Positions 1 to 42,011 of a stretch of DNA of 42,011 bases are shown here, one piece after another. The position numbers and the translations under genes are program-made. The stretch's first letter is position 1; every line of letters begins with the position of its first letter. The stretch is from an uncultured Burkholderiales bacterium (lineage in GTDB: Bacteria; Pseudomonadota; Gammaproteobacteria; Burkholderiales; Casimicrobiaceae): NCBI GenBank assembly GCA_937944385.1, contig CALDYQ010000016.1:1-42011 (forward strand). The letters are read 5' to 3'. The notes under the pieces were generated by a model, which saw nothing but the letters and a program-made list of their open reading frames with translations, made no database searches and was not told where the DNA came from.

Positions 1-1
1 C

Positions 2-196
2 ACGGTGATGGTTCGTGGCGAGACCGGTGCTGTCAATGCGGCGGTGCGCGCCGGCGCGGACGCGTGCGAGCGCGTGGGCGACGGCCTGGCGGCGGCACAC
101 ATCATTGCCCGTCCACATAGCGAGGTCGAGCAGATCCTGCCGGTGCAGCCAGATGCGGGCGGCAGCGGACGCGACGGCGACGTCGCGCAGAGCTAA
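2..196 (+). CDS. csoS1: CsoS1-type carboxysome shell protein, C-terminal part (cut by window edge)
   Basis: The reading frame is open at the left edge and ends at the stop 194-196. It encodes the second half of a BMC-domain hexameric shell protein. The stretch VRGETGAVNAAVRAGADAC followed by ERVGDGL, AAHIIARPHSEVEQILP is almost the CsoS1A/B/C consensus of alpha-carboxysomes (recognised from memory of the family). CsoS1 proteins tile the facets of the shell that encloses form IA Rubisco and carbonic anhydrase. Only about 64 residues lie in the window, ending with a short Gly/Asp-rich tail. It is followed after 48 bp by acRAF, as expected at the 3' end of a cso operon, so cbbLS, csoS2, csoSCA and csoS4 should lie to the left. 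The ATG at 8 is internal, not the start. Confidence 0.93.
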   Translation, partial: TVMVRGETGAVNAAVRAGADACERVGDGLAAAHIIARPHSEVEQILPVQPDAGGSGRDGDVAQS

Positions 197-244
197 AACA
201 CACCCCACGGGCTCGGAGTGACTTCATCAGGAAAGGTGCAAAGC

Positions 245-562
245 ATGGACACGCTTGCTGCAGATGCGATTCCGAAGGGCTGGAAAGTCATCGAGCGACC
301 GGCGGGCTTGTTCCGGCGCTACGACTTCGAGAGTTACGCTCAGACGCGGCTCTACCTCGAGCTTCTTGCGAAGGAGTCCGAGCGGGTTGGTCGTTATCCG
401 GATCTTTCGTTCGGTCCGCGACACGTCAACGTTACCATCGGGGTTGACGGCGAATCTGCCGCCTTGGCGTGCGCCCAAGCAATTGCGAGTGATGGCTACG
501 CCGAGCAGGCGCGCCGGGAAGGGCTGTCGAGTCTCGCCATCACTAGCGGAACGGCTGCATGA
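245..562 (+). CDS. acRAF: Alpha-carboxysome Rubisco assembly factor (pterin carbinolamine dehydratase-like)
   Basis: This 105-residue protein has the pterin-4a-carbinolamine dehydratase fold, in the divergent form linked to cso operons that serves as a Rubisco assembly chaperone. The ATG at 245 is chosen because AGGAAAGG lies 7 bp before it; a GTG at 218 would add nine residues. In true dehydratases a His-His-Pro motif forms the active site. Here the equivalent segment reads GRYPDLSFGPRHVNVTI, so the paired histidines are gone and catalysis on pterin is unlikely. That loss is typical of the carboxysome-linked members. It lies 48 bp after csoS1 and its stop overlaps the next start by ATGA, so it should be cotranscribed and translationally coupled. 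An active pterin dehydratase is the alternative, but residues and context argue against it. Confidence 0.88.
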   Translation: MDTLAADAIPKGWKVIERPAGLFRRYDFESYAQTRLYLELLAKESERVGRYPDLSFGPRHVNVTIGVDGESAALACAQAIASDGYAEQARREGLSSLAITSGTAA

Positions 563-789
563 AGTCCCAAGCCAGAATCGCTACACGAGGTGGAGCCGCC
601 AAGGCCACGAGCAAGAGCGCAGTCAAATCCGCGGCGAAACCAGCGGCCAGCCCGGCGGGCAAACAGGTGGCGAAGCCTGCGGCGAAGCCGGCGAGTGGTG
701 TCCCCGCGATGCCGGCAGTCGCACCCACCCCGACACGTCGGGCCGCGGCCAGCGGCCTCACCCCCACGCTCGCCGTCTGGCCCGATTGA
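559..789 (+). CDS. Small basic Ala/Lys/Pro-rich protein, hypothetical
   Basis: The frame encodes 76 residues and begins in an ATGA overlap with the acRAF stop, which suggests translational coupling. The protein is nearly all Ala, Lys, Pro, Ser and Arg, with KSAAKPAAS-like repeats resembling the histone H1-like tails of AlgP or PhaF proteins. It has no hydrophobic core and is predicted to be disordered and positively charged. I recognise no family. Its place at the end of a carboxysome operon suggests, without proof, a nucleic-acid or Rubisco-binding role. Repetitive GC-rich sequence can stay open by chance, so its reality rests mainly on the ATGA coupling and the cluster position. Confidence 0.5.
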   Translation: MKSQARIATRGGAAKATSKSAVKSAAKPAASPAGKQVAKPAAKPASGVPAMPAVAPTPTRRAAASGLTPTLAVWPD

Positions 790-893
790 ATTTGCGCTGC
801 GGGGCCGCTGATCGCTGCCCTCCCTTGCGCGTATTCATTCTCGCCGTCGCGCAATGCGTCGCGTGATGTCATCGGCCCTTCACTGACTGGACC

Positions 894-1817
894 ATGCCCG
901 CTCCATCCCGTCGCACCTTGTCTGCCATCGACGTCGCTGTCACCATCATCCGCGATGCATCCGGCCGCGTGTTGCTGGCCGAGCGTCTGCCTCGTCAACT
1001 CTCGGCGGGCTACTGGGAGTTGCCCGGCGGGAAGGTAGACGCGGGCGAAACACCGATCCAGGCGGCGGCGCGAGAAGCCCACGAAGAAGTGGGCGTCACT
1101 GTCGAGGAACTGCGACCCTTCCTCTCCTACGACCACGTCTTCCCGCTGCGCCGCCTGCGGCTGAGCTTCTTTTCGGCGACACGGTGGTCGGGCACCCCGC
1201 ACGGACGCGAGGGGCAGCGTATTGCCTGGGTCGACCCAGCGCGCGTCAGCGTCGCGCCGGTGTTGGCCTCCAACCGGCGAGTGCTTGCCCTCTTGGGGTT
1301 GCCCGAACGCGGATGGGCACGGCCCAGCGACCGCCTGATGGATGCGATATCGGCATCTGCCGACTCGCTGCTCATTGTTCGCACTCGCCGCGAGACGCGC
1401 GCGATGGTTCAACACGCACTCCGTCCTGTCCTTGCAGCGAGCGGACGCACCGGTGGCATGGTCTTCATCGAGGACGATCTCCAACTCACCGCACTCTTGG
1501 GTGCGCACGGGGCGTTCACGACGACGCGAGCGCATCGCTGGACCGCCCGACCGGACGTGCCGCTTTGGGCAGTGCGCTGTCAGGGCATGCAGGATATCGA
1601 AGCCTTCTCAAGGCTCGGGGCTGATGTGGCTGTGCTGCCCTTCGAAACCAGCACGCCTGTCGACGTGTCCGCGGCCACCTTGGCTTTTGCCGCGGTCTAT
1701 CTCGAAGCCACGGTGACGGAGGCGCACGCCGCCGAGCGCCGCGCTGCCTCGGCAGGAGCACGCGGCGTCATCATTCGTGAAGCCTGCCGCTGCGCCTGCG
1801 CAGCGCGCGCGGCCTAA
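894..1817 (+). CDS. Nudix hydrolase fused to a degenerate TenI/thiamine-phosphate-synthase-like domain
   Basis: This 307-residue protein has two parts. Residues 10-135 form a MutT-type Nudix domain, with the box starting at Gly46, Glu52 and the REAHEEVGV core at 60-68, which binds metal and cleaves nucleoside diphosphate derivatives. Residues 150-300 resemble the TIM barrel of ThiE/TenI, but the phosphate-binding and catalytic loops are not recognisable, so it is probably not a functional thiamine-phosphate synthase. Such fusions are common in Proteobacteria and are usually annotated as 8-oxo-dGTP diphosphatase. The gene sits 104 bp after the small basic protein; no strong ribosome-binding site is seen before the ATG. 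The C-terminus is rich in Cys and Ala (ACRCACAARAA). Its place between carboxysome genes and a bicarbonate transporter candidate may be chance. Confidence 0.85.
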   Translation: MPAPSRRTLSAIDVAVTIIRDASGRVLLAERLPRQLSAGYWELPGGKVDAGETPIQAAAREAHEEVGVTVEELRPFLSYDHVFPLRRLRLSFFSATRWSGTPHGREGQRIAWVDPARVSVAPVLASNRRVLALLGLPERGWARPSDRLMDAISASADSLLIVRTRRETRAMVQHALRPVLAASGRTGGMVFIEDDLQLTALLGAHGAFTTTRAHRWTARPDVPLWAVRCQGMQDIEAFSRLGADVAVLPFETSTPVDVSAATLAFAAVYLEATVTEAHAAERRAASAGARGVIIREACRCACAARAA

Positions 1818-1855
1818 ATGAGTTGACCGCCCCTGATCGCACGACCGGACAACTG

Positions 1856-4141
1856 ATGAGCCAGGCGAAGCCAGCCCCTGTCGCCCCGGTCCGCCGCGAC
1901 CTTCCGGCGAGCGGGCTCGCCGGATTCCGGCACTGGCGCGATGATCTCGCAGCTGGTGTCCAGGTCGCTCTCCTCTGGGCACCGTTCTCGCTGGGTGTGG
2001 CCATCGCCTCAGGGGCGCCTGCGGTTGCAGGGTTGATCTCGGCCATCGTCGCCGGCCTGCTCTATCCCCTGCTCGGCGGCTCGCATGTGACCGTGAGCGG
2101 TCCGGCGGCGGCACTTGCGCCCGTACTGCTTTGGGGCATGTTGCTGCTGGGCAGCGGCGACCTGGCCCGGGGCTATCCGCTCGTGCTCGTGGCCATCGTG
2201 TTCACTGGCGCCGTACAGATTCTGCTTTCGTGGCTTCGCGCCGGGCAATACGCGAGCATGCTCCCTTCAACCGTGATCGAGGCGATGCTCGCTGCGATCG
2301 GGGTCATGATCATCGTGCGACAGTTGCCCGCGCTCATCGGTGCGCCGTCGGTGCCTACAAAAGGGGTGGTCGATGCCTTGCGGCATCTGCCCGATCAGGC
2401 GGCGCAGATGAACTGGCCAGTTGCATTCATCGGTCTTGTCTCGCTCGGACTGATGTTCGCGCTGCGCAACCCGCGCACACAGTGGCTCCGAAAGATTCCC
2501 TCGGCCATCATCGTCGCACTGCTCGGGATTGCACTGGCCTGGGCCGCCGGGGTCGATGCAACGTATCTCGTCCGGATGCCGCAGAACATTCTCGACGGCT
2601 TGCACGCCCCGGCGTTCCGTGAATTCCTTGCCTCGCCGCAGCTTTGGCTTTCCATGGCGCTCGTGGTCTTCGTCTTCACGATGATCGACGGAGTGGAGTC
2701 GGTTGCGAGCGTCAAGGCGGTCGACAAAATCGATCCGTGGCGCAGGAAAAGCGACCCGAACAAGACGCTGCGTGCGATGGGCGTGTGCAACCTCACCTCG
2801 GGCATGCTTGGTGGTCTCACGGTCATCCCGAACGCCGTGCCAAGCCGCGCAAACATTGATGCCGGGGCACGTACGCTCTGGTCCAATTTCTGGAGCGGGC
2901 TGCTCCTCGTGATTTTCGCCGTGGCCTTGCCGTCGCTCATGGCGCGTATCCCGCTCGCGGCCATCGCGGGGCTGCTCATCTACATCGGCTGGCGGCTCTG
3001 TGAACCGGCGCTGTTCCGGCGCATGTTCTCGATCGGTCTCGACCGGTTCGTGGTGTTCGTCGGAACACTGGCCGCGATCCTGCTCACCGATCTGCTCGTG
3101 GGCATGCTGATCGGGGTTGCGATCGAGCTGCTCCTGCTGCTCTACCTGCTGATGCCCTCGGTGCGCTACGTGCTCACGGGGCGGCTCGACTGGGCGAGTG
3201 CCAATCGCCTGCTTTGGGAGAACTTCTCGGGCATGTTTCGCTCGCCAGTCATCCGCGAGCGCCTCGAAACCGAGAACGGCCGCCAACGGATGATCTTCAC
3301 CATGCGCTCGCTCGTGGGGTTCAATCTGCTGCAGCTGCAGAAGCGCATCGCGCGGCTACCGCATGACGCCGCGCTCACGCTGCGCTTCACCGAGTCGGCA
3401 CGCATCATCGACCACACTGCGGTGGAATACCTGCAGGAACTCGAGGAAGAGTTTGCAGCCGAAGGCCGCGCCTTCGCCATCGAGGGCGTGGAGAACTTCC
3501 AGCGCTTCTCGGCCCATCCGCTCGCCTCGTGCATGCAGGAAGCGAAGCTTGCGCGACAGGAGGCGGATCTCTCCGAGCGTGGCCAGGTGATCGCAGCAAT
3601 TGCAGCGCGTCACGGTCTCGCTTTCCGTGCCGAGACGATGGCGACCATCAATCGTCACGGCTTCATCTACCTGCAGCGCGGGGCGCAGCGCGAGGAGACG
3701 AACGCCGCCTTCGGGGCGTGGCAAGGCGGAACACTCCGCGTCTACGACTACAGCCATACCTCACCGCCAGACTACCACCTCGCGCATCGGCACACCCTGC
3801 TCTCGTTCGAATACCCGCCGGGTGAGCGGGGATGCGGTCCCTGCGCACTCACGCCGGGTCATTACCTCGAACGCTATCTCGTCCAGCTGCCGGAGATCGC
3901 CGCGGCTGAACTGCCCGCGGGCTATCGCGCCTACGGCGACCCCACCGCACTCGTGCGCCTGCTCACGCCCGAGGTGCGCGCCGCGATCGCGCCGCTCGGC
4001 GCGGTCTATGTCGAATTGCAGCCCGGCGCGATCCTGTTCTTCCGTCCGTTCGTCGCGCTCGAAAGCGACGAGGCGATAGAGGCCCTGATCGCGGCCTTCG
4101 CCAGCGTAGTGACTGCGGTCAGGAGCGCTCGCCCGGCGTGA
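1856..4141 (+). CDS. SulP-family anion transporter with STAS and extra C-terminal domain; candidate bicarbonate importer
   Basis: This 761-residue inner-membrane protein belongs to SulP (SLC26). About 12 hydrophobic segments span residues 25-420, including the family signature around HVTVSGPAAALAPVLL. A linker and a STAS domain follow (about 455-560, core ALTLRFTESARIIDHTAVEYL). A further soluble region of about 190 residues, from GQVIAAIAARHGLAFRAE to the end, is longer than in ordinary SulP proteins and is not a domain I recognise. BicA of cyanobacteria is a SulP bicarbonate transporter, and this gene lies between the carboxysome end and the Calvin operon, so HCO3- uptake is the likely job; sulfate transport is the alternative. 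The ATG at 1856 is preferred over the TTG at 1823, which would add 11 residues. The gene ends in a hairpin shared with the convergent cbbR relic. Confidence 0.88.
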   Translation: MSQAKPAPVAPVRRDLPASGLAGFRHWRDDLAAGVQVALLWAPFSLGVAIASGAPAVAGLISAIVAGLLYPLLGGSHVTVSGPAAALAPVLLWGMLLLGSGDLARGYPLVLVAIVFTGAVQILLSWLRAGQYASMLPSTVIEAMLAAIGVMIIVRQLPALIGAPSVPTKGVVDALRHLPDQAAQMNWPVAFIGLVSLGLMFALRNPRTQWLRKIPSAIIVALLGIALAWAAGVDATYLVRMPQNILDGLHAPAFREFLASPQLWLSMALVVFVFTMIDGVESVASVKAVDKIDPWRRKSDPNKTLRAMGVCNLTSGMLGGLTVIPNAVPSRANIDAGARTLWSNFWSGLLLVIFAVALPSLMARIPLAAIAGLLIYIGWRLCEPALFRRMFSIGLDRFVVFVGTLAAILLTDLLVGMLIGVAIELLLLLYLLMPSVRYVLTGRLDWASANRLLWENFSGMFRSPVIRERLETENGRQRMIFTMRSLVGFNLLQLQKRIARLPHDAALTLRFTESARIIDHTAVEYLQELEEEFAAEGRAFAIEGVENFQRFSAHPLASCMQEAKLARQEADLSERGQVIAAIAARHGLAFRAETMATINRHGFIYLQRGAQREETNAAFGAWQGGTLRVYDYSHTSPPDYHLAHRHTLLSFEYPPGERGCGPCALTPGHYLERYLVQLPEIAAAELPAGYRAYGDPTALVRLLTPEVRAAIAPLGAVYVELQPGAILFFRPFVALESDEAIEALIAAFASVVTAVRSARPA

Positions 4142-4166
4142 ATCTTTGCTGCGCAAGATTCACGCC
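4135..4166. terminator. Strong 12-bp stem hairpin between convergent genes, probable bidirectional terminator
   Basis: The arms GGCGTGAATCTT (4135-4146) and AAGATTCACGCC (4155-4166) are perfect inverse complements around an 8-nt loop. The stem covers the sulP stop codon on one side and the stop of the cbbR-like relic on the other. It has no clear T-tract, so termination, if any, may be partly Rho-dependent, or the hairpin may protect the mRNA 3' end. Confidence 0.55.
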
Positions 4167-4896
4167 CAGACCTCGATCAGTGCCGAAGCCTGTTCCAACA
4201 GGTAGAGCTGCATGGCCTCGGCCGCGGGCGAGAGTTCCAGATCCGGCAGGCCGACCACGTACCCACTGACGGATGAGTGGCAGGCCCGTGATGGCCAGGC
4301 TAGCCAGGCGACCACCTGAAAGTTCATGGCGAATCGCGCGTTCCGAAAGAAACGCAATGCCCATGCCCGCCATCGCGGCCAGCTTGATCGCCTCGTTGCT
4401 GGGCAGTTCCATCGCAATCCGTGGCTTGACACGGTGCTTCGCGAGCGGCCGTTCCATGGCCTGTCGTGTGCCCGATCCCTGCTCGCGCCCCACCCAAACG
4501 TCGTTCTTTTGCGCCGGGCGCAGCCGCGGTGAGGTCGCCCGCGCACGCGAGGGGTCTGGCGCGGCGACGATCGATAGCTGATGGGTAGCGAAGGGATGCG
4601 CTACGCACGGCCGGTGGTCAGGTACGCGCCCCAACTCAGCCAGAGATGGCCAGATCGATTTCCCAGAGTTCAAGCTGAACGAGGATCGTGTTACGGTTCT
4701 CGATCGATAGCGTGATCTCGATGCCCGGGTAAAGGCTTCGGAATTGCCTGAGCAGCATCGGCACGTAGTATTTGGCCGTGGTCACACAACCCAAACGAAG
4801 CCGTCTCAGACGCAAGCCGCGAGAGGCCGCCATCGCGTCTTCCATCCGCTCCAGTTGGGCGCGGATACGGGTTGCGTGACCCACGAGCGTTCGCGC
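4160..4896 (-). pseudogene. cbbR: Decayed LysR-family regulator (cbbR-like), N-terminal DNA-binding domain missing
   Basis: On the minus strand, pieces of one LysR effector-binding domain lie in order but in changing frames. They run from RIRAQLERMEDAM and LRLGCVTTAKYYVPMLLRQF through VQLELWEIDLAISG (stop near 4636), GRVPDHRPCVAHPFATHQL, RPLACAGDLTAAAPGAKE, VWVGREQGSGTRQAMER, MELPSNEAIKLAAMAGMGIA and VVGLPDLELSPAAEAMQLYL. The frame must change at least four times (near 4640, 4565, 4500 and 4265). The winged-helix domain, about the first 60 codons, is absent: homology stops at about 4897, where cbbX homology begins on the other strand. The surviving domain resembles the intact CbbR at 5147-6076 but is clearly a different paralog. 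It cannot make a working regulator. Confidence 0.85.
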
Positions 4897-5139
4897 TGCC
4901 GCTTTGCCCCCGAGGCGAGTGAAGCGCGCGACTGCTACATCGATCTACGAGTGACGCAGCCCCATTTCGCCAATTCGCGCTCGATCGCGCGCTCGATCCG
5001 CAATGCCCTCGACCGTGCGCGCTTGCGGCAGGCGTCGCGTCTGTTCGCTGAGCGCGACCGCATCCTGGATGCCGAAGCGCTCACCACCATCGAAGCGTCG
5101 GATCTGCTCGCTAGCCGGGTTTTTCAGTCCGACGGCTGA
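4897..5139 (+). pseudogene. cbbX: C-terminal fragment of cbbX (red-type Rubisco activase)
   Basis: The frame from about 4897 to the TGA at 5137-5139 encodes about 80 residues matching the C-terminus of the AAA+ protein CbbX. Recognisable pieces are RFAPEASEA, TQPHFANSRSI, SIRNALDRARLRQASRLFAE, LTTIEASDLLASRVF (compared with proteobacterial CbbX from memory). The Walker A and B motifs and the rest of the ATPase core, about 230 residues, are missing, and no start codon with a ribosome-binding site precedes the fragment. A 12-bp near-duplication (TCGCGCTCGATC then GCGCGCTCGATC, about 4978-5001) inserts four residues, giving RSIARSIRN. CbbX reactivates form IC/ID Rubisco and is normally encoded right after cbbLS; no such genes are present here. 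Confidence 0.85.
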
Positions 5140-5146
5140 CGGTCGA

Positions 5147-6076
5147 TCAAAAGACGAGCCGCCCGGCGAATCGCACGGCGAGCAGTGCCTCGGCGTTCTC
5201 GAGCACGAAGTAGCGAAACGCCTCGGCGGGTGGGGAGAGCAGCTTCGACAGCATGTGCACGCAGTTCCAGGCGCGCACGACCGGGGTTCCCTCTGCGGTC
5301 ACGATGATCAGCTCGCCGTGGTCGAGCTCCTGCCCGATCGTATGCAGTGAGACGAAGCCCAGGCCGAGCCCGGCGGCGACCGCCTGTTTGATGAGCTCAT
5401 TGCTCGGCACCTCCATGCTGATGCGCGGCGTGATGCCGTGCCGATCCATGAACTCTTCGAAGGCTCGGCGCGTTCCCGACCCTTTCTCGCGCAGGATGAA
5501 AGGATAGGCGGCAAGCGTCGAAGGCGCAGGGTGCCCTACATTCTCGAGAGGATGTCCGCGCGGCGCGATGAACACATGCGGATGGGCCGCGAACGGCTCT
5601 GCGCGGGTTGCGAGCTCCTTCGGCGGGCGGCCCATGATCGCGATATCGACCTCGTTCTGCGCGAGCGCCTGAACCAGTTGCTCTCGGTTGCCGAGCGTGA
5701 GGCGGACATCGACGCCGGCATGCTCGCGCCGGAAATCGGCCACGAGACGTGGGACGAAGTAGGTCGCGGTACTCACCATGCCCACGGTCAGCAGCCCAGC
5801 CTCCTGGCGCGACAAGCGCGCTGCTGCATCTTGGGCGTCCTTGAGCGTGGCGAGGATACGCCGCGCGTAGACCAGCATGTATTCGCCGCCCGTGGTCAGC
5901 GAAATCTTTCTGCCCTCACGCTCGAAAAGCGGCAGTCCCACGTGACTTTCGAGCTCGCGGATCTGCATCGTGACGGCGGGCGGCGTCAGATGCAGCGCTT
6001 CGGCCGCGCGGGCGAAGCTCATGTGCTTGGCCACCTCCGAGAAGACACGAAGCTGACGGAAGGTGGCATTCTTCAT
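5147..6076 (-). CDS. cbbR: LysR-type regulator of the Calvin cycle operon, CbbR
   Basis: This intact 309-residue LysR-type activator has an N-terminal winged helix-turn-helix (residues 5-62, with ATFRQLRVFSEVAKHMSFAR and TPPAVTMQIRELE), a linker helix and a two-lobed effector domain from about residue 90. Conserved CbbR-like segments include VSTATYFVPRLV, DIAIMGRPP, REKGSGTRRAFEEFM and MEVPSNELIKQAVAAGLGLG. CbbR proteins sense metabolites such as RuBP, phosphoenolpyruvate or NADPH and activate cbb transcription. It is divergent from cbbY with 101 bp between the start codons, and that gap holds a palindrome fitting a LysR operator, so it probably controls both the cbb operon and itself. It lies seven bases from the cbbX remnant. 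Confidence 0.93.
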   Translation of the reverse strand: MKNATFRQLRVFSEVAKHMSFARAAEALHLTPPAVTMQIRELESHVGLPLFEREGRKISLTTGGEYMLVYARRILATLKDAQDAAARLSRQEAGLLTVGMVSTATYFVPRLVADFRREHAGVDVRLTLGNREQLVQALAQNEVDIAIMGRPPKELATRAEPFAAHPHVFIAPRGHPLENVGHPAPSTLAAYPFILREKGSGTRRAFEEFMDRHGITPRISMEVPSNELIKQAVAAGLGLGFVSLHTIGQELDHGELIIVTAEGTPVVRAWNCVHMLSKLLSPPAEAFRYFVLENAEALLAVRFAGRLVF

Positions 6077-6096
6077 GGTTAAGCTACTACTGAACT

Positions 6097-6145
6097 TTCA
6101 ATCCACAAAAATTGAATTTACCTTATGTTGCGGTCGGGCTACAAC
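6097..6145 (+). promoter_or_regulatory. Probable CbbR operator and cbb operon promoter
   Basis: A palindrome TTCAAT-N8-ATTGAA occupies 6097-6116 and contains the T-N11-A pattern of LysR sites. Just downstream are a -35-like TTTACC (6117-6122), a 17-bp spacer and a -10-like TACAAC (6140-6145). A transcript would start near 6152, ahead of the cbbY ATG at 6178. An activator site abutting a weak -35 is the usual LysR arrangement. The local sequence is AT-rich compared with its surroundings. The boxes are only moderate matches to consensus. Confidence 0.55.
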
Positions 6146-6177
6146 TGCGGGTGACGGCGTATTCACTGGAGCGCATC

Positions 6178-6984
6178 ATGGCCGCCGCATCTGTTTCGAC
6201 GAAGCACTCCCCCAACTCTCTGGGCGCCTTGATCTTCGATGTCGATGGCACGCTGGCCGACACCGAAGAGGTTCACCGAACCGCCTTCAACCGTGCCTTT
6301 GCCGAGCATGGACTCGGCTGGAACTGGTCGGTCGCGCAGTACCGTGAGCTCCTTCTCGTGGCCGGGGGAAAAGAACGCATCCGCGCTTTTTGGCGTTCAG
6401 TCGACCCTCGGTCGGCCGAAGCCTCCGACGCCGAGCGCTTTGTGGCGGAATTGCATGCCGCGAAGACACGTCATTACGAAGCGCTGCTCGCCTCGGGCGG
6501 TATCCCGCTGCGGCCGGGTGTGCTGAGGCTGATCGAGGCGGCGCGCAAGGCCGGCATGCCGATCGGGATTGCCACCACGACGACGCCGGCCAACCTCGAC
6601 GCGCTTCTCAAGCCCAAGCTCGGTGCGGACTGGCGTTCGCTTTTCGCGGTCATCCGCGATGGCGCCACCGATCCGATCAAGAAGCCCGCGCCCGACGTCT
6701 ATCTCTCGGTCCTGCGCGTGCTCGGGCTGCCGGCGCATCGTGCCATCGCTTTCGAAGACACGCACAACGGCCTCACCGCAGCCACCGCCGCGGGCCTTCC
6801 GGTGCTCGTGGCGCCCACCGACTACTCCGCGGGTCAGGACTTTTCGCAGGCGCTAATCGTCCTGCCTCACCTCGGCGACCCGGACGTGCCGCTGGCGCAG
6901 CCGCTGCCCGTGACCGGGCGACGCTGGGTCGATCTCGAGTTCCTCGAGGCGCTGCATCACGGTGCGATCATCGAAGCTTCCTGA
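6178..6984 (+). CDS. cbbY: CbbY, xylulose-1,5-bisphosphate phosphatase (HAD family)
   Basis: This 268-residue HAD-superfamily phosphatase has the nucleophile motif [11 protein letters not shown] (Asp21, acid/base Asp23), a cap domain with the CbbY-type [11 protein letters not shown] segment, the motif II region [10 protein letters not shown], the motif III lysine in [14 protein letters not shown] and motif [13 protein letters not shown]. CbbY removes xylulose-1,5-bisphosphate, a misfire product that inhibits Rubisco, and is typically found beside red-type Rubisco genes. The ATG at 6178 is preceded by TGGAG; upstream TTG or GTG starts (6112, 6151) are less likely. It opens the cbb operon, divergent from cbbR. 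The context argues for CbbY rather than beta-phosphoglucomutase, a relative. Confidence 0.87.
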
Positions 6985-7010
6985 CCGCTAGAGAAGCAAA
7001 GGACCTTCTG

Positions 7011-7715
7011 ATGACTGCTGACGCCCTGCCCATCCGCATCGCCCCGTCGATTCTCTCGGCCGACTTCGCCCGCCTTGGTGAGGAGGTGCGCGCGATCCAA
7101 GCCGCTGGCGCCGACCTCGTGCACTTCGACGTGATGGACAACCATTACGTGCCCAACCTCACGATCGGGCCGCTCGTCTGCCAGGCGATCCGTCCCCACG
7201 TCACGATCCCGATCGATGTCCATCTCATGGTGGAACCGGTCGATGCGCTCGTGCCGATGTTTGCCAAGGCCGGCGCCAACATCATCACCTTCCATCCGGA
7301 GGCGAGTCGCCATGTCGACCGGACGCTCGCCCTCATCCGCGACCAGGGCTGTCAGGCGGGCCTCGTGTTCAACCCCGCGACACCGCTTGAGTGGATGGAC
7401 GACGTGATGGACAAGCTCGACATGGTGCTTCTCATGAGCGTCAACCCGGGCTTCGGCGGCCAGAGCTTCATCGAGTCGGCGATCGACAAACTCAAGCGCG
7501 CCCGCACCCGGCTCGATGCCTATGCGGCCAGGACGGGCCGTCGCATCGCGCTCGAAATCGATGGCGGCGTCAAGGTCGAAAACATTGCCCGTATTGCGCA
7601 GGCGGGCGCAGACACTTTCGTTGCCGGCTCCGCGGTATTCGGCGCGCCGGATGCCGACGGCGGTTACCGCACCATCATGAACAAGCTCAAGAGCGCCGCG
7701 CAAGCGGGCACGTAG
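7011..7715 (+). CDS. cbbE: Ribulose-phosphate 3-epimerase
   Basis: This 234-residue TIM-barrel enzyme interconverts xylulose 5-phosphate and ribulose 5-phosphate in the regenerative part of the Calvin cycle. The family pattern is complete: [17 protein letters not shown] at the N-terminus, [18 protein letters not shown] with the catalytic Asp and metal-binding His, [23 protein letters not shown], and the second Asp in [12 protein letters not shown], followed by the phosphate-binding GSAVFGA. Length is normal for Rpe. It follows cbbY by 26 bp and precedes cbbF by 70 bp. Because it lies in the operon it is named cbbE; it may also be the only rpe of the cell. Confidence 0.96.
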
Positions 7716-7785
7716 GCCCCGCGCGAACAGAGCAACTCTCCACCCGCACACAAACGACCTTGTCACCCTCTGACTGAGAAGCCCG

Positions 7786-8883
7786 ATGAGCACACATGGC
7801 CGATGGACCCTGACCCGCTATCTGATCGAGGAGCGCCGCCGCTTCCCGCAGTCGAGCGGTGAACTCAACGCACTGATTCTCGATGTCTCGCTCGCCTGCA
7901 AGGCCATCGCGCGCATCGTGGCCTACGGCAAACTGGACGATGCCGTTGGCCTGCCGCAGCCGCCGCAGTCCGCTGGGGCCATCAACGTGCAGGGCGAGGA
8001 GCAGAAGCCGCTCGACGTGCTCTCGAACGAACTGTTCATGCGCATGAACGAGTGGAACGGACACCTCGCGGGCATGGCCAGCGAGGAGATGGAAGCGCCT
8101 TTTCAGATCCCCGAGAGCTATCCGCGCGGCAAGTATCTGCTCGTCTTCGACCCGCTCGACGGCTCGTCGAACATCGACGTGAACGTCTCGGTGGGATCGA
8201 TCTTCTCGATCCTGCGCGCGCCGGATGATGTGATTGCAAGCGGACGTGATGTGACCGAGGCCGATTTTCTCCAGCCCGGAAGAGAGCAAGTCGCCGCAGG
8301 CTACGCGATCTACGGGCCGAGCACTCAGCTCGTTTTGACCGTCGGCAACGGCGTGGCCGTGTTCACGCTGCATCCTACGCTGGGCGAGTTCATTCTCGTG
8401 GCCGACAAGGTGCGCGTGCCGGAAGACACCAAGGAATTTGCGATCAACACCTCGAACAGCCGCTTCTGGGAGGCGCCGATCAAGCGCTACGTCGATGAAT
8501 GCCTCGCCGGGAAGACTGGCCCGCGCGGCAAGGACTTCAACATGCGCTGGATCGCCTCGATGGTGGCCGAAGCACACCGCATCCTGATGCGCGGGGGCGT
8601 CTTCATGTATCCGCGGGACACGAAGGACCCATCGAAGCCGGGCCGCCTGCGCCTGCTCTACGAAGCCAACCCTGTCGGCATGATCATGGAGCAGGCGGGC
8701 GGCCGCGCCTCCACCGGGCGCCAGCCGATCCTCGGTGTCATGCCGACGTCGCTGCACCAGCGGATCGGGCTCGTCTTCGGCTCGAAGAATGAGGTCGAAC
8801 GGATCGAGCGCTATCACGCGGAGCCCGCACCCTCGGTCGCGCCGGCGCCGCTGTTCTCCGAGCGTAGCCTGTTCCGCGCCTGA
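7786..8883 (+). CDS. cbbF: Class I fructose-1,6-bisphosphatase
   Basis: This 365-residue class I FBPase removes the C1 phosphate of fructose-1,6-bisphosphate; the proteobacterial form in cbb operons may also act on sedoheptulose-1,7-bisphosphate. The metal-binding signature is intact: DVLSNE, then [20 protein letters not shown] with Asp122, Asp125 and Asn129. The substrate-binding stretch [20 protein letters not shown] is also intact. The C-terminus runs about 20 residues past the usual end ([16 protein letters not shown]), a Pro/Ala tail of no obvious function. It lies 30 bp before cbbP and so should share its mRNA. Confidence 0.96.
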
Positions 8884-8913
8884 CATCACGAACCTTTCCG
8901 CAGAGTCGAGCCC

Positions 8914-9798
8914 ATGTCCGAAAAGCATCCGATCATCGCCATCACCGGTTCGTCCGGCGCCGGCACCTCCACGGTCACCCGCACCTTTCAGAACATCTTC
9001 CGTCGCGAGAAGGTCGTTGCCGCCATCATCGAGGGCGATAGCTTCCACCGCTACGACCGAAAGGCCATGCGCCAGCGCATGGCCGAGGAAGAGGCGAAGG
9101 GCAACAAACATTTCAGCCACTTTGGCCCAGAGGGCAACCTGTTCGAGGAGATCGAGGCGCTGTTCCGCACCTATGCCCAGACAGGTACCGGTAAGTGCCG
9201 CAAGTATCTGCACAACGCCGAGGAAGCTGCGCCCTACAAGCAGGAGCCGGGCACCTTCACGCCGTGGGAGGACCTGCCGCCGGAAACGGATCTCCTGTTC
9301 TATGAAGGGCTACACGGCGCGCTCGTCACGGATACGGTGAACGTTGCGCAACATGCCGACCTCCTGATTGGCGTGGTGCCTTCGATCAACCTCGAGTGGA
9401 TCCAGAAGCTGATCCGCGACAAAACCCAGCGCGGCTACAGCCAGGAGGCCGTGGTCGACACCATCCTGCGCCGGATGCCGGACTACGTGAACTACATCGT
9501 GCCGCAGTTTTCGCACACCCACGTCAACTTCCAGCGCGTGCCGGTGGTGGATACCTCCAACCCGTTCATCGCACGGGACATCCCGACGGCCGACGAAAGC
9601 GTCTGCGTGATCCGTTTCGCGAACCCGAAGGGCATCGACTTCCCCTATCTGCTGTCGATGATTGCCGACTCGTGGATGAGCCGAGCCAACACGATCGTCG
9701 TGCCGGGCGGCAAAATGGAGCTTGCCATGCAGCTCATCTTCACGCCGTTCATCTGGCGGATGATGGAGCGACGCAAGCGCGCATTGGGTGCTCTTTGA
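8914..9798 (+). CDS. cbbP: Phosphoribulokinase (proteobacterial class I)
   Basis: This 294-residue kinase phosphorylates ribulose 5-phosphate with ATP to make RuBP, the Rubisco substrate, and is diagnostic for the Calvin cycle. The P-loop GSSGAGTST is at residues 12-20. IIEGDSFHRYDR carries the catalytic Asp, and LLFYEGLHG is the Walker B-like segment. The size and the HFSHFGPEGNLFEEIEALF region mark the octameric proteobacterial type, usually allosterically activated by NADH, rather than the redox-regulated plant and cyanobacterial type; the plant-type regulatory cysteine pair is not seen. Confidence 0.97.
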   Translation: MSEKHPIIAITGSSGAGTSTVTRTFQNIFRREKVVAAIIEGDSFHRYDRKAMRQRMAEEEAKGNKHFSHFGPEGNLFEEIEALFRTYAQTGTGKCRKYLHNAEEAAPYKQEPGTFTPWEDLPPETDLLFYEGLHGALVTDTVNVAQHADLLIGVVPSINLEWIQKLIRDKTQRGYSQEAVVDTILRRMPDYVNYIVPQFSHTHVNFQRVPVVDTSNPFIARDIPTADESVCVIRFANPKGIDFPYLLSMIADSWMSRANTIVVPGGKMELAMQLIFTPFIWRMMERRKRALGAL

Positions 9799-9938
9799 TC
9801 CAGCGGAGCACACCCAACCCGTCGTGATCCCCGCCGCCCATCGGCCGCAACCCGTCCGCGCATCGGAGATCACGCGCACGAGCCCTGGACCTCAACCCGC
9901 CTCGACCGCACTCACAGCCTTATCGGGAGCCTTTGAAC

Positions 9939-11972
9939 ATGGACGTGCAGACGTCAACCGCCGCCACCGACCGTGAACTTGCCAACGCCATCCGCATGCT
10001 TGCCGTCGACGCCGTCGAAGCGGCCAAGAGCGGGCATCCCGGCGCCCCGATGGGCATGGCCGAGATCGCGGTGGCGCTCTGGAAGCGCCATCTGCGGCAT
10101 GACCCCACAACACCCAGCTGGGCGGACCGTGACCGCTTCGTACTCTCGAACGGCCATGGCTCGATGCTGATCTATGCGCTCTTGCATCTCACGGGGTATG
10201 ACCTGCCGATCGAGGAGCTGAGGCGCTTCCGGCAACTGCACTCGAAAACGCCGGGCCACCCCGAAGTTGGCATCACGCCGGGCGTGGAGACGACAACCGG
10301 CCCGCTCGGGCAGGGGATCTCGAACGCGGTGGGCATGGCGCTGGCCGAGAAGCTGCTCGCAGCCGAGTTCAACCGGCCAGGCCACACCATCGTTGATCAC
10401 TTCACCTACGCCTTCTTGGGCGACGGCTGCTTGATGGAAGGCATCTCGCACGAGACCTGCTCGCTCGCCGGCACCCTGCGGCTGTCCAAACTGATCGCCA
10501 TCTATGACGACAACGGCATCTCGATTGACGGGCATGTCGAAGGTTGGTTCACCGACGACACGCCAGGTCGCTTCCGCGCCTACGGCTGGAATGTCATTGG
10601 CCCGATCGATGGCCATTCGGTCGATGCGGTCGATCAGGCGATCTCCGAGGCGAAGAAGCAGGCGCTCCTGCCGGACGGCAAGCCGACGCTGATCATCGCC
10701 AAGACCGTGATCGGAAAGGGCTCGCCCAACAAGGCCGGCGGGCATGACGTCCATGGCGCGCCGCTCGGTGCCGCCGAAGTCGAAGCCACGCGGGCCGCGC
10801 TCGGCTGGACGCACGCGCCCTTCGTCATCCCCGAGAACATCTACGCCGGCTGGAATGCGCGTGCGCATGGCGAGGCCTACCGAGGCGACTGGCAGCGCCG
10901 CTTTTCGGCCTATCAAGCCGCTTTCCCGGCCGAGGCAAGCGAGTTCGAACGTCGAATGAAGGGGGATCTGCCCGCCGACTGGGCAGAACGTCTCCCCGGC
11001 ATCTTCTCGGCGCTCGCCGCCCGTGAAGATGCGGTGGCCACCCGCAAGGCAAGCCAGATTACGCTCGATCACCTCGCACCGCTCCTGCCAGAGTTTTTCG
11101 GCGGCTCGGCCGATTTGACGGGGTCGAATCTCACTAACTTCAAGGGTTGCAAGATCGCGGGCCGGGACACACCGGGCAACCACCTCTCGTATGGCGTGCG
11201 CGAGTTCGGTATGGCCGCGATCATGAACGGCATTGCGCTGCACGGCGGCTATTTGCCGTACGGCGGCACGTTCCTGACCTTTGCCGACTACAGCCGGAAC
11301 GCCATCCGCATGGCCGCGCTCATGAAGCAGCGCGTGATTCATGTGATGACGCACGACTCGATCGGGCTGGGCGAGGACGGCCCGACGCACCAGGCGGTCG
11401 AGCATGTGCCCTCGCTTCGGCTGATTCCGAATCTCGACGTCTGGCGTCCAGCCGACCAACTGGAAACCGCCGTCGCCTGGGCCTGCGCCGTCGAGCGTCG
11501 CGACGGGCCGAGCCTGCTCGCACTCTCGCGCCAGAACGTGCCGCGGCTCGTCAGTGACCCAGCGCGGGTGGCCGAGATTCGTCGTGGCGGCTACGTGCTG
11601 CTCGACTGTGAAGGGACCCCTGAGCTTTTGATCATCGGTACCGGGACCGAAACTCATCTCGCGGTCGAAGCGGCCAAAGCGCTCGCCGCCGAGGGGCGTC
11701 GCGTTCGTGTGGTCTCAATGCCATCGACGAACGTGTTCGACCGCCAAGACAAGGCCTACCGCGAACAGGTCTTGCCTTGCGGTATGCCGCGCATGGCGGT
11801 CGAAGCTGCACACCCGGATCTCTGGCGCAAGTACGTGGGCTCCAAAGGCGACATCGTCGGTGTTTCCACTTTTGGTGAGAGTGCGCCGGCGAAGGCGGTG
11901 TACGAGCACTTCGGCATCACCGTGCCGGCCGTGGTCGAGCGCGCCCGTCGATTACTCGGCGAGTCCAAGTGA
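9939..11972 (+). CDS. cbbT: Transketolase
   Basis: This 677-residue thiamine-diphosphate enzyme transfers two-carbon units between sugar phosphates in the Calvin cycle. The N-terminal cofactor domain shows [20 protein letters not shown]-type loops such as [10 protein letters not shown], and the [12 protein letters not shown] metal/ThDP motif. The pyrimidine domain shows [13 protein letters not shown] and [19 protein letters not shown], and [14 protein letters not shown] follows. Length is standard. The ATG at 9939 is preceded by GGGAG. The stop overlaps the cbbZ start by one base (TGATG), a sign of coupling. About 140 bp separate it from cbbP, with no further gene visible there. Confidence 0.97.
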
Positions 11973-12673
11973 TGGCAGCCGCATTCGATCTCGTGCTGTT
12001 CGATCTCGACGGCACGCTCATCGAGACCGCACCCGAGATTCAGGATGCGGTGAACGACACGCTCGCCTCGCTCGGTTTGGCGCCTGTCGAGCTCGACACC
12101 GTCGTGCGCTGGATCGGGCACGGTACGCGGGAGTTGCTCGTCTCTGCGCTTGCCACGCGGCGCGCACAAGACCGAGCAGCCGTCCTGCTGGCTGATGATT
12201 TCGCCGCGATCGAGGAGGCGTATGCGCTCCATTACGCCGCCCGCTGCGGCACCCGCTCTCGCCCCTACGAGGGCATGCTCGAGACGGTCGAGGCGTTCAA
12301 GGCGGCCGGGCTGCGTGTGGGCATCGTTACGAACAAGGAGGGCCGCTACACCCAGCAGGTCCTCGAGGCGCATGGTCTCGATGAGACGTTCGATCTGGTG
12401 ATCGCCGGCGACACGCTGCCTGCGAAGAAGCCGGATCCGATCGGTATCGACTTCGCGCGCAAGCGCTTCGGAGTGAGTCGCGAGCGCACGCTTTTCGTGG
12501 GCGACTCGTCGATCGATGTCGCCGCGGCGCGCAATGCTCAGGTACCCGTCTGGGTGTTTCCCTGGGGCTACAACCTCGGGCAGCCGATTGTCCAGAGCAG
12601 CCCGGATCGGGTGCTCGGCAGTTACGCCGAGCTCGGGCGCGGTGTGCTCGGCGTCGGCATGTTCGAGGGGTGA
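11972..12673 (+). CDS. cbbZ: Phosphoglycolate phosphatase
   Basis: This 233-residue HAD phosphatase dephosphorylates 2-phosphoglycolate, the product of Rubisco oxygenation. The nucleophile motif FDLDGTLIETAPEI (Asp11, Asp13), the IVTNKEGRYT motif II, KKPDPIGI motif III and FVGDSSIDVAAARNA motif IV are present. GYNLGQPI near the end is typical of Gph. It begins inside the transketolase stop (TGATG), so translation is likely coupled. Together with cbbY, the operon holds two different clean-up phosphatases for Rubisco side products. The ATG is at 11972; a GTG directly before it is an alternative start. Confidence 0.93.
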   Translation: MAAAFDLVLFDLDGTLIETAPEIQDAVNDTLASLGLAPVELDTVVRWIGHGTRELLVSALATRRAQDRAAVLLADDFAAIEEAYALHYAARCGTRSRPYEGMLETVEAFKAAGLRVGIVTNKEGRYTQQVLEAHGLDETFDLVIAGDTLPAKKPDPIGIDFARKRFGVSRERTLFVGDSSIDVAAARNAQVPVWVFPWGYNLGQPIVQSSPDRVLGSYAELGRGVLGVGMFEG

Positions 12674-12717
12674 CCTGGGTCAGCCGTGCGCAAGGCGTGG
12701 CAGACGAAAATTGATAG

Positions 12718-13749
<1,032 letters not shown>

Positions 13750-13782
13750 TCGCCCCGAACCCTCATAGAGAGCGTCGATGAG

Positions 13783-14976
13783 ATGAAGATCAAGCGATTT
13801 GCCGATCTGTGCGCATCCGGTCAGGTGCGAGATAAGCGGGTGTTCATTCGCGCAGACCTCAACGTACCGCTGGACGAAGCGGGCAACATCACGGAAGACA
13901 CGCGTGTTCGCGCCTCGGTCCCGGCCATCCGGATGGCGCTCGACGCGGGCGCCGCAGTGATGGTCACCTCCCATCTCGGCCGTCCGACCGAGGGCGAATT
14001 GAAGCCCGAGGACTCGCTTGCGCCGGTCGCCAAGCGCCTCTCCGAGCTGCTCGGGCGTGAGGTGCCACTCGTGGCCCAATGGGTCGACGGGGTCACGGTT
14101 TCTCCGGGCGACGTGGTCCTGCTCGAGAACTGCCGCGTCAACAAGGGCGAGAAGAAAAACGACGAGGCGCTCGCGAAAAAGATTGCGGCGTTGTGCGACA
14201 TCTTCGTGCACGACGCCTTCGGCACTGCCCATCGGGCGGAGGCGACCACGCACGGCGCGGCTCGCTTCGCGCCGGTGACCTGCGCCGGACCATTGCTGGC
14301 CGCCGAAATCGACGCCCTGACCCGCGCGCTCGCCGAGCCGAAGCGGCCGCTCGTGGCGATCGTGGCGGGCTCCAAGGTGTCGACCAAGCTCACGATCCTC
14401 GAATCGCTCGCGAAAAACGTCGATCAGCTCGTGGTCGGCGGCGGCATTGCCAACACCTTCATGCTCGCTGCTGGCCTGCCAGTCGGCAAGAGCCTCGTCG
14501 AAGCGGATCTCGTACCGCAGGCGAAGGCGGTGATCGATGCGATGGCCGCGCGCGGTGCGGAGGTGCCGATCCCGGTCGACGTAGTGGTCGCCCGGGAGTT
14601 CAAGGCCGACGCCTTGGCGACGGTCAAGGATGCCAAGGATGTCGCTGCGGAGGACATGATTCTCGACATCGGCCCGCAGACAGCGCAGATGCTCGCCGAC
14701 AAACTCAAGGTCGCGGGCACCATCGTCTGGAACGGACCGGTCGGTGTATTCGAATTCGACGCGTTCTCGAAGGGAACCGAGACGATTGCACGCGCCATAG
14801 CGGCCTCCGACGCGTTCTCGATCGCTGGAGGTGGAGACACGCTCGCGGCGATCGCCAAATTCGGTATCGAGCGTGACATCGGGTACATCTCGACCGGCGG
14901 CGGCGCCTTTCTCGAAGTGCTCGAAGGCAAGACGCTACCGGCGATCGAAGTCCTCATGCAGCGCGCAGAGGGCTGA
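13783..14976 (+). CDS. cbbK: Phosphoglycerate kinase
   Basis: This 397-residue kinase phosphorylates 3-phosphoglycerate to 1,3-bisphosphoglycerate in the cycle. The signature [14 protein letters not shown] lies near residue 22, with substrate-binding [40 protein letters not shown] and the nucleotide loop [14 protein letters not shown] followed by STGGGAFLE. Length is normal. It is 33 bp downstream of cbbG and 74 bp upstream of cbbA. No pyruvate kinase gene lies between cbbK and cbbA, although some betaproteobacteria carry one there. Confidence 0.97.
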
Positions 14977-15050
14977 GCACAGCGAGCCCAGCTCGATCGG
15001 CGCACCATCCATCCCCAAAAACCAAAGCGCAAACAGAGAGGTAATTTCCC

Positions 15051-16088
15051 ATGGCGATGATTTCCCTGCGGCAACTGCTCGATCACGCGGCCGAGCATGA
15101 CTACGGCGTTCCGGCCTTCAACGTCAACAACCTCGAGCAGGTGCAGGCCATCATGGAGGCGGCGGCTGAGACGGACTCACCGGTGATCCTGCAGGCTTCG
15201 GCCGGTGCGCGCAAATACGCGGGTGAAGCCTTCCTCCGTCATCTCATCGTCGCGGCGGTGGAGGCCTACCCCGACATTCCTATCGTGCTGCATCAGGACC
15301 ACGGCACCTCGCCCGCCGTGTGCCAGGCTTCCATCCGCTCGGGCTTCACGAGCGTCATGATGGACGGCTCGCTCAAGGAAGACGGCAAGACGCCGGCCTC
15401 GTACGAATACAACGTCGACGTGACCCGCAAGGTCTGCGAGATGGCGCATGCCGTTGGCGTATCGGTGGAAGGCGAGCTCGGCTGCCTCGGGTCGCTCGAA
15501 ACCGGACAGGCTGGCGAAGAGGACGGCATCGGCGCCGAAGGTACGCTGTCGCATGACATGCTGCTCACCGACCCGGACGAGGCGCGCGACTTCGTGGCCA
15601 AGACCGGCGTCGATGCCCTGGCCATCGCGATCGGTACGAGCCATGGGGCCTACAAGTTCACGAGGAAGCCCACGGGCGACATCCTCGCCATCGACCGGAT
15701 TGCCAAGATCCACGCGGCCATTCCGAACACCCACCTCGTCATGCACGGCTCGTCGAGCGTGCCGCAGGAGTGGCTCGAAGTCATCCGCAAGTACGGCGGC
15801 GACATCAAGGAGACCTACGGCGTGCCGGTCGAGGAGATCCAGCGCGGCATCAAGAGCGGCGTGCGCAAGGTCAACATCGACACCGACATCCGGCTTGCGA
15901 TGACCGGTGCCACGCGAAAGGTCATGGCCGAGCACCCGTCGGAGTTCGATCCGCGCGCCTTCCTCAAGGCGGCCCGGGCAGCTGCAAAGGGGATCTGCAA
16001 AGACCGTTTCGAAGCCTTCGGCACCGCGGGCTGGGCATCGAAGATCAAGCCGATCTCGTGCGAGGCCATGGCCAAGCGCTACGTGTAA
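15051..16088 (+). CDS. cbbA: Class II fructose-bisphosphate aldolase (Calvin cycle subtype)
   Basis: This 345-residue zinc-dependent aldolase makes fructose-1,6-bisphosphate and probably sedoheptulose-1,7-bisphosphate. The metal and substrate sites are visible in [34 protein letters not shown] and [13 protein letters not shown], then the glycine loop and NIDTDIRLA. The subtype matches CbbA of proteobacterial cbb operons. AGAGAGG precedes the ATG. It is the last Calvin gene in the run, and a redoxin gene follows after 11 bp, possibly on the same transcript. Confidence 0.97.
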
Positions 16089-16099
16089 AGGGGGCAGTC

Positions 16100-16648
16100 A
16101 TGGCGGCCATCGCACCGGCGGCCGAGCTGGGCTCTGCTGCACCAGACTTCACGCTGAAGGGGACGGATGACCGTATGCATACGCTCGCCGGGTTGCGCGG
16201 CGAGCGCGGCACGGTCGTCGTTTTCATGTGTAACCACTGCCCGTACGTCAAGGCGATCCTCGATCGCCTCGTGCGCGATGCCCGAGACCTGAAGCCCTTG
16301 GGCGTCAACGTGATCGGCATCAATTCGAACGATCCAGCGACATACCCTGAGGATAGCTTTGAAAACATGAAGGAGCTCGCTCCGCGGCTCGGTTTTCCCT
16401 ATCTTTGGGATGAGACGCAGGACGTGGCGCGTGCCTATGGCGCGGTCTGCACGCCGGACTTCTTCGGCTTCGACCGTGACCTGCGGTTGCGCTACCGCGG
16501 GCAGCTCGATGCTTCGCGCAAGGAGACCGCGCCTGAGGGTACGCCGCGTGAGCTGTTCGAAGCGATGAAGATGATCGCCGAGACGGGCATCGGTCCAGCG
16601 ATTCAGAATCCGAGCATCGGCTGTTCGATCAAATGGCGTGAGGGCTGA
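16100..16648 (+). CDS. Thioredoxin-like AhpC/TSA-family redoxin
   Basis: This 182-residue cytoplasmic protein has a thioredoxin fold of the redoxin/AhpC-TSA type. The active-site segment is VFMCNHCPYVKAIL with a CxxC pair at Cys44 and Cys47. TPDFFGFDRDLRLRYRGQLD follows and is typical of the family. A third cysteine lies in GCSIKWR at the end. There is no signal peptide. The ATG at 16100 is preceded by AAAGGGGG. The function is not established; it may reduce disulfides or peroxides. Its 11-bp distance from cbbA suggests cotranscription with the Calvin genes. Confidence 0.85.
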   Translation: MAAIAPAAELGSAAPDFTLKGTDDRMHTLAGLRGERGTVVVFMCNHCPYVKAILDRLVRDARDLKPLGVNVIGINSNDPATYPEDSFENMKELAPRLGFPYLWDETQDVARAYGAVCTPDFFGFDRDLRLRYRGQLDASRKETAPEGTPRELFEAMKMIAETGIGPAIQNPSIGCSIKWREG

Positions 16649-16657
16649 TCGCTTCTT

Positions 16658-16715
16658 TCTCCCGCCCCCTAGGAGGGGGAGAGCTGAGGGCCGATTGAGG
16701 GGACGGAGGGGACTC
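16658..16715. repeat. GC-rich imperfect hairpin, possibly a dispersed intergenic repeat/terminator
   Basis: Between the redoxin and the convergent DUF3617 gene lies TCTCCC (16658-16663), a G/C-rich middle and GGGAGA (16677-16682), followed by GAGCTGAGGGCCGATTGAGG. The general look, CTCCC-rich then GGGAG-rich then GAGGGC, is that of short repeats scattered between genes in many betaproteobacteria. Only one copy is in this window, so the repeat status is inferred; it may simply terminate transcription between convergent genes. Confidence 0.35.
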
Positions 16716-16745
16716 GGCACGCGCCCCCGCATTCCGCCAGGCCAC

Positions 16746-17222
16746 TCACCCACTCTTGCATTCCCCCGTCCGCACCGCGTCGATTTTCTCTCGCCGGTGC
16801 TGAAAGTCTCCGAACTTCTTGCCTCTGGTCTCGACCTCGGCGCTGTAGCGTGTCGCCGAAAGGAGCGTGATCACGGTCTTGTTCTCACCCGAGATGCCGG
16901 GTAGCGTGCAGCGCGCCGAGATCTCGTAACGCGTGCTGTCGAGACGCATGACCTCCGTCTTGCACAGTAGGCTCGTTGCGCGAAGCGTTCTCAGGATCTC
17001 GTGCTTCGGATCGACACAGTACTCGCTGTGGCGTGTCTGCGTCTCGCCGACGTGGGCCGGATTGCCCCCGGCTATCCGCTCGATGCGACGGTCGATCTTC
17101 CAGAGTCCGGGCTTGAGCTGATCGAGCGGCAAGGAATCCAGGGCGCAGGCGAAAGGAGAAGCGAGCAGGCTTGCGGTCACGGCGATCGCCAGGAGCGCGC
17201 TGGGGCGTGGCTGTACGGGCAT
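16746..17222 (-). CDS. DUF3617-type periplasmic protein, unknown function
   Basis: This 158-residue protein begins with a Sec-type signal (PSALLAIAVTASLLASPFACA) and continues with a short domain of the DUF3617 kind. Typical features are LKPGLWKIDRRIER, a QTRHSEYCVDP segment with a conserved cysteine, and alternating beta-strand patterns such as EISARCTLPGISG and VITLLSATRYSAEVETRG. The ATG at 17222 is preferred over a TTG at 17255, which would put 11 residues before the signal peptide. The gene runs opposite to both neighbours. The function of the family is unknown to me. Confidence 0.72.
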   Translation of the reverse strand: MPVQPRPSALLAIAVTASLLASPFACALDSLPLDQLKPGLWKIDRRIERIAGGNPAHVGETQTRHSEYCVDPKHEILRTLRATSLLCKTEVMRLDSTRYEISARCTLPGISGENKTVITLLSATRYSAEVETRGKKFGDFQHRREKIDAVRTGECKSG

Positions 17223-17338
17223 CACGGGTGCAATTGAGAGGACGGCTGTCGACAACGATTGCGTCGCCGTCTCGTGGACAGCGCCGCGTTTTGGGGCGCG
17301 TTACGCTTGCGGTCTCATCGTTTCTGCGCAGTTTGGAC

Positions 17339-18121
17339 GTGTTTTGCGCCGACGCCGATCCTGCTTCGCGCGCGCTGGCCGCGGTGGCGCGCCTGTACGG
17401 CGAGCGCGGTCTGTCGCGGCTGCGCGCGGCTCATGTGGCCGTGATTGGTCTGGGCGGCGTCGGATCATGGGCGGCCGAAGCGCTTGCACGGACCGGGATC
17501 GGGCGGCTCACGCTCATGGATCTCGACGTCATTGCAGAGAGCAATCTCAACCGGCAGATCCACGCCACGCACGCCACCTTGGGCATGAACAAGGTGGACG
17601 CCATGCGCGAGCGGATCGCGGCTATCACGCCCGCCTGCTGTGTTGCTGGTATCGACGAATTCCTTTCTCCGGAGACGCTCGGTCTGCTCCGGGCTGCGAA
17701 CGCCGATGTCGTGATCGATGCCACCGATCAGATCGCAGCGAAGGTCGCGCTCGCCGTGGCCAGTCGCGATGAGCGCTGGCCGCTCATCATCTGCGGCGCC
17801 GCAGGCGGCAAACGTGATCCCTTGCGTCTGCGCAAGGGCGATCTTGCCGAGGCAACGCACGACGCACTCTTGGCTCGCTTGCGCACGCGTCTCCGGCGGG
17901 AGCATGGCTTTCCGACCAGCGCGCATGGCCGCGCGCGTCGATTTGGTCTCACCGCGATCTGGTCGCACGAGTCGGGGCAGGCCTCCCCCGATACGTCTGG
18001 ACAGCGGCCAGGCGCCCCCCTGGCCTGCGGGGGATACGGCTCGGTGGTGATGGTCACGGCAGCCATGGGCATGGCCGCGGCCGGGCTCGCCGTTGAGTTA
18101 GTGCTTGCTGACAAAGCTTAG
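17339..18121 (+). CDS. tcdA: ThiF/MoeB-family E1-like enzyme, probable tRNA threonylcarbamoyladenosine dehydratase
   Basis: The conserved protein starts near ADADPASRALAAVARLYGERG and carries the adenylating Rossmann core: glycine loop VIGLGGVGSWAAEALARTG, LMDLDVIAESNLNRQIHAT, and VVIDATDQIAAKVALA. A C-terminal hydrophobic segment, GYGSVVMVTAAMGMAAAGL, fits the membrane-linked TcdA (CsdL) type. TcdA converts t6A to its cyclic form at position 37 of ANN-decoding tRNAs. The start is uncertain: no ATG is available at a sensible place, and the GTG at 17339 gives 260 residues, a normal length; TTG 17333 is an alternative. The gene is divergent from the DUF3617 gene and ends 55 bp before the sox promoter. 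Confidence 0.8.
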   Translation: MFCADADPASRALAAVARLYGERGLSRLRAAHVAVIGLGGVGSWAAEALARTGIGRLTLMDLDVIAESNLNRQIHATHATLGMNKVDAMRERIAAITPACCVAGIDEFLSPETLGLLRAANADVVIDATDQIAAKVALAVASRDERWPLIICGAAGGKRDPLRLRKGDLAEATHDALLARLRTRLRREHGFPTSAHGRARRFGLTAIWSHESGQASPDTSGQRPGAPLACGGYGSVVMVTAAMGMAAAGLAVELVLADKA

Positions 18122-18175
18122 GCCACCGTATTCCTGCCCCGCTTCGAGCGGCATTTGTGAAGTGAAATTCGGCGC

Positions 18176-18216
18176 TTTACATATGCGTGACTGCGCATAG
18201 AATCAATCACGGTGAT
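18176..18216 (+). promoter_or_regulatory. sox promoter with embedded SoxR-type operator palindromes
   Basis: A -35 box TTTACA (18176-18181) and a -10 box TAGAAT (18198-18203), each one base from consensus, are 16 bp apart. The inverted repeat TATGCG-N6-CGCATA (18182-18199) fills the spacer between them. A second perfect palindrome, ATCAC-G-GTGAT, spans 18206-18216 around the expected start of transcription. An ArsR-family repressor bound here would block RNA polymerase, and soxR is the first gene downstream, so autorepression released by a sulfur compound is likely. The leader from about 18210 to the soxR ATG at 18380 is 170 nt and shows no gene. Confidence 0.6.
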
Positions 18217-18379
18217 ACGCAAACACTGCCGGTGTGCCTTGCCGCACAAAGGTAGATCAAGTCGGAGAGGGCAAGGGGGCCCACCATCCCCGATGTGCGG
18301 ATCTGTCGGATGGAAGTTTCCGGCGTGCCCATCGCGCAAGACGACGTCCTATCCGAGGTAATCACAAGGAGGTCATTCC

Positions 18380-18787
18380 ATGCACGAACTCGAGCCTTTG
18401 TTCGACAAGGTTGCGCGCTATTTCGCGCTCTTGTCGGACCCGTCCCGCCTCAAGATCATTCACGCGATCTGCAACGAGGAGCGGTCGGTCAACGCGGTGG
18501 CCGAGGCCACCGGCCTGTCCCAGCCAACCGCATCACGTCACTTGAGCGCGTTATTCATGACGGGCGCAGCGACACGACGCCGTGATGGCAATCAAGTTTT
18601 CTACAAGATCGCCGACAAGACTTTGACCGACATCTGCCGCACGGCCTGCGTCAGTCTCGTTGCGCGCGCCGATGAGGCGTCGAACGCCAATCTCGTCGAA
18701 CAAAGCGCACGATTCATGGTTCCATCGCGTGCGGCTACCGGGGATCGCGCGCGTCGCATGGTCGCCGTGGAGGCAGCAGTCAAATGA
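18380..18787 (+). CDS. soxR: ArsR-family repressor of the sox operon, SoxR
   Basis: This 135-residue winged-helix regulator of the ArsR/SmtB family has DPSRLKIIHAICNEERSVNA and the recognition helix LSQPTASRHLSALFMTG, then the wing ATRRRDGNQVFYKI. SoxR proteins repress sox genes in sulfur oxidisers and are thought to sense sulfane or persulfide through two conserved cysteines; here Cys51-region residues (HAICNEE) and the CRTAC pair are candidates. A near-perfect ribosome-binding site, AAGGAGG, precedes the ATG. The gene overlaps soxC by ATGA, so repressor and enzyme are coupled. It follows the operator-bearing promoter at 18176-18216. Confidence 0.9.
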   Translation: MHELEPLFDKVARYFALLSDPSRLKIIHAICNEERSVNAVAEATGLSQPTASRHLSALFMTGAATRRRDGNQVFYKIADKTLTDICRTACVSLVARADEASNANLVEQSARFMVPSRAATGDRARRMVAVEAAVK

Positions 18788-20160
18788 GAATGAACGAAAT
18801 GGTCACACCCGCTCCGCAGGGATTGAAGCGGCTCGGCCGCCTGCTCAAGGCGCCTGAATTCTTTGTCACCCGTGAATCGATGCAGATGTCGCGCGACGAC
18901 CGCCGCGACTTCATGCGCAAAGCCTTCCTCGCAGCCGGCGGTGCTGCGGGAGCGCTTGCGCCGATCGCCTCCGCAAGCGCACAGGCTGCGCCCGAGGGTG
19001 ACCCGAACATCCTCAAGCTGCCCGAGCACTCCACGGGGCTCGGCGCCCCGGTCGCCTCGACCGGCTACGGCAGCCCCTCCAAGTACGAAGCCAATCTCCA
19101 GCGGCGCGAGAGCCCAGGCCTCACCCGTGTCGGTGCCGCATCGGTGAGCTTTGCTCCCCTGCAGGGCTTCTTTGGCATCATCACGCCGAGCGGTCTGCAC
19201 TTCGAGCGGCATCACCAGGGCTGGTGGGACATCGATCCGACCAAGCACCGTTTCATGATCAACGGTCTCGTGAAGCAGCCCAAGGTCTACACGATGGACG
19301 ACCTGATGCGCATGCCGGCCGTGTCGCGCATCCACTTCATCGAGTGTGGTGCCAACACCGGTATGGAGTGGGGCAACGTGGCCGTACCGACCGTGCAGTA
19401 CACGCACGGCATGATCTCCTGCTGCGAGTTCACCGGCGTACCGCTCAAGTGGTTGCTCGATGACTGCGGCGCCGACTGGAAGCGCGGCAAGTTTGTGCTT
19501 GCCGAAGGTGCCGATGGATCGAGCATGACCCGCACCATCAACATCGAGAACGTCATGGACGACGTGCTCGTCGCTTGGGGAATGAACGGCGAGATGCTGC
19601 GACCCGAGAACGGCTATCCGCTTCGCTTGGTCGTGCCGGGCGTGCAGGGCGTGTCGTGGGTCAAGTACCTGCGCCGCGTCGAGCTGGGCGATAAGCCCTA
19701 CGGGACAAAGGACGAAGTGCTGCACTACGTCGACCTGATGCCTGACGGAACGCATCGTCAGTACACCAGCATCCAGGAAGTCAAGAGCGTGATCACTTCG
19801 CCCTCGGGCGGCCAGGTGCTCGTAGACAAGGGCTACTTCAACGTCACCGGCCTCGCCTGGAGCGGACGCGGCAAGATCCGTCGCGTCGATGTCTCTTTCG
19901 ACGGCGGCAAGAACTGGAAGCAGGCTCGGCTCGAGACGCCGGTGCTCGACAAATGCCTGACACGGTTCAACATCGATTGGACGTGGGACGGCCGGGATGC
20001 GATCCTGATGTCACGCGCCACCGACTCGACCGGTCACGTGCAGCCGTCGGTGAGCCAGCTTCGTGCGGTGCGCGGAACGCGCTCGATCTATCACAACAAC
20101 AAGATTCAAAGTTGGTTGGTCAAAGCGAACGGCGAGGTCAGCAATGTCCAGGTGGGTTGA
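18784..20160 (+). CDS. soxC: SoxC, molybdenum subunit of sulfane dehydrogenase
   Basis: This 458-residue protein of the sulfite oxidase family carries the molybdenum cofactor and, with SoxD, oxidises the sulfane sulfur bound to SoxY in the periplasm. A twin-arginine signal is visible (DRRDFMRKAFLAAGGAAG, residues 39-56). The molybdenum-binding cysteine is Cys188 in HFIECGANTGMEW, and the dimerisation domain (VDVSFDGGKNWKQARLE) follows. The start is the ATG that overlaps the soxR stop; an ATG six bases later is an alternative. Presence of soxCD implies full oxidation of thiosulfate to sulfate without stored sulfur globules. SoxD follows after one base. Confidence 0.96.
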   Translation: MRMNEMVTPAPQGLKRLGRLLKAPEFFVTRESMQMSRDDRRDFMRKAFLAAGGAAGALAPIASASAQAAPEGDPNILKLPEHSTGLGAPVASTGYGSPSKYEANLQRRESPGLTRVGAASVSFAPLQGFFGIITPSGLHFERHHQGWWDIDPTKHRFMINGLVKQPKVYTMDDLMRMPAVSRIHFIECGANTGMEWGNVAVPTVQYTHGMISCCEFTGVPLKWLLDDCGADWKRGKFVLAEGADGSSMTRTINIENVMDDVLVAWGMNGEMLRPENGYPLRLVVPGVQGVSWVKYLRRVELGDKPYGTKDEVLHYVDLMPDGTHRQYTSIQEVKSVITSPSGGQVLVDKGYFNVTGLAWSGRGKIRRVDVSFDGGKNWKQARLETPVLDKCLTRFNIDWTWDGRDAILMSRATDSTGHVQPSVSQLRAVRGTRSIYHNNKIQSWLVKANGEVSNVQVG

Positions 20161-20161
20161 T

Positions 20162-21226
20162 ATGAAGTACACATTGATTGCAGCCGCGCTCGTCGCGCTT
20201 GCGCTTCCGGTCGAAGCGCAGAACTTCAGTGGTTTGGGCCGTCCGGCGACACCCGCCGAGGTGAAGGCCTGGGACATCGACGTCCGGCCGGACTTCACCG
20301 GTCTGCCGCCCGGCAAAGGCAGCGTTGCCAAGGGCCAAGAGGTCTGGGAAGCCAAGTGCGAAAGCTGTCACGGCACCTTCGGCGAGTCCAATGAAGTCTT
20401 CACGCCCATCGTCGGCGGTACGACCAAGGCGGACATGAAGGAGGGCCGTGTGGCGAACCTGCGGAACGAAGCCTATCCCCAGCGCACCACCTTGATGAAG
20501 CTCTCCACGCTCTCCACGCTCTGGGACTACATCAACCGCGCCATGCCGTGGAACGCGCCCAAGACGCTGACCACCGAGGAGGTGTATGCAGTCGTTGCCT
20601 ATATCCTGCACCTAGGTGATATCGTACCGGCGGACTTCGTGCTCTCCGACGAGAACATCCGCGAGGTGCAGAAAACGCTGCCCAACCGCGACGGCAAAGT
20701 GTTTTTCCCAGGCATGTGGAGCGTGAAGGGTAAGCCAGATGTTCAAGGCTCTGCCTGCATGACCAATTGCAAGACCGAGGTGAAAATCACGAGCACGCTG
20801 CCCGATTACGCACGCAACGCTCATGGCCAACTGGCTGAACAGATGCGCATCATCGGTCCGTTCCGCGGCGCCGACACGCTGTCGCCGTCGCGTGCGCAGT
20901 TCGTTCCCATCGGCTCCGGTACTACGGGCGTCAAGGCCGCTTCGGCGGCTCCGGTGCAGTCGGCAGCCTCGGCGGGTCTCAAGCTGGCGCAGCAGCACGC
21001 ATGCATGGCCTGTCACGGCCTCAACAATAAGCTGGTCGGGCCTTCCATGGCGGACATTGCCAAGAAGTACGCCGACAAAAAGGGCGAAGCGATCGCCTAC
21101 CTCACTGGACGCATCAAGGCAGGCGGTTCAGGGATCTGGGGTACGGTCCCGATGCCTGCGCAAGCGCATGTCCCTGACGCAGACATTCGCGCGATCGCGG
21201 AATGGATCGCCGCTGGGAGGTTCTAA
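20162..21226 (+). CDS. soxD: SoxD, diheme cytochrome c subunit of sulfane dehydrogenase
   Basis: This 354-residue periplasmic cytochrome starts with a Sec signal (KYTLIAAALVALALPVEAQ). Two heme-binding motifs are seen: CESCH at residues 66-70 and CMACH at 281-285, with Met331 in PMPAQAH a likely axial ligand of the second heme. An extra cysteine pair lies in ACMTNCKTEVKI (199-203). An Ala/Ser-rich linker (about 257-272) joins the two cytochrome domains. It accepts electrons from SoxC and passes them to small cytochromes. Some SoxD proteins have lost the C-terminal heme domain; this one is complete. It follows soxC by a single base. Confidence 0.95.
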   Translation: MKYTLIAAALVALALPVEAQNFSGLGRPATPAEVKAWDIDVRPDFTGLPPGKGSVAKGQEVWEAKCESCHGTFGESNEVFTPIVGGTTKADMKEGRVANLRNEAYPQRTTLMKLSTLSTLWDYINRAMPWNAPKTLTTEEVYAVVAYILHLGDIVPADFVLSDENIREVQKTLPNRDGKVFFPGMWSVKGKPDVQGSACMTNCKTEVKITSTLPDYARNAHGQLAEQMRIIGPFRGADTLSPSRAQFVPIGSGTTGVKAASAAPVQSAASAGLKLAQQHACMACHGLNNKLVGPSMADIAKKYADKKGEAIAYLTGRIKAGGSGIWGTVPMPAQAHVPDADIRAIAEWIAAGRF

Positions 21227-21248
21227 CTAAGGTACGGCGCCGCTCTCT

Positions 21249-21316
21249 ATTCGCGCGAATGGGGCTTCCCCAAACGGGATAGCCCCAACTACGGTCAACT
21301 CGGCGCTGTCTACAAT
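21249..21316 (+). promoter_or_regulatory. soxD-soxY intergenic palindromes and possible internal promoter
   Basis: The 125-bp gap between soxD and soxY holds a perfect 12-bp palindrome, ATTCGCGCGAAT (21249-21260), directly followed by GGGG-CTT-CCCC (21261-21271), and a -10-like TACAAT at 21311-21316. No good -35 box is seen at the proper distance, so an internal promoter is only a possibility. The palindrome could be a second regulator site or an RNA processing signal between the soxCD and soxYZAXB parts. Confidence 0.3.
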
Positions 21317-21351
21317 CGTTCCTAACCTGTCATTACCCCTGAGGAGGACAC

Positions 21352-21828
21352 ATGAACATCACTTGCACCACGCGCCGTGAGGCGCTCAAGGCTGGCGGCA
21401 CTCTCGCTGCTGTCGTTGCTGCAGTTTCGGCGGGGCTTCTCCCGGCGTCTGTGCTTGCCAACTGGAACAAGGCCGCATTCGAAGCAAAGAAACTCGAGGA
21501 CGTGCTGTCTGCGATCGGTGCTGGCGCAGCTGCAGAGAAGTCGACCGATATCGTCATCAACGCGCCGGACATCGCCGAGAACGGTGCCGTCGTTCCCATT
21601 GCAGTCCAGAGCAAAATTCCAAACACCGAATCAATTGCGATTCTGGTCGAAAAGAACCCCAATCTCTTGGCGGCCAAGTTCGACCTTCCGGCAGGCACGG
21701 AAGCGAACGTTGGGACGCGAGTGAAAATGGGCCAGAGCTCGAACGTTCATGCAATCGTCCGGGCCGGTGGCAAGACCTATGTCGCTGTCAAGGAGGTGAA
21801 GGTCACGCTTGGCGGGTGCGGTGGTTGA
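21352..21828 (+). CDS. soxY: SoxY, sulfur carrier subunit
   Basis: This 158-residue protein carries sulfur intermediates covalently on a swinging C-terminal arm. The arm ends in the classical GGCGG with Cys156. A twin-arginine signal is present (TTRREALKAGGTLAAVVAAV), so it is exported folded, together with SoxZ which lacks a signal. The mature part is an immunoglobulin-like beta fold (DIVINAPDIAENGAVVPIAV). A strong GAGGAG site precedes the ATG. Unusually, 207 bp with tandem repeats separate it from soxZ; the two genes are normally adjacent. Confidence 0.96.
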   Translation: MNITCTTRREALKAGGTLAAVVAAVSAGLLPASVLANWNKAAFEAKKLEDVLSAIGAGAAAEKSTDIVINAPDIAENGAVVPIAVQSKIPNTESIAILVEKNPNLLAAKFDLPAGTEANVGTRVKMGQSSNVHAIVRAGGKTYVAVKEVKVTLGGCGG

Positions 21829-21924
21829 TACCCGTCGCTGGCTCGGGGGCGTGAGTATTCGGCTCACCGTCCTCTAGGTTAGTAGCCGAGAGGTAACCGT
21901 GTGACGTCACCGGTGTACCTTTGC

Positions 21925-21990
21925 GCCCTCGAACAACCCCCTCGAGCGACTCCCTCCGAGCGACCCCCTCGAGCGACCCCCTCGAGCGGC
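21925..21990 (+). repeat. Five tandem copies of a 13-nt unit between soxY and soxZ
   Basis: The unit is CCCCTCGAGCGAC. Copies run 21925-21937 (diverged), 21938-21950, 21951-21964 (one extra C), 21965-21977 and 21978-21990 (last bases changed); the second and fourth are identical. Three copies contain the palindrome CTCGAG and a fourth the variant CTCCGAG. A separate palindrome, GTGACGTCAC, lies just upstream at 21901-21910. The 207-bp gap has no evident gene. A unit of 13 is not a multiple of three, so it is not a coding repeat. Confidence 0.9.
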
Positions 21991-22035
21991 CTAATCCACG
22001 ACCGTCACGTCCAAAATTGAACTAAGGAGATCAAC

Positions 22036-22347
22036 ATGGCAGATCCAATGCGCATCCGCGCACAACTCAAAGGCGACACCACCGAAGTGCGTGTTCTCAT
22101 GGCGCACATCATGGAAACAGGAACACGCAAGGACAGCTCCGGACAGACCGTGCCTGCGCATTTCATCCAGACCATCACGGCAAAGCACGGCGAGAAAACG
22201 GTGCTCACCGCCTCTTTTGGTCCTGCGGTTTCACAGAACCCGGTGCTCAACTTCTCTTTCAAGGGCGGCGCCAAGGGCGACAAGGTCACTGTAACTTGGG
22301 TCGACAACAAGGGTGAGATGCGCACCGACGAGGCAACGATCAGCTGA
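22036..22347 (+). CDS. soxZ: SoxZ, sulfur carrier partner of SoxY
   Basis: This 103-residue protein has no signal peptide and forms the stable SoxYZ heterodimer that presents the sulfur-carrying arm to SoxAX, SoxB and SoxCD. Family segments are MRIRAQLKGDTTEVRVLMAH, METGTRKDSSGQTVPAHFIQ and a C-terminal VTVTWVDNKGEMRTDEA. Length is normal. AAGGAGA precedes the ATG. It needs SoxY for export by the Tat route. It sits after the repeat-bearing gap and before a 10-bp hairpin. Confidence 0.96.
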   Translation: MADPMRIRAQLKGDTTEVRVLMAHIMETGTRKDSSGQTVPAHFIQTITAKHGEKTVLTASFGPAVSQNPVLNFSFKGGAKGDKVTVTWVDNKGEMRTDEATIS

Positions 22348-22352
22348 TCCCG

Positions 22353-22384
22353 ATCCGGGCAGCGCCTGACCGCACTGCCCGGAT
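22353..22384 (+). terminator. 10-bp stem hairpin between soxZ and soxA
   Basis: The arms ATCCGGGCAG (22353-22362) and CTGCCCGGAT (22375-22384) are perfectly complementary around a 12-nt loop, directly after the soxZ stop. There is no T-tract. In an operon such a stem more likely stabilises the upstream mRNA, or causes partial termination, so that the abundant carrier SoxYZ is made in excess of SoxAX. Confidence 0.5.
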
Positions 22385-22420
22385 GTCAAGTAAGTTTCAC
22401 GTACGACAAGGAGAAGTCCA

Positions 22421-23236
22421 ATGAACCGTGTTTGGACCGACGCGCTCGTACTGGCTGGCGCGCTCGCCTTGCCAGCGCTCGCCATCGCGCAGCAAGATGC
22501 GCAAAAAGAGATCGAGCGCTACCGCCAACTGCTCGCGGATGGTAACCCCGCCGAACTGCTTGAGATGCGCGGTGAAGATTTGTGGAAGCAAAAACGCGGC
22601 CCTAAAAACGCGTCGCTCGAGCAGTGCGATCTCGGACTCGGCCCGGGCGTGGTCAAGGGGGCCTACGCCAAGCTGCCGAAGTACTTCGCAGACGTCGATC
22701 GCGTCATGGACGCAGAGACGCGTCTCATTCACTGCCAGAAGACTTTGCAAGGCTTCAGCGAAGAGGAGCTTACAAAGCGGCCCTACTCGCTTCGCGCGGG
22801 TGAACGGCAGACGGACCACGAAGCGTTGACCGCCTACATCGTTGGTCAGTCGCGCGGTATGAAGGTCGAAGTGCCCCAGTCCCACCCGAAGGAAATCGAA
22901 AGCTACAAGCGTGGCGAGAAGATGTTCTTTTGGAAGGGCGGTCCTTACGATTTTTCATGCTCTAACTGCCACGCGGTCGACAACCAACGAATTCGCCTAC
23001 AAGATCTTCCTAATTTCAATAATGCGTCAAGCGCGCAGCGAGCGTTTACGACTTGGCCCGCCTATCGGGTGAGTCAGGGGGCGATGCGCACGATGCAGTG
23101 GCGGCTGTACGACTGCTTCCGTCAGCAGCGTTTCCCCGAGCTCAAGTTCACTTCGCAAGCTTCCATTGACCTCATCACCTACATGGGGGTCAAGGCTGCT
23201 GGCGGAACGATGGATGCACCGGCAATCAAGCGCTGA
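22421..23236 (+). CDS. soxA: SoxA, catalytic cytochrome c subunit of SoxAX
   Basis: This 271-residue periplasmic protein begins with a Sec signal (DALVLAGALALPALAIAQ). With SoxX it joins thiosulfate oxidatively to the SoxY cysteine. A single CxxCH motif, CSNCH (residues 180-184), binds the active-site heme. The catalytic cysteine that becomes a persulfide is Cys232 in MQWRLYDCFRQQRFPE. The N-terminal domain has Cys69 and Cys105 but no CxxCH, so this is the monoheme type rather than the diheme type of some Alphaproteobacteria. A good AAGGAG site precedes the ATG, 36 bp after the soxZ-soxA hairpin. soxX follows after 14 bp. Confidence 0.95.
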   Translation: MNRVWTDALVLAGALALPALAIAQQDAQKEIERYRQLLADGNPAELLEMRGEDLWKQKRGPKNASLEQCDLGLGPGVVKGAYAKLPKYFADVDRVMDAETRLIHCQKTLQGFSEEELTKRPYSLRAGERQTDHEALTAYIVGQSRGMKVEVPQSHPKEIESYKRGEKMFFWKGGPYDFSCSNCHAVDNQRIRLQDLPNFNNASSAQRAFTTWPAYRVSQGAMRTMQWRLYDCFRQQRFPELKFTSQASIDLITYMGVKAAGGTMDAPAIKR

Positions 23237-23250
23237 CGAAGGGAACTACC

Positions 23251-23892
23251 ATGGCATTCAAACGCACACTCCTTGCCTCGATGGCCTCCGTCGCGCTGGT
23301 TGCGGGTTGCGCAGGCGTGATGACCGCGTCAGCACCAAAGGAACCGACGGACGCGGACGTCCTCGCGGTTTTGCAGGAGTCGTTCAAGGAGGCCGGACCG
23401 GCGAAGCTCGATCGTCTCAAGCCGACCGACCTCCAGGCCGCCTGCGCGGTAGCTAACCGCACGGGCAAGGATCTCGAGCCGGCAACCCGTGAGCGCCTTC
23501 AGAAGGCAGCACTCGAGGCGGTGAAATACCCGGCGGACGGCAAGTTCCTCGGTGACTGGAAGCGCGGCGAACAAATCGCGCAGAGCGGGCGCGGACTTCA
23601 GTTCAGTGACTCGCCAGACACGGTGAACGGCGGCAACTGCTACGCGTGCCACCAGCTGACCAAGGAAGAGATCTCCCACGGCAACATCGGTCCCTCGCTC
23701 TACAACTACGGTAAGCTGAGGGGAAATTCAGAAGCCATCTTGCGCTACACCTGGGCGCGGATTTGGAACAGTCACTCCTTCAACGCCTGTGCGAACATGC
23801 CGCGCTTCGGTGATGCCGGCATCCTGACCGAAGCGCAGATCAAGGACGTCATGGCGCTGCTCCTCGATCCACAAAGCCCAGTGAACAAATAA
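23251..23892 (+). CDS. soxX: SoxX, monoheme cytochrome c, with a lipoprotein-type signal
   Basis: This 213-residue partner of SoxA binds one heme through CYACH (residues 130-134), with Met183 in ANMPRFG the likely axial ligand. Residues 30-110 form an N-terminal extension of helices absent from the shortest SoxX proteins. The signal peptide ends in LVAGC with Cys20 where a lipobox cysteine would be, so the protein may be anchored in a membrane. Ordinary SoxX is soluble. No soxK gene follows, which fits the view that larger SoxX proteins do not need that extra subunit. The gene ends 32 bp before a strong terminator. Confidence 0.93.
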   Translation: MAFKRTLLASMASVALVAGCAGVMTASAPKEPTDADVLAVLQESFKEAGPAKLDRLKPTDLQAACAVANRTGKDLEPATRERLQKAALEAVKYPADGKFLGDWKRGEQIAQSGRGLQFSDSPDTVNGGNCYACHQLTKEEISHGNIGPSLYNYGKLRGNSEAILRYTWARIWNSHSFNACANMPRFGDAGILTEAQIKDVMALLLDPQSPVNK

Positions 23893-23923
23893 CCTAGCTT
23901 CAACGCCGGCGCAGTGCTGGCCG

Positions 23924-23968
23924 GGCGGTCCCGACGCGGTTCCCTACCGTTTCGGCACCGCCTTTTTT
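23924..23968 (+). terminator. Strong intrinsic terminator between soxX and soxB
   Basis: A long nested stem pairs GGCGGT (23924-23929) with ACCGCC (23957-23962), CCGA (23931-23934) with TCGG (23952-23955) and CGGT (23937-23940) with ACCG (23946-23949). Small bulges separate the helices and TCCCT forms the loop. Six T follow at once (23963-23968). This is the best intrinsic terminator in the window, yet the soxB ATG is only 17 nt further on. Confidence 0.8.
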
Positions 23969-23985
23969 ATCAGGCGGAACCCTTC

Positions 23986-25707
23986 ATGCAAAGACGTGAA
24001 TTCTTGAATGTCCTCGCTATCGCAGCAGCGGCAGGTGCAGTGCTTGACTCGAAGGACTTGCTCGCGGCAAACCGGCCCGATCGCTTCTACGATCTACCGC
24101 GCTTTGGGAACGTTCACTTTCTCCACATGACCGACTGCCACGCACAGTTGAAGCCGGTCTATTTTCGCGAGCCCAACGTCAATCTCGGTGTCGCCTCGAT
24201 GCTAAACCAGCCGCCGCATCTCGTCGGTGAACACCTGCTCAAACAGTTCAATATCCGTCGTGGTTCGCGTGAAGCGCACGCCTTCACCTACCTCGACTTC
24301 GAAGCCGCCGCCAAAACCTACGGAAAGGTCGGTGGTTTCGCGCATCTCGCTACCCTCGTCAAACGGATGAAAGCATCTCGTCCTGGAGCGCTCCTGCTCG
24401 ATGGTGGCGACACTTGGCAAGGTTCGGCTACCGCGCTCTGGACCAACGGTCAGGACATGGTCGATGTCTGCAAACAACTGACCGTCGATGTAATGACCGG
24501 ACACTGGGAATTCACGCTTGGCGCAAAGCGTGTGCAGGAAATCGTCGATAAGGATCTGAAAGGCAAGATCGATTTCGTTTGTCATAACGTCAAGACGACC
24601 GACTTCGAAGATCTGGTCTTTCCTCCGTACACGATTCGGGAGATGAACGGAATCCCGGTGGCCATCATCGGCCAGGCGTTTCCGTATACACCCATCGCAA
24701 ACCCCCGCTATCTCGTACCTGACTGGACGTTTGGTATTCAGGACCAGCATCTGCAAAAAATGGTTGACGAGGTCCGCGGCAAGGGCGCGCAGGTCGTCGT
24801 GGTCGTCTCCCACAACGGTATGGATGTGGATCTCAAGATGGCGTCGCGTGTCACCGGAATCGACGCGATCTTCGGCGGACATACGCATGACGGTGTGCCT
24901 GGCGCAATCCCTGTCAAAAATGCAGGTGGCACCACGCTCGTCACCAATGCCGGATCGAACGCCAAGTTTCTTGGCGTCATGGATTTCGATGTCAAGAACG
25001 GGCGTGTCGCCGACTTCCGCTACCGATTGCTACCGGTCTTCTCGAATCTCCTGCCGGCCGATCCGGAGATGGACGCGCTCATCACCAAAGTCCGTGCACC
25101 TTATGAGGCGAAGCTCAATGAGGTACTCGCCACGACCGATGGTCTGCTCTATCGTCGCGGCAACTTCAATGGAACCTGGGACCAGCTGTTGGTCGATGCA
25201 CTGATCGATGTCAAGGGCGCGCAGATTGCATTCTCCCCGGGATTCCGGTGGGGCACGTCAATCCTGTCTGGTCAGGCCATCACGCGCGAGCGATTGATGG
25301 ATCAGACGGCTACGACCTACTCGTACACCACCGTCACTGACATGACCGGCGAGACGCTCAAGACGGTCATGGAAGACGTCGCAGACAACCTGTTCAACCC
25401 TGATCCTTACTATCAGCAGGGCGGTGACATGGTGCGCGTGGGTGGGTTGACCTACACGATCGATCCGAGCGCCGGCGCTGGCAACCGCATCAGCGATATG
25501 CGGCTCGATGGCAAGCCGATCGAAGCCGGGAAGACCTACAAGGTCGCGGGCTGGGCACCGGTCTCCGAGGGCGCGCGCGACGCCAATACCGAGCCCGTCT
25601 GGGAAGTCGTCGAGCAGTGGCTGAAGGCCAAGCGCCGGGTGACCTCGCGTAGGCTCAACCAGCCGAAGATACTCAACACTGCTGGTAACCGTGGCGTTTC
25701 AATCTGA
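23986..25707 (+). CDS. soxB: SoxB, manganese sulfate thiol hydrolase
   Basis: This 573-residue periplasmic enzyme hydrolyses the SoxY-bound sulfone group to release sulfate. It carries a twin-arginine signal at the very N-terminus (MQRREFLNVLAIAAAAG). The two-domain 5'-nucleotidase-type architecture is seen: metal ligands in LHMTDCHAQL, LLLDGGDTWQGSATALW, MTGHWEFTLG, VVSHNGMDVDL and FGGHTHDG, then the C-terminal substrate domain. The ATG at 23986 is chosen because the signal starts there; a GTG at 23914 would put the terminator hairpin inside the gene. Its own ribosome-binding site is weak (GGCGGA). Confidence 0.96.
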   Translation: MQRREFLNVLAIAAAAGAVLDSKDLLAANRPDRFYDLPRFGNVHFLHMTDCHAQLKPVYFREPNVNLGVASMLNQPPHLVGEHLLKQFNIRRGSREAHAFTYLDFEAAAKTYGKVGGFAHLATLVKRMKASRPGALLLDGGDTWQGSATALWTNGQDMVDVCKQLTVDVMTGHWEFTLGAKRVQEIVDKDLKGKIDFVCHNVKTTDFEDLVFPPYTIREMNGIPVAIIGQAFPYTPIANPRYLVPDWTFGIQDQHLQKMVDEVRGKGAQVVVVVSHNGMDVDLKMASRVTGIDAIFGGHTHDGVPGAIPVKNAGGTTLVTNAGSNAKFLGVMDFDVKNGRVADFRYRLLPVFSNLLPADPEMDALITKVRAPYEAKLNEVLATTDGLLYRRGNFNGTWDQLLVDALIDVKGAQIAFSPGFRWGTSILSGQAITRERLMDQTATTYSYTTVTDMTGETLKTVMEDVADNLFNPDPYYQQGGDMVRVGGLTYTIDPSAGAGNRISDMRLDGKPIEAGKTYKVAGWAPVSEGARDANTEPVWEVVEQWLKAKRRVTSRRLNQPKILNTAGNRGVSI

Positions 25708-25729
25708 CCCGCTACTCGAGGGCCGTCCC

Positions 25730-26254
25730 ATGAGCGCGTTACATGATCCCGACCGTCGTCGTTTCAGTTTCGCGCTCGCGACGGCGGGCCTCGTCGGCGC
25801 GGCCGCCCTCGGCGGCCAGCCGCGGCTAGCGCATGCCCAACCCAAGGTCGGTGATCCGGTCGTCCTGCCCTCGGTCACGACGATCGAGGGCAAGACGCTG
25901 CCCGCCTCGCAGTGGCGAGGCAAGGTGCTCATCGTCGAGAAGTTCGCCACCTGGTGTCCGTTCTGCAAGGTTATGAACCCCAAGATCGAGAAACTCCTGC
26001 AGAGGGAGCGCTCGAGGGGGTTGGAAGTCCTCGCGCTCTCGATCGATCGCAATCCGGCCGAGGTGCCCAAGTACATGCAGCAGCATGGTTACACCTTCCA
26101 CGCCGCGATGTGGACGCCTGAGTGGGAAAAGGCCCTCGGAGACGTCAAGGGCCTGCCGATCTTCTGGATCATCGGCCGCGACGGCAAACTGAAGCAGATC
26201 GAATCCGGCGAATTGCTCGACGAAGACGTCGCCGAGTTCGCGCGTTGGCTCTGA
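25730..26254 (+). CDS. TlpA-like periplasmic thioredoxin at the end of the sox operon (SoxW-like)
   Basis: This 174-residue protein has a twin-arginine-like signal (DPDRRRFSFALATAGLVGAA) and a TlpA/ResA-type thioredoxin domain with the active site TWCPFCKVM (Cys76, Cys79). The cis-Pro loop KGLPIFWIIGRDG follows. SoxW-type thioredoxins keep SoxY or other Sox proteins reduced, supplied with electrons by SoxV/CcdA. No soxV is present here, so its electron donor must lie elsewhere. The ATG at 25730 follows GAGG; an upstream GTG at 25691 overlaps the soxB end. It starts 22 bp after soxB, so cotranscription is likely. Confidence 0.85.
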   Translation: MSALHDPDRRRFSFALATAGLVGAAALGGQPRLAHAQPKVGDPVVLPSVTTIEGKTLPASQWRGKVLIVEKFATWCPFCKVMNPKIEKLLQRERSRGLEVLALSIDRNPAEVPKYMQQHGYTFHAAMWTPEWEKALGDVKGLPIFWIIGRDGKLKQIESGELLDEDVAEFARWL

Positions 26255-26259
26255 CCGAC

Positions 26260-26289
26260 TTCAGACCTCTGCCAAGCGCGTCGATACAA
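26260..26289 (+). promoter_or_regulatory. Probable promoter of tRNA-Leu
   Basis: TTCAGA (26260-26265) and TACAAT (26284-26289) are 18 bp apart and would start transcription near 26296, nine bases before the tRNA. The boxes match the sigma-70 consensus at four and five positions. Confidence 0.45.
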
Positions 26290-26304
26290 TCTCAAAGTAC
26301 ACCT

Positions 26305-26391
26305 GCCGGGGTGGCGGAATTGGTAGACGCAGCGGATTCAAAATCCGCCGGTGGCAACACTGTGGGGGTTCGAGTCCCCCCGCCGGCACCA
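26305..26391 (+). tRNA. tRNA-Leu(CAA)
   Basis: This 87-nt gene folds as a type II tRNA with encoded CCA. The anticodon arm is GCGGA-UUCAAAA-UCCGC, anticodon CAA, reading UUG. The variable arm is the stem CGGUG-GCAA-CACUG, and the T arm GGGGG-UUCGAGU-CCCCC is perfect. The D arm GAAUUGGUAGA loop is typical of leucine tRNAs. In the acceptor stem, positions 6 and 67 are both G, a mismatch inside an otherwise paired helix. Confidence 0.95.
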
Positions 26392-26581
26392 GCCGCGTAG
26401 CGGTCCTCGGTGGCTTCTCTCTGACACAGCGGCTCCCGCGGGAGCCGCGTCGCTTTCGAGCATCCCGCAACTCGCCCCCCGAAATCGACGTTTCGTCGCG
26501 CCACCGGCGACGCGCTTCGCCCTTAGCGTCGACAATTCATTTCGATGGCTCGCGCGAGCCACGAATCTGAGGAGTCGTTTT

Positions 26582-27571
26582 ATGTTCGCATCGACCCGTT
26601 CCCGGCTGGCCACGACGCTGATCGGCCTTGCCACGCCCCTCGTGGCGATGGCCGCCCCATCGGCCGCCCCATCGGCCGCACCATCGGCCGCCCCATCGGC
26701 CGCCCCATCCGCCGCCACACCCGCGGCCTTTGCCAAGAGCCCGGCAACGATGTCAGCCGCTGCACCCGCCGCGCCCCCGGGCGCGACCAAGAAGATCGCG
26801 GTGCTCGCGGCCGTCGGTGACCAGATGCAGCTCGTTCGCCGCCGTCTGGGGGTGGGCTCGAATCTCGAGCCGTTCGTGCGCCAGTGGGTGACGGTCCCCG
26901 GCCAGACGCTCAACAAGATGGTGCTGCGCGGCATGGATCAGGCGATCTCGGCCGAGTACCCGAACGCCGAGGTGCTCTACCTGATGCTCATGCCGGACGC
27001 AAAGGAGCGCGAGTTGCGTGCGGATCAGCGCGAGGAAGCGGCCTTCCGCCGGGCGATCGCGATGCTCGAGCCGATCGAGACACGGAAGGGTTGGGACGAG
27101 ATCTACATCGTCTCCCCCAAGTGGCTGTTCCCGGAGAACGGGGGTATGGCGAGCAAGCTCACTGGCATCGGCATCTTCATCCAGCCAATCGAAAGCGCGA
27201 GGAACGCCGAGGAGCTGTTCGAAAGCGGTCTCGCGGTAGATGTGGACGGGGAGCAGGTGCGGGACTTGGGCAAGTTCAAGCAGTCGCGCAGCCAGACCTA
27301 CGTGGCCCCCTTTTTCTACATGAAGGTCACGGTGCTCGACGCGAAGACGCTGCGCGTGATCCGCACCGACGAGCGCTACGACTTCCGCCGCCTGATCAAC
27401 AGCGATTCGACCGCGCTCAACGTGGCGGCATCGATCCCGCCGGACATGCTGGCGGACCAGCTGACCCAGTTCGTCGAGGCATCGGCCCGCCGACTGGTGG
27501 TGGATCGTCCGGGAACGATCGACATCGGACCGCTACGCGCAACGCCTGCGCCCGTTCCGACGAAACCCTAG
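26582..27571 (+). CDS. Periplasmic protein of unknown function with an Ala-Pro-Ser repeat
   Basis: This 329-residue protein has a signal peptide (RLATTLIGLATPLVAMA, residues 8-24), a low-complexity Ala/Pro/Ser segment encoded by the 12-bp repeat at 26651-26710, and a globular part from ATKKIAVLAAVGDQMQL on. The globular part has segments such as YPNAEVLYLMLMPD, EIYIVSPKWLFPENGG and DERYDFRRLINSDSTALNVA, and no family I can name. GAGGAG before the ATG at 26582 fixes the start, although the frame is open further upstream, through the end of the tRNA gene. The neighbours tRNA-Leu and queA give no functional clue. Confidence 0.8.
   Translation: MFASTRSRLATTLIGLATPLVAMAAPSAAPSAAPSAAPSAAPSAATPAAFAKSPATMSAAAPAAPPGATKKIAVLAAVGDQMQLVRRRLGVGSNLEPFVRQWVTVPGQTLNKMVLRGMDQAISAEYPNAEVLYLMLMPDAKERELRADQREEAAFRRAIAMLEPIETRKGWDEIYIVSPKWLFPENGGMASKLTGIGIFIQPIESARNAEELFESGLAVDVDGEQVRDLGKFKQSRSQTYVAPFFYMKVTVLDAKTLRVIRTDERYDFRRLINSDSTALNVAASIPPDMLADQLTQFVEASARRLVVDRPGTIDIGPLRATPAPVPTKP
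26651..26710 (+). repeat. Five copies of a 12-bp coding repeat
   Basis: The unit GCCGCCCCATCG occurs at 26651-26662, 26663-26674, 26675-26686 (one change), 26687-26698 and 26699-26710 (one change). It encodes Ala-Ala-Pro-Ser, giving a flexible linker right after the signal peptide. Such repeats readily gain or lose units by slippage without changing the frame. Confidence 0.92.
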
Positions 27572-27695
27572 GGTCGATCGCCTCGCGCGAACCCCTCGTC
27601 TTCGGGTTACACGACGGCAGCGCGGAACACGCGGAGTGACACCGCAGCTCGATCACCTCCACTGTCCATGAATTTCAGAAGGGAGCGCCGGTCAA

Positions 27696-29869
<2,174 letters not shown>

Positions 29870-30037
29870 TCGCCGAGTTGCCGCGCGCCAGCCCCGTCTC
29901 TCGGCGTGGCGGGGGGCTCGTAAAATGCCTTTCAGACTCCAACTCGAATGAAGTCAGTTTTTTTCGATGGTCGCGCCCCGCTGATCTCAACGATCGAATG
30001 CGGGTCGTGATCTCGCACGCCGCAGGAACACGCACAC

Positions 30038-30358
30038 ATGATCGGAACCGCCTACGCCCAGGCCGCCGGGGGCGCCACCGGCAACGAATGGCTTTCGCTT
30101 CTGCCGATGATCGCCATCTTCGTCGTCTTCTATTTCCTCCTCATCCGGCCGCAGCAGAAGCGCGTCAAAGAACAGCGGGCGATGATCGAAGCCTTGCAGA
30201 AGGGCGACGAGATCGTCACCGCAGGCGGTATCGTGGGCAAGATCATCAAACTCGATGAAAACTACGTCTCGCTCGAAACTGCGGGCGGAACCACGTTCGC
30301 TGTTCAGCGGAGCGCCGTGAGCGCGCTCCTGCCGAAGGGCTCCCTGAAGAACATCTGA
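30038..30358 (+). CDS. yajC: YajC, Sec translocase accessory subunit
   Basis: This 106-residue protein has one transmembrane helix (LPMIAIFVVFYFLLIRPQ) followed by QQKRVKEQRAMIEALQKGDE and an SH3-like cytoplasmic part (IVTAGGIVGKIIKLDENYV). It associates with SecDF and YidC in the inner membrane. The N-terminus is GTAYAQAAGGATGNEW. The 168 bp before it contain a -10-like TAAAAT (29921-29926) without a matching -35 box, so the Sec genes may have their own promoter or follow from tgt. Confidence 0.94.
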   Translation: MIGTAYAQAAGGATGNEWLSLLPMIAIFVVFYFLLIRPQQKRVKEQRAMIEALQKGDEIVTAGGIVGKIIKLDENYVSLETAGGTTFAVQRSAVSALLPKGSLKNI

Positions 30359-30433
30359 TCGACTGCGTCCTGCGGAGGTCCGGGAACCAAGGCGCCCCGG
30401 AGGCCGCGATCGACCGGGCGCCGGAAAGTCCCC

Positions 30434-32374
30434 ATGAATCGTTACCCTCTTTGGAAGTATGTGGTGATGGCGGTCGCCTTCGCGATTGGCCTGCTCTACA
30501 CGCTGCCCAATTTCTTTCCGCAGGTTCCTGCAGTGCAGGTGTCGACCAGCCGTCCGGGCGTCCGGCTCGACACGGCCTTGCTCGAGCGTGTGGAGTCTTC
30601 GCTCAAGGGCGCAGGGCTGCCCGTCGCCTCTTCCGCGCTCGATGCAAACGGCGTGCATGTGCGTTTTGCCGGGGGCGACACGATCACGCAGATCAAGGCC
30701 AAGGAAGTGCTCGTGCGCGACCTGAACGCTGGCGCGGAGGATGGCACGGGGCCCTACATCGTGGCGCTGACCAACGAGACCACCACGCCCAAGTGGATGC
30801 AGGCAATGAACGCGCTGCCGATGTTCCTGGGTCTCGACCTGCGCGGCGGCGTGCACTTCCTGATGCAGGTGGACATGACGCAGGCGCTCGACCGCGCCGC
30901 GGACCGCAGTGCTGCCGATATCCGCTCGCTCCTGCGCGAAAAGCGCATCCAGTACAGTGGCGTGGAGAAGGCGGGCGAGCAGATCGTTGTGCGCTTCCCC
31001 GACGCCGCGGAGCGCGAGAAGGCGAAGGACGCAATTGGCATTTCCAATGCCGACCTGCTCCTGCGCGAGGACGGTACAGGCGCCGATGCCCGACTGGTGG
31101 TGACACTCAAGGAAGAGGCGAAGAAAAAGCTCGCCGATGCCGCCATCGAGCAGAACCAGAAGGTCCTCAACAACCGCATCAACGCGCTCGGCTTGACCGA
31201 GCCCATCATCCAGCGGCAGGGCATGGACCGGATCGTGATCCAGGTGCCCGGAGCCTCGGACCCGGCGCGCTTGAAAGAGATCATCGGCCGCACCGGCACG
31301 CTGGAGCTGCGCATGGTCGAAGCCGACAGCCGCCGCAATTCGGCCCTGCTCGAAAGCGCGCGCGCGGGCAATGTGCCGTTCGGGCTGGAGCTCGTGACCG
31401 ATCGTACGGGCGAGCAGATTCTCGTCAAGAAGCAGTACGTCATTACGGGCGAGCGCATCACCGGCGCCGAGCCCGCCTTCGACAGCCAGACCAATCAGCC
31501 CATCGTGCGCGTGCAGACCGACGGGCAGGGCGCCCGCGTGCTGCGCGACGTGACCAGTCAGAACATCGGTAACCGGATGGCCATCCTCCTGATTGAAAAA
31601 GGCAAGCCCGAAGTCATCACCGCGCCCACGATTCAGGGCGAGTTGGGCGTCAACTTCCAGATCAGCGGCAGTATGACCACGCGGGAGACGAGCGACATCG
31701 CGCTCTTGATCCGCTCCGGTTCGATCGCTGCACCGATGGAGATCATCGAAGAGCGGACGGTCGGACCGAGCCTCGGTGCCGAAAACATCGAGCGCGGCTT
31801 CAACTCGGTGCAGTGGGGTTTCATCGCGCTGGTGCTCTTCATCATCGTCTACTACATGGTGATGGGGCTCATCTCGGCCATCGCGCTTGCGGTGAACCTG
31901 CTTCTTCTCGTTGCGTTGCTTTCGATGCTCCAGGCCACGCTGACCCTGCCGGGTATCGCGGCGATTGCGCTCACGCTCGGCATGGCGATCGATGCCAACG
32001 TCCTCATCAACGAGCGGATCCGCGAGGAACTGCGCGCCGGTCTCAAGCCGCAGGAGGCCATCGCGGCCGGCTTCGAGCGTGCGTGGGCGACGATTCTCGA
32101 CTCCAACATCACCACGCTGATCGCCGGCATCGCACTCTTCGTGTTTGGCACTGGCCCGGTCAAGGGATTTGCAGTCGTGCACTGCCTCGGCATCCTGACC
32201 TCGATGTTCTCGGCGGTGTTCTTTGCCCGCGGCATCGTCAACCTGATCTACGGCCGCAAGAAGAAGCTCGACAGGATCTCGATCGGCACCGTCTGGAAGC
32301 CCGGCGGGTCAGCCGGTGCGGTGACCGTAGCGCAGCAGCGTGCGATCTCCGAGCCCGGCACCGAAACCAAGTAA
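30434..32374 (+). CDS. secD: Protein translocase subunit SecD
   Basis: This 646-residue inner-membrane protein helps pull secreted proteins across the membrane using the proton gradient. A first transmembrane helix (YVVMAVAFAIGLLYTLPNFF) is followed by the periplasmic P1 domain with DLRGGVHFLMQVD, and then five more transmembrane segments with GMAIDANVLINERIREEL. Length agrees with betaproteobacterial SecD. It follows yajC by 75 bp and precedes secF by 24 bp. Sec capacity matters in this organism because soxA, soxX and soxD products use Sec signals. Confidence 0.97.
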   Translation: MNRYPLWKYVVMAVAFAIGLLYTLPNFFPQVPAVQVSTSRPGVRLDTALLERVESSLKGAGLPVASSALDANGVHVRFAGGDTITQIKAKEVLVRDLNAGAEDGTGPYIVALTNETTTPKWMQAMNALPMFLGLDLRGGVHFLMQVDMTQALDRAADRSAADIRSLLREKRIQYSGVEKAGEQIVVRFPDAAEREKAKDAIGISNADLLLREDGTGADARLVVTLKEEAKKKLADAAIEQNQKVLNNRINALGLTEPIIQRQGMDRIVIQVPGASDPARLKEIIGRTGTLELRMVEADSRRNSALLESARAGNVPFGLELVTDRTGEQILVKKQYVITGERITGAEPAFDSQTNQPIVRVQTDGQGARVLRDVTSQNIGNRMAILLIEKGKPEVITAPTIQGELGVNFQISGSMTTRETSDIALLIRSGSIAAPMEIIEERTVGPSLGAENIERGFNSVQWGFIALVLFIIVYYMVMGLISAIALAVNLLLLVALLSMLQATLTLPGIAAIALTLGMAIDANVLINERIREELRAGLKPQEAIAAGFERAWATILDSNITTLIAGIALFVFGTGPVKGFAVVHCLGILTSMFSAVFFARGIVNLIYGRKKKLDRISIGTVWKPGGSAGAVTVAQQRAISEPGTETK

Positions 32375-32398
32375 CCGAGAAAGACACGGAGACCGACC

Positions 32399-33382
32399 AT
32401 GGAGTTTTTCCGGTTCCAACGCGACCTCCCCTTCATGAAGTACGCGCTGACGTTCAACGTCATCAGCGTGATCACCTTCCTCTTTGCGGTCTGGGCGCTC
32501 GCCTTCCGCGGCCTGAACTTCGGCATCGACTTCGCCGGTGGCACCGTGGCAGAAATCCGCTTCGCGCAGCCGGCCAACGTCACGGAAGTCCGCAAGGCGG
32601 TTGAAACACTCGGCACGGGTGAGGCGTTCGTGCAGAACTTCGGCACGCCGAACGACATCCTCGTGCGGCTGCCGATCATTCAGGGCGTGACCAACGCACA
32701 GACGAGCGAGCGGCTGTTCACTGCCATCTGCGGCGCGCGCCCGCTGAACGAGGCGAAGAACGCCTGCGGCGACGGTGCCGATCGGATCGAATTGAAACGC
32801 GTGGAGTTCGTTGGCCCGCAGGTGGGCCGCGAGCTCTTCGAAAGTGGTGCGCTCGCGCTCGTGCTCGTGATCGTCGGCATCATGGCCTATCTGTCGCTGC
32901 GTTTCGAGTGGCGCTTTGCAGTGGCAGCCATCCTCGCCAACCTGCACGACGTGGTCATCATCCTCGGACTCTTCGCCTTCTTCCAGTGGGAGTTCAACCT
33001 GCCGGTGCTCGCGGCCACGCTCGCGATCCTCGGTTACTCGGTCAACGAGTCCGTGGTGATTGCCGACCGGATCCGAGAGAACTTCCGCAAGATGCGCAAG
33101 GCCTCCGTCGAGCAGATCATCGACAACGCCATCACGAGCACGATCAGCCGTACGGTCATCACCCACGGCTCGACCCAGATCATGGTGCTTTCGATGCTCA
33201 TCTTTGGCGGCGAGACGCTCTTCTACTTCGCGCTCGCGCTCACGATCGGCATCCTCTTCGGCATCTATTCCTCGGTGCTTGTGATGGCACCGCTCGTGCG
33301 CTGGCTCGGTGTGTCGCGCGAGAACCTGGTCAAGCCGGAACGGCCCAAGGACCCGCTCGAGGCCGAGAAGATCCTGCCGTAG
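32399..33382 (+). CDS. secF: Protein translocase subunit SecF
   Basis: This 327-residue partner of SecD has a first transmembrane helix (VISVITFLFAVWALAFRGL), the GIDFAGGTVAEIRF motif, a small periplasmic domain and five further helices with ILGYSVNESVVIADRIRENF. One cysteine pair lies in the periplasmic part (ICGARPLNEAKNACG), which is not universal and could form a disulfide. It is cotranscribed with secD. A DedA-family gene begins 34 bp later. Confidence 0.97.
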   Translation: MEFFRFQRDLPFMKYALTFNVISVITFLFAVWALAFRGLNFGIDFAGGTVAEIRFAQPANVTEVRKAVETLGTGEAFVQNFGTPNDILVRLPIIQGVTNAQTSERLFTAICGARPLNEAKNACGDGADRIELKRVEFVGPQVGRELFESGALALVLVIVGIMAYLSLRFEWRFAVAAILANLHDVVIILGLFAFFQWEFNLPVLAATLAILGYSVNESVVIADRIRENFRKMRKASVEQIIDNAITSTISRTVITHGSTQIMVLSMLIFGGETLFYFALALTIGILFGIYSSVLVMAPLVRWLGVSRENLVKPERPKDPLEAEKILP

Positions 33383-33416
33383 GGCGGGCCTCGTACCCGA
33401 CCGCCGGATCCCGCGC

Positions 33417-34088
33417 GTGGAAGCGATCACCGAGCTCATCCAGATCCTCTGGAGTTTCTTCGCCGAGCTCGACCAGCACCTTGCCGCGCTCGCCCAGGCG
33501 TCTCCGTGGGGCTTCTTCGGCGTGGTCGCCCTCATCATCTTCGTCGAGACCGGGCTCGTGGTCATGCCCTTCCTGCCCGGGGACTCGCTGCTTTTCGTTG
33601 CGGGGACGGTGACCGCGGTCGCCGGGTTGCCGATCCACGCGCTCGTCGCCCTGCTCATCGTGGCGGCGGTACTCGGGGATTCGGTCAATTACTGGATCGG
33701 CAACAAGCTCGGTGTCACCGCCTTCGAGAGCACGGACCCGCGGATGCAGCGCATCTTCCGCAGGGAGTATCTGGCGCGCACCCAGGCGTTCTACGACCGC
33801 TATGGCGCGTTTTCCATCGTGATCGGCCGCTTCGTGCCGATCGTGCGCACCTTCGTGCCCTTCCTCGCCGGCGTGGCGCGCATGCACTACAGCCGCTTCC
33901 TCACTTACAACATCGTGGGCGGCGTCCTCTGGATCGCTTCGCTGACCTACGCAGGTTACCTGTTCGGCAACCTCCCCTGGGTACGAGCTCATCTCTCGCT
34001 CATCGTCATCGGTATCGTCATCGCCTCGATCATGCCGATGGTCTTGAAGTTCTGGCAGGAGCGCCGCCGTCAGCAGGCAGCACCGTAG
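33417..34088 (+). CDS. DedA-family membrane protein
   Basis: This protein of about 223 residues has several membrane segments and the DedA/SNARE-associated (VTT) signatures FVETGLVVMPFLPGDSLLF and IGRFVPIVRTFVPFLAG. DedA proteins act as undecaprenyl-phosphate or phospholipid flippases and support membrane potential and envelope integrity. The start is uncertain: the GTG at 33417 gives a normal N-terminus, and no ATG fits. It lies 34 bp after secF, probably on the same transcript, and ends 63 bp from the convergent permease gene. Confidence 0.88.
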   Translation: MEAITELIQILWSFFAELDQHLAALAQASPWGFFGVVALIIFVETGLVVMPFLPGDSLLFVAGTVTAVAGLPIHALVALLIVAAVLGDSVNYWIGNKLGVTAFESTDPRMQRIFRREYLARTQAFYDRYGAFSIVIGRFVPIVRTFVPFLAGVARMHYSRFLTYNIVGGVLWIASLTYAGYLFGNLPWVRAHLSLIVIGIVIASIMPMVLKFWQERRRQQAAP

Positions 34089-34151
34089 AAAGCGTCGAAG
34101 CTTCTCGCCGCGTAGGCCGATGGCGCCTCGCGCTGTGTCACCGGGCGCGGA

Positions 34152-35462
34152 TCAGGCAAACAGCCCGAGCACCCACGACCGCCCCCAGAACAACCAGCCG
34201 AGGGTGATCGCGAGTGTGAGCGCGGTCACCGGGAGGCCGATTCTCAGGTGCTCGCGCCAACTGATCGCGATGCCAGCGCGTGCAGCCAGATCGACCACGA
34301 TCAGATTGGCGATCGAGCCCACCAGCAGCAAATTGCCTGCGAGCGTCGAGACGAGTGCAAGGAGAACGCCCTGTGTTTCGCCATGTAGATGGGGCAAGAG
34401 CAGCATCACTGCGGGTACGTTGGAGACCAGGTTGGACAAGCTCACACCGAGCAGCGTGAGCGGCACCGGGTCACCCAGGGCGATGTTCTGCCGAACGAGC
34501 CAGGCGACTGCTTCGGCAGGCAGGCCCGTCCGGTCGATGGCTGCATTGACGACGAAGAGGCCCATGAACAGCACGAGCAGCGACCAATCCACGTAGCCCA
34601 TGATCTCGGCCGAGTGCAGGCGACGGGAGAGGAGCAAGACGCCGGCCGCCACCAGCGCGACCACCTCGTGCGGCCAAGTCGTGAGCGTGAAGGCGGCGAG
34701 CACTGCGCACACGACGATCATGCCCTTGAGGCTCTGACCGGCATCGAAGGTGGGCTCGCTCGCTTGCGTGACCTCGATGCGCTGCCCCTCCACTGGCGCA
34801 GTCGGAGCCGTCATTTGGCGCTGCATGACAAGCCAGAGGAAGAGCCAGATCGCAAACAGACCCGACACCGCGGGCGGGCCCGCGAGCAAAAAGTAACGCG
34901 CGAAATCGAGCTCGAGCACGCTGCCGATCAACATGTTCTGCGGGTTGCCGATCAGTGTCGCCGCCGAGCCCACATTGGCTGCACAGGCCAGCCCGACGAG
35001 AAAAGGCAACGGTGGCAACGCACGCGAGAGACAGATCTGCGCGACCACCGGCGTCATGGCCAGGCAAATCACATCGTTCGAGAAAATCGCCGAGAGCGTG
35101 CCCGCGGTGAGCACGAGCGCGCCGAGCAGCAGACCCGGAGGCCACGGCTTGCTGCCGATCCAGCGTGTGACGGCACCGTAGAAGCCGCCCAGTCGCATCT
35201 GCGCCGAGATCACCATGAAGGAGAAGAGCAGGAGGATGGTCGGCAGGTCCACCGCTTTGGCGGCCTGAGGGACATCCAGCGCGCCGAGGCCAATCATCGC
35301 AATCGCGCCCAGCAGGGCCACGCCGGAACGGTCGAGCCGAAGGCGGGGCAGCCCGCCGAGAAACATTCCGACGTACACCACGGCGAACACCGCGACCACG
35401 CCCCAGTCGATGGGTTGGTGTTGCGCGAGCGATGGCATGGGCAGAGCGGTCAACTCAGGCAT
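34152..35462 (-). CDS. ArsB/NhaD-superfamily permease (ion transporter family)
   Basis: This 436-residue protein has about 11-12 transmembrane segments of the ArsB/NhaD (ion transporter) superfamily. Signatures are LLLFSFMVISAQMRLGGFYG, FSNDVICLAMTPVVAQIC, ANVGSAATLIGNPQNMLIG, and the second repeat LSNLVSNVPAVMLLLPHL with GNLLLVGSIANLIV. The paired half-helix motifs (SNDV and SNVP; GNPQN and SIANL) place it with Na+/H+ antiporters, dicarboxylate or arsenite carriers; the substrate cannot be read from sequence. It lies downstream of the ACR3 gene on the same strand, 57 bp apart, which favours a link to arsenite or oxyanion efflux. The ATG at 35462 is chosen; a GTG two codons earlier is possible. 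Confidence 0.82.
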   Translation of the reverse strand: MPELTALPMPSLAQHQPIDWGVVAVFAVVYVGMFLGGLPRLRLDRSGVALLGAIAMIGLGALDVPQAAKAVDLPTILLLFSFMVISAQMRLGGFYGAVTRWIGSKPWPPGLLLGALVLTAGTLSAIFSNDVICLAMTPVVAQICLSRALPPLPFLVGLACAANVGSAATLIGNPQNMLIGSVLELDFARYFLLAGPPAVSGLFAIWLFLWLVMQRQMTAPTAPVEGQRIEVTQASEPTFDAGQSLKGMIVVCAVLAAFTLTTWPHEVVALVAAGVLLLSRRLHSAEIMGYVDWSLLVLFMGLFVVNAAIDRTGLPAEAVAWLVRQNIALGDPVPLTLLGVSLSNLVSNVPAVMLLLPHLHGETQGVLLALVSTLAGNLLLVGSIANLIVVDLAARAGIAISWREHLRIGLPVTALTLAITLGWLFWGRSWVLGLFA

Positions 35463-35519
35463 CGTCACCGCATTTTGCCGGGCGGCGAGCCGCCGGGTCT
35501 GAAACGCTGGCCAGTGACG

Positions 35520-36605
35520 CTAACCGACCGACGGCTTTTGCCGCTCGTACCACGGACGTGTTGCGTTGACCACGCGCACGACGAGCAGCATCACCGGGAC
35601 CTCGATCAGTACGCCCACGACGGTTGCAAGCGCCGCCCCGGACTCGAACCCGAACAGACTGATCGCAGCGGCCACCGCAAGCTCGAAGAAGTTCGACGCG
35701 CCGATGAGCGCCGAAGGGCAGGCGACCGAGTGCTTCTCGCCGAGCACACGGTTCAATCCGTAGGCGAGTGCCGAATTGAAGAACACCTGGATCAGGATGG
35801 GCACTGCCAGCATCGCGATCACCAGCGGCTGGCGCAGGATCTGCTCGCCCTGAAAGGCAAAGAGCAACACGAGGGTGATCAGCAGCGCAGCCATGGACCA
35901 AGGCCCGACGCGTGCAAGCAGACGGTCGAGCGCAGCCTGACCGCCACGCGCAAGCACCTGGGCGCGTATGACCTGCGCGATGATCACCGGGATCACGATG
36001 TACATGACCACGGAGATCAGCAACGTATCCCAGGGCACCGTGATCGAGGAGAGCCCGAGCAGCAGCCCGACGATCGGTGCGAAGGCAAAGATCATGATCG
36101 TATCGTTGAGCGCGACTTGACCGAGCGTGAAATACGGATCTCCGTTGGTGAGGCGAGACCAGACGAAGACCATTGCCGTGCAGGGCGCAGCGGCCAGAAG
36201 GATGAGCCCGGCGATGTAGCTGTCGAGCTGATCTTGGGGCAGATAAGGGGCGAAGACCTGCCGGATGAAGATCCAGCCGAGCAGCGCCATCGAGAAGGGC
36301 TTCACCGCCCAGTTGATGAAGAGCGTCACCCCGATGCCGCGGGCATGGTGGCGCACCTGCCCCATCGATCGAAAATCGATCTTGAGCAGCATCGGGATGA
36401 TCATCACCCAGATCAGCACCCCCACAGGCAGGTTGACCTGGGCGACCTCCATCTTGCCGATGGCCTGCACCGGGCCCGGTAGCAGTTGCCCGAGGCCGAT
36501 CCCGAGCAGGATGCACAACGCCACCCACACGGTAAGGTAGCGCTCGAAAAGATTCATCGAGTTGGCGGTCGAATGTTTCTGTGTCGCGGCGTCTGTGCTG
36601 GACAT
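35520..36605 (-). CDS. acr3: ACR3-family arsenite efflux carrier
   Basis: This 361-residue protein with ten transmembrane segments belongs to the ACR3 branch of the bile/arsenite/riboflavin transporter superfamily and exports arsenite. The catalytic cysteine of the fourth helix is Cys142 in AAAPCTAMVFVW; the NDTIMIFAFAPIVG and IGASNFFELAVAAAISLFG stretches and the glutamate in GVLIEVPVMLLVVRVV are as in characterised members. No arsR, arsC or arsH gene lies beside it, unlike classical ars operons, so its control is unclear. It is transcribed ahead of the ArsB/NhaD-type permease. Confidence 0.94.
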   Translation of the reverse strand: MSSTDAATQKHSTANSMNLFERYLTVWVALCILLGIGLGQLLPGPVQAIGKMEVAQVNLPVGVLIWVMIIPMLLKIDFRSMGQVRHHARGIGVTLFINWAVKPFSMALLGWIFIRQVFAPYLPQDQLDSYIAGLILLAAAPCTAMVFVWSRLTNGDPYFTLGQVALNDTIMIFAFAPIVGLLLGLSSITVPWDTLLISVVMYIVIPVIIAQVIRAQVLARGGQAALDRLLARVGPWSMAALLITLVLLFAFQGEQILRQPLVIAMLAVPILIQVFFNSALAYGLNRVLGEKHSVACPSALIGASNFFELAVAAAISLFGFESGAALATVVGVLIEVPVMLLVVRVVNATRPWYERQKPSVG

Positions 36606-37013
36606 GATTGTGGGGCAAAAGACCGACGAAATTTGGGAAAACAGCTTTGAATCGTAATGCTGGCAGATGACGCGCGTTCGATGCGAGGGGCAGCCGTGCC
36701 CGGTGGATTGACTTCGGGGCGCGTCAGGCCATGCGGACGGCGTTGCCGATCACGACGTTGCGGTGAGCCCTGAAGGTGCAGACCATCGCGCAGACGATCG
36801 ATCGTGCAGGCCGTCGCGCAGATCATCGCGCAGGCCATGCATGCATGCATGCCGGCCGCCGTTGTCCCCGACGCTTTCGAGCGCGACTCACCCCGGTCTG
36901 CATGCTCGGCAGCCCATGATGCAGGCCCGAGTATCCGCAGAGCGCGCGATCGCGGTCGGCAGCCGCACCGCTTCATCGAGGGCCGACCACTCCATCGAAG
37001 GCAACGGAGGACT
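36606..37013. other. Intergenic region without a convincing gene; short repeats
   Basis: This stretch of about 400 bp between acr3 and the tRNA pair has no reading frame with convincing coding features. It holds (ATGC)4 at 36837-36852, recurring ATCGCGCAG words at 36785-36835 and a GATCGATC palindrome near 36796. The acr3 promoter should lie at its left end (minus strand), but no clear boxes or arsR-type operator were found. Confidence 0.55.
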
Positions 37014-37035
37014 AAAAAACCCAACGGGGAAGGGT
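37014..37035 (-). terminator. Probable intrinsic terminator of the tRNA-Ala/tRNA-Lys transcript
   Basis: On the minus strand directly after tRNA-Lys, ACCC and GGGT form a short stem around TTCCCCGTT and are followed by a run of six T. The stem is short, but its place at the end of the tRNA pair fits a terminator. Confidence 0.5.
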
Positions 37036-37110
37036 GGTGAGTTCTATAGGATTGGAACCTACGACCTACGGACTAAGGGTCCGTTGCTCTACCAGCTGAG
37101 CCAAGAACCC
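37035..37110 (-). tRNA. tRNA-Lys(CUU), aberrant at two invariant positions
   Basis: This 76-nt gene folds as a full cloverleaf with encoded CCA. Acceptor GGGUUCU pairs with AGAACUC (G2-U71 wobble), the D arm is GCUC-AGCUGGUA-GAGC, the anticodon stem is ACGGA/UCCGU, and the T stem is GUAGG/CCUAU. The anticodon loop CCCUUAG puts CUU at 34-36, a lysine anticodon, but position 33 is C instead of the invariant U. The T loop UUCCAAU has C at 57 instead of a purine. Stems are intact, so it is either a divergent working tRNA or an early pseudogene. It is cotranscribed with tRNA-Ala, 11 bp apart. Confidence 0.75.
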
Positions 37111-37121
37111 ATGACGATCGT

Positions 37122-37197
<76 letters not shown>

Positions 37198-37210
37198 AGA
37201 CGGACATGGA

Positions 37211-37960
37211 TTATAGGTCGCCCTCCGGCAGCGTGTAAAAGCCGCGCTCAGCATTCCAAGCGAGGAGCGACGCGGGTTGCTGCCAGTCAGTGAGCACATG
37301 GCGGGTGCCTACCCCGGGCACGTCGAAGGTGCCCGGACGGTGCGTGTGCCCGTGGATGAGTCGCGCTACGCCTGCTGATCGCATCGCTTGGGCGATGGCG
37401 TGGGGATGGGCGTCCATGATGGCCATTGCGGTGCGCGCCGTGTGTGCCCGACTTTTCGCGCGAAGGTCGTCGGCCAGACGTTGCCGCCAGGCGCGCGGCA
37501 GGCGGTTCGCGACGGCAAAGAAGGTTCGGCTTCGGAGCAGGGGGCGCACGCGCTGGTAACGCACGTCTTCAGTGCAGAGCTCATCGCCGTGGAGCAAGAG
37601 CACACGCTCGGCGCCGAGCGTGACGATTTCCCTCTCGCCGAGGAGAGTGGCGCCGCATGCGCGGGCGAAACGCTCGCCGAGCATGAAGTCTCGGTTGCCG
37701 CGCATGAGGGAGAGGGCGACGCCGTGTCGCGTGAGCAAGGCGAAGCGTTGGCTCACGCTCGCGGCGTAGTCGTCCCAGTCGAGCTGCGCGTCGCCGAGCC
37801 AGTAGTCGAAGAGGTCGCCGAGGACATAAAGTGCAGTGAGCGAGCGCGCTGGCCCCGCGATGAATCGCTGGAAACGCGCTTCGGTCTGCAGGTCGCCAGC
37901 CGAGAGGTGCAGGTCGGAGATGAAGGCGACTGTCACACGCCGCGCGCGAGGGCGAATCAA
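37211..37960 (-). CDS. lpxH: UDP-2,3-diacylglucosamine diphosphatase
   Basis: This calcineurin-like phosphoesterase of up to 249 residues makes lipid X from UDP-2,3-diacylglucosamine in lipid A synthesis. Metal ligands are seen in FISDLHLSA, VLGDLFDYWLGD, LMRGNRDFMLG, LLLHGDELCTED and IHGHTHRPG, spaced as in LpxH. The start is uncertain: TTG at 37960 overlaps the ppiB stop by four bases (TTGA) and would couple translation; GTG at 37936 is the alternative. It is the last gene of the TPR-ldt-ppiA-ppiB-lpxH run, followed by two tRNAs. Confidence 0.94.
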   Translation of the reverse strand: MIRPRARRVTVAFISDLHLSAGDLQTEARFQRFIAGPARSLTALYVLGDLFDYWLGDAQLDWDDYAASVSQRFALLTRHGVALSLMRGNRDFMLGERFARACGATLLGEREIVTLGAERVLLLHGDELCTEDVRYQRVRPLLRSRTFFAVANRLPRAWRQRLADDLRAKSRAHTARTAMAIMDAHPHAIAQAMRSAGVARLIHGHTHRPGTFDVPGVGTRHVLTDWQQPASLLAWNAERGFYTLPEGDL

Positions 37961-38466
37961 ACCACGGTGGCGCGCTCGATGATCACGTCGTCACGTGGTA
38001 CGTCGTTGTGAAAGCCCGAGCGCGTGGTGGGCACGGCGCGGATCTTGTCGACGACATCCATGCCGTCGCTCACATGCCCGAACACGACGTAGCCCCAGCC
38101 GTTGCCGCCTTCCTGCGAGAAGTCGAGGAAGCCGTTGTCCACCACGTTGATGAAGAATTGGCAGCTGGCGGAATGCGGCTCGTTGGTACGGGCCATGGCA
38201 ATCGTGCCGCGCGTGTTGCGCAGGCCCGCGGCTGAGGCTGTCTTGCCCTCGTGGGCGATCGGCGCCCGGGTGGGCTTTTGCTTCATGCCGGGAGTGAAGC
38301 CACCGCCCTGGATCATGAAATCGCGGATGACACGGTGGAATAGGGTCCCGTCGTAATGCCCTTCACGTACGTACTGCAGGAAGTTGGCCGCGGTGTTGGG
38401 GGCGCCTGCCTCGTCGATGGTGAGCGTGATGGCGCCGTGATTGGTTTCGAGTCGGACGGTGGCCAT
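37957..38466 (-). CDS. ppiB: Cytoplasmic peptidyl-prolyl isomerase, cyclophilin type
   Basis: This 169-residue cyclophilin without signal peptide catalyses proline isomerisation in the cytoplasm. The core reads LFHRVIRDFMIQGGGFTPGM, then TIAMARTNEPHSASCQFFIN and GWGYVVFGHVSDGMDVVDKI, with the catalytic Arg and Phe present. It stands between the periplasmic cyclophilin gene (54 bp away) and lpxH (overlapping). The two cyclophilins are close paralogs, so a tandem duplication with different cell addresses is likely. Confidence 0.95.
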   Translation of the reverse strand: MATVRLETNHGAITLTIDEAGAPNTAANFLQYVREGHYDGTLFHRVIRDFMIQGGGFTPGMKQKPTRAPIAHEGKTASAAGLRNTRGTIAMARTNEPHSASCQFFINVVDNGFLDFSQEGGNGWGYVVFGHVSDGMDVVDKIRAVPTTRSGFHNDVPRDDVIIERATVV

Positions 38467-38520
38467 GTTGAATTCCTTTGTCGTCAGTGTTTGCGTGTGC
38501 AGAGCGCGAGCGGGTAGTGC

Positions 38521-39171
38521 TTACTGGGAGACGATCACGGCGCGTTCGAGCACGATCGGGGTCTTCGGAACATCGGTTGGGAAGGGTCCACCTGAGCCGG
38601 TGGGAACCTCGGCCATCTTGTCGACGACATCCATACCCGAGACGACGCGGCCGAACACCGTGTAACCCCAGCCATAACGCGCACAGCCCGCCACGGGATT
38701 GGGCACTTTGCACACGGGCGGGACTTGAGCCTGTGCAGCGCTATGGTTCAAGAAGGCGTTGTCTTTGAAGTTGATGAAAAACTGAGCCGTGGCCGAATGC
38801 GGGTCGGCGGTGCGTGCCATGGCGATGGTGCCGCGGTCGTTCTTGAGGCCCGCCTTCTCGGCTTGCTCGCCTTCGTTGACGACTGGGGGACGTGTTGCCT
38901 TCTGCTTGAGCTCCTGGTCGAAGCCGCCGCCCTGCGCCATGAAGTCCTTGATCACGCGGTGGAAAACCGTGCCATCGTAGTGGCCAGCTTTGACGTATTC
39001 AAGGAAGTTATCGACGGTTTTGGGTGCAGCAGCGCGGTCGAGTTCGAGGACGACCGAGCCCAGCGAGGTCTTCAATTCCACCCGCGGCTTGGCCGAGGCT
39101 TGCGCGAACGCGGCACTGTTCAGCGAAAGCGTTGCGGCGAGGAGGAGGCTGGCAAAAAGGGCTGGACGCAT
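38521..39171 (-). CDS. ppiA: Periplasmic peptidyl-prolyl isomerase, cyclophilin type
   Basis: This 216-residue cyclophilin starts with a Sec signal (MRPALFASLLLAATLSLNSA). The core matches PpiB (VFHRVIKDFMAQGGGFDQEL, TIAMARTADPHSATAQFFIN, YGWGYTVFGRVVSGMDVVDK) but carries an insertion PPVCKVPNPVAGCARYG with two cysteines, probably a disulfide in the periplasm. The ATG at 39171 is chosen because it starts the signal; the frame is open for 49 codons upstream without a better start. It follows the L,D-transpeptidase gene by 89 bp. Confidence 0.94.
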   Translation of the reverse strand: MRPALFASLLLAATLSLNSAAFAQASAKPRVELKTSLGSVVLELDRAAAPKTVDNFLEYVKAGHYDGTVFHRVIKDFMAQGGGFDQELKQKATRPPVVNEGEQAEKAGLKNDRGTIAMARTADPHSATAQFFINFKDNAFLNHSAAQAQVPPVCKVPNPVAGCARYGWGYTVFGRVVSGMDVVDKMAEVPTGSGGPFPTDVPKTPIVLERAVIVSQ

Positions 39172-39260
39172 GAGTGAGAGAGAAAGCGATTCGATGGATG
39201 AAATGCGCTGGCCGGACGGGTCGCGTGCAGGTGCAGCGATCGGCGATTGGCACGATGGAG

Positions 39261-40553
39261 TCAGGGAAGGCTTGCCGATTCGTGCATGATGCGCCAGCGA
39301 CCATCGACCAACTGCCAATACTGACGCACACGATCGCGATGAGTTCCAAGAGCGCGATCGAAGGTCACGAGCGCGACACCGGGTTCTCCCGCCACCGCCA
39401 TGGCCGAGACGTTCGAGATGGTAACCGGGCCTGCGGGAAGCGCGGCTGGGCGGGTTCGCGAGACCGGGACCACGCGTCCAGCGGCGTTTTGCTTCGCGTC
39501 GACCGTAGCGCCGTGATAGTGCTGGGCGATACGCGTGGCATCACCGGAGACGAAATCGACACGCCAGCGTTCAACCGCCGTGAGCACGCCCTGGCCGTGG
39601 CGCGCGAGGGTATCGCGGTCGACCCAGACCAACGCATCGGCCACGATGAACGGGGTGCGGCCGGGCACGATGTACTTTCCGATGGTCGCGAGGTCGGTGT
39701 TGGAGACGACGATGCAACCATCGCTCGCGCGGGGTGCACGGGCAAACGTCGATGGCGGCGTGCCATGGAGCCAGATACCACTGCCGGTGCGGCCCATGCG
39801 CTGGTCCCAGGCATTCGGAAAGTCGAGTTCAAAGGCGCCGCTGCCGTAGAAGTCGTTCAAGCGCTCGCGCGGCACCTGACCGGTGAGGATGTAGGTACCG
39901 GTGGGGGTCCTTCGGTCGCCTTCCCGGGCCTTGCCGATACCCAACCTGCCCACACTCGCGTAGAAATCGGCGATGGGCTGGAGCCGGCCTTGCCGGTTTT
40001 CGAGAACATGCAGTCTCGAATGGCGCGCATCCACCACGATCACATGCGGTATGTCGGCTGCAACGCGCCAAAGGCCCTCCGGCAGCCGGTCCTTCATGGC
40101 CGGGTCGAGCGGACGTTTCACTCGTGCGAGGGCTTCAGCGCGAAGGTCGTCGAGTGCCTCAGAGGCGCTCTGCAATGGCGGACGTCGTGTTGGAAACGGC
40201 GTCGGAACGGCGACCTGCGCCGAAAGGTGGTGCTCGGGAACGTTGCCGATTCCCGTGATGGCCCGGCTCCGGGCAAGTAACACGTCGCCCTTGATCAGAT
40301 GCGCGAGCCGGTAATTCGGGGCCAACGCGATCATCTCGTCCACGGTACGTTCAGCCTGGACGAGCTTCCCTGCTCGGATCTCTGCGATGGCCTGCATGAG
40401 CATGAGCTCGAGGGCGGGGCTGGCCGCGACGGGCACGGTCGCGGCCACGCACGACATCAGCGCTGCCGCATGCAGCACCCGGCGTGCCGACGCGCGCGAT
40501 CCGCGCCGGGGGATGACGGGGCCTGTGGGCCTCCTGCTCTGCCGGATGGGCAT
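39261..40553 (-). CDS. L,D-transpeptidase (YkuD) with NTF2-like C-terminal domain
   Basis: This 430-residue envelope protein has a signal-like N-terminus (VLHAAALMSCVAATVPVAAS), a short TPR-like helical part (50-95), a YkuD catalytic domain (about 170-310) and a C-terminal SnoaL/NTF2-like domain (about 325-430). The active site is His263 and Cys280 in RASDGCIVVSN; the usual SHGC is SDGC here, so the second histidine is replaced by Asp. YkuD enzymes form 3-3 crosslinks or trim peptidoglycan, and family members with this tail (Csd6-like) act as L,D-carboxypeptidases. The start overlaps the upstream TPR gene's stop by one base (TGATG). Confidence 0.88.
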   Translation of the reverse strand: MPIRQSRRPTGPVIPRRGSRASARRVLHAAALMSCVAATVPVAASPALELMLMQAIAEIRAGKLVQAERTVDEMIALAPNYRLAHLIKGDVLLARSRAITGIGNVPEHHLSAQVAVPTPFPTRRPPLQSASEALDDLRAEALARVKRPLDPAMKDRLPEGLWRVAADIPHVIVVDARHSRLHVLENRQGRLQPIADFYASVGRLGIGKAREGDRRTPTGTYILTGQVPRERLNDFYGSGAFELDFPNAWDQRMGRTGSGIWLHGTPPSTFARAPRASDGCIVVSNTDLATIGKYIVPGRTPFIVADALVWVDRDTLARHGQGVLTAVERWRVDFVSGDATRIAQHYHGATVDAKQNAAGRVVPVSRTRPAALPAGPVTISNVSAMAVAGEPGVALVTFDRALGTHRDRVRQYWQLVDGRWRIMHESASLP

Positions 40554-41662
40554 CAGCCGGAGCGCTCGCTCGTGATGAGCCAGTTGCCGCCCTCATTGAC
40601 CAGGCGCAGCGTCTTGCGCGTGTTCGTCCGGAGTGTGTCCGACTGGTAGGACTGCCGGAACACCACGGTCGCCTCCGTGGGGCTCTGGAAGGTGACCTGC
40701 GGCGCAAGCACGCTGACCTTGATGCTCTTGGGCGTCGTGACTCGTTCACGACGGCGCTCGGCCCATGCCGCGCGTGACGACCCATCATCAGGTTTGAAGT
40801 TCTTCGAGTAGGCGGCAAGGTAGGCGTTTGCGTCGCGACGCGACCAGCTGGCAGCCCACGCGTTCACTGCCGCGAGGACCGGCGCCGGGTCGTTGGTTGG
40901 CGCCGCAGCGTTTGCCGATGCCGCCTGGGCGGGTGCAGGTTGCGCAGATGCGGGCGGCGCCTCGGCGCGTGTCGAGGCCGCAACGGAGGCGGCCTTGGAT
41001 GCAGCGGCAGCGGCCAGCGTAGACGCAGGAGCCGCTGCGGACGGACTTGCCGCGGCAACTTGGGTTGTCGTGCTGCCCGTCGCCGCAGCCAGTGACGAAC
41101 GCGGTGCCGTGTTTGCGCGGGGTTGTGTCGAGAAGAGGTCCCGAACGAGATTCAGCTTGGTTGCGACCTGCGTGTTGCTGCGGTCGAGCTGAAGCGCCTT
41201 GTCGTAGGCCTGGCTTGCGAGCTTCGCGTAGATGTCGCCCAGATTCTCGTGCGCGGTGGAATAGGTCGGGTGCGTCTGAATGGCGAGTTCCAGCGCGACT
41301 TTGGCCTTCTCGAACTGGCCTTTGGAGCTGTAGAGCACCGCAAGATTGTTGTAAGGCTCGGGCAGTTCCGGATAGTCCTCGGTCAGACTCTGGAAGGTTT
41401 GGATTGCGTCGTTCGTCTGTCCGAGCTCTGATTGCGCCACACCTTTGATGAACCGGGCGACCGGATCTTTCGGTCGGGTTGCGAGGTACGCATTGGCCCG
41501 ATCCAGGGCCTGCTTTGGCTGACCGGCCTTGAGGATACGGTTGATTTCCTGCAGTTCCGGGTTGCTTTGAGCCGACAACGGCGTCATGGCCATCGCCCAG
41601 CCGAGTGCCACGAGGAGCCCGAAACTCCATTGCAAGAAAAGTTTTCCCTGTCTATCCATCAC
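40553..41662 (-). CDS. TPR-repeat periplasmic protein with NTF2-like C-terminal domain
   Basis: This 369-residue protein has a signal peptide (LFLQWSFGLLVALGWAMAMT), about four tetratricopeptide repeats (35-175, such as PYNNLAVLYSSKGQFEKAKV and AHENLGDIYAKLASQAYDKA), a long Ala/Ser/Pro linker (190-255) and a C-terminal SnoaL/NTF2-like domain (260-369, VNAWAASWSRRDANAYLAAY). TPRs bind partner proteins, and the tail has the same fold as that of the next gene's product. Translational coupling to the L,D-transpeptidase suggests that they act together on the cell wall. No enzyme motif is seen. Confidence 0.85.
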   Translation of the reverse strand: MMDRQGKLFLQWSFGLLVALGWAMAMTPLSAQSNPELQEINRILKAGQPKQALDRANAYLATRPKDPVARFIKGVAQSELGQTNDAIQTFQSLTEDYPELPEPYNNLAVLYSSKGQFEKAKVALELAIQTHPTYSTAHENLGDIYAKLASQAYDKALQLDRSNTQVATKLNLVRDLFSTQPRANTAPRSSLAAATGSTTTQVAAASPSAAAPASTLAAAAASKAASVAASTRAEAPPASAQPAPAQAASANAAAPTNDPAPVLAAVNAWAASWSRRDANAYLAAYSKNFKPDDGSSRAAWAERRRERVTTPKSIKVSVLAPQVTFQSPTEATVVFRQSYQSDTLRTNTRKTLRLVNEGGNWLITSERSG

Positions 41663-41826
41663 TGGAGCCCACCCACATACCTTTACGCGTCAATACTCCG
41701 GATTCTAGGATTCTGCGCGGCGAATGCGGTGAGGGGGCAGCCGCGCTGTTCTCATGTCCTTTCGCCTGCGCAGTTGCGTCCTCCAAGGTGCTGCGGCGAC
41801 TGGGCGCTCAGGTGGCTGGGTCGCAA

Positions 41827-42010
41827 TCATCCCGACGCCTGGGCTGCGCAACGGCTCATGGGGATGAGACATGACGGACAGGCGTCGGCGCGCACGATGG
41901 CGTCATCGGAGGCAGAAGCCAGACTGGGGAAGCGAGATCGGCATCGCTCGGCGCAGGCCCCGCAGGACGAGCAATTCAGCAGAACTGTCAGGAAACGTTG
42001 GTCATCGCCC
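41827..42010 (-). CDS. Possible cysteine-rich ferredoxin-like protein, C-terminal part (cut by window edge)
   Basis: On the minus strand an open frame enters from the right edge and stops at 41827-41829. Its last 60 residues contain CSSCGACAERC, a C-x2-C-x2-C-x3-C spacing as in [4Fe-4S] ferredoxins, and a second cluster CPSCLIPMSRC. Third-position GC is lower than in neighbouring genes, and the proline that usually follows the fourth cysteine is absent (Arg). It may be the end of an iron-sulfur or zinc protein, or a chance frame; the start is outside the window. The 164 bp between it and the TPR gene show nothing else. Confidence 0.4.
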   Translation of the reverse strand, partial: GDDQRFLTVLLNCSSCGACAERCRSRFPSLASASDDAIVRADACPSCLIPMSRCAAQASG

Positions 42011-42011
42011 T

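Follow-up and report, generated by a model that had tools for sequence, protein, structure and literature searches.

Introduction

Loss of Rubisco forms and their exchange between bacteria are established, and exchange is usually inferred from trees. In the form IC (red-type) locus, which we compare here in three genomes (G017, G042 and G053) and in Comamonadaceae, a regulator gene, cbbR, is transcribed away from cbbL, cbbS and cbbX. In mixotrophic proteobacteria CbbX is paired with form IC Rubisco (PMC5437159), in agreement with our reading of the locus described below. Activase homologues also belong to some carboxysome clusters (PMC5437159), and CbbX is widespread in the alpha-cyanobacteria as well (PMC9833100). 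The original prediction, which confined CbbX to red-type Rubisco, is thus too broad on this point.

The window, by which we mean the whole stretch of DNA analysed (42 011 nucleotides), contains within 980 bp the stumps of two genes that match the form IC locus in gene order, orientation and sequence kinship. Unlike in that locus, the beginning of cbbR is missing, as are the promoter, cbbL, cbbS and the greater part of cbbX, what is left of cbbR is broken, and a second, intact cbbR lies on the 3' side of cbbX. We read the 980 bp as two pseudogenes left over from a form IC unit, with cbbR divergent from cbbL-cbbS-cbbX, that was cut by one deletion, and place the probability of this reading at about 0.78. 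Both stumps lose their 5' parts at one point and stand back to back as in intact form IC loci, which supports it; counting against it are the CbbX end, which is barely decayed, and the junction, which is known from a draft assembly of 98 contigs. A physical scar of this kind assigns a single loss to a definite site, and it points to a red-type unit having formerly stood beside the carboxysomal one. It makes the order of events testable in a small genus and reveals no new mechanism; we regard it as a clean yet modest example, a genomic fossil of an ordinary kind. A search of the literature (titles and the openings of abstracts) found no published account of a comparable scar, nor any paper joining Casimicrobiaceae and RuBisCO.

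Genome context of the window

The window is the entire contig C16 of a genome of 2.54 Mb that is 98.6% complete and is divided into 98 contigs. A single Rubisco large subunit was found in this genome, on contig C74, where it is followed by the small subunit and cso genes; a search with RuBisCO_large gave this one match at E 0.001. We call the enzyme form IA from its carboxysome operon and from similarity, as the models used name no Rubisco form. The csoS1 gene is split exactly across two contig ends, with codons 1–51 at the end of C74 and codons 53 onwards at the start of C16 (window positions 1–198, plus strand; NCBIfam CsoS1 positions 47–93), so that C74 and C16 abut within the carboxysome operon. 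On the copies of these genes in Casimicrobiaceae bacterium SKYG17 (G015), a member of the same genus, NCBIfam models confirmed the carboxysome shell carbonic anhydrase, CsoS4, peptide B and CsoS1.

No red-type cbbL, and hence no form IC locus, was found in the genome. The search for a second CbbX likewise found none (three weaker AAA+ matches score at most 28.6 bits), and no intact version of either stump turned up elsewhere in the genome. That the cell had been left with the carboxysomal enzyme, as first proposed, is borne out by this search.

To the left of the scar is a gene for a SulP-type anion transporter (1823–4141, plus strand; Pfam Sulfate_transp, E 5e-53), which is 82% identical to its SKYG17 counterpart in the equivalent place and presumably carries bicarbonate. 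To the right is the intact cbbR (5147–6076, minus strand), here called R1, which has HTH_1 and LysR_substrate domains and is of the Comamonadaceae type. Its top NCBIfam match is a CbbR model, with 297 bits against a model cut-off of 450; it is 81% identical to the SKYG17 protein and 67–72% identical to those of the other 79 loci kept. Divergent from R1 is a HAD-family hydrolase gene (6178–6984, plus strand), which we take to be cbbY from gene order and general knowledge, and which is 58% identical to the SKYG17 gene in the same place.

Structure of the two stumps

The broken CbbR occupies positions 4163–4881 of the minus strand and is split across three reading frames. The first fragment (4636–4881) carries the start of the effector domain and ends in a TGA codon; the second (4260–4643) continues this domain and has frame changes on both sides; the third (4163–4261) is the C-terminal end. 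The gene has thus undergone at least two frameshifts. Pfam recognizes LysR_substrate in the middle reading frame (E 6e-20) and finds no HTH match; codons 1–62 or 1–69 are absent. Taking a CbbR to be a protein with HTH_1 and the LysR substrate domain in one frame, the neighbouring R1 is a CbbR and the broken gene is not.

The broken gene has also decayed. It deviates at 12 of 45 conserved columns in an alignment of 127 rows, from which two distant LysR rows had been dropped beforehand, while only 0–2 conserved columns deviate in five intact regulators (those of G017, G042 and G053, one Curvibacter regulator of the same clade, and R1; four of the five are members of the clade to which the broken gene belongs). 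One row, L091_2839p, deviates more (32 of 46), and this LysR protein is just 29% identical to R1; the next most deviant rows reach 7 of 45. The GC3 of the broken gene is lower than that of all 360 overlapping stretches of equal length from ten intact window genes. Its GC3 minus GC2 is low and within range, 17 of the 360 stretches being equally low.

The CbbX end comprises about the last 80 codons of the gene (4888–5139, plus strand). Positions 210–284 of the 284 in TIGR02880 match 4888–5124 (E 8e-23, 81 bits), and AAA_lid_6 is also recognized (E 1e-8). A full CbbX is an AAA+ protein above the curated TIGR02880 cut-off of 459 bits, and the stump falls far below it; the ATPase motifs presumably precede the portion that is matched. 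In the numbering of the 323-residue reading frame of G042, about 246 codons are missing. None of the 40 CbbX proteins compared is more than 72% identical to the CbbX end, which contains a four-residue in-frame insertion (4975–4986), a near-tandem repeat that is absent from the 40 others aligned. Its decay is slight, with one of 27 conserved columns deviating and GC3 within range.

CbbR homology reaches about 4881, or 4902 if weaker residues are counted, which places the junction at about 4882–4900. Some 6 bp separate the CbbR and CbbX homologies, which both point outward from it, and only 7 bp lie between the CbbX stop (5139) and the end of the intact, convergent R1 (5147). The original prediction thus described this region well: it had a minus-strand LysR effector domain with several frameshifts, the last 80 codons of cbbX on the plus strand and a junction at about 4897. 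It had also proposed one deletion joining codon ∼60–65 of cbbR to codon ∼230 of cbbX, and the orientation and missing ends of the stumps fit an internal deletion of about 3 kb.

A complete unit would formerly have stood between sulP and R1, and the one deletion that made the junction would have taken everything from the beginning of cbbR through the divergent promoter, cbbL and cbbS, together with roughly three quarters of cbbX. From the coordinates, the loss would come to about 3.0 kb if the unit was arranged as in G042, or to about 4 kb, including a second cbbR, if it was arranged as in Curvibacter. The stumps are most likely now functionless. Carbon fixation would proceed through the form IA enzyme, whose carboxysome operon lies just upstream, while R1 and the remaining cbb operon lie downstream.

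Relationship of the stumps to form IC Rubisco

A CbbX match is present in 14 of the 64 genomes of the family, the window stump included. If a weak second match in G030 (235 bits, in an 895-codon frame) is set aside, each of the 13 other places has a Rubisco large subunit on its contig no more than 0.7 kb away. Twelve were fetched (all but that of G051), and in all of them the neighbouring cbbL is form IC-like, i.e. 54–58% identical to the form IA query or 70–95% identical to the enzyme of G042. Among 399 genomes sampled from the order, 88 bear a form IA enzyme (a few of these at 70–79% identity), and 80 of the 88 were searched for CbbX. The search gave ten matches, eight of them above the cut-off; the two below it (G333 and G361) reach no more than 238 bits, in reading frames 887 and 1104 codons long. 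We had considered CbbX as part of the carboxysome cluster and set this aside, since all eight above the cut-off adjoin a form IC cbbL.

The broken CbbR matches eight of 120 regulators best; their summed bits are 223–236, and no other regulator exceeds 185. These eight are the regulators of G042, G017 and G053 and five second regulators from Curvibacter-type loci; together with the broken CbbR they form a clade, here called R2, of nine of the 45 tree rows (SH-aLRT 97). Its members in G017 (a genome of the same genus), G042 and G053 directly face a form IC cbbL. R2 was also traced by sequence across the order, where seven of the 399 genomes reach the threshold; this trace was discarded as uninformative on the link between R2 and form IC, as a form IA cbbL is present in four of the seven loci fetched.

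The placement of the CbbX end is less settled. In the full tree it groups with CbbX of the Comamonadaceae type (24 rows, 99/96), whereas with its own columns only it adjoins a set of 14 rows that holds CbbX of Casimicrobiaceae and others (93/82). AU tests do not reject its grouping with G042/G053 (p = 0.20, or 0.39 with L161) or with three Curvibacter-type loci (p = 0.42). Of the trees originally proposed for both stumps, that of the regulator puts the broken gene in R2 and that of CbbX differs with the columns used. On these comparisons of sequences and gene neighbours a form IC origin of both stumps is well supported. That both come from one source locus is likely; it is not proven, because the CbbX placement shifts between trees and the grouping with G042/G053 is not rejected.

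Comparison with SKYG17

SKYG17 shares the block of form IA Rubisco, carboxysome genes, sulP, cbbR and cbbY and is collinear with C74–C16 over about 50 kb, through cbbL, the carboxysome genes, sulP, cbbR, cbbY, rpe, fbp, prk, tkt and the sox region as far as the window's end (the gene names rpe, fbp, prk, tkt, gap and soxC were checked). The collinearity breaks at the scar, at a 1 kb bin at 36–37 kb and near 27 kb of the window, where SKYG17 has about 3 kb extra. Besides the scar, the bin at 36000–37000 is the sole one without a collinear best match in SKYG17; near the place equivalent to the extra 3 kb, the window has a reading frame with a Ser-Ala-Ala-Pro repeat (26351–27571).

The gap between sulP and cbbR is about 1 kb in the window, including the scar, and about 400 bp in SKYG17, which has no stump there; no trace of cbbR or cbbX was detected in these 400 bp. 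A second cbbX stump in SKYG17 was also sought and dismissed, with no CbbX at E 1e-15 and none detected in the intergenic stretch. As no remnant is found in this gap, the form IC unit may never have been ancestral, and with just two genomes compared the direction of change is not fixable. Either an ancestral unit was wholly lost in SKYG17, or the unit arrived later in the lineage of the window and was then partly lost.

R1 loci and the origin of the proposed scar

We fetched 117 R1 loci (80 of 255 relatives, nine of 11 further matches with the genome itself and SKYG17 set aside, and 28 more of the 30 listed among 59) and removed 16 duplicates, leaving 101 distinct loci, SKYG17 included. R1 directly faces cbbY in 52 of these, a form IC cbbL in 42, another large subunit in five and a contig edge or unknown in two. 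The original prediction had pointed to the intact cbbR and to a cbbY, usually a partner of red-type Rubisco, as remaining next door. As R1 most often faces cbbY with no cbbLSX present, the neighbouring cbbY is no sign of form IC loss, and we do not consider cbbY and the intact R1 to be relics of a lost form IC operon.

CbbX is found on the 3' side of R1 in none of the 101 loci, and in 97 of them the sequence visible on that side is 1 kb or longer; as a control, the same search recovers the stump in the window. Where CbbX is present in these loci it is thus on the other side of R1. Relatives keeping an intact cbbR-cbbLSX-cbbR-cbbY order had been expected. None was found among the 101 loci, and in SKYG17 nothing recognizable lies between sulP and cbbR; the window does have what a remnant of a form IC cbbR-cbbLSX unit would leave, pieces of its two end genes lying back to back and correctly oriented, and a relative with the intact unit at the same place is not among the loci surveyed.

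In five of the 101 loci the two regulators are adjacent, R2 immediately behind R1 (order R2-R1), and cbbL or cbbY occupies the far side of R1. These Curvibacter-type loci have both regulator types, as in the window, in tandem; unlike in the window, R2 is intact and there is no CbbX between R2 and R1. One of them, L185 (a Curvibacter MAG; L247 is identical), resembles the window further in having no cbbLSX between R1 and cbbY. In L185 R2-R1 faces cbbY, and there is also no fbp between cbbY and prk; by its gene order this locus would be a separate form IC loss beside the same regulator R1.

The window has the order broken R2, CbbX end, R1, cbbY. Set against the orders in the survey, a single deletion needs an unseen precursor, R2-cbbLSX-R1-cbbY, and, given the R2-R1 order of the five loci, the deletion must have been preceded by a cassette insertion or a duplication. 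The precursor could have arisen if an R2-cbbLSX cassette resembling those of G017, G042 and G053 was inserted, or if R1-cbbLSX was duplicated in tandem.

The duplication route is a variant within our main reading, and its odds are counted there; the scar would still be of form IC, and a copy of R1 would have been lost too. An ancestral locus of the Curvibacter type, R2-R1-cbbLSX-cbbY, would have become R2-R1-cbbLSX-R1-cbbLSX-cbbY, and two deletions would have left the broken R2 with the CbbX end, followed by R1-cbbY. The five loci with R2 directly behind R1 favour this, as does L185, which retains R2-R1-cbbY without cbbLSX. Relatives of all three, R1, R2 and the CbbX end, occur in Curvibacter-type loci, in keeping with the AU result for the three of these tested, and the short gap between the CbbX and R1 stops would suit a duplication junction. 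However, three events are required, the duplicated locus was not seen, and SKYG17 has the same R1-cbbY with no R2 there. We hold this route to be possible, and would not bet on it.

A broader proposal concerns the 3' flank of R1, where the 101 loci have a form IA cbbL in five cases, a low-identity (form II-like) cbbL in one and carboxysome genes in two (SKYG17 is counted in both the five and the two). This flank might be a recurrent docking place at which Rubisco cassettes (form II, form IC, and form IA either alone or with its carboxysome) are exchanged while R1-cbbY-fbp-prk stays constant, with the window caught just after a form IC discard beside its resident carboxysomal cassette. We offer this as a speculation, somewhat more doubtful than the duplication route.

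The stumps could instead have arrived as a transferred fragment, DNA already truncated before it entered by recombination, in a lineage that never had a working form IC enzyme here. The lack of any trace in SKYG17, from the same genus, and the Comamonadaceae type of R1 would suit such an arrival, which, however, requires an already deleted donor, and there is none among the 101 R1 loci; we consider it unlikely. Least probable, by a clear step, is a misassembly or chimeric join with fragments of another organism from the sample: the assembly is a draft and the CbbX end has no close match among the proteins compared, but the flanks are collinear with SKYG17 on both sides, the frame changes and decay of the broken CbbR would not result from joining two living genes, and the search of the genome found neither piece intact. 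The deletion scar thus remains our preferred reading.

Further observations on the carboxysome cluster

The form IA cbbL on C74 is 94% identical to its counterpart in G217 (contig C88, locus L088), which belongs to another family, and equally to that of SKYG17 (contig C170), from the same genus. These identities suggest that the carboxysome cluster has been transferred between families. The two members of the genus with form IA, that of the window and SKYG17, have genomes of 2.5–2.6 Mb, and the other 15 members searched have genomes of 3.2–4.7 Mb. Between the acRAF and nudix genes of the window is a short Ala/Lys/Pro-rich frame (559–789, plus strand) that ends in VWPD. The same slot is filled in SKYG17 (L049, 8554–8811) and G217 (L088, ∼3400–3750, minus strand) by frames ending in VWPD and IWPD, respectively, and the frame is possibly an undescribed small basic protein of the carboxysome operon.
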